A model generated the notes under the pieces. It had not been told where the DNA came from and searched no databases. It was given only the letters and a program-made list of their open reading frames with translations. Shown here in pieces: positions 1 to 64,000 of a stretch of DNA of 64,000 nucleotides; the first letter of the stretch is position 1; each line of letters starts with the position of its first letter. Both the position numbers and the translations under genes were made by a program. Origin of the DNA: Acidobacteriota bacterium (GTDB lineage: Bacteria > Acidobacteriota > Thermoanaerobaculia > UBA5066 > Gp7-AA6); assembly GCA_027307335.1 (NCBI GenBank), contig DAHUXD010000050.1, forward strand, positions 1 through 64,000, read 5' to 3'.

Positions 1-204
1 ATTGAGTGAGGAAGCGGCCCGGGCCTCCTGCTCGAAGCGCTCGCGGCGTCCGGCGTCGGCGGCCACGTCTCCCGGAAGGACCTTGACCGCCACCTCACGG
101 CCCAGGCGCGGATCCTTCGCCCGGTACACCTCCCCCATCCCGCCTGCACCCAAGAGGGCGAGCACTTCGTAGGGACCGACATGCGTCCCGACGCTAAGCG
201 GCAC
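1..204 (-). CDS. Ser/Thr protein kinase, N-terminal fragment (cut by window edge)
   Basis: On the minus strand 68 codons run from a GTG start at 204 off the left edge of the window with no stop. They encode the first part of a Hanks-type kinase domain. A glycine-rich nucleotide-binding loop ([11 protein letters not shown], about residues 19-29) is followed by the ATP-anchoring lysine in the AVKVLP segment near residue 41. Only the N-lobe is visible, so the rest of the protein is unknown. There is no clear Shine-Dalgarno sequence before the GTG. The gene diverges from the kinase at 728. Kinases of this type with C-terminal TPR or beta-propeller domains are common in Acidobacteriota. Confidence 0.85.
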
Positions 205-727
205 GGCTCAAAAAGCTAGGACACGATCTTCGGCCGCTCGCAAGATCCAGTTGGATCACGGAGCGGGGTTCGCAGGCAGCTAAACGAGGCCAAAGAAGGT
301 TCGGGCCCCGGCCTCTATCCGCAGAGCTCCTGCGGGGCGAACTGCGCGCCAGCAATGCTTGCGTGACCTACCGTCGTTGGTCTGCGAACGCTGAGTCGCG
401 GGCGTCTTACGAGCTACGCCACCCTTCCCTCAATCAGACTGATTCGTTCACATCATTGACACTCCGACGGCCGTCACATATCGACAACTTCGAGAGCTTC
501 AGGTGCGCACCCCTAAGCGCTGCCGTGCCGTTAACTGGCCGGTGTGGTCCAGTGGTTTTCGGGTCTTGCCTCGAGTACTTCTCGATCTCGCGTCGTCCCG
601 AGACGGCCAGCTTCGCGTCGCGCCGGCAGTGGCTCTCGACCCTCCCTTGGCAAGATTGAGATGCGAACATGATCATCCGAATTCTCGGGATCTTGGTGCT
701 CCGATTTGAATAAGAAAGGATCCATGG
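205..727. other. 523-bp divergent intergenic region between two kinase genes
   Basis: I see no convincing gene here. The open frames at 363-659 and 434-1039 show no family similarity and the second is antisense to the kinase start. The base composition is visibly less GC-rich than most of the window. It must hold the promoters of both kinases. A perfect TTGACA lies at 456-461. A purine-rich AAGAAAGGA just before 728 is a good ribosome-binding site for the rightward kinase. Confidence 0.5.
456..484 (+). promoter_or_regulatory. Possible sigma70-type promoter for the 728 kinase
   Basis: TTGACA at 456-461 is followed after 17 bases by TATCGA at 479-484, a weak -10 match. It would give a 5' leader of about 235 bases. 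This is a pattern match only. Confidence 0.22.
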
Positions 728-3436
728 ATGGCGCGTCCCGCGGATTCCCAAATTGACGCCCACGAGTCGCGTCCTCAGGTCCGGGGCGACGAAGGCGACC
801 TCGTCGGAAGCCGGTTCGGGCACCTGCGCGTCGTCGGTTTGCTCGGGAGAGGTGGAATGGGGTCCGTCTACCTCGGCTACGACGACAAGCTCCAGCGCCA
901 TGTTGCCCTGAAGGCAATCAGCGCGGCGCGTCTCGACCCGGAGGGAAAAGCACGGTTTCTGCGCGAGGCGCGTGTTCTCTCGCAGCTGAAGCATCCGAAC
1001 ATCTGCGAGATCCATGATTACCTCGAGACGCCGGAGCACGACTTCCTTGTCCTGGAACTGATCGAGGGCCGGACGCTAACGGAGGTCATCGCGGAGCGTC
1101 CGGACCGCGCCATGAGGATGCGCATCGCCGAGCAGATCGTTGGCGTCCTGGCGGCCGTGCACGCAAAAGGAGTCGTCCACCGAGACCTGAAACCATCAAA
1201 CGTGATGGTCACCGCCCGTGGGGCCGTGAAGGTTCTGGACTTTGGTCTCGCCCGAACTCTTGTGGGGACCTCCACCACCCTGGAGCTGCCCCCTCCGGCC
1301 GATGGGCAGAGGGTCCTGGAGAGTGCGACATCTTCAGGCGAAGAGAGCCGGGACGGGCCGGTGGTCTCCGTCTTCAGTAATGTCACGGCCGCTCCTGACG
1401 GGGGCTCGAGTGTGACCCGGATCGGCACTGTGCTCGGAACACTGGGTTACATGAGCCCGGAGCAAGCCCGAGGCGCGCCGGCCACTACAGCGAGCGACAT
1501 CTACTCTTGCGGCCTCCTCCTCCAGGAGCTCTTCACCGGCAAGCCTCCATTCGAGTCGGGCCTTACACCGATGGAGCAGGTCAGGCGCGCCCAGAATGCC
1601 GAGAGCCTTCCTATCGGAGGACTCGACTCCGAGCTGACCGCGCTCATCAACAGGCTTAAGGCCCTAGAGCCGGGCGTGCGGCCCTCAGCGCTCGACACGG
1701 CCGAGCGCCTGCAGTGGATCCGGGAGACACCTGGCAGGCGCCTCAAGAAGATCGCCGCCGCGACAGCAGTCGGTCTCGTCGCTCTAATCGCGGTCGGCGC
1801 CACGTACCAGGCGTACCGGATCCGTCAGGAGGCTAGCCGCGCGAATCGGGAGGCGGCGACCGCGCAGCGAGTTTCCGGGTTCCTCATCAACCTGTTTGAG
1901 ATCTCCGAACCTGGAGAGAGTCGCGGCAGCAGCGTGACAGCACGTGAGTTGCTCGACAAGGCGGCTCGGGAGATCGAGGGAGGGCTGAAAGAGGAGCCCC
2001 TCGTCAAGGGGACCTTTCTTCAGACGATGTCAAGCGTCTATACGGAGCTCGGCCTCTACCAGCAGGCTCTCGACCTAGGCGCAAAAGGTCTCGACCAGCT
2101 CCGCTCCGTCTCGCCCCCCGACGAGGCGGCGATCGGCAGGTCTCTCGTCCAACTCGCTGACATCCATCGTCGGCTTGGCCAGTTCGAAAAGGCTAAACCG
2201 CTCTACCACCAGGCCCTCGCCGTTCAGGAGAAGACCCTCGGTCCCGATCACCCTGACGTCGGGAGAACGCTCGACAGCTTCGGCCTCTACGAGCAGGATA
2301 TGGGGAAGTTCGACCGGGCCGAGCCCCTTCACAAGAGAGCACTCTCGATCTTCGAGCGGACTTCCGGTCCCCGGAGCCGTGACGTCGCCTCCAGCATGAC
2401 GAATCTCGCGATCGTCTACAAATCGCTCGGGAAATACGAGCAAGCCGCGGATCTCCAGCGCCGTGCGCTCGACATACAGCAGACCCTTCTCGGTCCCGAT
2501 CATCCCGAGGTCAGTACCAGTCTGAACAATCTCGCCGTCATCGACTACGAGATGTTGAAGTACGACGAGGCAGATGAGCTCTTCAGGCGCGTACTCGCGA
2601 GGCGCGAGAAGACGCTCGGCCCGAACCATGCCGACGTGGCAGAGGCACTGAATAACCTGGCGAATGTCGCGCAGGCCCGGGGTGACTTCAGGGGCGCCGA
2701 ATCATTGCTTCGTCGGTCGGCTGAAGTCTGGGCAACAGCTGTCGGACCCGATTCTCCGGATCTTCTCATTGCCCAGGCAAACCTGGCGACGGTATACCGC
2801 GATCTCGGCCGCTACGGCGAGGCAGAGACGCTTCTTCGCCAGACGCTCGCGGTCAACCGGAAGACTTTTGGATACGACCAGCTCAGTGTTGCCACGGACT
2901 GCCATCGGCTCGCCGTCGTACTTCAGGACCAGGGTCGCGCCTCCGAAGCGGATCCTCTGGAGCGGCATGCGGTCGAGGTGTTCGAGAAGACGCTCGGACC
3001 AGAGCATGCGAGCGTGGCGATCCTGATGATGAACCTCGCGGACATATCCCGGGTCGAGGGCCGGCCGTCAGATGCGGAGTCGCTCTACCGACGGGCTCTC
3101 TCGATCTCCGAGAAGGCGCTCGGCCTCGAGAATGCCGACATCGCGGATCTGCGTCTCCGGCTTGCAGCGCTCTGTCAAGACCTCGGCAGAAACGATGAGG
3201 CTACTTCCTATCTTGCACGCGCCCTCGAGATCTCGTCGAAGGCGACTGCTCGGGGCGACAAGTCGCCTTATGTCCTTGTCCGACAGGCGACCGCTCTCAT
3301 TCTCCTCGGCCGCAGCGCCGAAGCACGCCCGATCGCCGAGCGCGTCTTCGCCACAGGATACCGTCGCCGCCCCTTCCTCGAACTGTGCAAGAAGAAAGGC
3401 ATCGCACCGCCGCCCGCGGCAAGATCCGCGACGTGA
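728..3436 (+). CDS. Transmembrane Ser/Thr protein kinase with TPR sensor domain
   Basis: 902 aa. The N-terminal kinase domain (about 30-320) has the glycine loop (GRGGMGSVYLG), VALK lysine, the catalytic HRDLKPSN loop near residue 150, the DFG motif and a MSPEQ segment near 240. One transmembrane helix follows at about 342-362. The rest, about 380-880, is tetratricopeptide repeats of the kinesin-light-chain type (recurring ALxIxEKxLGPDHPDV). The TPRs should be outside the cytoplasm or scaffold partners. The stretch between DFG and MSPEQ is about 70 residues, much longer than usual and rich in Ser/Thr. The ATG at 728 is chosen because AAGAAAGGA sits 7-8 bases upstream; an ATG at 724 is out of frame. 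The gene diverges from another kinase. Confidence 0.93.
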   Translation: MARPADSQIDAHESRPQVRGDEGDLVGSRFGHLRVVGLLGRGGMGSVYLGYDDKLQRHVALKAISAARLDPEGKARFLREARVLSQLKHPNICEIHDYLETPEHDFLVLELIEGRTLTEVIAERPDRAMRMRIAEQIVGVLAAVHAKGVVHRDLKPSNVMVTARGAVKVLDFGLARTLVGTSTTLELPPPADGQRVLESATSSGEESRDGPVVSVFSNVTAAPDGGSSVTRIGTVLGTLGYMSPEQARGAPATTASDIYSCGLLLQELFTGKPPFESGLTPMEQVRRAQNAESLPIGGLDSELTALINRLKALEPGVRPSALDTAERLQWIRETPGRRLKKIAAATAVGLVALIAVGATYQAYRIRQEASRANREAATAQRVSGFLINLFEISEPGESRGSSVTARELLDKAAREIEGGLKEEPLVKGTFLQTMSSVYTELGLYQQALDLGAKGLDQLRSVSPPDEAAIGRSLVQLADIHRRLGQFEKAKPLYHQALAVQEKTLGPDHPDVGRTLDSFGLYEQDMGKFDRAEPLHKRALSIFERTSGPRSRDVASSMTNLAIVYKSLGKYEQAADLQRRALDIQQTLLGPDHPEVSTSLNNLAVIDYEMLKYDEADELFRRVLARREKTLGPNHADVAEALNNLANVAQARGDFRGAESLLRRSAEVWATAVGPDSPDLLIAQANLATVYRDLGRYGEAETLLRQTLAVNRKTFGYDQLSVATDCHRLAVVLQDQGRASEADPLERHAVEVFEKTLGPEHASVAILMMNLADISRVEGRPSDAESLYRRALSISEKALGLENADIADLRLRLAALCQDLGRNDEATSYLARALEISSKATARGDKSPYVLVRQATALILLGRSAEARPIAERVFATGYRRRPFLELCKKKGIAPPPAARSAT

Positions 3437-3470
3437 AATGAAAAGGGGCCAAGCATTACCGCCTGGCCCC
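3436..3470 (-). terminator. Rho-independent terminator of the initiator tRNA
   Basis: A perfect 7-bp stem (3445-3451 with 3464-3470, GGGGCCA/TGGCCCC) is followed on the minus strand by TTTTCATTT. It lies 12 bases beyond the tRNA 3' end and also at the stop codon of the kinase gene on the other strand. Confidence 0.7.
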
Positions 3471-3481
3471 CTAAATCGACT

Positions 3482-3558
<77 letters not shown>

Positions 3559-3571
3559 GCAGAGGGCGCAC

Positions 3572-3598
3572 CTTATCGGAGACGAATAGCCCCGTCAA
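3572..3598 (-). promoter_or_regulatory. Promoter of the initiator tRNA
   Basis: On the minus strand TTGACG (3593-3598) is followed after 15 bases by GATAAG (3572-3577), or after 17 bases by TAAGGT. The -10 lies 13 bases before the tRNA 5' end, as expected for a tRNA promoter. Confidence 0.45.
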
Positions 3599-3613
3599 GT
3601 CGCGCCGCGGCGG

Positions 3614-4924
3614 TCATTTGGACGGTGGCGCCAGGGTCGCGAGGCGCTCCTTGCTGATCTTCAGAACGACGCCGGCGTTGCGGTCGGCGACCTCGCTGAT
3701 GCGGTACTCCGCGGCCGTTCCCAGGACCTGCGCGACCTCCGCCGGCGTGAGCTTGTAGCGGTCGGAAAGCCATGCCGCCATGTTCGAGGTCGCGGACTTG
3801 AACGCGCCGTCGATCGAGCCGTCGAGGCCCATCGCCATGATGTGGGTGGCGTTCTCCATCCGCGGCGGCCCACCGCCGCCCGGACCCGGAACCACGTCGA
3901 CGGTGAGCTCGACGTCCATCGAGGTCTCGAGCGCGTCGCCGGTGAGCTCGCCGTCACCCTGGACGGCGTGCCCGTCTCCCACGTAGAGCAGCGCGCCGGG
4001 CACGTTGACCCGCAGGTAGAGAGTCGCGCCCTCGACGATCTCGTTGAAGTCCATGTTCCCGCCGTACCGGCCCGAGTCTCCGGTTCCGGGGGGAGCCTGC
4101 GCCGGCGGCGGTGCGACGGCGACGCAGCCGAGCATCGGGCGGACCGGCACGGAATAGCGCGCGAGGTGCTCGGACGGCTTCTCCGGAGTCGCGACGCCCT
4201 TCTGGACGTCGAGGCGCCAGCGGACCTGGTTGCCGCCCTCTTTCATCTTCACCGCCAGATCGGAGTCGAGCCCGCGGTCGACGATCCCGTCGTCGCTGAT
4301 CGCCCAGTCGCGGTTCAAACGCAGCTTCGTGATCTTCACGACCAGCGTGTCGCCCGGCGCGGCGCCCTCGACGGAAAACGGCCCCGTCTGTGGGTTCCCG
4401 CCGCGGACCCGATGCGTCCCCTTCTCGTCCGTGCCGCCCGCGTCGACCGTCGTCGTGTGGACCGTGTCGCCGGGAGCGATCGTCAGGACCGCCGGAATCG
4501 CCGGCGAGAACTGCCGATGGAACGTCGTCGGCACGAAGTCGTGGCGGCGCGGCGGTCTCGTCGGCCGCAGCGGCGCCGGCTGCGCCGTGAAGGGCTGCGT
4601 CTCGGGATGCGTCGGGTCGTTGCTGAAGGCGATCGTGATCGATCCCTTCAGAGCGCCGCCCTCGAGCCGGGCCGTCGCTTCCTCCCAGCCTCCCTGCTCG
4701 TCTTTCGCCCGGAACCGGATCTCGCTTCCCGAGACGGTTCCCTCGAGCTTGTCGCCGCCGAAGTCGCCGGTGAGCTTGTCTCCCTGCTGCACGAGGGTCA
4801 TGACGTAGTAGGACGGGACGCCGAAGGATTCCAGGGTGACGACCCACCGCCCGGCGATCGGTGGGGCTTCGGCCAGCAGGACACCCGAGCCGAGGCATAG
4901 CAGAGCAACGATCAGCCGACGCAT
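3614..4924 (-). CDS. Secreted acetamidase/formamidase (FmdA/AmdA) family protein
   Basis: 436 aa from an ATG at 4924 that has AGGAGG six bases upstream; the open frame extends 16 codons further but without a better site. A signal peptide covers about residues 1-20 (MRRLIVALLCLG...LLAEA). Residues about 20-115 form a small beta-rich domain (GRWVVTLES...GDFGGDKLEGTV), seen in other Acidobacteriota proteins. The rest matches the acetamidase/formamidase fold: PGDTVHTTTVDAGG, GPFSVEGAAPGDTLVV, GNMDFNEIVEGATLYL, VGDGHAVQGDGEL, MDVELTV. Family members hydrolyse short amides to ammonia and the acid. Here the enzyme is probably periplasmic. It lies alone, with 93 bases to the binding-protein gene end. 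Confidence 0.85.
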   Translation of the reverse strand: MRRLIVALLCLGSGVLLAEAPPIAGRWVVTLESFGVPSYYVMTLVQQGDKLTGDFGGDKLEGTVSGSEIRFRAKDEQGGWEEATARLEGGALKGSITIAFSNDPTHPETQPFTAQPAPLRPTRPPRRHDFVPTTFHRQFSPAIPAVLTIAPGDTVHTTTVDAGGTDEKGTHRVRGGNPQTGPFSVEGAAPGDTLVVKITKLRLNRDWAISDDGIVDRGLDSDLAVKMKEGGNQVRWRLDVQKGVATPEKPSEHLARYSVPVRPMLGCVAVAPPPAQAPPGTGDSGRYGGNMDFNEIVEGATLYLRVNVPGALLYVGDGHAVQGDGELTGDALETSMDVELTVDVVPGPGGGGPPRMENATHIMAMGLDGSIDGAFKSATSNMAAWLSDRYKLTPAEVAQVLGTAAEYRISEVADRNAGVVLKISKERLATLAPPSK

Positions 4925-5017
4925 TGGTCCTCCTCGTCCGTCGCCGGACGCGACACGTTCGCCGTACAACATGACGTCGTCCCACGGCGAAGGTTCCGCG
5001 CCGAGGAGCGAGCGCGG

Positions 5018-5947
5018 CTACTTGCCCGCCGCCGCCAGCGCGTTTTCCTTCGTGATCATCAGCGTCGGCAGCACGATCTTGTGCGGCACCTTCTCCCCCT
5101 TGAAGATGCGCTCCGCCGCGTCCACCGCCTCGCGCCCGCCCGTCGGGTAGACGAAGGTGGCCGACAGCTTCCCGTCCGCCACCGCCTGGCGGCCTCCGTC
5201 GAGACCCGGCAGCCCGTCGATGCCGACGAACTTCATCTCGCCGTCGCGGCCCTTCGCCTTCGCCGCGAGGTAGGCGCCGATCGCCATCGGGTCGTTGTGC
5301 GCGTACACGAGGTCGATGTGGTCGTGGGCGGCGAGCGCCGACTCCATCTGCGCCATCGCCTCCTCGCGGAGCCAGTTCGCGACCGGATCGTGGACGATCC
5401 GGATGCCGGGGTACGCCGCGATCGCCTCGCGGAACCCGCTGCTGCGGTCCTGCGCCGGCGGCGAGCCGGGCAGGCCCTTGATCTCGACGATGTCGCCCTT
5501 CCCGTTCAGGATCTTCGCGACGTAGGCGCCGGCGGCCATGCCGATCTGCTTGTTGTCGGCGCCGATGAAGGTCGTGTACGTGTCTCCCTCGATCGCGCGA
5601 TCGAGCACGATCACGGGGATTCCGGACTCGAACGCCTTCTTGACGATCGGCGTCAGCGGCTTCGCCTCGTTCGGCGAGATCATCAGCAGGTCGATCTTCT
5701 GGCGGAGGAAGTTCTCGACGTCGGCGACCTGCTTGGCGTTGTCCTGCTGCGCGTCCGCGAAGGCGACCTCGAGGTCGGGAAAGTCCTTCGCTCGCGCGGC
5801 GACCTCGGCGTTCATCGCGACGCGCCAGGGCTCGCCGAGGTTGCACTGCGAGAAGCCGATGAGGTGCTTCGCGGACTTCGCCTTGCCGCAGCCGATCGGC
5901 GCGAGCGCGAGCGCCAGCGCTGCGGCGACGATCGTCAGCCGCCGCAT
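5018..5947 (-). CDS. Sugar ABC transporter substrate-binding protein (CUT2/ribose type)
   Basis: 309 aa periplasmic binding protein of the ribose/galactose (Peripla_BP_4) type. The N-terminus has a hydrophobic leader ending in a cysteine (LAPIGC), so it is probably a lipoprotein. Family landmarks are an early IGFSQCNLGEPWR strand, ISPNEAKPLTPIV, IPVIVLDRAI, a KGLPGSPPAQDRSSGF ligand-pocket segment, and VYAHNDPMAIGAYLAA. The ATG at 5947 is used; the frame is open further but upstream codons overlap the permease gene. It is the last gene of the sugar operon, 4 bases after the ATPase-permease stop. The sequence resembles the arabinose/galactofuranose-binding branch, but the ligand cannot be read from sequence. 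Confidence 0.9.
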   Translation of the reverse strand: MRRLTIVAAALALALAPIGCGKAKSAKHLIGFSQCNLGEPWRVAMNAEVAARAKDFPDLEVAFADAQQDNAKQVADVENFLRQKIDLLMISPNEAKPLTPIVKKAFESGIPVIVLDRAIEGDTYTTFIGADNKQIGMAAGAYVAKILNGKGDIVEIKGLPGSPPAQDRSSGFREAIAAYPGIRIVHDPVANWLREEAMAQMESALAAHDHIDLVYAHNDPMAIGAYLAAKAKGRDGEMKFVGIDGLPGLDGGRQAVADGKLSATFVYPTGGREAVDAAERIFKGEKVPHKIVLPTLMITKENALAAAGK

Positions 5948-5951
5948 CGCC

Positions 5952-8609
5952 CTACCGCCGCCGCCGCTGGAGCCAGACCGCGCCGAGGATGATGACGCCC
6001 TTGAGGATGAGCTGCAGGTTCGCATCGACATTGTTCAACCCCATGATGTTGTTGATGACTCCGATCGTCAGCACGCCGACGAGGGTGCCGCCGACCGTTC
6101 CGACGCCGCCCGAGAGGCTCGTCCCTCCGATGACCACGGCGGCGATCGCATCGAGCTCGTACGCGACGCCGTCGTTCGGATTCCCCTGCTCGAGCTGCGC
6201 GCAGTGAACGAAGCCGGCGAGCGCGGCGAGGGCCGCCGCGATCCCGTAGACCGACGCCTTGTGCCAGGCGACGCGGATGCCCGAGAGCCGAGCCGCCGTT
6301 TCGTTGTCGCCGATGGCGTAGAGATAGCGGCCCGCGGTCGTGCGCGACAGGTACACGTGCATGGCCGCGACCGAAGCGAGGAACAGCACCGCCGGCACGG
6401 GCACGTACGGCACGATGACGCCCGCGATCGCCCGCATCGACTCCGGCGCGGCGCCCGGACCGAACCCGAGGGGGATCGCCGTGCCGCCGCTGACGTACCG
6501 CGCCACGCCGCGCGCGGCGCTCATGGTGGCGAGCGTGGCGATGAAGGGCTGGAGCTTCAGGCGCGACACCGCGAGCCCGTTCACCGCGCCGCAGGCGAGA
6601 CCCGCGCCGATCACGAGCGCGAGGGCGACGCCGAAGGAGAGCCCGGCGCGCATGAACGCCCACGCCGTCAGCGTGGCCGCGAGCGCGAGCACCGACCCGA
6701 CCGAGAGATCGATGCCTCCGGACACGACGACCGCCGTCATCCCGACCGCCAGGATCCCCTTCTCCGCCACCTGGCGGAGGATGTCGGTGAGGTTCCCGAT
6801 GCCGAGGAAGACCGGCCGGCCGCCGCGCACCGGCGAGAAGACGATCGAGAGCGCGATCACCCCGGCGAGGCCGAGCAGGCTCGTCAGCCGAGCGAGGCGG
6901 CTCCGCCGCGAGGGAGCGGCCGGGGGAGGTGGCGGATGGTGTCCCCTCACCCCTGCCCCCTCTCCCGGAGGGAGAGGGGTGTCGTTTCCCGGCATGCCCG
7001 CGGCCGCCGCGAGCACGCGCTCCTCCGTCGCCTCGTCGTGCGCGAGCTCCGTCGCCACGCGTCCCTCGCGAAAGACGACGATGCGATGGCACTGCGTGAG
7101 GATCTCCGACATCTCGGACGAGCACAGCACGATGCCGAACCCCTCGGCCGACAGGCGCCGCAGCAGCGCGTAGATCTCGGCGCGCGCCGCGAGATCGATG
7201 CCGCGCGTGGGCTCGTCGAGGAGGAGCACCGACGGCGAGGCGAAGAGACACCGCGCGAGCAGCGCCTTCTGCTGGTTGCCGCCGGAGAGGGTCGCGATCG
7301 GCGTCGTGGGCGACGCGGCGCGGACACCCGTCTCCCGCAGGCCCTTCTCCGCCGCGGCGCGCGCCCTCCCGCGGTCGATCCAGCCCGCGCGGCCGAGCTT
7401 CTCGAGCGCGCCGATGACGACGTTCTCGCCCACGCCCATGTCGGGGAAGATCGCCTGCGCCTTGCGCTCCTCGGGCAGCAGCACGAGCCCGGCGCGCCGC
7501 GCGCCCGCCGGCGTGGACGGCCGGTACTCGCGGCCGGCCAGCCGCACGGTTCCGCTCACGCCTTTCTCGATCGCGCCGGCGAGCGCGAGGAGGAAGTCGG
7601 TGCGGCCCGCGCCGATCAGCCCCGCGAGACCGACGATCTCGCCGCGCCGGACCGACAGCGAAACGTCGCGCACGCGGAAGCCGCTGGGCCTCTCCGGATC
7701 GGCGACCGACAGGCTCTCGACGCGGAGGACCTCCTCCGCGCCGGCGGCGAGGGGCTCGAGCGCGACGTCCGGGATCGCTCGACCGACCATGAGCCGCACC
7801 ATCTCCGCCTCGTCGAGGCCGGCGGCCTCCCGCGTCTGGACGAGGCGCCCGTCGCGGAGCACGGTCACTCGATCCGCGAGGCGGCGGACCTCCTCCAGCT
7901 TGTGCGAGATGTACACGACCGCGACGCCGCGCTCCGCGAGCCGCCGGATCAGGCGCTCGAGGCGCGCCGCCTCCTCGGCGCCGAGCGCGGCGGTCGGCTC
8001 GTCCATGATGATCAGGCGCGCGTCGAGCGACAGGGCCCGTGCGATCGCGACGAGCTGCCGCTGTCCGGACTCGAGGTGCTCGACGGCCTCTCCGGCCGGC
8101 ACGTGCGTCTCGCCGAGCGCCGACAGCGCCTCCGTCGCGCGCGCCGCCAGCGTCCGCGCGTCCACCAGGCCCGCGCCGGTCGTCGGCTCGCGCCCGAGGA
8201 AGATGTTCTCGGCGGCCGAGAGCGGCTCGACGAGCTGCAGCTCCTGCGGGATGACGGCGATGCCGCGGGCGATCGCCTCGCGCGGATCGGCCATGCGGCG
8301 CAAGACGCCGCCGAGGCGCACCTCGCCCGCGTAGTCCGGGATCTCTCCCGCGAGGATGCGCACGAGCGTCGATTTTCCGGCGCCGTTCTCGCCGATCAGC
8401 GCGTGCACCTCGCCGGCCATGACGTCGAAGTCGACGCCGTCGAGCGCGCGGACGCCGGGGAACTCCATGGAGATGCCGCGGGCGGAGAGGAGCGGGGCGC
8501 CATCACGCCCCTCACCTTGTCCCTCTCCCGGAGGGAGAGGGGACCCGATTCGACCCCCTCTCCCGTCGGGAGAGGGTTGGGGCGAGGGGGGCGGTTGCGC
8601 CGGGCTCAC
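5952..8609 (-). CDS. Sugar ABC transporter: RbsA-type ATPase fused to RbsC-type permease
   Basis: 885 aa if started at the GTG at 8609, which overlaps the araB stop (GTGA). Two ABC domains follow each other: Walker A GENGAGKST, signature ESGQRQ and DEPTAAL in the first; degenerate GLIGAGRT, LSGGNQQ and DEPTRGID in the second, as usual in RbsA/MglA proteins. No stop follows the second domain. Instead about 35 Pro/Gly-rich residues (539-573), part of them encoded by a palindromic repeat, lead into a complete membrane permease (about 574-885) with the family segments GGIDLSVGS and FIATLATMSAARG. The usual state is two separate genes. The first 47 residues are also repeat-encoded; an ATG at 8468 is possible but would cut the first beta-strand. 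Confidence 0.85.
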   Translation of the reverse strand: MSPAQPPPSPQPSPDGRGGRIGSPLPPGEGQGEGRDGAPLLSARGISMEFPGVRALDGVDFDVMAGEVHALIGENGAGKSTLVRILAGEIPDYAGEVRLGGVLRRMADPREAIARGIAVIPQELQLVEPLSAAENIFLGREPTTGAGLVDARTLAARATEALSALGETHVPAGEAVEHLESGQRQLVAIARALSLDARLIIMDEPTAALGAEEAARLERLIRRLAERGVAVVYISHKLEEVRRLADRVTVLRDGRLVQTREAAGLDEAEMVRLMVGRAIPDVALEPLAAGAEEVLRVESLSVADPERPSGFRVRDVSLSVRRGEIVGLAGLIGAGRTDFLLALAGAIEKGVSGTVRLAGREYRPSTPAGARRAGLVLLPEERKAQAIFPDMGVGENVVIGALEKLGRAGWIDRGRARAAAEKGLRETGVRAASPTTPIATLSGGNQQKALLARCLFASPSVLLLDEPTRGIDLAARAEIYALLRRLSAEGFGIVLCSSEMSEILTQCHRIVVFREGRVATELAHDEATEERVLAAAAGMPGNDTPLPPGEGAGVRGHHPPPPPAAPSRRSRLARLTSLLGLAGVIALSIVFSPVRGGRPVFLGIGNLTDILRQVAEKGILAVGMTAVVVSGGIDLSVGSVLALAATLTAWAFMRAGLSFGVALALVIGAGLACGAVNGLAVSRLKLQPFIATLATMSAARGVARYVSGGTAIPLGFGPGAAPESMRAIAGVIVPYVPVPAVLFLASVAAMHVYLSRTTAGRYLYAIGDNETAARLSGIRVAWHKASVYGIAAALAALAGFVHCAQLEQGNPNDGVAYELDAIAAVVIGGTSLSGGVGTVGGTLVGVLTIGVINNIMGLNNVDANLQLILKGVIILGAVWLQRRRR
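6943..6979. repeat. GGGAGAGGG palindromic repeat, copy A (inside the ATPase-permease gene)
   Basis: CCCCTCACC followed by a CTCTCCC/GGGAGAG hairpin. It lies in frame inside the ABC gene and encodes PLPPGEGAGVRG on the minus strand, in the linker between ATPase and permease. Same family as the copies at 8508, 8554, 17625, 20281 and, less well conserved, 58075. Confidence 0.85.
8508..8542. repeat. GGGAGAGGG palindromic repeat, copy B
   Basis: Same orientation as copy A (CCCCTCACC, then the CTCTCCC/GGGAGAG hairpin). It encodes PLPPGEGQGEG in the N-terminal extension of the ABC ATPase. It faces copy C head to head, making an 83-bp compound inverted repeat at 8508-8590. Confidence 0.85.
8554..8590. 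repeat. GGGAGAGGG palindromic repeat, copy C
   Basis: Opposite orientation to copy B: CCCTCTCCCG/CGGGAGAGGG hairpin followed by GGCGAGGGG. It encodes PSPQPSPDGRGG in the ATPase N-terminal extension. A further half-match (CACCCTCTCCC, 8607-8617) overlaps the last codons of the ribulokinase gene. Confidence 0.85.
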
Positions 8610-10240
8610 CCTCTCCCCCGCCGCAGTCGCGCCATGAAAGCGGCGCCGGGGCCGCGGCCGAAGTGGTCGTGGAGCGCGAGCCAGTCGGGGTACAGCGCGT
8701 CGTACGCGTCGGCCGCCGCCTTCTGCGGTAGCACGCGCTGCGGCTTCAGGTGCGCCATCGCGCCTGCCGCGCCGACGAACGAGGCGTGGCCGCCGCGCGA
8801 CGGCCCCGCCGCGACCGCGCCCAGCATCGCGGCGCCGAGGGCCGACGCGTTCGCGGTCGCCGCGAGCGCGATCGGCCGCCGCGTGACGTCCGCGTAGATC
8901 TGCAGCAGCAGCGGGCTGCGTTCCGCGAGGCCGCCGACGGCGATCAGCTCCGTCACCGGGATCCGCTCCGCCTCGAACGCGTCGAGGATCCGCCGCGTCG
9001 AGAAGGCCGTCGCCTCGATCAGCGCGCGGTAGATCTCCGCCGCGGTCGTCGCGAGCGTCAGCCCGACGAGGAGGCCCGAGAGGTTCGCGTCGACGAGCAC
9101 GGAGCGGTTGCCGTTCCACCAGTCGAGCGCCAGGAGTCCGCGCGCCCCGGGCGGCGCCGCCGCGGCCTCGCGCTCGAGCGCCGTGAAGTCGCCGCCGCCC
9201 GCGATCTTCGCGAACCAGCCGAAGATGTCGCCGACCGCCGGCTGCCCCGCCTCGTAGCCGTAGAAGCCCTCGACGATCCCGTCGGCGACGACCCCTCCGA
9301 TTCCCTGCACGGGCGCGTAGCGCTCCGAGAGCAGCATGTGGCAGGTCGAGGTTCCCATCACCATCACCATGCGGCCGGCCTCGACGACGGTCGCCGCCGG
9401 GACGGCGCTGTGCGCGTCGATGATCGCGGCGCCGACGGCCGTGCCGGGAGCGAGGCCGAGGCGCGCGGCCATCGCGTTCGTGAGGCCGCCCACCGAGCGG
9501 CCCGGCGGCACGAGCTCGCCGCCGAGCTTCTCACCGAGCGTCGCGAATCGCGGGTCGAGAGCGCCGAAGAACTCCCTCGAGGGAAATCCGCGGGCGCGGC
9601 TCCAGAAGCCCTTGTAGCCCGCGCCGCAGGCGTTGCGCACGCGCGCGCCGGTCAGCTCGCCGACGACCCAGTCGCCCCCCTCGACGATCGAGGCCGCGGC
9701 GGCGTAGACCTCCGGGTCCTCCTCCAGCACCTGCAGCGCCTTCGCCGCGAGCCACTCGGAGGACGTGCGCCCGCCGTAGTCGGCGAGAAACGCCTCGCCC
9801 CGCGCCTCCGCGGCCGCGTTGATGCGGTCGGCCTGCGGCTGCGAGGCGTGGTGCTTCCAGAGCTTCACCCAGGCGTGGGGCCGCTTCGCCCACCGCGCGT
9901 CGAGACAGAGCGGCGTGCCCGATGCATCGACCGGCAGCACCGTGCACGACGTGAAGTCGACGCCGATGCCGACGATCGCCTCCCTCGGCACGCCGGCCGC
10001 CGCGATCGCCTGCGGCACGGCACGCTCGATCGCCTCGATCCAGTCGCCGGGATGCTGGAGCGCCCAGTCGTGCGGAAGGCGCTCCCTCGCTCCCGGAAGC
10101 GCGGTCTCGATCACGCCGTGCCGGTAGTCGGCGACCGCGGAGCCGCGCTCGCGGCCCGTCCGCGTCTCGACGACGAGCGCGCGGACGGAGGCCGTCCCGA
10201 AGTCGAGACCCAGCGCGCAGGGCGCCTGAGGCTCCGTCAC
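8606..10240 (-). CDS. araB: Ribulokinase (FGGY family)
   Basis: 544 aa, the usual ribulokinase length. It phosphorylates L-ribulose to L-ribulose 5-phosphate in arabinose catabolism. The N-terminus reads GLDFGTASVRALVV (phosphate-1 motif). AraB-type segments follow: GIGVDFTSCTVLPVD, HAWVKLWKHH, YGGRTSSEWLAAKAL, GYKGFWSR, then GTAVGAAIIDAHSA and the C-terminal GGLAERSPLLLQIYADV. The GTG start at 10240 overlaps the isomerase stop (GTGA), and the stop overlaps the GTG of the ABC gene, so translation is coupled through the operon. The last residues (RRGRG) fall in a half copy of the GGGAGAGGG repeat. The open frame upstream of 10240 is antisense-like noise over the isomerase gene. Other FGGY specificities are less likely. 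Confidence 0.88.
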   Translation of the reverse strand: MTEPQAPCALGLDFGTASVRALVVETRTGRERGSAVADYRHGVIETALPGARERLPHDWALQHPGDWIEAIERAVPQAIAAAGVPREAIVGIGVDFTSCTVLPVDASGTPLCLDARWAKRPHAWVKLWKHHASQPQADRINAAAEARGEAFLADYGGRTSSEWLAAKALQVLEEDPEVYAAAASIVEGGDWVVGELTGARVRNACGAGYKGFWSRARGFPSREFFGALDPRFATLGEKLGGELVPPGRSVGGLTNAMAARLGLAPGTAVGAAIIDAHSAVPAATVVEAGRMVMVMGTSTCHMLLSERYAPVQGIGGVVADGIVEGFYGYEAGQPAVGDIFGWFAKIAGGGDFTALEREAAAAPPGARGLLALDWWNGNRSVLVDANLSGLLVGLTLATTAAEIYRALIEATAFSTRRILDAFEAERIPVTELIAVGGLAERSPLLLQIYADVTRRPIALAATANASALGAAMLGAVAAGPSRGGHASFVGAAGAMAHLKPQRVLPQKAAADAYDALYPDWLALHDHFGRGPGAAFMARLRRGRG

Positions 10241-11904
10241 GCGCGGTACTTCGCCGCCTGGTGACGCTCGAGCGTCTGATCCGGGTCGCCGCAGAGGTTG
10301 ACGTGGATCCCGAGCTCGCGCGCCATCACGGCCTTGCGGGCGAGCGCGCGATTCGCCGTCCTCGCGTCGGGCGCGTAGGCGACCTGGATGTGGTTCGCCA
10401 TGTGCTTGGCCATCATCTGGTCGCGCGTGATGCCGTAGAGGACGGCGTGCATGATCGGCCACTGCGGCGTCGTCGCCTGCCAGCGCCGCTCGGTCTCGGC
10501 GTCCGACAGCTTGACGACGCCGCCGCGCCCGACGTCCATGTGGAGCGCGCGATCCTTGACGTACACGCGCGAGAACACGATCTCGCCCGGCCTCGACACG
10601 CCCTTTAGCGTCGAGCCGCCCTTCGGGAAGTACATCGGCGGCTGGCGCTCGCCGCGCGCGCCCGCGTATCCGCCGATGAAGTGCGAGGCCGGCGCGGCGC
10701 CGGAGATCTCGAACACCCACACGAAGCCGTTCACGCCGCTCTCCTCGACCGACGCGCCCCAGCGCACGTCGTGGAGCGTCGTCGACGGATCGATGCCGAG
10801 GTCCGACCACACGCGGTTGGTCAGGAGCGCGTCGACGCCGGCGCACTCGTCGACCTCGTTGAAGTGCGGAACCGCGAGGCCGTCGAAGAGCGGCCGTCCG
10901 TCGGCCCCGGCGACCGGAGGACGGTCGGGATTGTTCAGCAGCCCTTCCGCGAGGTCCGACGCGACGCAGGTGTCCTTGAGGCCCTGCTGGTACTGGATTC
11001 CGATCGCCGCGCATCCGAAGTCGTGCGCCATCCGCACTGCCGAGTCGTACATCTTGAGGCCCTCGAGCACCTGCCACTCCGTCAACTCGGAGGCCTCGTC
11101 GCGACCGATCGCGAAGACCATGCCGCGCTTCCTCAGCCAGTCGTAATGCCGCCGCGCCACGTCGTCCGGGACCTCGCGCATCGCGGCGTAGAGCGCCGAT
11201 TGGGACATGCGCTCCTTGAAGAGTCCCATGCCGTGCATGAGCTCGTCGGGGACGATCGCGTTGTACATGCCCATGCAGCCTTCGTCGAAGACGCCGAGGA
11301 TCGCCTGGTCGCGCATGAGCGCCTGCCCGAGGGCGGCGCCGCGCACGAAGTCCTCCTCGTAGGACGCGCCGAGGGTCTCGTCCTCGAACCTCCGCGCGTG
11401 GCTCGTGTCGTGCGCGATCTTCCCCTGCGCCAGCCACTGCCTGAGGCCCGACCGCGCGAACCCGTCCTCGAAGTCCTCGCTCCAGATCGAGCTGTACGGG
11501 ATCCCGGCCTTGGTCAGGGACGCGTTGACGTTCAGCATCCCGACCAGCCCCGGCCACTCGCCGCTCCAGTTGGCGAGGGTCAGGATCGGCCCACGGTGCT
11601 TCGTCAGCCCCGCGAGGATGTGGCTCGTGTACTCCCACACCGCCTCGGCGACGACGAGCGGTGCCTCCGGATCGATCTGCCGGAAGATCCGGATCCCGCG
11701 CGCCTGACCGTCGATGAAACCGTGCTTCTTATCCGCGTCGTACTCGTGGCCGCGCACGATGCGCGCCCCGAGTTCGCCGAACGCCTTCTCGACCGCCCGC
11801 TCGAGCGTCTGCTGCGCGGGCCAGCATTTCTGGTTCGCCGAAAGGCGCGAGTCGCCGCTCGCGACGAGGACGACCTCCCGGGCTCCGGGCTTCTGCGTGC
11901 TCAT
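10237..11904 (-). CDS. L-fucose/L-arabinose isomerase-family protein
   Basis: 555 aa sugar isomerase of the fucose-isomerase fold. It contains SWSEDF-like and metal-site-like segments: TLANWSGEWPGLVGML, VFDEGCMGMYNAIVPDEL, IGIQYQQGLKDTCVASDLAEGLLN, HFNEVDECAGVDALLTNR and HMANHIQVAYA near the C-terminus. Next to a ribulokinase and a CUT2 transporter it most likely interconverts an aldose such as L-arabinose with the ketose that AraB phosphorylates; this is inference from context. The ATG at 11904 follows GGGAGGAG. It is the first gene of the operon, with 111 bases upstream to ftsB. No ribulose-5-phosphate epimerase gene is seen nearby. Confidence 0.8.
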   Translation of the reverse strand: MSTQKPGAREVVLVASGDSRLSANQKCWPAQQTLERAVEKAFGELGARIVRGHEYDADKKHGFIDGQARGIRIFRQIDPEAPLVVAEAVWEYTSHILAGLTKHRGPILTLANWSGEWPGLVGMLNVNASLTKAGIPYSSIWSEDFEDGFARSGLRQWLAQGKIAHDTSHARRFEDETLGASYEEDFVRGAALGQALMRDQAILGVFDEGCMGMYNAIVPDELMHGMGLFKERMSQSALYAAMREVPDDVARRHYDWLRKRGMVFAIGRDEASELTEWQVLEGLKMYDSAVRMAHDFGCAAIGIQYQQGLKDTCVASDLAEGLLNNPDRPPVAGADGRPLFDGLAVPHFNEVDECAGVDALLTNRVWSDLGIDPSTTLHDVRWGASVEESGVNGFVWVFEISGAAPASHFIGGYAGARGERQPPMYFPKGGSTLKGVSRPGEIVFSRVYVKDRALHMDVGRGGVVKLSDAETERRWQATTPQWPIMHAVLYGITRDQMMAKHMANHIQVAYAPDARTANRALARKAVMARELGIHVNLCGDPDQTLERHQAAKYRA

Positions 11905-11960
11905 GCTCCTCCCGCGTCGCTGGGTCGAAGGGCTCGTGGACGTGCGGACATCGGAGAGCT

Positions 11961-11983
11961 CCCGAATTTGCGGGAAGATTCTA
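11961..11983 (-). promoter_or_regulatory. Possible promoter/operator of the sugar operon
   Basis: On the minus strand a TAGAAT box (11978-11983) is followed by a CCCGCAAATTCGGG palindrome (11961-11974) about 57 bases before the isomerase start. The palindrome could be an operator or a leader hairpin. No clear -35 box is seen. Confidence 0.25.
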
Positions 11984-12015
11984 TGCGAGCGCGCGGGACG
12001 AGCCGCGTCGGGACG

Positions 12016-15079
<3,064 letters not shown>

Positions 15080-15094
15080 CGCCTTCGACGGGCG

Positions 15095-15126
15095 CCAAAA
15101 GAAAAGGGCGGCCGAAAAGGCCGCCC
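15095..15126 (-). terminator. Terminator of the CTERM-protein gene
   Basis: A perfect 8-bp GGGCGGCC/GGCCGCCC stem (15106-15113 with 15119-15126) is followed on the minus strand by TTTTCTTTTGG. A second GCGGGCC/GGCCCGC hairpin sits at 15135-15152, just past the stop codon. Confidence 0.75.
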
Positions 15127-15161
15127 GGAATCACGCGGGCCGGAAGGCCCGCGCCTCCTCC

Positions 15162-16145
15162 TTACGCCCCCAGCGAGGTCTTCCTCGCGAGAACGTATCC
15201 CACCGCTGCCAGAAGAACGACGAGACCGGCGATGCCGGCGACCGAGAGCGTCGGCACCGCGGCCGCCACGGGGACGGCCTGGCCCGTGAAGCTGACACCC
15301 GTGTCGACCACGGCCGGCACCGTCGGTGTGACGACCAGCCCGGCCCACTCGAGCGCGGCGCCGTTGTCGATGCAGGTCGCGTCCACCGTGTTGTCGAGGT
15401 TGCCCGACGAGATCTCGTCCCAAACGCTCGAGTATCCCTGTGCCGTCCACTTGCTGGCGGGCGTCGTGCCCTGCCACATGATCGTGTACTGAAGCTGATG
15501 ACAGCTCGCGTCGGCCCCGTGGCCGCCCGCGCCGGCCGCCGAGCCCAACGAGAAGCCCTGGTCATTGTCGGCGAGATAGAGGTCGGATCCGACAAAGGCG
15601 TTCAGCGTGGCGCCTCCGCCGGGCGCGGCCGGCGCCCCGGGCGGCGGCGCAACGGCGAAGGACAGATTGATGACCGCGCCCGCCGCGCCGTTGACGTACG
15701 TCAGCGTCTCCGTCAGCCGGATGCCGAGGGTACCCGCATCGGCGACGATGACGACGGTGAACGGATCGCCCGACGTTCCGGTTCCGGTCACGGGAGTCAT
15801 CGAGACGGGGGTCCAGGGCGTGTAGGTGTTCGACGCCGAGCCGCACGGGTGATTGTTGAAGTCGGGCCCGAAAATGGTGGCGCCGATTGAAGCGAAGGTC
15901 CCCGAGTCGGCGGTCTCGCCGGCGCTGCAGTCGGGAGGATAGAACTGACCCGTGCCAGGAACGTTGCTGTTGGTGACCTGGAGCGAAGTGTCGTTGCCCA
16001 CCACGATCGTGAGCGGGTTCCCCGCGATCGTCACGGTCGCCGGCGCGAGCGGAGTGAACGGCTGCCGCGGCACGCGGCGATTCTTCGAAGCCCACGCCGG
16101 AGCCGCGAGGGCCAGACACACGAGCACGAGCGCGACGCGTTTCAT
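15162..16145 (-). CDS. Secreted protein with IPTL-CTERM-like sorting tail
   Basis: 327 aa. Signal peptide at the N-terminus (VALVLVCLALAAPAWA). The body is Thr/Gly-rich and beta-like, with cysteines that could pair. The C-terminus has a tripartite sorting signal: VPTLS, then a hydrophobic helix (about 300-320), then a basic ARK tail. This matches the IPTL-CTERM type, in which a VPTLS/IPTLS motif precedes the membrane segment and an exosortase-like enzyme is thought to process it. No exosortase gene is in this window. A terminator follows. The ATG at 16145 has GGCGG seven bases upstream. Confidence 0.8.
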   Translation of the reverse strand: MKRVALVLVCLALAAPAWASKNRRVPRQPFTPLAPATVTIAGNPLTIVVGNDTSLQVTNSNVPGTGQFYPPDCSAGETADSGTFASIGATIFGPDFNNHPCGSASNTYTPWTPVSMTPVTGTGTSGDPFTVVIVADAGTLGIRLTETLTYVNGAAGAVINLSFAVAPPPGAPAAPGGGATLNAFVGSDLYLADNDQGFSLGSAAGAGGHGADASCHQLQYTIMWQGTTPASKWTAQGYSSVWDEISSGNLDNTVDATCIDNGAALEWAGLVVTPTVPAVVDTGVSFTGQAVPVAAAVPTLSVAGIAGLVVLLAAVGYVLARKTSLGA

Positions 16146-16445
16146 GAATCCGCCTTTCGTAGTCGCTTTATCGACGATTTAAGATGCGGGAACCGTAGCC
16201 GAGGCGAACGCACCTGTCAAGACGTACAGGTAGGTTCTGCCCTGCTGCCCGCCCGAACAGGAGGGGCACCGAAGGGCTTCGTGGGGGGGCCGCGAACGGC
16301 CCCGCGGGGCTCCGAGGTCTCCGGACGGAGGGGGCGGCCGCCCGGGAGCATGGTAGTTTGTTCTTTTCGCCCGCCGGCACCCCGGTTGGGTCCGGCCGGC
16401 GAGGCGGCTTCCCGCCGCGAGTTTCCTCATCGGGGGGCGTGGAAC

Positions 16446-17192
16446 ATGGCTGGCTGCGCAAGCGGAGGCGGCTGCGGCATCGGGAACGCGTACAACCCGG
16501 GCCAGTACGTCGGGATCCGCATGAACGAGCACGAGGATGGCCGGAGCGTCCTCTGCGACACGACGGGCGTCGAGGTCTCCCGCAAGCAGCGGGTGATCGT
16601 CGAGGGGGATTCCGGCTTCGAATATGCCGAGGTGACGAACTTGCGGCCGATGATCCTGAAGCAGTGCCAGCTGCGGGACTCCCGGCGGCTCGTCCGGGTC
16701 GCCACCGGCACGGACCTCGCGGCCTACCAGGCGAAGGTCGATCGGGAGGGCCGGTTTCTCACCGATGCCCGGCGGCTCGCCGGCGAGAAGCGGCTGACCA
16801 TGAAGCTCATCCGGGCCGAGGAGGCCTTCGACGGTCGAAAGGTCACGGTCTATTACACTTCCGAGGCCCGCATCGACTACCGCAAGCTCGTCTCCGACCT
16901 CGCCCTCGCCCACCCCGTCCGGATCGAGATGCGGCAGGTCGGCCCCCGGGACGAGACCCGGATGCGCGGCGGCATCGGGCCGTGCGGGCTGACGCTCTGC
17001 TGCTCCACGTTCCTCAAGGGCTTCCACCCGGTAACCATCAAGATGGCCAAGAACCAGAACCTCTCGCTGAACCCCTCCAAGATCTCGGGCATGTGCGGGC
17101 GGCTGATGTGCTGCCTCGCCTACGAGGACGAGGCGCCGGACCGGGGAGCCTCGAAGAAGCCGCAGAATATTCCGGTGCCGACCCCTGTTTGA
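16446..17192 (+). CDS. ricT: PSP1-domain protein, RicT/YaaT-like
   Basis: 248 aa. The PSP1 domain is followed by the conserved cysteine cluster GIGPCGLTLCCSTF and MCGRLMCCLAYE, with the segment KMAKNQNLSLNP between, as in Bacillus RicT (YaaT). In Firmicutes RicT with RicA and RicF forms an Fe-S complex that controls RNase Y and mRNA maturation. Here ricA and ricF are not seen. Extra N-terminal cysteines (MAGCASGGGCG) are present. The ATG at 16446 is the first good start; the open frame upstream has no support. An Hfq-like RNA-binding gene follows after 44 bases, which fits an RNA-related role by inference. Confidence 0.88.
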   Translation: MAGCASGGGCGIGNAYNPGQYVGIRMNEHEDGRSVLCDTTGVEVSRKQRVIVEGDSGFEYAEVTNLRPMILKQCQLRDSRRLVRVATGTDLAAYQAKVDREGRFLTDARRLAGEKRLTMKLIRAEEAFDGRKVTVYYTSEARIDYRKLVSDLALAHPVRIEMRQVGPRDETRMRGGIGPCGLTLCCSTFLKGFHPVTIKMAKNQNLSLNPSKISGMCGRLMCCLAYEDEAPDRGASKKPQNIPVPTPV

Positions 17193-17236
17193 CCGCTCAA
17201 GACGTCCCACCTTTTCGGGACCAAAGTGAGACAGCC

Positions 17237-17614
17237 GTGGTCAATCGAAACACATCCGGCGGCGCTTTCCGAAACGAAGACGAGGGTCCCGCCAACCGCA
17301 AGCTGATCCGCCCGAATCTGGCCGAGCTCGCCGACCGCTACCCGACGCGCTCCTTCTCCCAGCGCAAGCAGGTGCCGCCCGAGCAGACGAACGCCGAGAG
17401 CTACTACTACCTCAAGCAGATGGCGGCCAAGACCCCGATGGTCGTGGTCCTGACCGACGGCGAGAAGATCAACGGCTGGATCGAGTGGTACGACAAGAAC
17501 TGCCTGAAGGTGAACCGCGAGAGCGGACCGAACCTTCTGGTGCCGAAGGCCTCGATCAAGTACATGTACAAGGCCTCCGAGGCCGCGGGCGACGAGGCGA
17601 GCGGGAACCGCTAA
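17237..17614 (+). CDS. hfq: Hfq-like Sm-fold protein with N-terminal extension
   Basis: 125 aa from a GTG. Residues about 50-112 match the Hfq/Sm fold: YYYLKQM corresponds to the FLN helix, MVVVLTDGEKINGWIEWYD to Sm1, and LLVPKASIKYMYK to Sm2. The canonical YKH of Hfq Sm2 is replaced. About 50 basic, disordered residues precede the fold. Hfq hexamers bind U- and A-rich RNA and pair small RNAs with mRNAs; whether this divergent form does so is unproven. It follows ricT by 44 bases, on the same strand. The start is not certain as there is no strong ribosome-binding site. Confidence 0.75.
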   Translation: MVNRNTSGGAFRNEDEGPANRKLIRPNLAELADRYPTRSFSQRKQVPPEQTNAESYYYLKQMAAKTPMVVVLTDGEKINGWIEWYDKNCLKVNRESGPNLLVPKASIKYMYKASEAAGDEASGNR

Positions 17615-17624
17615 AACTCTTGTT

Positions 17625-17660
17625 CCCCCTCTCCCTCCGGGAGAGGGCCGGGGTGAGGGG
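17625..17660. repeat. GGGAGAGGG palindromic repeat, copy D
   Basis: CCCTCTCCCTCCGGGAGAGG hairpin followed by GGGGTGAGGGG. It lies between the convergent stops of the Hfq-like gene and the sugar transferase gene and could act as a bidirectional transcription stop. Confidence 0.85.
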
Positions 17661-17688
17661 CGTCCGTTCGCCTTGCCTCTGGCGACCC

Positions 17689-19122
17689 CTAACGCGCCCC
17701 CCTCCCCGTCAGCACCGCGGGCACCGTCTTCAACAGGATCTTCAGGTCGAGGAGCGGAGACCAGGTGTCGATGTACTTCAGGTCGAGGGCCATCCACCGG
17801 TCGAAATCCACTTCGTTGCGGCCGGACACCTGCCAGAGGCACGTCAGCCCGGGCTTCATGCTGAGCCGCCGACGCTGCCAGGGCTCGTAGCGGGAGACCT
17901 CCTCGGGCAGGGGCGGACGCGGTCCGACGAGGCTCATGTCGCCGATGATCACGTTCCAGAGCTGCGGCAGCTCGTCGATCGACAGGCGGCGCAGGAGCCG
18001 GCCGATCGGCGTCAGCCGGGGATCGTGCCGGACCTTGAAGACGGGGCCGGTCATCTCGTTCAAGTGCGAGACCTCGGTCAGGCGTTCCTCGGACCCCGCC
18101 TGCATCGTGCGGAACTTCAGCAGCGTGAATTGGCGGCCGTTCAGCCCGCACCGCACCTGGCGGAACAGGATGGGCCCGCTCGACCCGAGGCGGATCCCGA
18201 GGGCGGCCAGGATCTGGATCGGAAGCGTCACGAGGAAGAGCGCGAGCGCGAACACGAGGTCGATCGTTCGCTTGGCGGCGAGCTCGGCCGGGTTGGTCGG
18301 CGTCGTCGTGAACGTCAGGAGGGGAATCCCGTCGAGCTCCTCGAGCACGGGACGGGCGAGCACGTGGGGAAAGATGTCCAGGGAGACGTGCGCCCGCACG
18401 CCGTGCCGCTCCGCGACGAGGAGCGCGCCCTCGTACTCGGCGAGCTTGCCCTTCTCGATCACGAAGATGACCTCGTCGACGACCCGCGACGAGAGGATGG
18501 CCTCCATGTCCGTGATCCTCCCGAGCCGCGGCCATCGCGCCGCGAGAGCGGCCTCGTGGCCGTTGTCGTCGTCGACGTAGCCGACCACGCGGAATCCCCA
18601 GTGGGGATGCCCCTCGAGGAAATCGCCGAACTGCGCGGCCTTCGGTCCCGTCCCGACCAGCAGCGCCGTGCGGAAGTTGAACCCCCGCGCGCGGACGAAC
18701 CGCGAGGCGCCCCGGAGCGCCGACTTCTCCACCGCGAGGAGCAGGAAGTTCACGATTCCGAAGAGGACGAGGAACCAGCGGCTGACGAAGTCCAGGCGCA
18801 GGCCGAAGATCAGGAGGACCAGGATGACCGTGCCTCCGAGAGACACGCGGGCGGCGGCCCAGATCTCCTCGCCGAACGGCAGCGTGCGATGGCTGCGGTA
18901 GAACCCCGCCCCGGCGAGCAGGACCCCCCAGATCGGCAGGATGAAGAAGAGGAGCAGCAGGTACTGCTCGAGCGGGTAGATCGCGAGCGGGAAGAGCCCG
19001 GGCAGCTCGGTCCGGAGCACACCCTGCCGCAGCGCCCACGCGATCGGCAGCGACGCGGCCGTCAGCGCCAGGTCCGCCAGGAGGACCCCGATCGCAATCG
19101 CGCGCGCTTTCTGTTTCAGCAT
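17689..19122 (-). CDS. Polyprenyl glycosylphosphotransferase (priming sugar transferase)
   Basis: 477 aa. Several transmembrane helices at the N-terminus, a central nucleotide-binding-like (CoA-binding) domain with VGTGPKAAQFGDFL, and a C-terminal bacterial sugar transferase domain: KRTIDLVFAL membrane segment, FRQVRCGLNGRQFTLLKFRTM, RRLSIDELPQLWNV, MSLVGPRPPLPEEV and PGLTCLWQVSGRNEVDF. Enzymes of this family (WbaP/CpsE type) move a sugar 1-phosphate from a UDP-sugar to undecaprenyl phosphate, the first step of exopolysaccharide or O-antigen synthesis. It is the last gene of the glycosyltransferase operon, 42 bases after the GT4 gene. Confidence 0.93.
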   Translation of the reverse strand: MLKQKARAIAIGVLLADLALTAASLPIAWALRQGVLRTELPGLFPLAIYPLEQYLLLLFFILPIWGVLLAGAGFYRSHRTLPFGEEIWAAARVSLGGTVILVLLIFGLRLDFVSRWFLVLFGIVNFLLLAVEKSALRGASRFVRARGFNFRTALLVGTGPKAAQFGDFLEGHPHWGFRVVGYVDDDNGHEAALAARWPRLGRITDMEAILSSRVVDEVIFVIEKGKLAEYEGALLVAERHGVRAHVSLDIFPHVLARPVLEELDGIPLLTFTTTPTNPAELAAKRTIDLVFALALFLVTLPIQILAALGIRLGSSGPILFRQVRCGLNGRQFTLLKFRTMQAGSEERLTEVSHLNEMTGPVFKVRHDPRLTPIGRLLRRLSIDELPQLWNVIIGDMSLVGPRPPLPEEVSRYEPWQRRRLSMKPGLTCLWQVSGRNEVDFDRWMALDLKYIDTWSPLLDLKILLKTVPAVLTGRGAR

Positions 19123-19164
19123 GAGACGTTGGGGACGGCGGGGCCCGGGCCGGCCGCGCCGATG

Positions 19165-20268
19165 TTATGGGATGCCGTTTCTCCCTTCAAGGACCGCCTC
19201 GTACCGGTCGGTGACGTCTTCCCACCGGTAGCGCTCCTGGACTCTTCGCCGGGCTCGCTCCTTCCATACGGAGTGCGCGGGAGGGTCGTCCAGGACCTCT
19301 CGCAATACTTTTGCCAGCGTCCCGGGCGAGCGGGCCTCGAAGGGCAGCCCCGCTCCCCCGGCCACCTCCTCGTTCTCGGGGGTCGCGTTGTAGGCGACGA
19401 TGCGTCCGTAGCCGAGGGCCTCGACCAGCGCCGGATGGGTGCCGCCCACCTCGGTCGCCTGCACGTACGCGGCGGCGTTCGCGAGGAGCTCGCGGTAGCC
19501 CTCGCCGTAGACGGCGCCGGGAAACACGACCCGCGGATCGGCGGCCGCGCGCACCTGCGCGATGTAGCCGGCCGCGTAGGGAGCGTCGCCCACGACGACG
19601 AGCGGGGTCGAGCCCGGCACGTCGCGATACGCCCGCACGACCTCGAGCGCGTTGTTCTCGGGCTCGAGGCGCGAGACGTAGAGGACGTAGCGCTCCTTCT
19701 CGAGGCCGAGCCGGTCGAGGGCGGCGCGTCCGGCGGGCTCCGGCAGATCGCCGCCGTAGGGAATGAAGATCGAATCGACGCCGTACCGCTCGCGGTAGTA
19801 GCGCTGGATGACCGCGGCGTCCGAGACGATCGCATCGGGCACCATCGTCGAGAGCCGCTCCGAGAAGCGGTAGGCGAGGCGGCCGATCGCGCTCCACTTC
19901 CGGCGATTCCGCTCGAGGCCGTCGACGTTCAAGACGACGCGGGTGCGTCCGCCGAGGCGCGGCAGGAAGGACGACGCGGCGTTGATCGCGTTGCACACGA
20001 GGACGGCGTCGAACCGATCGAAGGCGGCGTCGACTCCCGAGAGGACGCCGTGGACGACCGTGTCGAGATATTTCGTCGGCACGGTCGGCAGCACCCGGAT
20101 CTTCGCGCCGCGATGGACGGAGAGGCCGGGCTCCGCGTAGCGGGATCGCGTGTACACGATCACGTCGTGGCCGCGCGCGGCGAGACGCGCGGAGAGCTCC
20201 TCGGCGAGCGTCTCGAAGCCACCGTAGCGCGCCGGAATGCCGCGCGTGCCGAGGATGCCGACGCGCAT
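19165..20268 (-). CDS. GT4 glycosyltransferase with DUF1972 N-domain
   Basis: 367 aa. Starts MRVGILGTRGIPARYGGFETLAEELS.., the hallmark of the DUF1972 rhamnosyl-type transferases, followed by a GT-B C-terminal domain (YVLYVSRLEPENN, GDAPYAAGY, VQATEVGGTHPALVEALGYG). Likely adds a sugar to a lipid-linked polysaccharide. The ATG at 20268 lies two bases after the upstream stop. The purine-rich stretch GGGGGGAGAGGGAGA of repeat copy E lies just upstream and supplies the ribosome-binding site. The longer open frame up to 20658 overlaps the preceding gene and is not used. Confidence 0.92.
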   Translation of the reverse strand: MRVGILGTRGIPARYGGFETLAEELSARLAARGHDVIVYTRSRYAEPGLSVHRGAKIRVLPTVPTKYLDTVVHGVLSGVDAAFDRFDAVLVCNAINAASSFLPRLGGRTRVVLNVDGLERNRRKWSAIGRLAYRFSERLSTMVPDAIVSDAAVIQRYYRERYGVDSIFIPYGGDLPEPAGRAALDRLGLEKERYVLYVSRLEPENNALEVVRAYRDVPGSTPLVVVGDAPYAAGYIAQVRAAADPRVVFPGAVYGEGYRELLANAAAYVQATEVGGTHPALVEALGYGRIVAYNATPENEEVAGGAGLPFEARSPGTLAKVLREVLDDPPAHSVWKERARRRVQERYRWEDVTDRYEAVLEGRNGIP

Positions 20269-20270
20269 GC

Positions 20271-21272
20271 TCAGAAGTCTCCCTCTCCCCCCGGGAGAGG
20301 GCCGGGGTGAGGGGCGCGACCGAGCCGCATGGACGCCACCTTCGCCTGGATCTCCTTTCGCTTCGCCCACAGCCTCCGCCGGTTCCGCCACAGCCACCCG
20401 AACGCCGGCAGCGACGAGCGCTCGACGGTCAGGCAGGCGCCGACCACGACGAGGTCGCGCGCGAACGTCGGGACGGCCGTCGCGAGCGCCTCCCCCGCCG
20501 TCTGATTGTTGATGCGCAGAAGAAATCGGTTCTTGACCGAGTGCCGGTTCGCCTCGGCGGACATGCGCCGGCGCCGGTCGGGCGTGTTGAGGCGCCGGTG
20601 CGCCGCGACGGCCGCGGGCACGTACAGGCAGCGCCAGCCGAGCCGGCGCAGGCGCCACGCGAGGTCCGCGTCCTCGCGGTAGAGGAAGAAGTCCGCGTCG
20701 AACACGCCCGTCGAGATGCGCGCGTCCTCGAGCGCCGCCCGGCGGTAGAAACCCGCCGCACCGCTCGCTCCGCCGACCTCCTCCTCGGTCTCGAAGCGCC
20801 CCGCCGCGGCCTCTCCGGCGCCGCGATCGAAGTGCCGTCCCGAGGCTGTGAAGCGGATCCCCGTCGAGTCGAGCCGGTCGGTCCGGGCGAGCTCCGGCCC
20901 CGCCGCGCGGTAGAGCCGACCCGACGCCGAGCCGACGTCGGCCGCGTCGGCGGCGTCGAGGCGCCGCGCGAGGACGGCGGCGAAGTCCGGCTCGAGGCGG
21001 CAGTCGGGATTCAGCGCGAGCACGTAGCGTCCCGTCGTCGCGGCGATGCCCTCGTTCATCGCGGCCGCGAACCCCGCGTTCGTCGGCAGGGCCACGACGC
21101 GCACCGCGCCCCCGAGCGCCGCGGCGGCGTCCCGCGAGCCGTCCGTGGACGCGTTGTCGACGAGCACGATCTCGCTCGCGACGCCGCGCTGCGCCGCGGC
21201 GGCCGCGAGAGAGACCGGCAGGTCCGCCGCGCTGTCCTTCGAGACGACGACGATCGAGACGTCGGGCGTCAC
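20271..21272 (-). CDS. GT2 glycosyltransferase with repeat-encoded C-terminal tail
   Basis: 333 aa GT-A family 2 transferase: VSIVVVSKDS, VLVDNASTDGS, LNPDCRLEPDF (DxD-like), SGAAGFYRRAAL and FFLYREDADLAWRLRRLGW. Resembles rhamnosyltransferases. The GTG at 21272 overlaps the upstream stop (GTGA). The last dozen residues (APHPGPLPGGEGDF) are encoded by palindromic repeat copy E, so the native C-terminus has been extended or replaced. The product acts in the cytoplasm on lipid-linked glycans in the same operon as three other sugar transferases. Confidence 0.92.
   Translation of the reverse strand: MTPDVSIVVVSKDSAADLPVSLAAAAAQRGVASEIVLVDNASTDGSRDAAAALGGAVRVVALPTNAGFAAAMNEGIAATTGRYVLALNPDCRLEPDFAAVLARRLDAADAADVGSASGRLYRAAGPELARTDRLDSTGIRFTASGRHFDRGAGEAAAGRFETEEEVGGASGAAGFYRRAALEDARISTGVFDADFFLYREDADLAWRLRRLGWRCLYVPAAVAAHRRLNTPDRRRRMSAEANRHSVKNRFLLRINNQTAGEALATAVPTFARDLVVVGACLTVERSSLPAFGWLWRNRRRLWAKRKEIQAKVASMRLGRAPHPGPLPGGEGDF
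20281..20314. repeat. GGGAGAGGG palindromic repeat, copy E
   Basis: CCCTCTCCCCCCGGGAGAGG hairpin plus GGGGTGAGGGG, lying in the 3' end of the GT2 gene and just before the GT4 start. It encodes the GT2 tail and carries the purine-rich ribosome-binding site of GT4. Confidence 0.88.
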
Positions 21273-22264
21273 TTCGAGACTCCCAGCGCGAGACCGAGCA
21301 CGCGCCCGTACGCCCTCGCGGCCTCGGTCCGGGGACGCGGCAAGCCGCGGCGGAACGGCAGCAGACCGAGCCGCAGGACCATGCCGGCGCCGAGCAGACC
21401 GCGATAGGCGGCGCGCGCCGCGGGCGAGTAGTGGTCGCGCCGATAGCGGAGGGCGTTGCGGTAGAACGCCGGGAGGAAGCGGTCGTAGCCGAGCCGCGAT
21501 GCCGAGTGGCCGCCGCGATGGCGGATGCGCGCCTCCGGCACGAACAGGATCGATCCCTCGTCGACGAGCCGCCGGCAGAGCTCGACGTCCTCGTGCCAGG
21601 CCGGCACGTAGCGCTCGTCGAATCCGCCGACCCGGACGAACGCGTCGCGCCGCACGGCCAGCGCCGCCGCCGCGGGCTGCTCGACCGGAAACGACCGGCT
21701 GCGGTCCTCGTCCGCGTAGCGCCGCATCCTTCGCCCGCGATGGTTCGGGAAGGCGTGGTCGAGCATCAGGAGCTCGCTCGCGTCGGCCGCGAGCGTCGGC
21801 AGCCGCCGCAGCTGGAACGTCGCCTGGTCCTCGCGTCCCGGCGGCGCGAGCGCGAGGGGCCCGCCTTCGGCGGAGGCGCCCTCCATCTCGACGAGCCGCG
21901 GCGCCGCGGCGACCACGCGCGGATCCTCCGCGAAGGCGCGCGCGAGCGGCGTGAACGGCTCGCCCTCGGCGCGCGTGTCGGGGTTGACGAAGAGGAGGAC
22001 GTCGCCCGCCGCGCGCGCGCCGCCCTGGTTCGCGGCGGGGCCGAAGCCGCGGTTCTCCGCGTTGACGAGGACGACCGCGCCGGGCCACCGCGCCGCGACT
22101 TCCGCCGCGGGCAGCGCGCCGCCCGCGTTGTCCACGACGACGAGCGAGACCGCGACTCCTCCCGAAGGCACGCGCGCGCGCGCCGCCGCGTAGGACGCGA
22201 TCGCCTCGAGCGCGTCCTCTTCGTCCCTCCAGGAGACCAGGACGATCGAGATTTCTCGAATCAT
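21269..22264 (-). CDS. GT2 glycosyltransferase
   Basis: 331 aa family 2 transferase: ISIVLVSWRDEE, LVVVDNAGG, NRGFGPAANQG, LFVNPDTRAEG (DxD), GGFDERYVPAWHEDVELCRRL. The C-terminus (about 275-331) has hydrophobic and basic residues that may attach to the membrane. Stop and start codons overlap those of the neighbours on both sides (ATGA, GTGA), so the operon is tightly coupled. Acceptor and donor cannot be read from sequence. Confidence 0.92.
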   Translation of the reverse strand: MIREISIVLVSWRDEEDALEAIASYAAARARVPSGGVAVSLVVVDNAGGALPAAEVAARWPGAVVLVNAENRGFGPAANQGGARAAGDVLLFVNPDTRAEGEPFTPLARAFAEDPRVVAAAPRLVEMEGASAEGGPLALAPPGREDQATFQLRRLPTLAADASELLMLDHAFPNHRGRRMRRYADEDRSRSFPVEQPAAAALAVRRDAFVRVGGFDERYVPAWHEDVELCRRLVDEGSILFVPEARIRHRGGHSASRLGYDRFLPAFYRNALRYRRDHYSPAARAAYRGLLGAGMVLRLGLLPFRRGLPRPRTEAARAYGRVLGLALGVSK

Positions 22265-23202
22265 CCGAGCGGAGCGCGGCGCGGCCAGGCGTCGAGGCGC
22301 TTCGTCTCACCCGCGGACCGCCAGGCGATCCACGGCAGACGCGGCCAGACGAGAAAGGGCAGCGCGAGACCGCCGATTCCCGCCGCGCGCGCATGGGCGA
22401 GGTCCGCGCGGAGAAGAGCCGGAAAACGCCGCGCGAGGAGCCGCGGCTCGAAGTTGCGGAAGAGCGCGCGCCAGCGGTTGCGCGCGGTCCACATCGCGCG
22501 GCGGAAGGGGGTGCGCCGTCCGGTCCGCGATCCCTCGTGCCGCGCCACGGCGCCCGGATCGCACACGAAGCGCCACCCCGCGCGAGCGAGGCGGAGCGAC
22601 AGGTCCACGTCCTCGTAGTAGGCGAAGAAGGCGTCGTCGAAGACCGAAGCCCCGCGCGCGACCGCCTCCAGCGCCTCCCGGCGGTACAGCGCCGCCGTCG
22701 CCGAGACGCCCGGCACCTCGAAGGGCGCGCGGGGCGCCGAGGCCGCGTCCTCCCCGTGCAGCACCGGGACGGCCTCGCCGCGGCCGTTCCACTCGAACCC
22801 GGCGGAATCCACGCGGCGGCCGTCGCCGGAGAGAACCAGGCCCTGCGCGGCCGCGAGGCGGCCGTCGAGCTCGAGCCGCGCCGCGAGCCGCGCCACGTAG
22901 TCCGGTTCGAGCACCGCGTCGTTGTTCACGAGCAACACGCCGGCCGAGCGCGTGCGAGCGATGCCCTCGTTGGCGCCGCCCGCGAACCCGAGATTGCGCG
23001 AGAACCCGATCACCCGCGCCGCCGGTACCTCCCGCGCGATCCGGTCTCGCTCCGCGGGGTCCGAGCCGTTGTCGATCACGACGACCGAGAGGGCCACGCC
23101 CTCCTGCCGCTCGAGCGAGGCGAGAGCGCGGAAGAGGGCGCCGCCCCCGTCGCGGTTGACCACGATGGCGTCCACGTCGGGAAGGTGCGGGGCCCCGCTC
23201 AA
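22261..23202 (-). CDS. GT2 glycosyltransferase (first gene of the operon)
   Basis: 313 aa from a TTG at 23202; a GTG at 23175 would start just before the first beta-strand and is a reasonable alternative. GT-A landmarks: VDAIVVNRDGG, VVIDNGSDP, SRNLGFAGGANEG, LLVNNDAVLEPDY (DxD), FFAYYEDVDLSLRLARAGW. A C-terminal hydrophobic stretch (IGGLALPFLVW) may be membrane-bound. It diverges from serS with 43 bases between starts, so the two promoters must overlap. Confidence 0.9.
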   Translation of the reverse strand: MSGAPHLPDVDAIVVNRDGGGALFRALASLERQEGVALSVVVIDNGSDPAERDRIAREVPAARVIGFSRNLGFAGGANEGIARTRSAGVLLVNNDAVLEPDYVARLAARLELDGRLAAAQGLVLSGDGRRVDSAGFEWNGRGEAVPVLHGEDAASAPRAPFEVPGVSATAALYRREALEAVARGASVFDDAFFAYYEDVDLSLRLARAGWRFVCDPGAVARHEGSRTGRRTPFRRAMWTARNRWRALFRNFEPRLLARRFPALLRADLAHARAAGIGGLALPFLVWPRLPWIAWRSAGETKRLDAWPRRAPLG

Positions 23203-23233
23203 ACGGTTGACTCGGTTGGCGCGCGCGATGTGA

Positions 23234-24573
<1,340 letters not shown>

Positions 24574-25341
24574 ATGCCTCAGCCTCATGTCGCCGCCGCC
24601 GTCCTTCGCGCGGCGCGGAGACTTCCCGGCTATCCGAAGCTGAGGGTTCTCGACCTCTCCGCCGGCCGCGGCGAGATCGCGGCCGCGCTCGCCCGGGACG
24701 GCTGCACGGTGCGCGGCACGCACTTCCGCGCCGACGACTACAAGCTCGCGGGCGCGCCGCCCGAGCTTCCGCCGGGGGTTGCGATCGACCCGAACGTCGA
24801 CCTCATGCGGCCGCTCCCCCATCCGGACGGCGCCTTCGACCTCGTCCTCCTCTGCGAGGTCGCGGAGCACCTGCCGACCGAGATCCCGGTCGTCGCGGAG
24901 ATCGGGCGCGTGCTCGCCCCGGGCGGCCACTTCGTGCTCTCGACGCCGAACGTCGCGCGCCTGCACTCGCGGTGGCACTTCCTGTTCACGGGCACGCACA
25001 AGCTCATCCGCCGGCGCGCCGGCTGGGACCTCGCCGCCGACGATCTGTACGCCTACCACATCAACCCGATCGACTTTCCGCTCCTGCACACCCTGCTGCA
25101 CCAGGCGGGGCTCTCGGTCACGCGCCTCGACGTCACACTCTTCAAGGCGAAGCACGCGTGGATGCTGCTCCTCTATCCCTTCGTATGGCTCGCGACGCGC
25201 GTCGAGACGCGGCGGCATCGCTCGGGACCCGCGCACGCGCGGGGCGAGGACGATCTGTTCCACTGGATGACGCGGCCGGCGATGCTCGTCAGCGAGCAGC
25301 TCCTGGTGACGGCGCGGAAGACGCCTCCTTCCGGACGCTGA
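24574..25341 (+). CDS. Class I SAM-dependent methyltransferase
   Basis: 255 aa. SAM-binding motif I is LRVLDLSAGRGEIAAAL, followed by FDLVLLCEVAEHLP (post I/motif II) and LAPGGHFVLSTPNVARLHSR. The C-terminal third has a hydrophobic segment (MLLLYPFVWLATRV). Similar proteins methylate glycans or lipids, but the substrate is unknown. The ATG is immediately preceded by the right arm of the 75-bp inverted repeat, so there is no standard ribosome-binding site. The 3' end overlaps the convergent DUF502 gene by 53 bases. Confidence 0.88.
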   Translation: MPQPHVAAAVLRAARRLPGYPKLRVLDLSAGRGEIAAALARDGCTVRGTHFRADDYKLAGAPPELPPGVAIDPNVDLMRPLPHPDGAFDLVLLCEVAEHLPTEIPVVAEIGRVLAPGGHFVLSTPNVARLHSRWHFLFTGTHKLIRRRAGWDLAADDLYAYHINPIDFPLLHTLLHQAGLSVTRLDVTLFKAKHAWMLLLYPFVWLATRVETRRHRSGPAHARGEDDLFHWMTRPAMLVSEQLLVTARKTPPSGR

Positions 25342-25945
25342 CGGAGGACACGGGCGGCACGAGCGCGCCGGCCGACACGATCATCTTCATCGCCTGCTCG
25401 GGAGTCATGTCGAGATAGGTCACCTTCTCCTGCGGCACGACGAGGAGGAAGCCGGTCGTCGGGTTGACCGCGCTCGGAATGAAGACGCTGCAGACCGGCC
25501 GGCCCGTCTTCGCGCTCGTTTCGCCGTCGTCGGTGGACGTCACGAACCCTAGGCCCCACGTGCCCGGCGACGGAAACTCGACGATCGCCACGCGGCCGAA
25601 GGAGCCGATGCGCGAGGGACCGAGGAGCAGCTCCGCGATCTGACGCAGCGTCGCGTAGATCTTGTTGATGAGCGGCACCCGGTGCATCAGCCGGTCCCAG
25701 AGCGCGAAGGCGCGCTTGCCGACGAAGTTCGCGGCGACGAATCCGAGGATCAGCAGCAGCAGGTTGAGCAGAACGAAGCCGAGCCCGACGACCGAGATGC
25801 CGAGGGCGCGCAGCTGGGCGCCGAGGATGTTGTCGAAGAACTGGAACAGGCTCCAGACGACCCAGAGCGTCAGCGCGGTCGGCGCGAGAACGAGGATGCC
25901 CGCCACCCAGTAGCGGCGCAGCCGCACGCCGAGACTCGCCGACAT
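25289..25945 (-). CDS. DUF502 family membrane protein
   Basis: 218 aa. Two transmembrane helices near the N-terminus (about 12-34 and 50-73), then a conserved soluble part: NKIYATLRQIAELLLG, FGRVAIVEFPSPGTWGLGFVT, VFIPSAVNPTTGFLLVVP, LDMTPEQAMKMIVSAGALVP. The pattern defines DUF502, a widespread inner-membrane family of unknown function. The ATG at 25945 gives the family-typical start; the longer open frame runs antisense to the next gene. The 3' end overlaps the methyltransferase gene convergently. Confidence 0.9.
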   Translation of the reverse strand: MSASLGVRLRRYWVAGILVLAPTALTLWVVWSLFQFFDNILGAQLRALGISVVGLGFVLLNLLLLILGFVAANFVGKRAFALWDRLMHRVPLINKIYATLRQIAELLLGPSRIGSFGRVAIVEFPSPGTWGLGFVTSTDDGETSAKTGRPVCSVFIPSAVNPTTGFLLVVPQEKVTYLDMTPEQAMKMIVSAGALVPPVSSVSVRKEASSAPSPGAAR

Positions 25946-26047
25946 GACGTCATCGTAACTCCCCGATGAACGATCCGCGCGAGCGGACATGAACGGCCCG
26001 CGCGAGCGCACCCCAATTTCGCGCGCGAGCCCGTACAATGGGTGGCG

Positions 26048-27421
26048 ATGCGCGCTCGCGAGACTCTCGGAATGCTTCTCTTCGGGGCCGCGGCCTCCAT
26101 GGCCGCGCAGCCGGCGGGTTGGGAGAGCTTCGGCCCTCCCCTGTACCAGATCAGCGACGTCGCGACCGGTTCGGACGAGACGACCGTCTACGCCTCCGGC
26201 GCCAACACGGCGGCCGGGCAGAGCGGCATCTTCGAGAGCACCGACGCGGGCAGCCTCTGGACCGGCCTCGTCGCGGCGCCGCTCGGCGAAGCGTACGGGG
26301 ATCTGCTCGTCGATCCCGGCAACTCTCAGACGATCTATACGGGGACCCTCGGCAGCGACCACAGGACGCGCCTGTACCGCTCTCTCGACGGCGGAGTCAC
26401 GTGGTTCCTCGGCCAGACGCTGGGCGCGCTCTGCGTGCCCTCGTTCGCGCCGGGCGCCTCGACCGGAACCGCGCTCGTCGCGTGCGGGACCGGCCTCTGG
26501 AAGACGGCCGACTCGGGCCAGAGCTGGCAGGCGCTGTCGCCGCCGTTCACGCAGACGACGCGGCTCGCGCCCGGAGCCGCCGGAGCGCTGTGGGCCTACG
26601 GGCCGACCACGCTCTTCCGCTCGAACGACGGCGGGACGACGTGGCAGGCCGCCGGCACCCCACCTCCCTGCGCGGGCGTCAACGCGCTCGCCGCCGACCC
26701 CACGCAGCCGAACGTCCTGATCGCGGGAACCGGGGTCGTCGGCGGATCGGGCCTGGTCTGCGGCTCGATCTATCGGAGCACGGACGGGGGCGCGACGTGG
26801 ACCGGAACCACCGGTGCCACCGGCGCCTTCATCACGGACATCATCGTGAACGCCGTCGACCCGACGCGCATGTACGCGAGCGCCGGCAACTTCCCGGGGA
26901 TCCTGCCGCAGGGCGGTGTCTTCGCGAGCCTCGACGGCGGCGCGACCTGGACGAACATGGCGCTCCCGGCGAACTCCGCCTCGCGACTCGCGCTCTCGCC
27001 GAGCGGCCAGATTCTCTACGCGGCGACTCCCGTCGGCGTGTACGAGATCGGCGTCACGAGCGGCACCCCCACGTGCACGCCGAACGACTTCACCCTGTGC
27101 CTCGACGGCGTGCGATATCGCGTGCAGGCGACATGGACCCGGCCCGACCAGACGAACGGCTCCGGCCATGCGATGGGGCTGACGAACGACACCGGCTACT
27201 TCTGGTTCTTCGATCCGACCAACGTCGAGGTCATCGTCAAGGTGCTCGAGGGCTGCGGTACGAACTCGCATCGCTGGGTCTTCGCCAGCGGCCTCACCAA
27301 CGTCTTCGTCAATCTCACCGTCACGGACATCCTGACCAACGAGGTGAAGACGTATACGAACGCGCAGGGAACGGCGTTCGTCCCCGTCCAGGACACGCAC
27401 GCGTTCGCGTGCAGCCCCTAG
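26048..27421 (+). CDS. Secreted BNR/sialidase-like repeat protein with lineage-specific C-domain
   Basis: 457 aa. Signal peptide (about 1-20). Five or so BNR/Asp-box motifs (STDAGSLW, SLDGGVTW, TADSGQSW, SNDGGTTW, STDGGATW, SLDGGATW) make a beta-propeller. The last 110 residues form a separate domain: CLDGVRYRVQATW, GLTNDTGYFWFFDPTN, VKVLEGCGTNSHRWVF, NVFVNLTVTD, KTYTNAQGTAF, DTHAF. From memory this domain recurs in secreted proteins of Acidobacteriota/Thermoanaerobaculia; its function is unknown. No sialidase catalytic arginine triad can be assigned. The ATG at 26048 is preferred to the GTG two codons upstream. Confidence 0.85.
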   Translation: MRARETLGMLLFGAAASMAAQPAGWESFGPPLYQISDVATGSDETTVYASGANTAAGQSGIFESTDAGSLWTGLVAAPLGEAYGDLLVDPGNSQTIYTGTLGSDHRTRLYRSLDGGVTWFLGQTLGALCVPSFAPGASTGTALVACGTGLWKTADSGQSWQALSPPFTQTTRLAPGAAGALWAYGPTTLFRSNDGGTTWQAAGTPPPCAGVNALAADPTQPNVLIAGTGVVGGSGLVCGSIYRSTDGGATWTGTTGATGAFITDIIVNAVDPTRMYASAGNFPGILPQGGVFASLDGGATWTNMALPANSASRLALSPSGQILYAATPVGVYEIGVTSGTPTCTPNDFTLCLDGVRYRVQATWTRPDQTNGSGHAMGLTNDTGYFWFFDPTNVEVIVKVLEGCGTNSHRWVFASGLTNVFVNLTVTDILTNEVKTYTNAQGTAFVPVQDTHAFACSP

Positions 27422-27594
27422 ACCTTCAGAGGTTGGCGGAGAGGACGGAATAGCCGCCGGCAGCGCCGGCGGGGCCGACGGCCGCGGGTCGGCCGGTGGT
27501 CGGCTCGAACCCGCGCCGGGTGCTCGGCTCGATCTGAAACCCTCAATTCCTTCCGGGCGGACAATCCACTAACATCGTCCCCCTGACCACTCGC

Positions 27595-27688
27595 GGAGAG
27601 GTGGGTGAGTGGCTGAAACCAGCGGTTTGCTAAACCGCCGTAGGGGCCTAAACCTCTACCACGGGTTCGAATCCCGTCCTCTCCGCCA
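27595..27688 (+). tRNA. tRNA-Ser (anticodon GCU)
   Basis: 94 nt with encoded CCA. The acceptor stem is GGAGAGG/CCTCTCC with discriminator G, the anticodon GCT at 27629-27631, and a long variable arm as in class II tRNAs. A TAACAT box at 27570-27575 could be its -10. Confidence 0.96.
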
Positions 27689-27746
27689 CTATCCTTCCTC
27701 CGCGCGCGTCGTCCGCGTCAGCCGGCGTCCGTCTTGCGCCGGAAGC

Positions 27747-27995
27747 TCACAGCCGGCTTCCCGGAACGGACTCGGCAGGGGAAACGGATCGAGGACCCGC
27801 GAGCTCGCAAAGATCGACGGGATCGACGACCGGGCCCGTATCGAGCATGGCGCAATCCTCGACGTGGATGCATCGCCGCACGCCGTTGGCGAAACGCTCG
27901 AGAGCACCGAGTCGGCGGCAGCGAGGGCAGTGGATGATCGTTCGCCCTCCGGAAACGACCGTTCCGACGACGAGTTGGGTGAAGTCGTTCTTCAT
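27747..27995 (-). CDS. Small zinc-ribbon-like protein, hypothetical
   Basis: 82 aa. Contains IIHCPRCRRLG and RRCIHVEDCAM, a CxxC plus CxxxxxC arrangement that could bind a metal ion. The ATG at 27995 lies 22 bases after the stop of the GloVer/SLH protein on the same strand, with AGGG nine bases upstream, so the two may be co-transcribed. Function unknown. It could also be a chance frame. Confidence 0.45.
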   Translation of the reverse strand: MKNDFTQLVVGTVVSGGRTIIHCPRCRRLGALERFANGVRRCIHVEDCAMLDTGPVVDPVDLCELAGPRSVSPAESVPGSRL

Positions 27996-28017
27996 GGGCA
28001 TGATCCCTGGATCCGGG

Positions 28018-31008
28018 TCACAGGTGGAACGTCTTCGTGAGGAACACGGCCATCTGACCGCGCGTGTTCGGGTTCGCGGGGCAGTAGTCGCCGCCGCCGC
28101 ACCCGCTCGTGATTCCCTCGGCCGCGAGCTGCTCGATCCAGTCGGCGAAGAGGCTCGGGCACGAGACGTCGCCGAAGACGCCGGTGCACGACGGCGGCGC
28201 ATAAGCCGAGCCGTGCTCCGCCTTGAGAAGAAACACCGCCATCTGCGCCCGCGTCACCGGGGTCGACGGACAGTAGTTGCGGCCGCCGCAGCCGGCCGTG
28301 ATGCCTTCGCGCGCCAGCTGCTCGATCCAGTCGGCAAAGAGGCTCGGGCATGGCACGTCCGCGAAGAAGCCGTTGCAGTGAGGTGGCGCATAGCCGGAGC
28401 CGTGCTCGGCCTTCAGCAGGAAGGCCGCCATCTGCGCGCGGGTGACCGCATCGCCTCCGCAGTAGCTCCCATTGCCGCAGCCGGCGGTGATGCCGGCGCG
28501 GAAGATCTTTTCCACGAAGTCGTGAAAGGGATCGAGCTGCGGCACGTCCAGGAAGTCGGCGAAGAAGGCTTTGGGTCGAGTCGCCGTTGCGAGACTCGAC
28601 CCTGTATTCGCAACCGAGACGTCGTTCAGAGTCCCTGGAGATAGGGCCGGGGTGAACAGGTACAGAAACGTCGAGTCGGAAACTGTCACATCGGTTCCCG
28701 CCGTGACGCCGACGGTCACGATGGCACCAGAAGAAAAGCCCCCGCCGAGAACGACGAGGGCCGCGCCGCCCGAGGCGGCGCCCGATGAGGGCGATACCTC
28801 ATTGACGGCCAGGGGCCTGTCCGCGAAGCGGATGATCCCTCCCCCACCGAGCGGGCTTGCTCCGCTTCCATAGATGAACCCGTCGGCCGCTTGCATGAAT
28901 CCGCTGGCATAAGCGCCCGGCAAACTCGTCACGTTGCCGTCGTAGTCCATCGTGAAGACTGTCCCGGTGGGACCTGAGAACGTGCCATAGAACTTGCCCT
29001 GCGAGCCCGCCCAGAAAAGCTCCGTCGGGTTGGCGCCATCAACGCCGTTGAAGGCGTGCTTGGTGTCGAGAGCGTAGCTGTCAGGAATGGTCTTGAAAGC
29101 GGTTCCCGGTCCGGGATCGCCGCCATAGTAGGTGGTGCCCCACAGATCTCCATCCACGTACGTCAGACCGGCCATGGGAGTGGCACCGTCAAGTCCGCCG
29201 AAGCTGTACTGCGGCCAGACGTCACCGTCCATGCTCAAGCGGAAGACGATCCCCATTCCATACGCGCCGCCCTGCGAGGTGGTCCCGTAGAACTTTTCGT
29301 TGGCTGCGATGAGCGGACCGTTTGGAGAGGCTCCGTCCATCTCCGGGTTGAAGCTGGCGATCGTTGCGAAATTCCCCGACGAGTCCATTCTGAAAGCCGT
29401 GCCCCACTGAGCGCTTCCGAGGCCGCCCGGAGTGACTCCGTAGAACTTGCCGTCTGAGGCCTGGATCAGCCCGGAAGAACTCCCACCATCGTTGCCGTCG
29501 AAGCTGTGTAGGGTCGTCACGGCACCGTCGTACCCGATCCTGTAGATGGTGCCCCACCCGCCCGCTCCTCCAGATTCCGTCGTGCCATAGAGCTTTCCGT
29601 CCGTAGCCTGAACGAGGGCAGCACGCGGATGCGTGCCGTCTGAGTCGCTGAAGGTGTGAAGCGATGTCACGACATCCAGGGAGTCCAGCCGGTAGATCGT
29701 GCCGAGGTCGTACGCGCCTCCGGTGTTCGTCGTGCCATACAAGCTACCGTCGGTGGCCTGCGTGAGTTTCCCCGGCTCGGCTCCGTCCGACCAGCCAAAA
29801 CGATGCACCGTTGTGAAGCTACCGCCGATGTCGACGCGAAAGACCGTTCCGGCGATCGAGGCAGTGTCGGGCCAGCCCCTGGTGGACGTGGTCGCGCCAT
29901 AGAGGAGGCCGTCGTTATTCAGAACCATCGCGACCCTCGGACGGGCTCCGTCCTCTCCCGTGAAGGCGTGCAAGACGCTGACGTTGCCGGAGCCGTCCAC
30001 TCTGTACACAGCTCCATATGGGCACGTCTCTGCGCCCGAACTGGTCGACCCGAAAAACGCTCCGTCGGAGCCCTCGACCAGACCAGCCACCGGAAGGTAA
30101 CCCTCCGTGGACGGGTCGAATTGGTGGAGCACGGCTGCATCGCCGGCGAGTTCAATCCGCACAATCGTGCTTGGCCCGGCTCCGTTATCGGCGGCTTTGG
30201 TCGTTCCGAGCAGGGCCCCCGAACCAGTCTGAATCAAAGAGGAGACAGACGTGTTGATTCCGAACGAGTGAAGGACCGCAAAGTCACCGGTCGAGGTGAT
30301 ACGGAATACCGTCCCGCCAACGCTCGTCGTGCCGTAGAGGTTGCCATCGGCGCCTTCCCGGAGTTCCGTGAGCGGATGGGCTCCGTCTACCCACGTCGAA
30401 AAGCTGTGAAGAATCGTCAGCGTTCCATTGGTGCTGACTCGAAATACCGTTCCGTCGCCATTCGTGCCGCCCGACTCCGCCGTCCCATACAGGTTCCCGT
30501 CCGCCGCTTCGATGAGAGCCGCGCGCGGGTTCTTCCCGTTCACGCCGTCGAAGCTGTAGAGCCTCGTCACCGTGCCGCCCGCGTCCATGCGAAACACGAT
30601 TCCCTGGTTGTTCCCACCGCCCCTGGTCGTCGTGCCATAGAAACTCCCGTCGGTGCCACGAACCAGTCCCGCTGCCGGATTCGCACCATCGGCGTAGGCG
30701 AAGCTGTGCAGCGTCGTCAGGTTTCCAGCGGAATCCATGCGGAAAATCGTGCCGACCCCGCTCGAGCCGCCCCAGTACGTCGTGCCGTAGAAGTAGCCGT
30801 CGGGCGCCAGGAGCAGGCTGCTGACGCTCGGCGCGTCGCCTGAGGCTGGCTGGCCCGAGGCCCGAAACGCGTGAACGATCTCGTACGTCGTCGGCGCCTG
30901 CGCCATCGCCGCGACGGCGCCGAACCAACCCACCAGGACAGCGATTAGAAATTCCCGACGAAACGCTCGGGCCTCCCGGGGAGAGAGACCGGTCGTGGAA
31001 GTTTTCAT
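28018..31008 (-). CDS. GloVer tandem-repeat surface protein with three SLH-type repeats
   Basis: 996 aa. A signal peptide (about 18-37, ending AMAQA) is followed by about 14 GloVer repeats (TIGR03803-like) with the core LYGTTxxGG...GTVFRxDxxG. An IPT/TIG domain comes next (about 725-800, VNEVSPSSGAASGGAALVVLGGGF). Three C-terminal SLH repeats (about 805-996) carry cysteines in fixed places (DVxCPSLFADWIEQLAxEGITxGCGGxxYCP). SLH domains usually fix proteins to cell-wall or outer-membrane-linked polymers. The ATG at 31008 has GGAAGGAGG nearby. The coding DNA is visibly less GC-rich than neighbouring genes. Confidence 0.92.
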   Translation of the reverse strand: MKTSTTGLSPREARAFRREFLIAVLVGWFGAVAAMAQAPTTYEIVHAFRASGQPASGDAPSVSSLLLAPDGYFYGTTYWGGSSGVGTIFRMDSAGNLTTLHSFAYADGANPAAGLVRGTDGSFYGTTTRGGGNNQGIVFRMDAGGTVTRLYSFDGVNGKNPRAALIEAADGNLYGTAESGGTNGDGTVFRVSTNGTLTILHSFSTWVDGAHPLTELREGADGNLYGTTSVGGTVFRITSTGDFAVLHSFGINTSVSSLIQTGSGALLGTTKAADNGAGPSTIVRIELAGDAAVLHQFDPSTEGYLPVAGLVEGSDGAFFGSTSSGAETCPYGAVYRVDGSGNVSVLHAFTGEDGARPRVAMVLNNDGLLYGATTSTRGWPDTASIAGTVFRVDIGGSFTTVHRFGWSDGAEPGKLTQATDGSLYGTTNTGGAYDLGTIYRLDSLDVVTSLHTFSDSDGTHPRAALVQATDGKLYGTTESGGAGGWGTIYRIGYDGAVTTLHSFDGNDGGSSSGLIQASDGKFYGVTPGGLGSAQWGTAFRMDSSGNFATIASFNPEMDGASPNGPLIAANEKFYGTTSQGGAYGMGIVFRLSMDGDVWPQYSFGGLDGATPMAGLTYVDGDLWGTTYYGGDPGPGTAFKTIPDSYALDTKHAFNGVDGANPTELFWAGSQGKFYGTFSGPTGTVFTMDYDGNVTSLPGAYASGFMQAADGFIYGSGASPLGGGGIIRFADRPLAVNEVSPSSGAASGGAALVVLGGGFSSGAIVTVGVTAGTDVTVSDSTFLYLFTPALSPGTLNDVSVANTGSSLATATRPKAFFADFLDVPQLDPFHDFVEKIFRAGITAGCGNGSYCGGDAVTRAQMAAFLLKAEHGSGYAPPHCNGFFADVPCPSLFADWIEQLAREGITAGCGGRNYCPSTPVTRAQMAVFLLKAEHGSAYAPPSCTGVFGDVSCPSLFADWIEQLAAEGITSGCGGGDYCPANPNTRGQMAVFLTKTFHL

Positions 31009-31102
31009 CGCCGCCTCCTTCCTGTCCGCGACAGGCGTTACAGGCCTGAGGGGGCTCGATGAGCGTTTCGCTAAATCGGGGAGATTTCCTGATCCAATCC
31101 CA

Positions 31103-32554
31103 TCAAGACGCCGGCGCGACGATGCGCTCGCCTCTGCGTGATTCCATTATCTGGACCATCCAACAGACGTCCGCGATCAGGAGCAGGTCGACGAGGGCGT
31201 GAAAGGAGTAGAGCGCGCGCGAATCGTCCACCGGCGCGTCGGCGAGCGCGCAGACGAAGAAGGCGAGTCCCCCCATGGCCACCAGCAGGACCACGCCCTC
31301 GCGGAAGAGGCGTTCCCCCGGCGACGCGCGCCGATAGCCCGCCGCCGCGGCGGCGAGGCTCGCCCCGAAGAGAAGCGAGACCCAGAGCACCGGCCGCTTC
31401 CCGAGATGCTCGAGCAGTCCGCTCCAGACCGCAAACGCGCTCGTCCGAGCCCCCGGCGGCCGGCCCGCCGAGCGCTCGAAATTCCCGAAGGAGGGCCGCA
31501 GCGTCCACAGGTCCCGGGAGGCCCGCTCCAGCCGCGCGGCCAGGCGCCTCGGATGGTGGAGATAGAAGCGGAGCACCTTGCGGTAGCCGACCCGGTGGAG
31601 AAACGCCCTCCGAAACTCGGAGCGGAGCAGGGGCGAATCGGGGGCATAGGCGTTCGTGCCGGCATAACGAAGCCAGTCGCCGTCGAGCCCCAGCTCGGCG
31701 GCATCCTGCGCCGGGCTCTCCGAACGGCCGAGGATCTCGCCGAACACGACCTGGAACATCGTCGACTCCCGCAGCGTGTAGGGGGTGTGCCGGCCGTACC
31801 AGACGGCGAACGCGCAGAGGGCGGCCGCGAGCCAGGCCGCGCCGCTGCGCCACGGCGCGCGCCACGAGGTGCCCGCGAGGCGCATTCCGTAGAGCGCGAG
31901 GAGCGGCGCCGCGAGCCGCTCCTGGGGCTTCGATCCGACGAACAGGAGCGCGCCGGCGAAGTACGCGGCCAGCCACGGCCCCGCCAGCCGCGCACGCCGG
32001 ACGGCCTCGGCGGCGACGGCCGCGGTCAGGAGGAGGAAGAGGAGCGACGCCGTCTGGCTGTAGAACGACTGGAAGGGCGCCACGTAGCCGACGTCGGTGA
32101 AGACGACGACGAGCAGAGCGGCGGCCGCGATCTGCGTCGGCGGCGCGAGACCCCGGCAGGCGCGGACGAGGCCGGCGAGGGCGAGGAGGAAGAACGCGGC
32201 GTGGAGCGCGGCGAGCGTGCGGAGATCGAACACGGCGCCGCCGCCGAGCGCGCGGTGAGCGCCCCGGGCGACGAAGGCCAGCAGCGTCTCGGACGAGTGG
32301 TAGCCGGGGCGAAACCAGCCCGGACGGACCACGGCGTATCGCGTGCGGAGAAACGAGAAGTACCGTTCCGCGTCGTCCGACGTGGTGTGCTGGAATCCCG
32401 CGTACCCCATCACCCGCTGGTAGTCGCCGTTGTCGGCGAGGCCGATCACCGGGGAAACGAAGAGCTGGACGGCGAGCGCCGCCGCGGCGAGGATCAGGAC
32501 CCCGGCGACGAGAACGCGATTGGTCGTCTCGCAGTCCGCCCGCTCAGGCGACAT
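31103..32554 (-). CDS. Polytopic membrane protein, GT-C-like
   Basis: 483 aa with about ten hydrophobic segments, starting with a helix at about 14-36. The loop after the first helix reads GLADNGDYQRVMGYAGF, an acidic first periplasmic loop as in lipid-linked-sugar-using GT-C enzymes, and proteins described as WsfD-like hexose transferases have a similar ADNGD motif (recalled, not checked). A large soluble loop lies at about 255-345. Likely role in cell-surface glycan transfer, by inference only. Its start overlaps the HD-domain gene stop by 11 bases. Confidence 0.75.
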   Translation of the reverse strand: MSPERADCETTNRVLVAGVLILAAAALAVQLFVSPVIGLADNGDYQRVMGYAGFQHTTSDDAERYFSFLRTRYAVVRPGWFRPGYHSSETLLAFVARGAHRALGGGAVFDLRTLAALHAAFFLLALAGLVRACRGLAPPTQIAAAALLVVVFTDVGYVAPFQSFYSQTASLLFLLLTAAVAAEAVRRARLAGPWLAAYFAGALLFVGSKPQERLAAPLLALYGMRLAGTSWRAPWRSGAAWLAAALCAFAVWYGRHTPYTLRESTMFQVVFGEILGRSESPAQDAAELGLDGDWLRYAGTNAYAPDSPLLRSEFRRAFLHRVGYRKVLRFYLHHPRRLAARLERASRDLWTLRPSFGNFERSAGRPPGARTSAFAVWSGLLEHLGKRPVLWVSLLFGASLAAAAAGYRRASPGERLFREGVVLLVAMGGLAFFVCALADAPVDDSRALYSFHALVDLLLIADVCWMVQIMESRRGERIVAPAS

Positions 32555-33110
32555 CGGAGCCGACGAGCGCCCGGACGACCTCCGGCGGGATGCCCGGAAC
32601 CCCCGACGCGGCGCCGCCCTGGTGCACCTCGGACCACGCGGCGATCTCCTCGCGCCCGCCCGCCTGCCGGATCAGCCGCGCGCCGACCTCACCGTGCGTC
32701 AGGTAGAGGCCGATGCGGGCGAGGCCGGGGCGTCTCGACCGCGCGAGCCGGCGCGCCGTCTCGAGGTCGATGAAGCGGTTGACGAGCACGGCCGCGGCGC
32801 GCTCGAGGAACGAGAGGCCCGCGGCCGCCTTGCCGACGTCGTGCATGAGCGCCGCCGCGATCCAGCGCGCCTCCCGCGCGTGGGACGTCCCCGCGAGGCG
32901 CGCCTCGAGTCTCCGGGCGACGCGCAGCGAGTGACGGCGGTCGTACGCCCGCTGGCGAACCCAGATCGCGTGCTCCGCGGGGCGCAGGAGCGACCGGACC
33001 CACGCCTCGTCCGCGGCGCCCTCCGCATCCCGGCGCAGCGCACGCCAGACCCGCGCCACGATGTCTCGCGGCGTCGCGCGCGGCAGCGGGCGCTCGGGAC
33101 CCGGGGTCAC
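32544..33110 (-). CDS. HD-domain phosphohydrolase-like protein
   Basis: 188 aa from a GTG that overlaps the upstream stop (GTGA). An HD-domain pattern is visible: RRHSLRVARRLEARL, then AALMHDVGKAAAGLSF, then LYLTHGEVGARLIRQAG and AWSEVHQGG, giving the H...HD...D metal ligands. HD enzymes are metal-dependent phosphohydrolases of nucleotides or other phosphoesters; the substrate here is unknown. It lies in a three-gene leftward operon between an FAD oxidoreductase and a GT-C-like membrane protein. Confidence 0.82.
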   Translation of the reverse strand: MTPGPERPLPRATPRDIVARVWRALRRDAEGAADEAWVRSLLRPAEHAIWVRQRAYDRRHSLRVARRLEARLAGTSHAREARWIAAALMHDVGKAAAGLSFLERAAAVLVNRFIDLETARRLARSRRPGLARIGLYLTHGEVGARLIRQAGGREEIAAWSEVHQGGAASGVPGIPPEVVRALVGSDVA

Positions 33111-34450
33111 GCCGTCTGCGCCCGCGACGACTCGGTCAGCGCCCGCACGGCGTCGCGGCCGAAGCGGAGCTGGTCGTGGAGGTGGCTGTACACGAAGGCG
33201 CCCGCGCGCCCGAGCGCCTCGAGGTTCGAGAAGCGCGACAGCGCCTCGCGGACCGCGGCGACGTCGTTCGCGTAGTCCCGGGTGTAGACCGGGTAGGCAT
33301 TCGGAATCGTGTGCGCGCGCCACTCGACCACGAGCCGCGGGTGCACGAGGCGCAGCGCGGCGAGCTCGCGGAGGACGCGTTGCGCGAAGTCCGCTGGCGA
33401 GAGCCGCGCGACGGCATCGCCGCGGAAGCACGGCGCCTCGGCGACGAGCGCGGTCTCGTGGGCCGGTCCCATCGCGATCGAGCGGTTCTTCGGCTCGTAG
33501 ATGCGGCTGACGCAGAACGCCGGATCGGGCACGTAGATCGACGCCTTGGACGACAGCCGGTCGACGCGGAGGCGCACGAACAGCAGCCGCACGTCGCGAA
33601 ACCGCAGCCGGGAGGCGGCCGCGCGGGCCGCGTCCGGCACGGCGTCGCCCAGGAGCCGCGCGAGGACCGGCAGCGGCAACGTCGAGATCACGCGATCGCG
33701 CACCTCGAGCGTCTCGCCCGTCGCGCCGCGAACCCGCCGGACCTCGTCCCCCGTATGCTCGAGCGCGGCCACCTCGAAGCCCGTGCGCACCGACTCCCGC
33801 GGCAGCGCCGCCGCGAGGGCCTCCACGATGCGGCCGTAGCCGCCGCGGGGGTAGAGAAAGCTGCCGTCGATGTGCTCGGCCTTGCGGCCCGGCACGAGCA
33901 GCTCGTAGAAGAGCGACCGCAGCGTCATGCCGCGCAGGCGGCGCGTCGCGACGTCGGGCGAGAGCCGGTCGGTCGGCAGACCCCAGAGCTTCTCCGAGTA
34001 GTTGAGGAGGATGCGCCGCGCCAGCGTGCGGCCGAACCGGCGCACCGCGAGGTCCTCGAAGCTGAACGCCGGCGGGTGGCGGCGCAGCGTCGAGCGCGCG
34101 AGATCGGCCAGGATGCGGCCCGCCTCCCGCGGCCCGTACGCGAAGACGGCGTTGAGCGGCGTCGGAGGAAAGTCGATGAAGCGCCCGCGCTCCCAGATCG
34201 CGCTCGGGGCGTCGACGCGCACGAGCTCGTCGCCGAGGAGCGCGGCGACGTCGCGCGTGATCTCGGGGTCGCGGTCGTGGAAGCGGTGGGCGCCCGTGTC
34301 GTAGCGGTGCGCGCCGCACTCGAGCGTGCGGCACATGCCGCCGAGCGTCTCCGAGGCCTCGCCGAGGACGAATGGGATTCCCGCGCGGTGCGCGTAGAAC
34401 GCCACGCCCAGACCGGCCGGTCCCCCGCCGAGGATCGTGATGTGCGGCAT
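33107..34450 (-). CDS. FAD-dependent oxidoreductase (amine-oxidase/UDP-Galp-mutase-like)
   Basis: 447 aa. N-terminal dinucleotide-binding motif ITILGGGPAGLGVAFYAHRAG and an acidic end of strand 2 (GEASETLGGMC). Further signatures are HRYDTGAHRFHDRDPEI, NYSEKLWGLPTDRLSPDVATRRL and FLYPRGGYGRIVEAL, and a C-terminal FVYSHLHDQLRFGRDAV. This profile is typical of NAD(P)-binding FAD proteins found with glycan genes and related to protoporphyrinogen oxidase and UDP-galactopyranose mutase. The substrate is not known. First gene of a leftward operon, diverging from the ASPIC/UnbV gene. Confidence 0.85.
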   Translation of the reverse strand: MPHITILGGGPAGLGVAFYAHRAGIPFVLGEASETLGGMCRTLECGAHRYDTGAHRFHDRDPEITRDVAALLGDELVRVDAPSAIWERGRFIDFPPTPLNAVFAYGPREAGRILADLARSTLRRHPPAFSFEDLAVRRFGRTLARRILLNYSEKLWGLPTDRLSPDVATRRLRGMTLRSLFYELLVPGRKAEHIDGSFLYPRGGYGRIVEALAAALPRESVRTGFEVAALEHTGDEVRRVRGATGETLEVRDRVISTLPLPVLARLLGDAVPDAARAAASRLRFRDVRLLFVRLRVDRLSSKASIYVPDPAFCVSRIYEPKNRSIAMGPAHETALVAEAPCFRGDAVARLSPADFAQRVLRELAALRLVHPRLVVEWRAHTIPNAYPVYTRDYANDVAAVREALSRFSNLEALGRAGAFVYSHLHDQLRFGRDAVRALTESSRAQTA

Positions 34451-34544
34451 GGCGCTCGGACAAGGATACCCTCGGCCCCGGCCGCGCCGCCCTCCCGGGC
34501 CGCGTCCGCCGGGTCCGCGCGTCGGTCGGGTACCATGCCGGTCC

Positions 34545-36737
34545 GTGCGGCGCATCCTCCTCGTCCTCGGCCTCGTGCTCGCGGCGGCCGCCGGGTGGTG
34601 GGTCTACCAGAACGCCTCCCTCGAGCGCCTGCGCTCCCGCTTCGAGCCCTGGATGGCGAGGCTCTCCCGCTGGCGCGACGGGTGCGAGGCGGCCCGCCGG
34701 GCGCTCCGGTCCAGGGAGGCGGGCGCGGCCGAGCCCGCCGGCATCGCCGCCCTCCGGAGCTGGGCGTGGGACGGCCTCGACCGCCTCGGCTACGTCGACT
34801 ACCGCGTCGAGAAACCCATCCACGACATCCGCCCCGAGCGGGAGAGGACCTCCGGCCGCGTGGTGTTCACCGTCGGCGGCTTCCGGACGGACGGGACGCG
34901 TGTCGAGCGCGCCGCGGAGACGACCGTCACGGAGGAGAAGGACGCGGTCGGTTCGCGCGTCACGATCGCGTTCGGCCGTCCGCTCTGGAACCGAGAGGAG
35001 CGGTCGCCGCGCTTCCACGATGGGACCGCGGCGGCGGGCCTCGGCGCGCTGCGCCACGACCCGCCCCTCCCGATCGTCAACCACCTCCTCGCCGATCTCT
35101 GGCCGGGCTCCGGCGTCGCGGTCCTCGACTTCGATCGCGACGGGTACGAGGACCTGTTCGTCGCCGACGGCGTGCGCTCGATCCTGTATCGCAACGACGG
35201 CGCCGGCCGCTTCACCGACGTCACGGAGAGGGCCGGCCTCGCGAAGTCGCCGACCGAAGGCGTCGCGGCGACGGGCGTCGCGGCGGGGGACATCGACGGA
35301 GACGGTTACCCGGACCTGCTCGTCACGAACGCCTTCGGCCCCGTCCGTCTCTTCCACAATCGCGGCGACGGCACGTTCGAGGAGACGACGGCCGCCTCCG
35401 GCATCGCGGTTCCCGGAAACGCGCGCTCGGCGGCCTTCGCCGACGTCGACGGCGACGGCGACCTCGACCTCTTCGTGTGCGTCACCGGCGACTACTACCG
35501 CAAGATGCCCGACCCGCCCTTCGACGCGAACGACGGCCTGCCGAACTTCCTGTACCTGAACGACGGTCACGGCCATTTCACCGACGCCACGAAGGCCTGG
35601 GGCATCGATCGCATGACGCGCTGGTCGCTCTCGTGTCTCTTCCAGGATTACGACCAGGACGGCCGCGTCGACCTGATGGTCACGAACGACTTCGGCCTGA
35701 AGAACCTCTACCGAAACGCCGGCGGCCGCCTCGAGGACGTCGCGAAGCGCACCGGCACGCTCGCGCGCGCCTACGGGATGTCCGGAGCATGGGCGGACTT
35801 CGACGGCGACGGCCGTCCCGACGTCTACACGACGGGCACCGACACGCAGTGGTATTTCCTGCACGAGTACCCCGCGATCCCGGTCGGCTTCATGGGGCGC
35901 CTCTTCCTGCCGTTCGCGATCCGATGGTGCGAGGAGATGGCGGAGGGCAACCACCTCTTCCTGCAGAAGGCGGATCACACGTTCGAGGACGCGACGGCGC
36001 GCTCGGGCGCGCAGCATGCCGGCTGGAACTGGAGCTCGATCGCGGCGGACCTCGACGACGACGGCTGGCCGGACCTGTACGCGACCAACGGCCTTCTGGG
36101 CGACGGCCGCGACCGCGACGCCGAGCTCGAGTTCTGGTGGCAGACGCTCGCGTACTGGGACGACTACGTCGCGGGCACGAAGACCTTCCACTCGAACGGC
36201 GCCGGCGTCGCCGGCATGGAGCGCGACCGCTACTTCCACAACCGCGGCGGCGCGGCCGCCGGCGCTCCTCTCTTCGAGGACCGCGCGTTTCTGGACGGCC
36301 TCGACCTCGAGTCGAACGGCCGGGCCGCCGTCGCCTTCGACGCGAACGGCGACGGCGCGCTCGACCTCTACGTCCGCTCGAACGGCGCCCCCGAGGCGCT
36401 CTTCCTCGGCTCGCGCCGCGCCGACGAGCACTTCCTGCGGCTGCGCCTCGCGGGCTCGCCCGGCCGCGACAACCGCGACGGCATCGGCGCCGAGGTGACC
36501 GCGGTCCTCCCGGACGGCCGGCGCATCGTCACGCAGAACGTCAACCAGAGCGGGTATCTCTCGACCGGGAGCCCGATCGTCCACCTCGGGCTCGGCCGCG
36601 CGACGCGTCTCGAGGGGTTGGCCGTGCGGTGGCCCTCCGGCTACCGGCAGGACCTCGGCGCCGTCGCCGTTGTCGACCGCACGGTGGTCGTCGACGAGGC
36701 CGCCGGCGTCCGCGACTTCACGACGCCGGGGCGGTAG
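34545..36737 (+). CDS. VCBS/FG-GAP repeat protein with ASPIC/UnbV domain
   Basis: 730 aa from a GTG. A membrane anchor or signal segment (RRILLVLGLVLAAAAGWWVY) is followed by a helical region, then FG-GAP/VCBS calcium-binding motifs (LDFDRDGYEDLFVADG, GDIDGDGYPDLLVTN, DVDGDGDLDLFVC, DYDQDGRVDLMVTN, DFDGDGRPDVYTTG, DLDDDGWPDLYATN, DANGDGALDLYVRSN). The C-terminus is an ASPIC/UnbV domain (HFLRLRLAGSPGRDNRDGIGAEV, GYLSTGSPIVHLGLG). The product is probably exported and attached to the envelope. It precedes the halogenase-like gene by 13 bases. Confidence 0.9.
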   Translation: MRRILLVLGLVLAAAAGWWVYQNASLERLRSRFEPWMARLSRWRDGCEAARRALRSREAGAAEPAGIAALRSWAWDGLDRLGYVDYRVEKPIHDIRPERERTSGRVVFTVGGFRTDGTRVERAAETTVTEEKDAVGSRVTIAFGRPLWNREERSPRFHDGTAAAGLGALRHDPPLPIVNHLLADLWPGSGVAVLDFDRDGYEDLFVADGVRSILYRNDGAGRFTDVTERAGLAKSPTEGVAATGVAAGDIDGDGYPDLLVTNAFGPVRLFHNRGDGTFEETTAASGIAVPGNARSAAFADVDGDGDLDLFVCVTGDYYRKMPDPPFDANDGLPNFLYLNDGHGHFTDATKAWGIDRMTRWSLSCLFQDYDQDGRVDLMVTNDFGLKNLYRNAGGRLEDVAKRTGTLARAYGMSGAWADFDGDGRPDVYTTGTDTQWYFLHEYPAIPVGFMGRLFLPFAIRWCEEMAEGNHLFLQKADHTFEDATARSGAQHAGWNWSSIAADLDDDGWPDLYATNGLLGDGRDRDAELEFWWQTLAYWDDYVAGTKTFHSNGAGVAGMERDRYFHNRGGAAAGAPLFEDRAFLDGLDLESNGRAAVAFDANGDGALDLYVRSNGAPEALFLGSRRADEHFLRLRLAGSPGRDNRDGIGAEVTAVLPDGRRIVTQNVNQSGYLSTGSPIVHLGLGRATRLEGLAVRWPSGYRQDLGAVAVVDRTVVVDEAAGVRDFTTPGR

Positions 36738-36750
36738 ACTCGGGATCGCC

Positions 36751-38352
36751 ATGGAAAGCCCGCTGCCCTCGAGCGAGACCTCTTCGTACGACGTCGTCAT
36801 CGTCGGCGGCGCGGTCGCGGGCGCCTCGACCGCGATCGTCCTGAAGCGCGGAAACCCGAAGCTGCGCATCCTGGTCGTCGAGAAGACCGACCGATTCGAC
36901 TGGAAGGTGGGCGAGTCGACCGTCGAGGTGTCCGCCTATTTCCTGACAAGGGTCCTCAAGCAGTGGACCTACCTGACGCGCGAGCAGCTGCCGAAGCAGG
37001 CGTTCCGGTACTGGTTCTTCAACGACGACGTGCACAACCTGCGCGAGGCGTCCGAAACCGGCCCGACGCAGCTCGCGCGCACCCCGTCCTTCCAGCTCGA
37101 CCGCGCCAAGCTCGACACGCATCTTCTCGAGGTCGCCGGCGACGAGGGCACCGAGGTGTGGCGCCCCGCGAGGGTCACCGGCTGGACCCTCGGCGAGGGC
37201 TCCGGCCCGAACACCCTCACGGTCGAGAAGGCCGACGGCGCGATCGCAACCGTGTCCTGCCGCTGGTTGGTGGATGCCACGGGACGGCAGGCGATGCTCG
37301 CCCGCAAGCGCGGCGGCGTCACGCCGATCGACTCGCACCCGACCGCGGCGATCTGGGTCCGGTACCGCAACGTCAAGGACATGGACGGCGTCGCCTGCGC
37401 CGGCCCCGATCCCGGCGACCCGTGGCAGCGGTCGGTTCTGGCGCCGCGGCGCCTCGCGACGAATCACTTCTGCGGCTGGGGCTACTGGATCTGGTTCATC
37501 CCGCTCCACGACGGCGAGATGAGCGTTGGTCTCGTGTGGGACAAACGGCTCGTCACCCCCGAGGGCGGCACGCCGCTCGAGAAGCTCACCCGCTTCCTCG
37601 ACGGCAACCCGCTGACCCGGGAGATGATCGAGGGCGCGACTCCGATCGAGGGCGACTGCCGCTATTACGCGCAGCTGCCCTACTTCGTCGACCGGTTCGT
37701 CGGTCCCGGCTGGACCTGCGTCGGCGACGCCGGCGGATTCCTAGATCCCTTCTACTCGCCCGGCCTCGACCAGATGTCGATGTCGGTGTGGGCGCGCACC
37801 CGCCTGATCCTCGAGGACCTCGCCGGCGCGGGGCCGGAGGCGATGGCGGCGAAGTACGACGACCACAACCGGCGCTGGCACCAGTTCTTCCACTACTTCT
37901 ACGAATCGATCTACCAGGACAAGTACTACGTCATGGGCGACTACGACACCATGACGACCGCGTTTCTCCTCGACACGGCCCTCTATTACTTCGCGATGGT
38001 CATGCCGCTCTACCGCTGGTCGCATGACCGACTCGGCGTGCCGCCGTTCTTCCAGGACGGCGCCAAGATCGGCTACTACCCGATCCGCTTCTACAACCGC
38101 CGGCTGACCACGATCGCCAAGCGGAAGATGGCGCTCGGCATCTACGGCAACCACAACAAGGGCCTCCGCCCCAAGTTCGTCGGCTTCTCGATCCGCAGCG
38201 CGATCTGGGTGATGTTCTTCCACGGATTCCTGCGTTGGGGGAAGGCCGAGCTCGCGAACGCCTGGACCTACGTCGTGCGCCCGCGGCCGATCGCGAAGCC
38301 CGCCGCCGCCGCCGAGCCCGTCCCCGAGCCGCGCGGCGCCGCGGCCCGTTAG
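36751..38352 (+). CDS. Flavin-dependent halogenase/monooxygenase-like protein
   Basis: 533 aa, the size of PrnA-type halogenases. The FAD-binding GGAVAGAS motif is at about 20. Halogenase-like features follow: K52 in WKVGEST, where the family's catalytic lysine sits, and WIWFIP at 246-251, matching the WxWxIP motif that separates flavin halogenases from monooxygenases. FAD-binding GWTCVGDAGGFLDPFYSPG is also typical. Halogenases add Cl or Br to aromatic or phenolic substrates with FADH2 and O2; the substrate here is unknown. It could instead be a geranylgeranyl-reductase-like enzyme. The ATG at 36751 is 13 bases after the previous stop. Confidence 0.82.
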   Translation: MESPLPSSETSSYDVVIVGGAVAGASTAIVLKRGNPKLRILVVEKTDRFDWKVGESTVEVSAYFLTRVLKQWTYLTREQLPKQAFRYWFFNDDVHNLREASETGPTQLARTPSFQLDRAKLDTHLLEVAGDEGTEVWRPARVTGWTLGEGSGPNTLTVEKADGAIATVSCRWLVDATGRQAMLARKRGGVTPIDSHPTAAIWVRYRNVKDMDGVACAGPDPGDPWQRSVLAPRRLATNHFCGWGYWIWFIPLHDGEMSVGLVWDKRLVTPEGGTPLEKLTRFLDGNPLTREMIEGATPIEGDCRYYAQLPYFVDRFVGPGWTCVGDAGGFLDPFYSPGLDQMSMSVWARTRLILEDLAGAGPEAMAAKYDDHNRRWHQFFHYFYESIYQDKYYVMGDYDTMTTAFLLDTALYYFAMVMPLYRWSHDRLGVPPFFQDGAKIGYYPIRFYNRRLTTIAKRKMALGIYGNHNKGLRPKFVGFSIRSAIWVMFFHGFLRWGKAELANAWTYVVRPRPIAKPAAAAEPVPEPRGAAAR

Positions 38353-38365
38353 GCCCGACCTCTCC

Positions 38366-39145
38366 ATGCCGACCGCGCTCGTTACCGGCGCGTCGAGCGG
38401 CATCGGTCTCGAGCTCGCGGGCCTCCTCGCGCGCGACCGATACGACCTCGTTCTCGTCGCACGAAGCCGCGAGCGGCTCGAGACGGTCGCGCGCGGCCTG
38501 GCCGAGGAGTTCGGCATCCGCGCGCGGGTCCTTCCCGCCGACCTCTCCGATCCCGCGGCGCCGGCGGCGATCGCGGCGGAGCTCTCCGCGTCCGCCACGC
38601 CGATCGACGTCCTCGTCAACGACGCGGGCTTCGGCGCCCACGGCTTCTTCGCGGCGCGGCCTCTCGACGAGCAGCTCGCGATGATCCAGGTCAACGTCGC
38701 GGCGCTCACGCACCTGACCGGCCTCTTCCTGCCCGCGATGCTCGCGCGCCGCTCGGGAAGGATCCTCAACGTCGCGTCGACCGCGGCGTTCCAGCCGGGC
38801 CCCCTCATGGCCGTGTACTACGCGACCAAGGCGTACGTCCTCTCCTTCTCCGAGGCGCTCGCGAGCGAAACCGCGGGCACCGGCGTGACCGTGACGGCCC
38901 TCTGTCCGGGCCCCGTTCCCACGGAGTTCCAGAAGCGGGCCGGCACCGAGAAGACGACGCTCGTGTCGGGTCCGCTGTCGGTGCCCGCGCGCGCCGTCGC
39001 GGAGGCCGGCTATCGCGGCATGCTGCACGGACGTCCGCTCGTGATTCCCGGTGCCGGAAACCGGGCGCTGGTTCAGGCGCTCCGCATCTCGCCGCGCCGC
39101 CTCGTCACGAGAGTCTCGAGGAAGCTGCAGGAGAAGCGTCGATAA
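38366..39145 (+). CDS. Short-chain dehydrogenase/reductase
   Basis: 259 aa SDR of the DltE/YqjQ type. The cofactor motif TGASSGIG, the NDAGFG motif, catalytic serine in NVASTAAF, and YYATK (Tyr-x-x-x-Lys) are all present. It reduces or oxidises an alcohol/ketone with NAD(P)(H); substrate unknown. It follows the halogenase-like gene by 13 bases on the same strand and may act on the same product, but this is inference. Confidence 0.9.
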   Translation: MPTALVTGASSGIGLELAGLLARDRYDLVLVARSRERLETVARGLAEEFGIRARVLPADLSDPAAPAAIAAELSASATPIDVLVNDAGFGAHGFFAARPLDEQLAMIQVNVAALTHLTGLFLPAMLARRSGRILNVASTAAFQPGPLMAVYYATKAYVLSFSEALASETAGTGVTVTALCPGPVPTEFQKRAGTEKTTLVSGPLSVPARAVAEAGYRGMLHGRPLVIPGAGNRALVQALRISPRRLVTRVSRKLQEKRR

Positions 39146-39168
39146 AGGCTGCTGATACCATCGCCGCG

Positions 39169-42100
39169 GTGCCCCTCTCCTCCTTCCATCCCGCGGTCCG
39201 AGACTGGTTCTCCGAGCGCCTGGGCGAGCCGACCGAGTGCCAGCGCGCGGGTTGGCCCGCGATCGCTGCGGGCGAGAACGCGCTGATCGCCGCGCCCACG
39301 GGTTCGGGGAAGACGCTCGCGGCATTCCTCTGGGCCGTCGACCGGCTCCTGCGCCGGCCGGTGCCGCTGCCGGATGCGACCGAGGTCCTCTACGTCTCGC
39401 CGCTGCGCGCGCTCTCGAACGACGTCCACAGGAACCTGCAGGCCCCGCTCGCGGAGATCCGGGCGCTCGACGCGTCGCTGCCGGAGATCCGCGTCGACGT
39501 GCGCACCGGCGACACGCCCCCGGCCGAGCGCGGCGCGATGACGAAGCGCCCGCCGCACATCCTCATCACGACCCCCGAGTCGCTCTACCTGCTGCTGACG
39601 AGCGATGGCGGCCGCCGCATACTCGCCTCGGTCCGCACGGCGATCGTGGACGAGATCCACGCCCTCTACCGGGACAAGCGCGGCACGCACCTCGCGCTGT
39701 CGCTCGAGCGGCTCGAGGCGCTCGTCGGCCGCCCGTTCCAGCGCATCGGCCTCTCCGCGACCACGAAGCCCCTCGACGAGGTCGGCCGCTTCCTCGCCGG
39801 CGCGGGCCGAGCGTGCCGCCTCGTGGACACGGGCACGTACCGGGAGCTCGACGTCGCGATCGAGGTGCCGCCGTCGCCGCTCTCGACCGTCTGCTCGCAC
39901 GAACAGTGGGAGGAGATTTACGCGCGCGTCGACGCGCTCGTGCGCGCGCACCGCACGACGCTCGTGTTCGTCAACACCCGCAAGATGGCCGAGCGCCTCG
40001 CCGGCAAGCTCTCCGAGCGCCTCGGCCCGGATGCGGTGACGAGCCACCACGGCAGCCTCGCCCGCGACCGCCGACTCGACGCCGAGGAGCGGCTGAAGGC
40101 CGGCAAGCTGCGGGCGCTCGTCGCCACGGCCTCGCTCGAGCTCGGCATCGACATCGGCGACGTCGACCTCGTCGTCCAGATCGGATCGACGCGCTCGATC
40201 TCGACGTTCCTCCAGCGGGTCGGCCGGTCCGGCCACGCGCTCTCGCGCGTGCCGAAGGGGCGCCTCTTCCCGCTGACGCTCGACGAGCTGGTGGAGGGCG
40301 CGGCGCTCGCGGGGGCGGTCCGCCGGGGGGAGCTCGACCGGCTCGTGCCGCCGCCGCCGGCGCTCGACATCCTCGCGCAGCAGGTCGTCGCCGCGTGCGT
40401 GGCGGGCGAGTGGACGGAGGACGCGCTGTACGCCGCGTGCGTCCGGGCGGCCCCATACCGCGATCTCTCGCGCGCCGACTTCGATGCGGTGCTCGCGCTC
40501 CACTCCCGCGGCCGCCAGGCCCTGCTCCACCGCGACGGCGTGGGCGGCCGCGTCCTCGCGACGCGGCGCGCGCGCCTGACCGCGCTCCTCGGCGGCGGCG
40601 CGATCCCGGACGCCGCCGACTACCAGGTGAGGCTCGAGCCCGAGGGCCACCTCGTCGGCACCGTCAACGAGGACTGGGCGATCGAGTCGAACCGCGGCGA
40701 CATCTTCCAGCTCGGCAACGCCTCCTGGCGGATCCTCCGCGTCGAGCCCGGCGTCGTGCGCGTGGCGGACGCGCACGGGCAGCCGCCCTCGCTCCCGTTC
40801 TGGCTCGGCGAGGCGCCCGGCCGGACCCGCGAGCTGGCCGACGCCGTCGGCGCCCTGCGCGAGAGGGCGGCCGCCGCGCCGACCGTCGAGGACGCCGTCC
40901 GTCGTCTCGCGGAGGACTGCGGCGACGCGCTCCCCGAGGGCGCCGCGGTCCAGGTCGCCGAGTACGCGGCGGCGGGCGCCCGCGCTCTCGGGGCCGTCCC
41001 GACGCGGCGGCGCGTCGTCCTCGAGCGCTTCTTCGACGAGAGCGGCGGGACGCAGCTCGTCGTGCACGCGCCGTTCGGCTCGCGGATCAACCGGGCGTGG
41101 GGTCTCGCGCTGCGCAAGAAGTTCTGCGTCGGGTTCGGTTTCGAGCTCCAGGCCGCCGCGAACGAGGAGGCGATCGTCCTCTCGCTCGGGCTCCAGCACA
41201 GCTTCGAGCTCGCCGACGTGTTCGAGTACCTGCACCCCGACACCGCGCGCGAGGTCCTGATCCAGGCCGTTCTCGGCGCACCGCTCTTCGAGACGCGGTG
41301 GCGCTGGAACGCGCAGCGGTCGCTCCTCGTCGAGCGGTACCGCGGCGGCAAGAAGGTGCCCGCGCCGCTCCTCCGCATGCGCGCGAACGACGCGCTCGCC
41401 GACGCGTTCCCGCAGGTCCTCGCGTGCCCCGAGACGCTGCCGGGCGGCCCGATCGAGGTCCCGCGCGACCATCCGATCGTCGCGCAGACGATCGAGGACT
41501 GCCTGAACGAGGCGATGGACGTCGACGGCTTCCTCGCGGTGCTGCGGGGCCTGCGGGACGGCTCGATCGAGCGCGTCGCGGTCGACACGGTCGAGCCCTC
41601 GGCGTTTGCGCGCGGCATTCTGAGCGCCCAGCCGTACACCTTCCTCGACGACGCGCCGCTCGAGGAGCGGCGGACGCACGCCGTGTACGCGCGGCGCGTC
41701 CTCGGCCCCGACGCCGCCGACCAGATCGGCTCGCTCGACCCCGACGCGATCGCGCGCGTTCGCGAGGAGGCGTGGCCGCGCCCCGAAAACGACGAGGAGA
41801 TCCACGAGGCGCTCCTGTGGATGGGATACGTCGAGACCGCCGAGGCGCCCGGGTGGCGCGAGGGCCTCGAGCGCCTCGCCGCCGTCGGTCGCGTCGTCGC
41901 AGAGGATGGCCGGTGGTTCGCCGTCGAGGCGAGCCGCGACCCGAAGGCCGTGCTGCGGGGCCGCCTCGAGGCGCTCGGTCCGATCGAGAGCGGCGACCCG
42001 CTCCTGCTCGCGCTCGAGAGCGAGGGCGTCGTGATGCGGACGCGCGTCGGCGGAAAGACCGTCTGGTGCGACCGCCGCCTCCTCGCCCGCATCCACCGCT

Positions 42101-43077
42101 ACACGATCGAGCGCCTGCGGCGGGAGATCGAGCCGGTCAGCGCGGCGCAGTTCGTCCGCTTCCTCGCGCGGTGGCAGCACGCCGCCGACGCGCACCGCCT
42201 CGACGGGCCGCGCGGCGTCGCCGCCGCGGTCGCGCAGCTCTCGGGATTCGAGACGCCCGCGTGGGCGTGGGAGGGAACGGTGCTCCCCGCGCGCGTGCGC
42301 GGATACAAGCGCGAGTGGCTCGACCAGCTCACGACCTCGGGCGAGCTCGTGTGGGCGCGGCTCTGGGGATCCGGGCCCGGACCCCTGCGGCGCGCGCCGA
42401 TCGCCCTGCTGCCCCGCGAGGATCTCGACGCCTGGCTCGGCCTGCGAACGGGCGAAGCCGCGCCGCCGCCGGTCGGCTCCTCCTCGAGGGTCGTCGACGC
42501 CCTCGCGCGCCGGGGCGCGATGTTCTTCGCCGAGTTGCGCCGCGCGACCGGAGCGGCGTCCGCGGAGCTCGAGGCGGACCTCGAGGAGCTGATCGCGGCG
42601 GGCGCCGTGACCTGCGACGCCTACGCGGGACTCCGCGCGCTCCTCCTGCCCCCGTGGCGCCGCCGGCCCGAGGCGCTCTCCGTCGGCCGCTGGAGCCTCC
42701 TCGCCCGCGAGGAGGCCTCCCCGACGACGATCTTCTCGAAGCCCGACTTCGTCGCGCGGAAGCTCCTCGCGCGCACGGGCGTCGTCTTCCGCAGGACCCT
42801 GGAGCGCGAGAAGCAGCCCGTGCCCTGGCGCGAGATCGCGCGCGCGCTCCGCGTCCTCGAGGCGCGCGGAGAAGTCCGCGGCGGCCGTTTCGTCGCCGGG
42901 TTCGACGGCGAGCAGTACGCGCTCGCCGACGCGGTCGCCATGCTCCGCGACGAGCGGCGGCGCGGCGGAGAGGAGCCGGTCACGGTCTCCGCCGCCGATC
43001 CCCTCAATTTCCGGGGAATCCTCACGCCCGACGAGAAGGTCTCCCCCGCGACGCGCCGGCACGTCCTCGTCGCCTGA
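39169..43077 (+). CDS. lhr: Lhr-family ATP-dependent helicase
   Basis: 1302 aa from a GTG. Superfamily 2 helicase: motif I APTGSGKT (K49), PLRALSND (Ia), TTPESLYLLL, DEIH (II), SATTKPLDE (III), VFVNTRKMAERLAGKL, LELGIDIGDVDLVVQIGS and QRVGRSGH (VI). The long region after residue about 430 holds the winged-helix and beta-barrel domains of the Lhr core (FLQRVGRSGH and AWGLALRKKFCVGFGFELQAAANEEAIVL blocks are shared with Lhr) plus a C-terminal region. Lhr proteins unwind DNA/RNA hybrids and act in DNA repair. E. coli Lhr is about 1540 aa. A near-full-length antisense open frame on the other strand is a GC artefact. Confidence 0.93.
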   Translation: MPLSSFHPAVRDWFSERLGEPTECQRAGWPAIAAGENALIAAPTGSGKTLAAFLWAVDRLLRRPVPLPDATEVLYVSPLRALSNDVHRNLQAPLAEIRALDASLPEIRVDVRTGDTPPAERGAMTKRPPHILITTPESLYLLLTSDGGRRILASVRTAIVDEIHALYRDKRGTHLALSLERLEALVGRPFQRIGLSATTKPLDEVGRFLAGAGRACRLVDTGTYRELDVAIEVPPSPLSTVCSHEQWEEIYARVDALVRAHRTTLVFVNTRKMAERLAGKLSERLGPDAVTSHHGSLARDRRLDAEERLKAGKLRALVATASLELGIDIGDVDLVVQIGSTRSISTFLQRVGRSGHALSRVPKGRLFPLTLDELVEGAALAGAVRRGELDRLVPPPPALDILAQQVVAACVAGEWTEDALYAACVRAAPYRDLSRADFDAVLALHSRGRQALLHRDGVGGRVLATRRARLTALLGGGAIPDAADYQVRLEPEGHLVGTVNEDWAIESNRGDIFQLGNASWRILRVEPGVVRVADAHGQPPSLPFWLGEAPGRTRELADAVGALRERAAAAPTVEDAVRRLAEDCGDALPEGAAVQVAEYAAAGARALGAVPTRRRVVLERFFDESGGTQLVVHAPFGSRINRAWGLALRKKFCVGFGFELQAAANEEAIVLSLGLQHSFELADVFEYLHPDTAREVLIQAVLGAPLFETRWRWNAQRSLLVERYRGGKKVPAPLLRMRANDALADAFPQVLACPETLPGGPIEVPRDHPIVAQTIEDCLNEAMDVDGFLAVLRGLRDGSIERVAVDTVEPSAFARGILSAQPYTFLDDAPLEERRTHAVYARRVLGPDAADQIGSLDPDAIARVREEAWPRPENDEEIHEALLWMGYVETAEAPGWREGLERLAAVGRVVAEDGRWFAVEASRDPKAVLRGRLEALGPIESGDPLLLALESEGVVMRTRVGGKTVWCDRRLLARIHRYTIERLRREIEPVSAAQFVRFLARWQHAADAHRLDGPRGVAAAVAQLSGFETPAWAWEGTVLPARVRGYKREWLDQLTTSGELVWARLWGSGPGPLRRAPIALLPREDLDAWLGLRTGEAAPPPVGSSSRVVDALARRGAMFFAELRRATGAASAELEADLEELIAAGAVTCDAYAGLRALLLPPWRRRPEALSVGRWSLLAREEASPTTIFSKPDFVARKLLARTGVVFRRTLEREKQPVPWREIARALRVLEARGEVRGGRFVAGFDGEQYALADAVAMLRDERRRGGEEPVTVSAADPLNFRGILTPDEKVSPATRRHVLVA

Positions 43078-43082
43078 CCCTT

Positions 43083-43149
43083 GCGGCGCGAAACGCCGCG
43101 TCGGATTGAGGTCGATGCAGCCGAGGTTGACCTCTCCCGGAGAGAGGTC
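43083..43149. terminator. Two hairpins between convergent genes
   Basis: GCGGCG/CGCCGC (43083-43099) and GACCTCTC/GAGAGGTC (43129-43149), each with a 5-base loop, fill the gap between the lhr stop and the stop of the convergent dehydrogenase gene. No T-run follows, so they may be weak or Rho-assisted transcription stops. Confidence 0.4.
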
Positions 43150-43161
43150 TCCGTCCCGGCG

Positions 43162-44037
43162 CTATCCGCCGGCGTCCTGTCTCGCGAGATCTCCGACCGC
43201 CGACCAGTCGAGCCTCTCGCCGCCTCGCGCGAGGAGCGTCAGGAAGCGGTCCCTCAGCAGGCTCGCGAGCGGCATCGGCACGTGCAGCCTCTCGGCGGCC
43301 TCGAGCGCCAGTCGAATGTCTTTCTGCCCGAGCGGCGCCGCAAAGCCGGCAGGCTCGAACGCCCGTTCCGCGATCAATCTTCCGTAGTTGCGGTAGACGG
43401 GAACGTCGAAGAGCGAGGACGTCAGCAGCTCCAGAAAACGGCCGCGATCGAGGCCCGCCTTGCCGATCAGAGCGAGCGCCTCGCCGAGACTCTCGACCAC
43501 CGCCGCGAGGAGGAAATTCCCGGAGAGCTTCACGAGATTGGCGTCCTGCGGGCGATCCGAGACGACGAAGGTCTTCTGCCCGATCGCGTCGAAGAGCGCC
43601 TGCGCCTCCCCGACCGCGCCGGCCGCTCCCGCGGCGACGACGAAGAGCTTGCCCGCGGCCGCGGCCTCCGGACGTCCGAAGACGGGCGCCGCGAGGAAAC
43701 GCCGCCCCGCATCGGCATGCGAGAGCGCGAGCCGCTCCGACAGCACCACCCCGATCGTGCTCGAGGAGACGTGCAGGGCGCCGGGAGCGAGGTGACGCAG
43801 CAGCCCGTCGTCGCCGAACACGACCGCCTCGAGCGCGGCATCGTCGGACAGCATCGTGAAGACGACCGGATTCTTCGCCGCCTCGGCGATCGAGGGGACG
43901 ACCCGCGCGCCCTGCTCCGCGAGCGGGCGGACCTTCGAAGGAGTCCGGTTGTAGACGGTCAGCTCGTGACCAGCGCGGAGGAGACTCCCGGCCATCCCGG
44001 CGCCCATTCGTCCCAGACCGATGAATCCGACTTTCAT
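43162..44037 (-). CDS. NAD(P)-dependent beta-hydroxyacid dehydrogenase (3-HIBADH/GLYR family)
   Basis: 291 aa. N-terminal Rossmann fold FIGLGRMGAGMAGSLLRAGHELTVYNRT with the R that favours NADP, the substrate-binding FLAAPVFGRPEAAAAGKLFVVAAG block, and the catalytic lysine in ANLVKLSGNFLLA. The C-terminal all-helical domain contains PLGQKDIRLALEAAE. Members reduce small aldehydes or oxidise hydroxyacids (3-hydroxyisobutyrate, glyoxylate/succinic semialdehyde). Which one applies is unclear. Co-directional with the tRNA-Ser just upstream. Confidence 0.92.
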   Translation of the reverse strand: MKVGFIGLGRMGAGMAGSLLRAGHELTVYNRTPSKVRPLAEQGARVVPSIAEAAKNPVVFTMLSDDAALEAVVFGDDGLLRHLAPGALHVSSSTIGVVLSERLALSHADAGRRFLAAPVFGRPEAAAAGKLFVVAAGAAGAVGEAQALFDAIGQKTFVVSDRPQDANLVKLSGNFLLAAVVESLGEALALIGKAGLDRGRFLELLTSSLFDVPVYRNYGRLIAERAFEPAGFAAPLGQKDIRLALEAAERLHVPMPLASLLRDRFLTLLARGGERLDWSAVGDLARQDAGG

Positions 44038-44063
44038 GGGAGACCTCTGTGTCGAAGAGACGT

Positions 44064-44153
44064 TGGCGGAGGAGGAGGGATTCGAACCCCCGGTACCGTT
44101 CCCGGTACAGCGGTTTTCAAGACCGCCGCCTTAAACCACTCGGCCACTCCTCC
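44064..44153 (-). tRNA. tRNA-Ser (anticodon UGA)
   Basis: 90 nt with encoded CCA at 44064-44066. Acceptor stem GGAGGAG/CTCCTCC, long variable arm with a GTACCG/CGGTAC stem, anticodon TGA (complement of 44117-44119). A TACACT box lies about 12 bases upstream. Confidence 0.96.
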
Positions 44154-44303
44154 GAGCGTTCCAGTGTAGCGAACGCCGCCCACGTGAGCACGCCGCCGCC
44201 TGCCGGGGGTCCGCCTCGGTGGCGGACCCGTCGCCCTTGACACCTCCCCACACGCCGGGCCCTGGCACTGATAGCGTTCACAAACAGATCAAGGAGGACG
44301 GTC

Positions 44304-44816
44304 ATGGGAATCATGGAGAACCTCAGCAACCTGGCGAGCCAGTTCGCGAGCGGCGCCGCGTCGGAGCGCGACGTGCACGACGCCTACGATCAGACCGCCA
44401 CGGCGGTGCCGCAGGGGTCGCTGGCCACCGCGCTCTCGCACACGTTCCAGTCGGACCAGACGCCGCCCTTTCAGCAGATGATCGCGGGGCTCTTCCAGAA
44501 CTCGAGCCCCGAGCAGAAGGCGGGGCTCCTCAACCAGCTCGCGGCGGCGCTCGGTCCCGGCGGCCTCGCCGCGCTCGGCGCCGCGGGCTCGGGGGCCCTC
44601 GGCGGCCTCCTCTCCGGAGGGACCGTGACGCCGCAGCAGGCGCAGCAGGCCTCTCCCCAGCAGGTCCAGGTCCTCGCCGAGAAGGCGGCGACGAAGAACC
44701 CGTCCATCGTCGACACGGCCGCCGGCTTCTACGCGCAGCACCCCACCCTGGTGAAGGCGATCGGTGCCGGAGCGCTCGCGCTCCTGATGTCGAGGCTCTC
44801 CGCCTCGAGGAGGTGA
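44304..44816 (+). CDS. Conserved hypothetical protein, Gln/Ala-rich
   Basis: 170 aa. Starts MGIMENLSNLASQFASGAAS; amphipathic helices, then a Gly/Ala-rich part (ALGAAGSGALGGLLSGG), then a late hydrophobic helix (LVKAIGAGALALLMSRL, about 148-165). AAGGAGG at 44291-44297 gives a strong ribosome-binding site. Followed after three bases by a GlsB/YeaQ-type membrane protein gene, so both may be stress or envelope genes. Function unknown. Confidence 0.7.
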   Translation: MGIMENLSNLASQFASGAASERDVHDAYDQTATAVPQGSLATALSHTFQSDQTPPFQQMIAGLFQNSSPEQKAGLLNQLAAALGPGGLAALGAAGSGALGGLLSGGTVTPQQAQQASPQQVQVLAEKAATKNPSIVDTAAGFYAQHPTLVKAIGAGALALLMSRLSASRR

Positions 44817-44819
44817 ACG

Positions 44820-45071
44820 ATGGGGATCATCTGGTGGCTGATCGTGGGTCTCATCGCCGGCTGGCTGACGGGCAAGATCATGGGAGGTGGCGGCAAGGGC
44901 GCGCTGATGGACATCATCATCGGACTCATCGGCGCGCTCATCGGCGGCTTCCTCATGCGTCTGCTCGGCTTTTCGGGCGAGGGCGGGATGATCTACACGA
45001 TTCTCGTAGCCACGCTCGGCGCCATCATCCTGACGTGGATCGTACGGAAGATGTCCGCGAAAACCGCCTGA
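44820..45071 (+). CDS. GlsB/YeaQ/YmgE-family membrane protein
   Basis: 83 aa with three hydrophobic segments (WWLIVGLIAGWLTG, IIIGLIGALIGGFLMRLLG, YTILVATLGAIILTWIV) and GKIMGGGGKG, the pattern of the transglycosylase-associated family. Many members are induced by stress; the molecular role is not known. AGGAGG lies seven bases before the ATG, inside the end of the preceding gene. Confidence 0.88.
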   Translation: MGIIWWLIVGLIAGWLTGKIMGGGGKGALMDIIIGLIGALIGGFLMRLLGFSGEGGMIYTILVATLGAIILTWIVRKMSAKTA

Positions 45072-45087
45072 CGGGTCCGTGTCGATC

Positions 45088-45118
45088 GGGGGACCGCTCC
45101 GCCCCGGGGCGGTCCCCC
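45088..45118. terminator. Bidirectional hairpin between convergent genes
   Basis: A 10-bp GGGGGACCGC/GCGGTCCCCC stem (45088-45097 with 45109-45118) ends at the stop codon of the leftward dienelactone hydrolase gene and follows the rightward GlsB gene. It lacks a strong T-run. Confidence 0.6.
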
Positions 45119-45954
45119 TAACTTGCCAGCTTCTCCTTCAGAAACGCGACCGTCCGCGGCCAGGCCTCCTTCGTCGCCTTGAGGTTCGCGCCGTCGCGGC
45201 CGGACTGATCGCGCAGGAATCCGTGGCCCGCGCCGGGGTAGACGTGGACCTCGAAGCTCTTCCCGAGCTTCTTCATCTGCGCCTCGGCCGGGGGGATCGT
45301 CGCGTCCACGCGCTCGTCGTCGCCGCCGTAGTGGCCGAGGACCGGCGCGCGGATGGCGTCGATGACCGCGGGATCGGGTGAGGTGCCGTAATAGACGACG
45401 GCCCCGGCGAGGCCGGGCCATGCGCCGGCGTACGCGAAGCTGATTGAGCCGCCCCAGCAGAAGCCGACCGTCGCGACGCGGCCGTTGCCGGCGGGGATCT
45501 TCACGGCCCAGTCGCGCACCGCGTTCAAGCGCTTGTTCGCCTCGTCCGGCGTGATCTTCCGCACGAGGGCGACGACGTCGTCGCGGCTCGGCACCGAGTC
45601 CGTGCCGCCGCCGTTCGGCCCATAGCCCGACACCATGTCCGGCGCGACCGCGATGAAGCCCTCCTTCGCGAGCTGGTCCGCGACGCCGCGCAGCCAGTCG
45701 GTCAGGCCGAACACCTCCTGGATCACGATGACGACGCCGGCCTTGTCCCTGCGCTCCGGGTAGGAGATCCAGGTCCTGAGCTTCGGTCCGCCCGCATAGG
45801 GCACGTCGACGTACTCGCCGTGCCGCGGAGACGACTCGAGCGCCGCCTTCGCCGTCTCGGCGGAGGGCGGGAGCGACGGGTCGCGCGGCGGCGCCGGAGC
45901 CGGCGCGGCGGCCTGCGCGAGAACGGCGGAGACGAGCAGAACGGCGGAGATCAT
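45118..45954 (-). CDS. Secreted dienelactone hydrolase-family protein
   Basis: 278 aa. N-terminal signal peptide (about 1-16) and Pro/Ala linker, then an alpha/beta hydrolase of the DLH family. The nucleophile is Cys166 in GFCWGG; GHYGGDDERV holds the Asp and GAGHGF the His of the triad. DLH enzymes cleave lactones in aromatic degradation, but exported relatives have many uses. It follows the M61 peptidase gene by 37 bases on the same strand. Confidence 0.9.
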   Translation of the reverse strand: MISAVLLVSAVLAQAAAPAPAPPRDPSLPPSAETAKAALESSPRHGEYVDVPYAGGPKLRTWISYPERRDKAGVVIVIQEVFGLTDWLRGVADQLAKEGFIAVAPDMVSGYGPNGGGTDSVPSRDDVVALVRKITPDEANKRLNAVRDWAVKIPAGNGRVATVGFCWGGSISFAYAGAWPGLAGAVVYYGTSPDPAVIDAIRAPVLGHYGGDDERVDATIPPAEAQMKKLGKSFEVHVYPGAGHGFLRDQSGRDGANLKATKEAWPRTVAFLKEKLAS

Positions 45955-45991
45955 GCGGTCCTCCTCCCGGAAGAACGGAGCTTACGCCTCG

Positions 45992-47908
45992 CTACGGCTT
46001 GCCGCCCGCGCTCGTCAGCGGCTTTCCGATCGCCGAGACCCAGTCCGTCTTCGACTCGTCGCGGACGAGGTGGGGATACCGCTCGCCGCCGTGGTAGTCC
46101 ACCGCGTACGTGCGGAACATCTCCACGTTCTCGACGAGGAGCTCGATCGGCGCCCTGGCGTCGCGCGCCGCGCGCAGCGCGTCCCGCAGGACCCGCTCGG
46201 AATAGCGCCGGCCGTTGACCGCGACGAGGCGCATGCCCGGCGCGACGCCCGCCGCGGCCGCCGGCAGGCCCGGCACCACGTCGCGGATCGTGCCGCCGTC
46301 CGCGTCGCCCCTGCCGCCCTCGCCGTCGACCATGATCCCGAGCGAGTACCAGAAGTCGTAGACCTTGGTCTCGGCCTCCCCCGCCTCGGTCAGGTCCGGC
46401 TCGACGTCGTTGTAGGCGAGCCTCCAGCCGCCGCTCTCGATGCCGCCGAGAGGCGCGCGCGGCGCGACGCTCCGGACGCGCGTCTCGAAGAAGCCGTTCC
46501 AGTCGTACGGCAGCACGGACTGCAGGGCCGCGATCACGTCGGCGTACTCGTATGTCCTCACCTCGGGCGCACCGCCCGGAGGTCCGTGAAACGTTCGCAC
46601 GAAGTCGTCGAGCGACTTCTTCCCGCCGGTCTTCTCGCGGATCAGGACGTCGGCGTCGAGCCAGATCAACTCGCTCTCGGTGTAGAAGTCGACGCCGCGG
46701 CGCCAGTCCGCCCAGTCCGCGCGCGCGTCGTACAGCAGCTGCGCCGCCGTCGCCGTGTCCTCGAGCGGCCGCCACTCGCGGCCCTTCTGGTAGTCCATGC
46801 TGGCGGCCGCGAGGGCGAGGTTCTCGCGGTAGAGCTCGGGCGAGCGCAGTCCGCTGCGCGCGCCGAGGACGTCGCCGTAGTACTCGGTCAGCCCCTCGTA
46901 GACCCAGAGGAGGCGGCTGTCCACCGGCTCCTGGTAGTCGGCGGACACGCCCGAGACGAGCCCCTTCGGCCGGCGGTACTTCCCATTCCACGAGTGCACG
47001 TACTCGTGCGAGAGGAGCGTGCCGAGGATCTTTCGCGGCCCGTCGTCGAGGAACGACCGCTCGAGGCCGCGGTTGTCGCTGGCCTCGTGATGCTCGAGAC
47101 CGTTCGAGGGGACGTGGTCGGAGAGCGTCAGCAGAAAGTGGTAGTCGCGATAGTGCCGCGCGCCGAACAGCGCGTACGCCTCGGCGACGAGGCGGCGGTA
47201 GTGCGCGACGTCGTCGTCCGGAATCGCGAGCGCGGCTTCGGAATCGGCCGCCAGGTGGAGGTAGTGAGCCGGCGTCTGACCCGGCGTGAGTTCGATCGTC
47301 TTGAAGTGCGCGCCGGCGAGCACCGGCGAGTCGATCAGCATGACGAGCGAGATCGGCTGAAAGACGACCGTATCCCCATTCGTCCGCTCGACGGGAAGCG
47401 CCGTGCCGAACTTCCATCCGGCGGGAAGCCGGAGCGAAGGCGTGAAGACGGTGGCGTCGTCATCGGGTCCGACGGGATACACCAGGAGCGGCCACCAGTT
47501 CGCGACGAGCAGGCGGTCGGTCGCCGTCGTCCACGCGTGCAGGGGCGGCGTGTAGTCGAAGGCGACATCGACCTCGTGGACGCCCGCCGGCACGTCGCAG
47601 GTCACGTTCCACATCTCGGTGGGCACGCGCCTCCACGGCACCGGCTTCCCGGCGGCGCTGATCTTCAGGCCGACGAAGTCGGTCACGGGGCCCGCCGCGC
47701 TGTGCTCGCCGGGAATCCACTTCGGGTAGGCGAGCGTCAGCAACCCCGGTACCGCCGGGATCGTCTCCCGGACGTGGAAGATGTGCCGCGGGGCCTCGGT
47801 CGCGTCGACGGCGATCGTCACCGGGCCGCCCGAGGCGAGCGCGCCGGCGGCCGGGATCGACAGGGTCGCCGCGAGGGCCACGAACGGGACGATCCGGAAC
47901 ACACGCAT
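45992..47908 (-). CDS. M61 family metallopeptidase with PDZ domain
   Basis: 638 aa. Signal peptide (about 1-25), an N-terminal beta domain (PKWIPGEHSAAGPV, VPTEMWNVTCDVPAG), a catalytic domain with the zinc motif HEYVHSWNGKYRRPKGL (H301, E302, H305), and a C-terminal PDZ domain (PGLPAAAAGVAPGMRLVAVNGR). M61 enzymes are glycyl aminopeptidases; this one should act in the periplasm or outside. GGAGG eight bases before the ATG at 47908 decides the start against an ATG six codons upstream. Confidence 0.93.
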   Translation of the reverse strand: MRVFRIVPFVALAATLSIPAAGALASGGPVTIAVDATEAPRHIFHVRETIPAVPGLLTLAYPKWIPGEHSAAGPVTDFVGLKISAAGKPVPWRRVPTEMWNVTCDVPAGVHEVDVAFDYTPPLHAWTTATDRLLVANWWPLLVYPVGPDDDATVFTPSLRLPAGWKFGTALPVERTNGDTVVFQPISLVMLIDSPVLAGAHFKTIELTPGQTPAHYLHLAADSEAALAIPDDDVAHYRRLVAEAYALFGARHYRDYHFLLTLSDHVPSNGLEHHEASDNRGLERSFLDDGPRKILGTLLSHEYVHSWNGKYRRPKGLVSGVSADYQEPVDSRLLWVYEGLTEYYGDVLGARSGLRSPELYRENLALAAASMDYQKGREWRPLEDTATAAQLLYDARADWADWRRGVDFYTESELIWLDADVLIREKTGGKKSLDDFVRTFHGPPGGAPEVRTYEYADVIAALQSVLPYDWNGFFETRVRSVAPRAPLGGIESGGWRLAYNDVEPDLTEAGEAETKVYDFWYSLGIMVDGEGGRGDADGGTIRDVVPGLPAAAAGVAPGMRLVAVNGRRYSERVLRDALRAARDARAPIELLVENVEMFRTYAVDYHGGERYPHLVRDESKTDWVSAIGKPLTSAGGKP

Positions 47909-47951
47909 GCCGAGACCTCCTGTCATCGCGGGGGGTTCCGAGGCGGCGAGT

Positions 47952-49244
47952 CTATCGCGCCCGCCGCGACTCCGGCGGGATCTCGAACCCCACGGCCGCT
48001 TCGGGCGATGGGTAGAGGCGCGTCAGGATCGGCGTCGTGATGACCGTCGTGAACAGCGCCATCGCGACGAGCCAGAAGAAGGCGGCCGGCGAGATCACGC
48101 CCATGTCCGCGCCGATGTTGATGACGACGAGGGCCATCAGCGCGCGCGTGTTCATCAGGAGGCCGATCGACAGCGACTCCTTCCACGGCAGCCCGCTCGC
48201 CCGGGCCGCGAGCGCCGTCGACCCGAACTTCGACGCGCAGGCGACGCCGATCACGAGGACGAGCGCGATCCAGAGTGCCGCCGTTGCGCCGAGCGAGCCG
48301 ATGTCGGTGCGCAGGCCCGAGAAGACGAAGAAGATCGGCAGAAACAGCACCGCGACCAGATCGCCGATCGAGTTCCGGATTGCCTCGGCGAGCCCGCGAT
48401 GGAAGGAGCCGGCGATCCCGCAGAGGAAGCCGCCGAAGATCGAGAACACGCCGAGCGCGTTGGTCGCGGTCGCCGCCGCGAACACGACGACGAGGAGCGC
48501 CGCGAGCTCCGCGGGCGGAAGGCCCCCGGCCGGGGTCCTCCGGATCGTCAGGCGCGACAGGCCGAATCGGCCGAGCGCCCAGAACGCCGTTCCGAGAACG
48601 GCGACGCCCGCGAGCGAGAGGACGAGCGAGCGCGCATCCGCGCGGCCGTGCGTGGTCATCGCCACGACGCCGCCGAGGAGGATCCAGCCGAGCACGTCGT
48701 CGATCGCGGCCGCCGTGATCGACGTCAGCCCCATGCGCGTGCGCGTCAGCCGCGTGTGCATGAGGATGCGGCCCATGATCGGGATCGCGGTGATCGAAAC
48801 CGCCGTCGCGAAGAAGAGTCGGAACGCGAGCTCCGGCGCCGCCACGGGCGAGAGCCGATAGAGGTATCCCGCGAGCGCGTAGCTCGCCGCGAAAGGCACC
48901 GCGATGCCGGCGACGGCGACGAACACCGACGCGCGCGCCGCCTCGCCCAGGCGGTCGAAGGGAAACTCGAGGCCGATCAGGAGCATCAGCAGCACGAGCC
49001 CGACCTGCGCCATCGCGGCCAGCACCGAGGACGTCGCCGGGGTCAGCATCGTCTTCATCGCGCCCGGGTAGAACCGCCCCGCCACCGAGGGCCCGAGGAT
49101 GACGCCCGCGAGGATCTCGCCCACGACCGGCGGCTGTCCCACCTTGCCGAAGAGCCAGCCGAAGACGCGGGCGGATCCCACGATGACCGCGAGGTCCGCG
49201 CAGAGGAGGAGCAGCGTGTGCTCGAGCGCGAGGTAGGAGTCCAC
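47952..49244 (-). CDS. Cation:proton antiporter (CPA2/Kef type)
   Basis: 430 aa with about twelve transmembrane helices. The family pattern GWLFGKVGQPPVVGEILAGVILGPS and LLMLLIGLEF near the start, AIDDVLGWILLGGVV (helix with the paired acidic residues), and a late LLMNTRALMALVVINIG are typical of CPA2 Na+/H+ or K+/H+ antiporters. No RCK domain is attached. The GTG at 49244 is 7 bases after the previous stop. It probably exchanges monovalent cations with protons across the inner membrane. Confidence 0.9.
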   Translation of the reverse strand: MDSYLALEHTLLLLCADLAVIVGSARVFGWLFGKVGQPPVVGEILAGVILGPSVAGRFYPGAMKTMLTPATSSVLAAMAQVGLVLLMLLIGLEFPFDRLGEAARASVFVAVAGIAVPFAASYALAGYLYRLSPVAAPELAFRLFFATAVSITAIPIMGRILMHTRLTRTRMGLTSITAAAIDDVLGWILLGGVVAMTTHGRADARSLVLSLAGVAVLGTAFWALGRFGLSRLTIRRTPAGGLPPAELAALLVVVFAAATATNALGVFSIFGGFLCGIAGSFHRGLAEAIRNSIGDLVAVLFLPIFFVFSGLRTDIGSLGATAALWIALVLVIGVACASKFGSTALAARASGLPWKESLSIGLLMNTRALMALVVINIGADMGVISPAAFFWLVAMALFTTVITTPILTRLYPSPEAAVGFEIPPESRRAR

Positions 49245-49251
49245 CGGCGGC

Positions 49252-50463
49252 TCAGCCTTTCTTCGGGGCGGCGCCGCCGGCGAGCTGCTGCCGGATGGCC
49301 TTCGACAGCGGCACGAGGGCGGCGGCCCTCTTCTGCGTCGCGCGGTCGTACGCCTCGAAGAACGCGCGGGGACCGCCGGCGAGCGCCGCGCGGTACCCCT
49401 CGACGCCGAGAAACTCGAAGATCCCATCCGCGAGAAACGAGCCCGACGGGCCGGCCAGGTTCGCGGTGAACTCCGGCTTCTGGATTTCGGCCGCCACCTC
49501 CATGCGCGCGTCGAGATCGCCGCCCGCCGCCGCGATGCGGTCCGCGTACCGATTGAGCTCGTCGATCGAGTCGCGCATCGGCTGCCGCAGCCACACGGCG
49601 AGCGGAAAGAAGTTCTCGTCCACGGCGTAGAGCGCGATCGGGCCGGCCTCCGCGACCTTCCGCAGGAGCGGCTCGAGCGTGCCCAGCGAGGGATCGTGCT
49701 TCTGCCAAGCGGGGCTTCCCGTCCGGTACGTGGCCCAGGCGAGCCGGAACGCCTCTCCCGCCATCATGCGGGACAGGTGCTTGACCTGCTCCTCGGGCGC
49801 GGCGGACGGCTCGTCGGAGAGCTCGCGCGCGACGTCCGCGACGACCGACCAGCTCGCGCCGTCCGGCGACCCGATCGCGACGTGGTCCGCGCGGCCGGGG
49901 AGACCGAACGTGAAGAGGATGGGCTCCCGCACGGAGACGGCGCGGTCCGAAGGCATGAGCGCGCGGGCCCGCTCCGACGCGATCCGGGTCAGGTCGACCC
50001 GGCGGCCCGCGATCATCGCGAGCAACGCGCTCCAGCGCGACCGGTCGTCGCGAATGCGGTGAAAGTCGAACAGCGTCGTGCGCGCCTTCTCGTCCCACGC
50101 CGACCCGAGGTCCTTCTCCCACACCTCGGGGCCGCGCCGGGACTCCCGGATCGCCGCCTCGATCGCGGGCAGCGTCTCGAGCGAGCGCGCGCGCTCGAGG
50201 TCGAAGGCCGGCTGGGAGAGCAGATCGAGGAGTCCCTGCGCGGCCTCGATGTCGAGAGTCACCTCGATGGCGACGTTCGGCGCGGGCGGCCCGTCGTACG
50301 GGGCGGGCGACTTCGCGCCCGACGCTCCGGGATTCGTCGCGGCGGGAGAACGCCGCGTCGAAGCCCCGACCGAGCGAAGCGAGGGCCGGGCTTCGAGAAA
50401 AGACTCCGCGGAAACGGGAGCGAGGCCGAGAGCGAAGAGGATCCCGGCGAGGAGTCTCTTCAT
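49252..50463 (-). CDS. Secreted protein of unknown function
   Basis: 403 aa, signal peptide (about 1-20, LLAGILFALGLAPVSAES). The rest is mainly helical with VEIEVTLD-like strand near 65, KDLGSAWDEKARTTLFDFHRIRDDRSRW and long helices. I see no HExxH or other catalytic motif. The ATG at 50463 overlaps the HAD gene stop (ATGA). The open frame further upstream runs over the HAD gene in another frame. Function unknown. Confidence 0.72.
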   Translation of the reverse strand: MKRLLAGILFALGLAPVSAESFLEARPSLRSVGASTRRSPAATNPGASGAKSPAPYDGPPAPNVAIEVTLDIEAAQGLLDLLSQPAFDLERARSLETLPAIEAAIRESRRGPEVWEKDLGSAWDEKARTTLFDFHRIRDDRSRWSALLAMIAGRRVDLTRIASERARALMPSDRAVSVREPILFTFGLPGRADHVAIGSPDGASWSVVADVARELSDEPSAAPEEQVKHLSRMMAGEAFRLAWATYRTGSPAWQKHDPSLGTLEPLLRKVAEAGPIALYAVDENFFPLAVWLRQPMRDSIDELNRYADRIAAAGGDLDARMEVAAEIQKPEFTANLAGPSGSFLADGIFEFLGVEGYRAALAGGPRAFFEAYDRATQKRAAALVPLSKAIRQQLAGGAAPKKG

Positions 50464-51179
50464 TCCACGATCGCCGAGAACGCCCTTTCGGTGTCGGCGA
50501 AGCTCTCGAAGATCGCGTCGGGCCGCTCCGCGGCCAGCCTCTCGACGCTCGTGATGCCGGTGGCGACCGCCACGGCGCGGACGCCGAGCGAGCGTCCGCA
50601 GGCGACGTCGTGGACCGAGTCGCCGACGATGACGACCGACTTGCCCTCGAAGCGGCGGCCGCAGTGCGCGTGCGCGCGCTCGACGGCGATGGGCGGCAGG
50701 AGATAGCGGTCCGCCGAGTCGCTGCCGAAGGCGCCGAACGGAAAGTATCGGTTGAATGCCGGCGGCGCGAGCTTCAGCCGCGCTCCCCGCTCGAGGTTGC
50801 CGGTCAGGAGCCCGAGCGTGACGCGGGGCTCGGCCGCCAGCCGCTCGAGCAGCGCCTCGATGCCGGGCTTGGGCTGGACGGTCCCGGGCAGGAGCTGCCG
50901 CTCGAGCTCCTCGAGATAGATCTCGAGGGCGCGGGGCAGGCCCTTCTCGAACCGGTCCGCGCCGACGTCCTCGAGGACGAGCTCCCGGACGATCTGCGGG
51001 TCGGTCTTGCCGGAGAAGTCGAATTTCCCGCGGTCCTCGTGGTCGGGCGTGTAGCTCCAGCCGAACGAGGCCTGCAGAGAGCGCAGGATCGCGTCGCGCG
51101 CGACGCGTCCCGCCGACAGCAGCGTGCCGTCGATGTCGAAGAGAACGAGCCGATGCCCGTTCGAAGAGGCCCCACTCAT
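50460..51179 (-). CDS. HAD-family hydrolase (phosphoglycolate phosphatase-like)
   Basis: 239 aa. HAD motif I is LFDIDGTLL, motif II LLTGNLERG, and motif IV IVGDSVHDVACGRSLG, with a cap domain at about 20-100. Such enzymes dephosphorylate small phosphates; phosphoglycolate is a frequent substrate in this branch. The gene overlaps both neighbours by four bases (ATGA), so it is in the middle of a coupled leftward operon. Confidence 0.92.
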   Translation of the reverse strand: MSGASSNGHRLVLFDIDGTLLSAGRVARDAILRSLQASFGWSYTPDHEDRGKFDFSGKTDPQIVRELVLEDVGADRFEKGLPRALEIYLEELERQLLPGTVQPKPGIEALLERLAAEPRVTLGLLTGNLERGARLKLAPPAFNRYFPFGAFGSDSADRYLLPPIAVERAHAHCGRRFEGKSVVIVGDSVHDVACGRSLGVRAVAVATGITSVERLAAERPDAIFESFADTERAFSAIVE

Positions 51180-52075
51180 GAGGGGGGATCATATTCAAAG
51201 CGGGCGCCGTGCCACGCGAGGATGTCCATCATCGCGCCCTTCCAGTAACTCCAGTCGTGGCCGCCCCGCTCGAGGACGACGGTCGTCGGAATCCCCCGCT
51301 CGTTCAAGAGCATGCCGTACTGAGCGGCCACGCGGTCGAGGCCGTAGAAGTCCTCCGTGCCGGCGCGCAGCTCGACGGAAAACGGAGGCGCGTCGAAGCA
51401 GAGCCGCCAGATCAGGAGCCACGCGTCGTTCGCGTCGAGCGAGTTGTCCTCCTCCGTGCGGCCGAAGGTGCGCATCAGCGTCCACCGCGCGACCCAGCTG
51501 TAGCGTTTCAGCTCGTTCCAGCCGAACGGGATGATCGCGCCCGAGAGAGCGGACACCGTCCCGTAGAGGTCGGGGTGCTGGATCGCCGTCTTGACCGAGC
51601 CGTAGCCTCCCATCGAGATGCCGGTGATTCCGCGCGACGCCTTCGCCGGGATCACGCGGTACTTCGCCTCGATCGTCCGCGGAAGGTCCTGCGTCAGGTA
51701 CTGCTCGAAACGGCGGACACCGTCGTGCGAATCCGAGAACCACGTGCCGGGTCCGTCCGGCGCGACGATCAGGAACTCGGGGAGACGGCCGTCGCGCATG
51801 CGCGCGAGCGCCTCCGCGGCCACCCCCCGCCGCTCGAGCGAGAGGCCGTCGCCATAGCCGTCGTGGAGGAAGTAGAGCACCGGGTATCGCCGGCCGGGCG
51901 ACGACTCGTAGGACGGAGGCGTGACGACGAGGACCTCGTTCGGGGAGGGCAGCGACCGCGTCGGGACCATCTCGACGCGCATCCCCGGCGGCGGCGCCGT
52001 CGCGCAGGCGGCGGCCAGCACGGAGGACAACGCCGCCGCCCGGATCGCGACGGCGAGAAGCGAGGCTCGCTTCAC
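51176..52075 (-). CDS. Lipoprotein esterase (S-formylglutathione hydrolase/esterase D-like)
   Basis: 299 aa from a GTG. The leader ends in LAAAC (lipobox-like) so the product may be a lipoprotein. The alpha/beta hydrolase core has YPVLYFLHDGYGD (oxyanion strand), GISMGGYGSVKTAIQHP with the nucleophile serine, and a final ERGGHDWSYWK with the catalytic histidine. Such enzymes cleave carboxyl esters, including feruloyl esters in some cases. It overlaps the HAD gene start (ATGA) and diverges from the gene at 52155. Confidence 0.88.
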   Translation of the reverse strand: MKRASLLAVAIRAAALSSVLAAACATAPPPGMRVEMVPTRSLPSPNEVLVVTPPSYESSPGRRYPVLYFLHDGYGDGLSLERRGVAAEALARMRDGRLPEFLIVAPDGPGTWFSDSHDGVRRFEQYLTQDLPRTIEAKYRVIPAKASRGITGISMGGYGSVKTAIQHPDLYGTVSALSGAIIPFGWNELKRYSWVARWTLMRTFGRTEEDNSLDANDAWLLIWRLCFDAPPFSVELRAGTEDFYGLDRVAAQYGMLLNERGIPTTVVLERGGHDWSYWKGAMMDILAWHGARFEYDPPS

Positions 52076-52154
52076 GGCCCGATCATAATTGCTGTCGAAC
52101 GCCCTCGCTCGTCCCCCGTCTCGCCCCATTCTTTTCGCCATACACTCATGCTCG

Positions 52155-52634
52155 ATGACCGAGTTCCGTCGGATGCCCCGGGAGATCGAGATCGCCTTCT
52201 CGGGCGTCGCGTTCCGGCGGCGCCGGCGGCTCGTCATTCCGCTCATCACCATGGATCCGAACGGCTTTCCGCGGGTCGCGCTTCTGACGATGGGCGAGGT
52301 GCGCGCGGTGTCGCCCGTGCGGATGGCCGTCGCCGTCATGGCGGGCAGCCGGACCGCCTTCAACCTGGTCCGGCGCGGGACGGCCACGGTCCTCTACCTC
52401 TTCCGGAGGACGACCGCTTCCATTCAGGCCCGCGCGGGGCACGCACGGGTCTGCCGCACGGATCCGCGCCGGCGGCTCTTCCCGCTCGACATCGAATCGG
52501 TGCGCCTCGATCAGCCCGCGCAAGGCGAGGAGGACGTCGCGCTCCTGATGGGTCCGACCTTCGGCGGCCGCGACTCGGCGCGCCTCTTCTCCGACGAGCT
52601 GTACGGCGAGCTCGGGACGGTCGCGGGCGCATGA
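52155..52634 (+). CDS. Pyridoxamine 5'-phosphate oxidase-like (FMN-binding split barrel) protein
   Basis: 159 aa. Split-barrel pattern: RRLVIPLITMDPNGFPRVALLT, VRMAVAVMAGSRTAFNLVRRGTATVLYLF, then a loop with ARVCRTDP. The fold binds FMN or F420; the activity cannot be read. The ATG at 52155 gives the compact family-size protein; an in-frame start 22 codons upstream is less likely. The gene overlaps the next (ATGA), so it is coupled to an SDR. Confidence 0.75.
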   Translation: MTEFRRMPREIEIAFSGVAFRRRRRLVIPLITMDPNGFPRVALLTMGEVRAVSPVRMAVAVMAGSRTAFNLVRRGTATVLYLFRRTTASIQARAGHARVCRTDPRRRLFPLDIESVRLDQPAQGEEDVALLMGPTFGGRDSARLFSDELYGELGTVAGA

Positions 52635-53362
52635 GGTTCGAGAATCGGACCGTCCTCGTCACCGGCGCCGGGCGCGGCATCGGGCGGTCGATCGCGCTCC
52701 GTTTCGCGGAGGAGCGCGCGCGCGTCGCGGTCGTGTCCCGGACGGCCGCCGAGCTCGCGCAGACCGGCGCCCTCATCGAGGAGATCGGCGCGAAAAGCGC
52801 GGTCATTCCGGCGGACATCACGGTGCCGGGCGCGGCCGAGGCGTGCGTCGCCCGGGCGGAGAGGGAGCTCGGTCCGATCGACGTCCTCGTCAACAACGCC
52901 GGGATCTTCCTGTGGCGGCCGTTCCTGAAGCTCACGCCGGAGGACTGGGACCGCGTCATGGCGACGAACCTCTCCGGCGCCGCGGCGTTCTGCCGAGCGG
53001 TGCTGCCCGGGATGGTCGAGCGCCGGCGCGGCAAGATCGTGAGCGTGTCCTCGATCCACGGCATGCGCGGCGATGCGAACGTCGTGGCGCAGAGCGCCGC
53101 GAAGTTCGGCCTGATCGGCATGACCCAGGCGCTCGCCCGCGAGTTCCGCTCGCACAACATCGCCGTCAACGCCGTCTGCCCCGGCACGGTCGAGAACCGC
53201 AAGGACGAGGGCGATGGCCTGCACGCGGAGCCGCTCGCGGAAAAGCTCTGGCCGCGAGACGTCGCGAAGGCCGTCCTCTTCCTCGCCTCCGACGACGCGG
53301 CGGGGATCACCGGCGCGGCCCTCGAGATCTTCGGCGGCACGCACCTGGTGATCCAGCCGTAA
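52631..53362 (+). CDS. SDR-family protein lacking the catalytic tyrosine
   Basis: 243 aa FabG-like SDR. TGAGRGIGRS binds the cofactor, NNAGIF follows, and the active-site serine lies in SVSSIHGM. The expected Tyr-x-x-x-Lys is AQSAAK: Gln154 stands where Tyr is normal and Lys158 is kept (codons GCG CAG AGC GCC GCG AAG). The C-terminus matches the family (AVCPGTVENR, GAALEIFGGTHL). It may be a non-catalytic or altered SDR. Directly followed by a REP hairpin and a RAYT transposase. Confidence 0.88.
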   Translation: MRFENRTVLVTGAGRGIGRSIALRFAEERARVAVVSRTAAELAQTGALIEEIGAKSAVIPADITVPGAAEACVARAERELGPIDVLVNNAGIFLWRPFLKLTPEDWDRVMATNLSGAAAFCRAVLPGMVERRRGKIVSVSSIHGMRGDANVVAQSAAKFGLIGMTQALAREFRSHNIAVNAVCPGTVENRKDEGDGLHAEPLAEKLWPRDVAKAVLFLASDDAAGITGAALEIFGGTHLVIQP

Positions 53363-53365
53363 AAA

Positions 53366-53387
53366 GGGGGGGCCCAAGGGCCGCCCC
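53366..53387. repeat. REP-like hairpin after the SDR gene
   Basis: A 10-bp GC stem with one mismatch (GGGGGGGCCC/GGGCCGCCCC) starts three bases after the SDR stop. It resembles the palindromes flanking the RAYT gene and may also stop transcription. Confidence 0.6.
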
Positions 53388-53409
53388 ACACGATTTCCGG
53401 ACCTGGACC

Positions 53410-53437
53410 GTAGGGGCGGGGCTTGCCCCCGCCCCCG
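53410..53437. repeat. REP palindrome, left flank of RAYT
   Basis: Head GTAGGGGCGG at 53410-53419 and a 9-bp stem GGGGCGGGG/CCCCGCCCC (53413-53421 with 53427-53435). It is the inverted partner of the palindrome at 53924. Confidence 0.82.
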
Positions 53438-53456
53438 TCTCGCGACAAATCTTCAT

Positions 53457-53921
53457 GTGCTCCCTTCTCGGAAGCGAATTCGCCTTCACGACCACGCGTA
53501 CCGCGAGTCGGGCCGCGCCTTCTCGGTCACCATCGCTGTCGCTGAGCGACGACGGATCTTCGAGGATCTCGGGTTCGGCCGAGAATGCGTCGAGCTTCTC
53601 CAGAAATGCTGTCGGGAAATGGATTTCCGGTGCCTCGCCTATTGCTTGATGCCAGACCACGTTCATCTGCTCGTCTGCGTCGGAGGCAAGAACTCGCTCA
53701 CGGAGCTCGTGGGAGCTTGGAAGTCGCTGTGCGCGCTGGCGGCCCGTCAACGAGGTAAGCCCGCCGGTTTATGGCAACGGAGCTTCTTCGACCATGCCCT
53801 TCGCTCAGAGGAGAGCCTTCAGGCCGTCGCCGACTACATCCTCGCCAACCCCGTTCGGGCCGGTCTGGTGACTCGACAGGCCGACTACCCCCTGTCCGGA
53901 TCTTTCGAATACGTCCTTTAG
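53457..53921 (+). CDS. REP-associated tyrosine transposase (RAYT, Y1 HUH)
   Basis: 154 aa. The HUH motif is MPDHVHLLV (H68, H70), and the candidate catalytic tyrosine is Y127 in ADYILANPVRAGLV, both hallmarks of Y1 transposases of the IS200/RAYT group. GAWKSLCALAAR and LWQRSFFDHALRSEESLQ also fit RAYTs. RAYTs nick and join single-stranded REP hairpins. The gene is bracketed by inverted REP palindromes sharing the head GTAGGGGCGG, at 53410 and 53952, defining a 543-bp unit. The start is a GTG at 53457. Confidence 0.93.
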   Translation: MLPSRKRIRLHDHAYRESGRAFSVTIAVAERRRIFEDLGFGRECVELLQKCCREMDFRCLAYCLMPDHVHLLVCVGGKNSLTELVGAWKSLCALAARQRGKPAGLWQRSFFDHALRSEESLQAVADYILANPVRAGLVTRQADYPLSGSFEYVL

Positions 53922-53923
53922 TC

Positions 53924-53953
53924 GTGCGGGCGGCCACGAGGGCCGCCCCTACA
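53924..53953. repeat. REP palindrome, right flank of RAYT
   Basis: Reverse-complement orientation: stem GGGCGGCC/GGCCGCCC (53928-53935 with 53941-53948) and head GTAGGGGCGG read on the minus strand at 53943-53952. Pairs with the left palindrome at 53410. Confidence 0.82.
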
Positions 53954-54068
53954 GGTGGCGAATAGCTGGAGCGGCACCAGAACCGTCCCGCCTTCTCGTC
54001 GTAATAATCTTCCGGCGGTCTTTCCCGTCTCTGGCCGCCCCTTGTTTACCGAACGGAGGAGGTCCCGG

Positions 54069-54818
54069 ATGCTCGGACGCACCCTGACCGCGCTCGCCCT
54101 GTCGGCCGCGCCGATTCTCGCCCAGCAGCCCGCCGCCGCCCCACCGAGCGCCGACGAGATCGTCGCGAAGTACGTGGAGAAGGTCGGCGGCATCGCGAAG
54201 ATCGAGGCCGTCAGGACCCTGAAACGCAGCGGCAAGTTCCGCGGCGGCGGCGGCTTCGAGGCGAAATACGTCCAGGAGAACAAGCGGCCGGACCTCGTGC
54301 GCGAGGAATTGACGTATCAGGGTCTGACCGGCGTCAACGCCTGGGACGGGAAGACCGGCTGGAAGATCGACCCCTTCGGGGGGAAGAAGGACCCCGAACC
54401 GCTCGGCGAGGACGAGCTCAAGGACATCATCGAAGACTCCGTTTTCGATGGTCAGCTCGTGAACTACAAGGCGAAGGGCAACGCGATCGAGTTCGCCGGA
54501 GTCGAACCGGTGGAAGGAAGCGACACCTGGAGGCTCAGGGTCACGCTGAAGAACGGCGACGTGACCTACTACTACATCGACACCGAGGATTTCGTTCCGA
54601 TCAAGATCGAGTACAAGCGGATGATCCGCGGCGCCGAACAGGTGACCGACGTTTATCCCGGCGACTACAAGGCGGTCGACGGCTGGTACATACCGCACTC
54701 GTACGAGCAGGGGCGGCCGGGAAGCAGCCAGCGCTCGAGCGTCGTGTTCGAGAAGATCGAGGCCAACGTCCCGATGGACGATTCGCTCTTCGCCAAGCCG
54801 GCGGGGCCGGGACAGTGA
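54069..54818 (+). CDS. Exported outer-membrane lipoprotein-sorting-like protein
   Basis: 249 aa. Signal peptide (LTALALSAAPILAQ), then DEIVAKYVEKVGGIAKIEAVRTLKRSGK and a beta-rich region (GVNAWDGKTGWKIDPFGG, DTWRLRVTLKNGDVTYYYIDTEDFVPIKIE), reminiscent of LolA/LolB-like half-barrels found in Acidobacteriota. GGAGGAGG before the ATG sets the start. It is directly followed by the giant BNR protein gene, with a short intervening gap, and both are probably exported together. Confidence 0.82.
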   Translation: MLGRTLTALALSAAPILAQQPAAAPPSADEIVAKYVEKVGGIAKIEAVRTLKRSGKFRGGGGFEAKYVQENKRPDLVREELTYQGLTGVNAWDGKTGWKIDPFGGKKDPEPLGEDELKDIIEDSVFDGQLVNYKAKGNAIEFAGVEPVEGSDTWRLRVTLKNGDVTYYYIDTEDFVPIKIEYKRMIRGAEQVTDVYPGDYKAVDGWYIPHSYEQGRPGSSQRSSVVFEKIEANVPMDDSLFAKPAGPGQ

Positions 54819-54829
54819 GGACCAGAACG

Positions 54830-57800
54830 ATGAGAACGCCCGTGCTCCCCGGGATTCCCGCGGCCCTCCTGCTCGCCTCGGTGACGGCGCTCGGACAGAC
54901 GAAGCCCGCGTCGACCGCCGCGTCCCCCTCGCCCGTCAGGGTCGACTCCGAGACCATCTCGGGCCTCGGCGCGCGCAACATCGGATCGGCGACGATGAGC
55001 GGCCGAATCGCGGCGATCGACGCCGTGCGCGAGGGCTCGCGCCTGACCGTCTACATCGGTTCGGCCTCCGGCGGCGTGTGGAAGTCGGTCAATGGAGGCA
55101 CGACGTACAAGCCCGTCTTCGACAAGCAGCCCGTCCAGTCGATCGGCGCCATCACGATCGACCCGAAGAACCCCAAGGTCGTCTGGGTCGGCAGCGGCGA
55201 GCCGTGGACGCGCAACAGCGTTTCGATCGGCGACGGGGTCTACAAGTCGGTCGACGGCGGCGACAACTGGGTCAACGTCGGCCTCGGCGGCACCGAGCGA
55301 ATCGCGAAGATCCTGGTCGACCCGACGCACACGGACACCGTGTACGCCTGCGCGCCGGGCAAGCTCTGGTCCGACTCCGACGACCGCGGCGTCTACAAGA
55401 CCACCGACGGCGGCAAGACGTGGACGAAGGTGCTCAAGGGCGCCAACGCCTCGACCGGCTGCTCGATGATCTCGATGGACTCGCAGAACCCTCAGACGCT
55501 GTTCGCGGGGACGTGGGACTTCCGGCGCCAGGGCTGGACGTTCCGCTCGGGCGGCGAGTCGTCCGAGGCGCCGAGCGCGAGCGGACTCCTGAAGTCGACC
55601 GACGGCGGAGCGACGTGGCAGGACCTCGACGAGAAGTCGGCGAAGGGATTGCCGCCGAAGCCGTGGGGCCGCGTGGCCGTGACGGTCGCGCCCTCGAAAC
55701 CGAACGTGGTGTACGCGTTCATCGAGGCCGTCATCCCAAGGAACGGGCTCTACCGCTCCGACGACGGCGGCGCCACCTGGCAGGCGATGGACCGCAGCCA
55801 GTGGATGGTCTGGCGGCCGTTCTACTTCGCGAACCTGATCGTCGATCCGAAGAACGAGAACAGGGTCTACAAGCCCGACCTGACGCTGATCGCGTCGAAC
55901 GACGGCGGCAAGAGCTTCTCGGTCGTCGGCGGCGGCGCGCACGGCGATTTCCACTGCGTGTGGATCGATCCCGACAACCCGGACCGCCTCATCGCGGGCG
56001 ACGACGGCGGCGTCTGGTACTCGTACGACGGCGCGAACACCTGGTGGAAAGCGGAGAACCTGCCGGTCTCGCAGTTCTACCACGTCAGTCTCGACATGGA
56101 CCGGCCGTACCACGTGTACGGCGGACTGCAGGACAACAGCTCGTGGGTCGGCGACTCGGCCTACCCGGGCGGCATCGCGAACGCGCAGTGGGAGAACATG
56201 TACGGCGGCGACGGCTTCTGGATGTTCGCCGACACCGCGGATCCGACGTACATCTACGCCGAGGCGCAGGGCGGCGAGATCGGCCGCGTCAATCGCAAGA
56301 CGCACGAGATCCGGCGTATTCAGCCGCTCCCCGGCTACAAGGAGGGGAAGCTCCGCTGGAACTGGAACACGCCCATCCACATGAGCCCGACGCAGGCGGG
56401 CACCGTCTACATCGCTGCGCAGTATCTCTTCCGGACGCGCGACCACGGGCAGACGTGGCAGCGCATCTCGCCGGACCTGACGACGAACGACCCGGCGAAG
56501 CAGAAGCAGGAGCAGTCGGGCGGCGTCACGATCGACAACTCGGCCGCCGAGATGCACGAGACGATCTACGCGATCGCCGAGTCGCCGAAGGATCCGAACG
56601 TCATCTGGGCGGGCACCGACGACGGCAACCTCCAGCTGACGCGCGACGGCGGGAAGACGTGGAAGAACGTCGTCGGCAACGTCGCCGGTTTGCCGAAGTT
56701 CGCATGGGTGTCGTCGATCGACGTGGGCCACTTCGACGCGGGCACGGCGTACGCCACGTTCGATCTGCACACGTTCGGCGACATGCGGCCGTACGTCTAC
56801 CGCACGACCGACTTCGGTGCGACGTGGACCCCGCTCACGACACCCGACGGCGCGATGAAGGGTTACGCGCACGTCGTCAAGGAAGACCTCGTGCGCAAGG
56901 ACCTCCTCTTCGTCGGCACCGAGCTCGGACTGTGGGTGTCGCTCGACGGCGGGAAGCAGTGGGCGCAGTACAAGGGCGGCGAGATGCCGAATGTCGCCGT
57001 GCGCGACCTCGCGATCCATCCGCGCGACCGCGCGCTCGTGATCGCGACGCACGGCCGCGGGATCTGGATCGTGGACGACATCACGCCTCTGCGGTCGCTG
57101 ACCGCGGAGATGCTCGCGAGGGAGGCGGCGTTCGTGCCGGCGGCCCCGGTCGTTCAGCGCATCCCCGCGTTCGGCGGCTGGGTCAACGGCGACGCGGCGT
57201 TCGAGGGACCGAACCCGCCGTCGGAAGCCCAGATCGTCTATTACCAGAGGAAGCGCCACATCTTCGGGGACCTGACGCTCGAGGTGTTCGGACCCGACGG
57301 CAAGAAGCTCGCGGACATCCCCTCCTCGAAGCGCCGCGGCCTGTCGAAGGCCGGCTGGTCCATGCGCCTGAAGCCTCCCCGCGTCCCCACCGCGGCCCAG
57401 GCGGCGGGCGCCGGGCTCGGCCCGCGGGTCCCTCCGGGCACGTACACGGTGAAGATGACGAAAGACAAGAACGTCTACGAGACGAAGATCCAGGTCGTGG
57501 CCGATCCGCGCTCGAAGCACACGCCGGAGGACCGGCAGGCGCAGTTCGCGCTCGCGATGAAGCTGTACGGCATGCTCGGCGACATGACGTTCGCGGTCGA
57601 TCGCATCAACGGCGTGCGCGGCGCGCTGCTCGAGCGCGCGGGCAAACTGCCGGCCGGCGATCCGCTCGCGGCCACGCTGCGCGCGGACGCGGACCAGGTC
57701 GACGCCATGCGGAAGAAGATTGTCGCGACGACGGAGGGCGGCGCGATCACGGGCGAGGAGCGCCTGCGGGAATACCTGTCGAACCTCTACGACAGCGTCG

Positions 57801-58063
57801 CGCGCTACGAGGGCCGGCCCTCGGCGACGCAGGTCCAGCGCACGGACGCGCTCGGGCGCGAGCTCGGCGACGTCGTGGCGGAGTTCGACGCGTGGACGGC
57901 GAAGAACCTGGGCGGAATCAACGACCAGCTCAAGGCGAAGAGCCAGCCGCCGATCGAGCCGCTGACCCGCGCGGCGTGGGAAAAGCAGGGGTCGGAGGAC
58001 CAAGGCGGGGGCGGGAGCGGCGCGGTGTCTCTGGAGACCGAGCGGCTCTTCGAGCGCGACTAG
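54830..58063 (+). CDS. Secreted sortilin/VPS10-like BNR repeat protein
   Basis: 1077 aa. Signal peptide (about 1-22) followed by a large beta-propeller of BNR/sortilin-like repeats, many ending DGGxxW (SVNGGTTY, SVDGGDNW, TTDGGKTW, STDGGATW, SDDGGATW, SNDGGKSF, YDGANTW, TRDGGKTW, SLDGGKQW), and conserved WVGSGEPWTRNSVSIGDGVYKS and YHVYGGLQDNSSWVGDS segments. A C-terminal part (about 800-1070) is more helical. Such proteins are widespread in Acidobacteriota and Bacteroidota; their ligands are unknown. The ATG at 54830 has AGGA upstream. Confidence 0.9.
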   Translation: MRTPVLPGIPAALLLASVTALGQTKPASTAASPSPVRVDSETISGLGARNIGSATMSGRIAAIDAVREGSRLTVYIGSASGGVWKSVNGGTTYKPVFDKQPVQSIGAITIDPKNPKVVWVGSGEPWTRNSVSIGDGVYKSVDGGDNWVNVGLGGTERIAKILVDPTHTDTVYACAPGKLWSDSDDRGVYKTTDGGKTWTKVLKGANASTGCSMISMDSQNPQTLFAGTWDFRRQGWTFRSGGESSEAPSASGLLKSTDGGATWQDLDEKSAKGLPPKPWGRVAVTVAPSKPNVVYAFIEAVIPRNGLYRSDDGGATWQAMDRSQWMVWRPFYFANLIVDPKNENRVYKPDLTLIASNDGGKSFSVVGGGAHGDFHCVWIDPDNPDRLIAGDDGGVWYSYDGANTWWKAENLPVSQFYHVSLDMDRPYHVYGGLQDNSSWVGDSAYPGGIANAQWENMYGGDGFWMFADTADPTYIYAEAQGGEIGRVNRKTHEIRRIQPLPGYKEGKLRWNWNTPIHMSPTQAGTVYIAAQYLFRTRDHGQTWQRISPDLTTNDPAKQKQEQSGGVTIDNSAAEMHETIYAIAESPKDPNVIWAGTDDGNLQLTRDGGKTWKNVVGNVAGLPKFAWVSSIDVGHFDAGTAYATFDLHTFGDMRPYVYRTTDFGATWTPLTTPDGAMKGYAHVVKEDLVRKDLLFVGTELGLWVSLDGGKQWAQYKGGEMPNVAVRDLAIHPRDRALVIATHGRGIWIVDDITPLRSLTAEMLAREAAFVPAAPVVQRIPAFGGWVNGDAAFEGPNPPSEAQIVYYQRKRHIFGDLTLEVFGPDGKKLADIPSSKRRGLSKAGWSMRLKPPRVPTAAQAAGAGLGPRVPPGTYTVKMTKDKNVYETKIQVVADPRSKHTPEDRQAQFALAMKLYGMLGDMTFAVDRINGVRGALLERAGKLPAGDPLAATLRADADQVDAMRKKIVATTEGGAITGEERLREYLSNLYDSVARYEGRPSATQVQRTDALGRELGDVVAEFDAWTAKNLGGINDQLKAKSQPPIEPLTRAAWEKQGSEDQGGGGSGAVSLETERLFERD

Positions 58064-58074
58064 CTCCCATTGTT

Positions 58075-58103
58075 CCCTCTCCCCCGCAACGCGGGGGGGA
58101 GGG
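58075..58103. repeat. GGGAGAGGG-like palindromic repeat, copy F (degenerate)
   Basis: CCCTCTCCCCCGC AA CGCGGGGGGGAGGG hairpin, 12 bases after the BNR protein stop and between convergent genes. It may also serve as a terminator. It lacks the GTGAGGGG half found in the other copies. Confidence 0.6.
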
Positions 58104-58135
58104 CCGTCATGGCGGTGAGACGATTTGCGATCGCC

Positions 58136-58297
58136 TCACCATGGTCCGCGCCGCTCCGGTTCCTCCTCGTCGGTGTAGTCGCTCGCGGCCCGAGCCGGCG
58201 CTCGGGGACTTATGCGCCGCGCCCGGCGCATGCGGATCGTCATCAGCACGAGCACGCCGACCAGTACGGCGGAAATGACCATGTTCGATACGGTCAT
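58136..58297 (-). CDS. Small membrane protein downstream of the giant surface protein
   Basis: 53 aa: a short N-terminus, one transmembrane helix (MVISAVLVGVLVLMTI, about 6-21), then a basic stretch (RMRRARR) and an acidic tail (YTDEEEPERR). The ATG at 58297 lies four bases after the stop of the HAF/CARDB protein with CTGAGG upstream, so translation is probably coupled. No family recognised. The positive-inside pattern suggests a single-pass inner-membrane protein with its C-terminus in the cytoplasm. Confidence 0.6.
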   Translation of the reverse strand: MTVSNMVISAVLVGVLVLMTIRMRRARRISPRAPARAASDYTDEEEPERRGPW

Positions 58298-58301
58298 GGC
58301 C

Positions 58302-61300
58302 TCAGTTCACCGTGATCGCCTTGCTGTTGACGTTGTTGGTCTCGTTGTACTCGGGCTGGGCATTGCCGTCGTCGGACACGACCACGATGTAGTAACTGCC
58401 TGGCGTCGACGGCAGAGTGACGGAGAGCGCGGGTGACGTATCGATGGAGCCGACGCCCAGGCCGGCGGCAACCGTGCGAGTCGCCTTCACCGCTCCCGAC
58501 GGCGACGTCGTCGTCGAGATGTAGACGTTGCTCGCCGTAGTCACGGTTGTGGGCGCACCACCCTGGTTCTTCGTCTTGACCGTGACGGAGATCGTTGCGC
58601 CATGGATTCCCGAAGTCGGCGCCGAAATCGCCGAGATAATCAGGTCGGGGCCGATCGAGATCGCCTTCGCGCGCGTGTTGTTGGTCTCGTTCGTCTCGGA
58701 GACGACGTTGCCCGAATCGGCCGCGGCAATGATGTAGTAGCTGCCGGCCGCCGTGCCTGCCGGGATCGTCACGTTCGTCGCCGCGGTGCTCGAGCCACCC
58801 GCCGCGATCACGCCAGGCGCGAGGCTCCCCAGCAGCACGTCCGAAGCATCCAGGACGTTGTCGGTCGAGAGATAGAAACTCGTCGTCGATGCCGCGGCGT
58901 CACCGCCACCCCCGTTGGACGTCGTGTCGGTGATCGCAAGCGTCAGGCCGGCGCCGGAGCTCGCGGGCGCGGTGAGGCTGGAAACCGTCAGATCGGGCCC
59001 GATCTTGACCGCCCCGCTCGCCCGCGTGTTGTTGTTCTCGTTCGTCTCGAAGATTGCGTTCGGGCCATCGGCCTTCGCAATGACGTGATAGGTCCCGGTC
59101 GGCGTGTTCGAGGGGATCGTCAGGCTGAGAATCGGTCCCGAGTCGCTGGCGCCGGGCGCAAGGGCTGCCACGGACCGGCTCCCGAGGAGTACGTCCGAGG
59201 CGTCGAGCGTCGTGTCTGTGGACAGGTAATAGCTCGTGCTCGATGCGGGCGCGGGGCTCATCCCCGCCGCGTTGTTCGTCGTGTCGTTGATCGCGATTGG
59301 ATATCCCGCGCCGCCGGATGCGGGCACCGTCAACGCGGTGACCGACAGGTCGGGGCCAATCTTGATCGCTGCGCTCGCCCGCGTGTTGTTGTTCTCCAGT
59401 GTCTCAGGGACGTCGCCATTGCCGAGGACGGGCCCGTTCCCGTCCGCCTTGGCGATGATGTAGTAGGTGTTCGGCGCCGTTCCCGCGGGGATGGTCAGTG
59501 TCGTGGACGCCGCGCTCGTCGCACCCGAAGCCAGAGGGGGAACCGCTCGCGTCCCCAGCAACACGTCGGAGGCATCCAGTGTCGTGTCCAACGAAAGGAA
59601 GAAGGCTGTCGGCACTCCCGGCGTGACCGTTCCCCCGGCGAAGTTCTTGGTGGTGTCCGTCACCGTGATCGGCTGCCCCGCTCCGACGGGGCCCGTGGCC
59701 GACAGCGCGGTGACGCGATAGTCCGGTTTGGCGACGATCGTCACGACCACCGTGTTTGAGACGCTCGGCTGGAAATTCGAGTCGCCCGCGTAAGAGACGC
59801 TCAGGGAATGGCTGCCGAGCGCGAGGCTCGAGGTGGGGAAGATGACAGAGGGCGGGCCGTCGATGCCGATCGTTGCGAGCACCGTTGAGCCATCTTTGAA
59901 AGTCAGAACCCCGGTCGGGCTGCCTGAGTAAGCGGGGGAAACGGTTCCCGTCAGCTTCACCGTTTGTCCCTGCGCAGCCGAAGTGAAATCGACCGTCAGC
60001 GTCGTCGTCGTCGGCGCGGGCGCGATCGTCAGGTCTCCGCTCGCGCTCGAAGCGCCAAGCGTGATGTCCCCCGCAAACGACGCCTGAATCGCTCCCGGAT
60101 AGGAGCCGGCCGTGAAGCTCGCAATGCTGATTCCCCCGGCCGACGCAAGGCCGGCGCCGTCGGTGACCCCCGAACCGACGACGTTTCCGCCAACGACGAA
60201 GGAGACAGTCTTGCCGACCACCGGAGCGCCCTGCGACGTCAGTGCCGCCGAAAGGGCGACGTTGCCGCCCATTACTCCCGTTGTCGGCGCCACAGTCAGT
60301 GCCGACACCGGCACTGGCTGCCACAGGGTCGCATGCGACGCCGTATCGCCGACCACGTTCGACTCCCCAACGATCTGACCCAGGTTATTCACTCCGTACG
60401 CATGAGCCTGGCTTCCGCCGAGGCCCCCGGGATCCTGAAGAGCAGCGCCATTCGACACGAATGCGCGGACTATCCCGCTCGACAATTGAACTTCGCCGAC
60501 AGTCAGTCCTGAGTCACTGAGACCATTCGCCTCGTTTAGCGCGCCTCCGTCAGAGCCGAGGTCATAGCGCCCGAAGTCCCCACTGCTGTTGTCGAGGAGG
60601 CCGCCCGACCACAATGCAACGTGTTCATAATTCGCCGGTGGATAGGTGAAGTAGCCTCCAACAACTCCAGCGTTATTGATCGCAAACGCCGCCGCATCGA
60701 TGGATAGCGTACCCAGATCAATCGGGGGCTGAGCAAATAGAACCGAGTGATACGCCACATTGTAGGGAATGTCCGAAAACCCGACGATCTGGCCAGTGGC
60801 ATTGATCCCATACGCGGCGCTCCTGGAGCCTCCGAGAGTTCCCAGGGACTGCAACGAGCCTCCCGAATAGAGGAATGCTTGGTAGGTTGCGTCTCCGGCT
60901 AGGAACGAATATCCGACGACGTTGCCGTCATCATTGATCCCATTCCCGATTCCCATGCTTCCGCCCAAGGTACCCAGGTCAGTCATCACACCGCCCGAAT
61001 AGAGGAACGGATGGTAAGACGTCGACGACGACCAATAGGCGCCCGTCACCTGGCCGCTTGCATTGATGTCGGCCGCTTCACTGTCCGTCCCGAGCGAACC
61101 GAGATCATTCATCGCCCCTGCGGAACTCAGGAACGCATGAAATCCGCCGCCCGAGAGGTCGGATCGCCCGACGATTTGACTCGAGTCATTGATCTTGGTC
61201 GCATAGCTGTTCGGGCCGCCCAGGGTTCCCAGATCCACGGCGAAATAGGTTCCTGGGCTTATCGTTTGCGAAATGGGGGATGCGCCGCTCGAGCCAAACG

Positions 61301-64000
61301 TCGCATCGCCCAGATAATTCGCGGTGATCGAGTAGGTACCGGGCGCCAGTGTGGCGCCGCCGTGCACCGCGATGCTCTGGCCTCCTTTCACGAAGACAGG
61401 CGAAACCCCCAGGGAAACGCCGTCCGCGAAAAACTCGACCTGACCGGTCACCTGGAGCACCGGTGGCGTTGCAATCACGGTCGCGGTGAATACGGGTGGC
61501 GCGGAAGTGAGCGCAACAGGTTGACTGGTCGACACGTTCGTCGTGGTCGTCACGTTCGTCAGCACCGTCACGGTCACGGTAGGGGCATTTATCGAGGAAC
61601 AACCGTTCCCATCCAGGACCGTCAGCGTGTAGGTCGTCGTCGAGGTGGGAGTGGCCACCGGAGTGCAAGACGAAGGGTCATTCAGACCGGTCGCTGGGAC
61701 CCATGAACAGGACACGCCGCCCGAGCCGAGAAGCGGGGCCGAGCTGCCGGCCGTAATCGAAGCCGACCCGGAGGCGGATGCGACCGGTACGCCGCAAGTC
61801 ACGGACAGGTCGGCGGAACCCGCGCTGGGTCCGAGTCCCGCGTCCCCTGCGAAGCTGGCGGCGATGGCGTTTGGGTAACCACCCGACAAGATGCCGACCA
61901 AACTGACGCCGGCCAAGGTGGCCTTTCCCGAACCATCGGTGACCGTCGACCCGACGCTTGCGCCGTTGATCGAGAACATCACGGCTTCGCCGACAACGGG
62001 ATTTCCCGCCGACGCCAAAATCGCAGTCAACGTCACCGTTGAATTCTGGAGAGCCGTGACCGGCGCAACCGAAAGAGCCGTGGCTGGCACTGGGCTCCAA
62101 AGGACGGCGCGCGATCCACCGGCGAACCAGTACGTGCCGGCGATCTGTCCGGCATCATTTACCGCGACTGTCTGGCTGGCGTACCCCCCCAGATTCCCAA
62201 GGTCGATGACTGAGCCGGCCACGAATGCCACGCCGTGGGTGTTGCCATCGCTCGCCGCTGCATATCCGACGACCACGCCGGCATTACTGATCGCCGCGCC
62301 GTAGCTGAACCCAACGAGCGTCCCGAGATCGCTCATCTGGTTGCCCGAATAGAGAAACGCATGTTGAGCGGAGTCGCCGGCGATCGTGGCTAACCCGGTG
62401 ACGTCCGATCCGGCGTTAACGGCGGTAGCCTGACTGAGGGAGCCTCCCAAGGTTCCGAGGTCCGTCATCGTTCCGCCCGAATAGACAAACCCGTGGTAAG
62501 TCGCGTTGCTCGTGAGGTACGAATAGCCCACGACCGGTCCCGCTGCAGAAACGGCAACCGCCTGACTGTAGGTTCCGCCCAACGTGCCGAGATCGCTCAT
62601 GGTCGCGTCGTCCAAGAAAGCGTGATTCCCATTCCCGATGGCTGAGGTCCCTACGATCCGACCGTCGTCGTTGATCGCCGCGACCTGTGCATTCGCACCA
62701 CCGAGGGTACCCACATCGGACCATGTGCTGTTGATGTCCACGAAGCCGCGCCCGCCCGCGTTACACAGAATCACACCGTCATCGTTCAGAGCGACGCCGA
62801 AGCCGTCCGCGGAGCCGCCGGGCACTCCGAGATCAGCAAGATCTCCGGGAACCCATGAAATCACCCGATCGTGATAACTCGGTCCGTAGCAGCACTGACC
62901 TCCGAAGATGCCGCAGTTATAGGACGTGCATCCATACGTGACATAGTCGGCCGTTCCGACGAGACGGCCTGAGTCGTTGATTGCTACGACCGAAGACTGA
63001 TCTCCCCCGATCGCGAAGAGCACTCCGATATCCACCATGGATGACCCGTCGTAGCGGAATCCGTGCTCCTGGCCCGACCCGATCACCGAGTTTCCTGCAA
63101 CTTGACCGAGATTGTTGAGGCCGGTCGCCTGACTCCACGTGCCGCCAAGGGTGCCGAGTACGGTCGGGTAATAGCTTCCGGCCGCCACCGTCTGAGGAAT
63201 TGCACCGGCGGAGCTCGTTCCGAACAGCGAATCGCCGAGGTACGACGCAGTGATCGAGTAGCTGCCGACTCCAAGCGTCGCACCGCCGCGAAGCGCGACG
63301 TATTGACCGTTCTTGAGAAACACCGGCGAGCGACCAATCGATTGGCCGTTCGAGAAGAACTCCACCTGTCCGGTCGGCGCCCCGTCGACGGAGAGGACCG
63401 GCGCGACGATCGCCGTGAAGATCGGGGGCTGAGTCGTCAGAGCCGAGCCCCTGTTCGTGCTCAAGGTCGTCGTCGTCGAGGCTGGGAGGACCGTGATCGT
63501 GACGTTCGCAGGATTCGCGGACAGGCATCCCGTGCCGTCTCCGACCACCAGGTTGTAGGTCGTCGTGGCCTCCGGGCTCGCATTGAGCGAGCATGAGTTG
63601 GGGTTGTCGAGACCGGTCGAGGGCGACCAGACGCAGCTCGTACCGCCTGCCCCTGCGAGCACGGCCGACTCTCCACGATGGATCGTCGCGGAGCCGGTGG
63701 CGACCGCGACCAGAGGCATGCACGTGATCTGAAGATCTGCGGTCGCGGTGGCGCCTCCGAGGGTCGGGTCGCCTGCGAAGATCGCGACGACGCCACCCGG
63801 GTAGGAGCCGGGCGGGATACCGACGAGGCTCACGTTCGGCAGTGCGGCCGTTCCGGTCGCGTCGGTGACTGCCGAACCCGCGGGATTCCCGTTGACTGTG
63901 AACGTAATCGACTTTCCTGCAACCGGCGAACCGACTGACGTCAGGGTTGCCGCAAGAACAACCTGCCCGCCGGCCGGAACAGTAAACGTCGACATCGTCA
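58302..64000 (-). CDS. Giant HAF-repeat, Ig-like and CARDB surface protein (5' end outside window)
   Basis: At least 1897 aa; the frame is still open at the right edge, and the first Met seen (63995) is probably internal. Read from the 5' side: an Ig-like Big domain, a PKD/gliding-like segment (VWSPSTGLDNPNSC), another Ig-like domain, eight HAF repeats (DLGTLGGxxSxAxAINDxGxVVGxS), the same Ig and SCSWVPATGLND set again, seven more HAF repeats, two Ig-like domains and four CARDB domains (LSVTALTVPA...YYLSTDTTLDASDVLLGSR...ETNENNNTRAS). No sorting tail at the C-terminus. The coding DNA is less GC-rich than neighbours. Adhesive role likely, by inference. Confidence 0.9.
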   Translation of the reverse strand, partial: TMSTFTVPAGGQVVLAATLTSVGSPVAGKSITFTVNGNPAGSAVTDATGTAALPNVSLVGIPPGSYPGGVVAIFAGDPTLGGATATADLQITCMPLVAVATGSATIHRGESAVLAGAGGTSCVWSPSTGLDNPNSCSLNASPEATTTYNLVVGDGTGCLSANPANVTITVLPASTTTTLSTNRGSALTTQPPIFTAIVAPVLSVDGAPTGQVEFFSNGQSIGRSPVFLKNGQYVALRGGATLGVGSYSITASYLGDSLFGTSSAGAIPQTVAAGSYYPTVLGTLGGTWSQATGLNNLGQVAGNSVIGSGQEHGFRYDGSSMVDIGVLFAIGGDQSSVVAINDSGRLVGTADYVTYGCTSYNCGIFGGQCCYGPSYHDRVISWVPGDLADLGVPGGSADGFGVALNDDGVILCNAGGRGFVDINSTWSDVGTLGGANAQVAAINDDGRIVGTSAIGNGNHAFLDDATMSDLGTLGGTYSQAVAVSAAGPVVGYSYLTSNATYHGFVYSGGTMTDLGTLGGSLSQATAVNAGSDVTGLATIAGDSAQHAFLYSGNQMSDLGTLVGFSYGAAISNAGVVVGYAAASDGNTHGVAFVAGSVIDLGNLGGYASQTVAVNDAGQIAGTYWFAGGSRAVLWSPVPATALSVAPVTALQNSTVTLTAILASAGNPVVGEAVMFSINGASVGSTVTDGSGKATLAGVSLVGILSGGYPNAIAASFAGDAGLGPSAGSADLSVTCGVPVASASGSASITAGSSAPLLGSGGVSCSWVPATGLNDPSSCTPVATPTSTTTYTLTVLDGNGCSSINAPTVTVTVLTNVTTTTNVSTSQPVALTSAPPVFTATVIATPPVLQVTGQVEFFADGVSLGVSPVFVKGGQSIAVHGGATLAPGTYSITANYLGDATFGSSGASPISQTISPGTYFAVDLGTLGGPNSYATKINDSSQIVGRSDLSGGGFHAFLSSAGAMNDLGSLGTDSEAADINASGQVTGAYWSSSTSYHPFLYSGGVMTDLGTLGGSMGIGNGINDDGNVVGYSFLAGDATYQAFLYSGGSLQSLGTLGGSRSAAYGINATGQIVGFSDIPYNVAYHSVLFAQPPIDLGTLSIDAAAFAINNAGVVGGYFTYPPANYEHVALWSGGLLDNSSGDFGRYDLGSDGGALNEANGLSDSGLTVGEVQLSSGIVRAFVSNGAALQDPGGLGGSQAHAYGVNNLGQIVGESNVVGDTASHATLWQPVPVSALTVAPTTGVMGGNVALSAALTSQGAPVVGKTVSFVVGGNVVGSGVTDGAGLASAGGISIASFTAGSYPGAIQASFAGDITLGASSASGDLTIAPAPTTTTLTVDFTSAAQGQTVKLTGTVSPAYSGSPTGVLTFKDGSTVLATIGIDGPPSVIFPTSSLALGSHSLSVSYAGDSNFQPSVSNTVVVTIVAKPDYRVTALSATGPVGAGQPITVTDTTKNFAGGTVTPGVPTAFFLSLDTTLDASDVLLGTRAVPPLASGATSAASTTLTIPAGTAPNTYYIIAKADGNGPVLGNGDVPETLENNNTRASAAIKIGPDLSVTALTVPASGGAGYPIAINDTTNNAAGMSPAPASSTSYYLSTDTTLDASDVLLGSRSVAALAPGASDSGPILSLTIPSNTPTGTYHVIAKADGPNAIFETNENNNTRASGAVKIGPDLTVSSLTAPASSGAGLTLAITDTTSNGGGGDAAASTTSFYLSTDNVLDASDVLLGSLAPGVIAAGGSSTAATNVTIPAGTAAGSYYIIAAADSGNVVSETNETNNTRAKAISIGPDLIISAISAPTSGIHGATISVTVKTKNQGGAPTTVTTASNVYISTTTSPSGAVKATRTVAAGLGVGSIDTSPALSVTLPSTPGSYYIVVVSDDGNAQPEYNETNNVNSKAITVN

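Follow-up and report, generated by a model that had tools for sequence, protein, structure and literature searches.

A divergent Hfq-related protein encoded next to RicT in Acidobacteriota

Introduction

In Firmicutes, the gene for the PSP1-domain protein RicT (YaaT) belongs to the gene neighbourhood tmk-holB-yaaT. In Bacillus subtilis, RicT is part of the Y-complex and acts as a specificity factor of RNase Y. Residues C161, C166, C198 and C203 of the B. subtilis protein are the four ligands of Fe-S cluster 1, which lies within RicT, and C167 contributes to Fe-S cluster 2, which is shared with RicA and RicF (PMC6751060). A stable complex of RicT with RNase Y requires RicA and RicF in this species (PMC10470536). 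The second group of relatives relevant here are the Hfq proteins with their Sm fold. Among these, cyanobacterial Hfq is devoid of key RNA-binding residues and has a very low RNA affinity, as summarized in a review (PMC10989914).

Here, we describe a locus in a draft acidobacterial genome of 65 contigs, in which ricT is directly followed by a gene for a divergent Hfq-like protein. The window, i.e. the whole stretch of DNA that was analysed, comprises 64,000 nucleotides. It was compared with the genomes of 60 relatives of the same class (61 genomes including the window's own, referred to as the class set) and with a phylum sample of 197 genomes, each at least 90% complete. Genes in the neighbourhoods were called by an open reading frame heuristic and BLAST clusters, one representative of each cluster being searched against Pfam.

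Results

The gene ricT extends on the forward strand from an ATG to a TGA codon (16446..17192) and encodes a protein of 248 amino acids. The protein passed the cut-offs of both the RicT_YaaT model NF041131 (221 bits, cut-off 70, E=1.2e-65) and the PSP1 model PF04468 (78.5 bits, cut-off 27, E=5e-22). A first-pass annotation of this DNA had ascribed a conserved cysteine cluster to RicT, and all six conserved cysteines are indeed present. C180, C185 and C186 are part of the motif GPCGLTLCC (codons at 16983..17003, forward strand) and C217, C222 and C223 part of the motif MCGRLMCC (17094..17114, forward strand), both located by alignment. By motif, they match C161, C166, C167, C198, C203 and C204 of B. 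subtilis RicT. C180, C185, C186, C217 and C222 were invariant across 30 RicT sequences, and the sixth cysteine was likewise conserved in the alignment of relatives. Additional cysteines occur in the short N-terminus MAGCASGGGCG. A Foldseek search of the PDB with the RicT model gave no significant match (lowest E 0.17). Among the weak matches were many RNA-binding proteins that are of the KH type or related to the ribosome (uS3, NusA, RbfA, archaeal CPSF), and the PSP1 domain may be KH-like.

In the RicT proteins of three families (f64, f29 and f69) the first cysteine motif reads CCGxGxxCS, not PCGxxLCCS, which suggests that cluster 1 could be altered or lost there. The genes concerned (L181:2811-3476, L182:4775-5473 and L183:4840-5592) are still found near the gene of the Sm protein described below. 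In the window, the product of the gene divergent from ricT (15162-16145, reverse strand) is of the secreted type and shows an IPTL-CTERM sorting motif that scores near the threshold. Enolase, which is known as part of the degradosome in B. subtilis, is encoded at 12384-13688 (reverse strand), about 2.8 kb away from ricT and with a DivIC/FtsB-like gene beside it; its proximity to ricT is probably a coincidence.

RicA and RicF had been noted as missing near ricT, and their absence goes further than that: PF06133, the family of RicA/RicF-type proteins, had zero matches in the window's whole genome, which is 96.5% complete. Within the class set, PF06133 was found above cut-off in only 2 of the 61 genomes. 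RNase Y, on the other hand, is present in 58 of them, and the window's genome encodes it outside this locus (G000:C63). Since the B. subtilis complex depends on RicA and RicF, RicT would have to work differently here or together with other partners.

RicT is followed, after a gap of 44 bases (17193..17236), by a gene with a GTG start codon for a protein of 125 amino acids (17237..17614, forward strand). No terminator-like site was found between the two genes, which is compatible with both being on one transcript. The best curated match of the protein is PF21979 Hfq_1, whose cut-off it passed (32.9 bits, cut-off 27, E=7e-8). Its scores remained below the cut-offs of canonical Hfq PF17209 (21.6 bits, cut-off 27), TIGR02383 (20 bits, cut-off 61.7) and the cyanobacterial Hfq-related model NF047718 Hfq_rel_Cyano (30.1 bits, cut-off 52). 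In an AlphaFold2 model based on 44 relatives the Sm core reached a pLDDT of about 97, and the top 50 PDB matches of this model in Foldseek were essentially all Hfq proteins, with Caulobacter Hfq (6gwk) as the best and 1kq2 and 3qsu among the others. Both the presence of an Sm-fold protein at this distance from RicT and its extension by about 50 N-terminal residues, as read from the DNA in the first-pass annotation, were thus confirmed.

The extension (residues 1-52, 17237..17392) is mostly unstructured or of low confidence in the model, with a pLDDT of 53-62 (about 57) over the first 50 or so residues. Even so, it carries two stretches that are conserved in the family, RKLIRP starting at R21 and RKQ..PEQTN starting at R43, and R21, L23, R25, P26, Q50 and T51 are among its 23 invariant residues. 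Helix alpha-1 of the Sm fold (residues 53-63, 17393..17425) contributes the invariant residues A53, E54, Y57, K60, Q61 and M62, and the Sm core (residues 65-112, 17429..17572) the invariant K104, which is part of Sm2. At Sm2, the YKH of E. coli Hfq is replaced by PKA in the window's protein. The earlier statement that YKH is lacking therefore applies to this protein but cannot be extended to the family, as YKH or FKH is common in relatives and only the lysine is invariant.

The window's genome also encodes a canonical Hfq; the neighbouring frame includes a miaA-like protein, a label that was read off the sequence and not derived from a family search. The neighbour of RicT is thus an additional, divergent member of the Hfq family. 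Its own family was detected in 132 of the 197 genomes of the phylum sample, and a genome scan yielded 508 confirmed loci. It appears to be an undescribed Hfq-related family that is spread across Acidobacteriota. We found no literature linking an Hfq-like protein to RicT among open-access papers, although absence from these is not proof of novelty. Among the class relatives, family f8 is devoid of RicT and canonical Hfq and has mostly kept the Sm protein as its sole Hfq-like gene. Genus g18 has kept RicT but has neither the Sm protein nor a canonical Hfq.

Both genes occur in nine families of the class set. They are adjacent on the same strand, with ricT first, in 33 of the 34 genomes that have both (counted by eye), and in the one exception (G001) the Sm gene is located at a contig end. 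Either gene can be lost: 11 genomes have only the Sm gene and 11 only ricT. In none of the nine families have the two been rearranged apart, while their flanks change, with purD/purE upstream in several cases and pdxA lost or moved. Neither the window's genome nor several of its class relatives gave a match to pdxA (PF04166); they may use another route of vitamin B6 synthesis or may have lost the pathway.

Among the 80 closest Sm loci of the genome collection, 46 are preceded by RicT on the same strand and 34 are not. Of the genomes with such RicT-less loci 23 were searched for PSP1, all without a match. In 19 of the 34 loci, holB is the nearest recognised gene before the Sm gene, as would be expected if ricT had been deleted between them. 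The full order tmk-holB-ricT-Sm-pdxA is found at three loci (L140, L151 and L181).

In the phylum sample, 69 genomes encode both proteins, 63 only the Sm protein, 21 only RicT and 44 neither, a weakly positive co-occurrence when left uncorrected for phylogeny (odds ratio 2.3, p=0.01). The two genes are adjacent in 37 of the 69 genomes and 18 of 37 families and unlinked in 32 genomes from 19 families; these and the following linkage counts are per genome and family and likewise uncorrected for phylogeny. No family contains both linked and unlinked states, which makes contig breaks an unlikely cause of the unlinked cases. An adjacency without exception wherever both genes are present, as found at the closest loci and in the window's class, turned out to be a sampling effect. 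Among the control pairs, the Sm gene and the vitamin B6 gene pdxA, which it precedes, are adjacent in 49 of the 69 genomes (49 of the 55 with pdxA) and 24 of 37 families, whereas holB and ricT are adjacent in 28 of 69 genomes. The Sm gene thus stays with pdxA more consistently than with ricT. At loci L171-L184, pdxA directly follows the Sm gene across many families, sometimes with an end-to-start overlap (e.g. L173:3721).

Discussion

The first-pass annotation took the linked Sm protein as a sign of a linked RNA-turnover module. We observe the linkage in all nine class families with both genes and in about half of such families across the phylum, so the proposal does not founder on the lack of a conserved neighbourhood. 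Given its recurrence across 18 families, the pairing is well beyond chance. The simplest history that would explain the present-day neighbourhoods is an ancestral block of the five genes tmk, holB, ricT, Sm and pdxA from which different members were lost in each lineage. The window's lineage would have retained only the ricT-Sm core, and the two genes would be neighbours because both derive from this block. As a remnant of a larger block, the pairing is old and real but only hints at a joint function.

Overall, we lean towards the view that the Sm protein represents a new Hfq-related family and that its gene is linked to ricT through inherited synteny, perhaps along with co-expression. Both genes would then be transcribed together. 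RicT, held by an Fe-S cluster for which it provides all four ligands itself, would act as the specificity factor of RNase Y and manage without RicA and RicF. The Sm protein would assemble into an Hfq-like ring and have a job of its own that is partly separate and independent of RicT, be it RNA handling or protein scaffolding. Still, the pair has persisted throughout the class to a degree that would not be expected from inherited synteny in its weakest form.

This persistence would favour a functional tie, such as one dedicated system in which the Sm protein would be the RNA-binding partner that replaces RicA and RicF and both RicT and the Sm ring would steer RNase Y to chosen transcripts. C186 of RicT and the additional cysteines near its N-terminus would then serve a second cluster of altered make-up or an interface that has changed. 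Besides the adjacency in 18 families, such a system would agree with the class pair staying intact after tmk-holB and pdxA had gone (8 genomes of families f1, f2, f3 and f6), with RicA and RicF missing in nearly the whole class in spite of a widespread RNase Y, and with C186 being invariant without its Bacillus partner subunits. Nevertheless, we regard it as rather unlikely. The Sm gene is linked more strongly to pdxA than to ricT, the pair is unlinked in the slight majority of families, and each gene is kept singly, the Sm gene in 63 and ricT in 21 genomes. Moreover, the RKLIRP motif of the extension is kept in lineages without RicT, and the invariant Sm residues include no cysteine for cluster ligation. 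The RNA-turnover module suggested in the first-pass annotation therefore gains from the conserved neighbourhood but is weakened by the pdxA control, the independent losses and the RicT-independent motif; it is a possibility that is compatible with the data and not required by them. A related idea, which we consider distinctly unlikely, is an accessory system of RNase Y in which the Sm ring stands in for RicA and RicF: Fe-S-held RicT would recruit the enzyme, and RNA or a common scaffold would be supplied by the ring through the RKLIRP extension. If this were true, lineages without RicT would use the Sm ring alone.

Several more specific ties between both proteins were considered and dismissed. 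Docking of RicT cannot be the sole role of the N-terminal motif, which is conserved in RicT-less genomes. C89 of the Sm protein was rejected as a replacement ligand of the second Fe-S cluster, as it is valine or alanine in some members and Caulobacter Hfq has a cysteine in the matching strand. That the Sm protein replaces a missing C-terminal part of RicT is unsupported, a short RicT C-terminus being equally common in genomes without the Sm protein. A profile comparison of RicT and the Sm protein gave no homology (hhalign probability 0.3%).

Least probable in our view is that the Sm protein has no role in RNA turnover and is encoded beside ricT by coincidence. Its ring would instead bind proteins through the rim and the N-terminal motif, as proposed for cyanobacterial Hfq. 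PF21979 being the best curated match, the score just short of a match that it reached with the cyanobacterial Hfq-related model below its cut-off and the low RNA affinity reported for cyanobacterial Hfq (PMC10989914) all point in this direction, as do the replacement of YKH by PKA and the presence of Glu54 near the position of Hfq Gln8 in the window's protein. However, K104, which corresponds to Lys56 of Hfq, is invariant, and many relatives carry YKH or FKH. Many members also have arginine-rich tails and extensions of basic character, which would favour contacts with nucleic acids.

The locus is of interest for two reasons. RicT commonly occurs without RicA and RicF, a situation that the Bacillus model leaves unexplained. 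In addition, a phylum that is abundant in soil harbours an Hfq-related family that often lives beside ordinary Hfq and whose strongly conserved N-terminal motif is a putative partner-binding element.

Compared with the B. subtilis system, the window's RicT shares the PSP1 domain, the match to the RicT model and the six cysteines including the four cluster 1 ligands, and RNase Y is present in the same genome. In contrast to B. subtilis, the genome is devoid of RicA and RicF, RicT has a cysteine-containing N-terminal tip, and its gene precedes an Sm gene. The window's RicT also stops shortly behind its last cysteine motif, whereas the B. subtilis protein extends to about 275 amino acids. The order tmk-holB-ricT of many Acidobacteriota is that of the Firmicutes neighbourhood, but in Acidobacteriota the Sm gene and pdxA come after ricT and the window's lineage is left with ricT-Sm only. 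With canonical Hfq (PF17209), the Sm protein has the Sm fold and the conserved positions Gly80, Asp86 and Lys104 in common. It differs in scoring below the family cut-offs, in the RKLIRP-bearing extension of about 50 residues and in a longer loop before Sm2, and the window's protein further in PKA for YKH and in a glutamate near Gln8. Cyanobacterial Hfq (Hfq_1, PF21979; Ssr3341 and Asl2047) is similar in so far as the PF21979 cut-off is passed and Sm2 is divergent in both, but the acidobacterial protein falls below the NCBIfam cyanobacterial cut-off and possesses an N-terminal extension.
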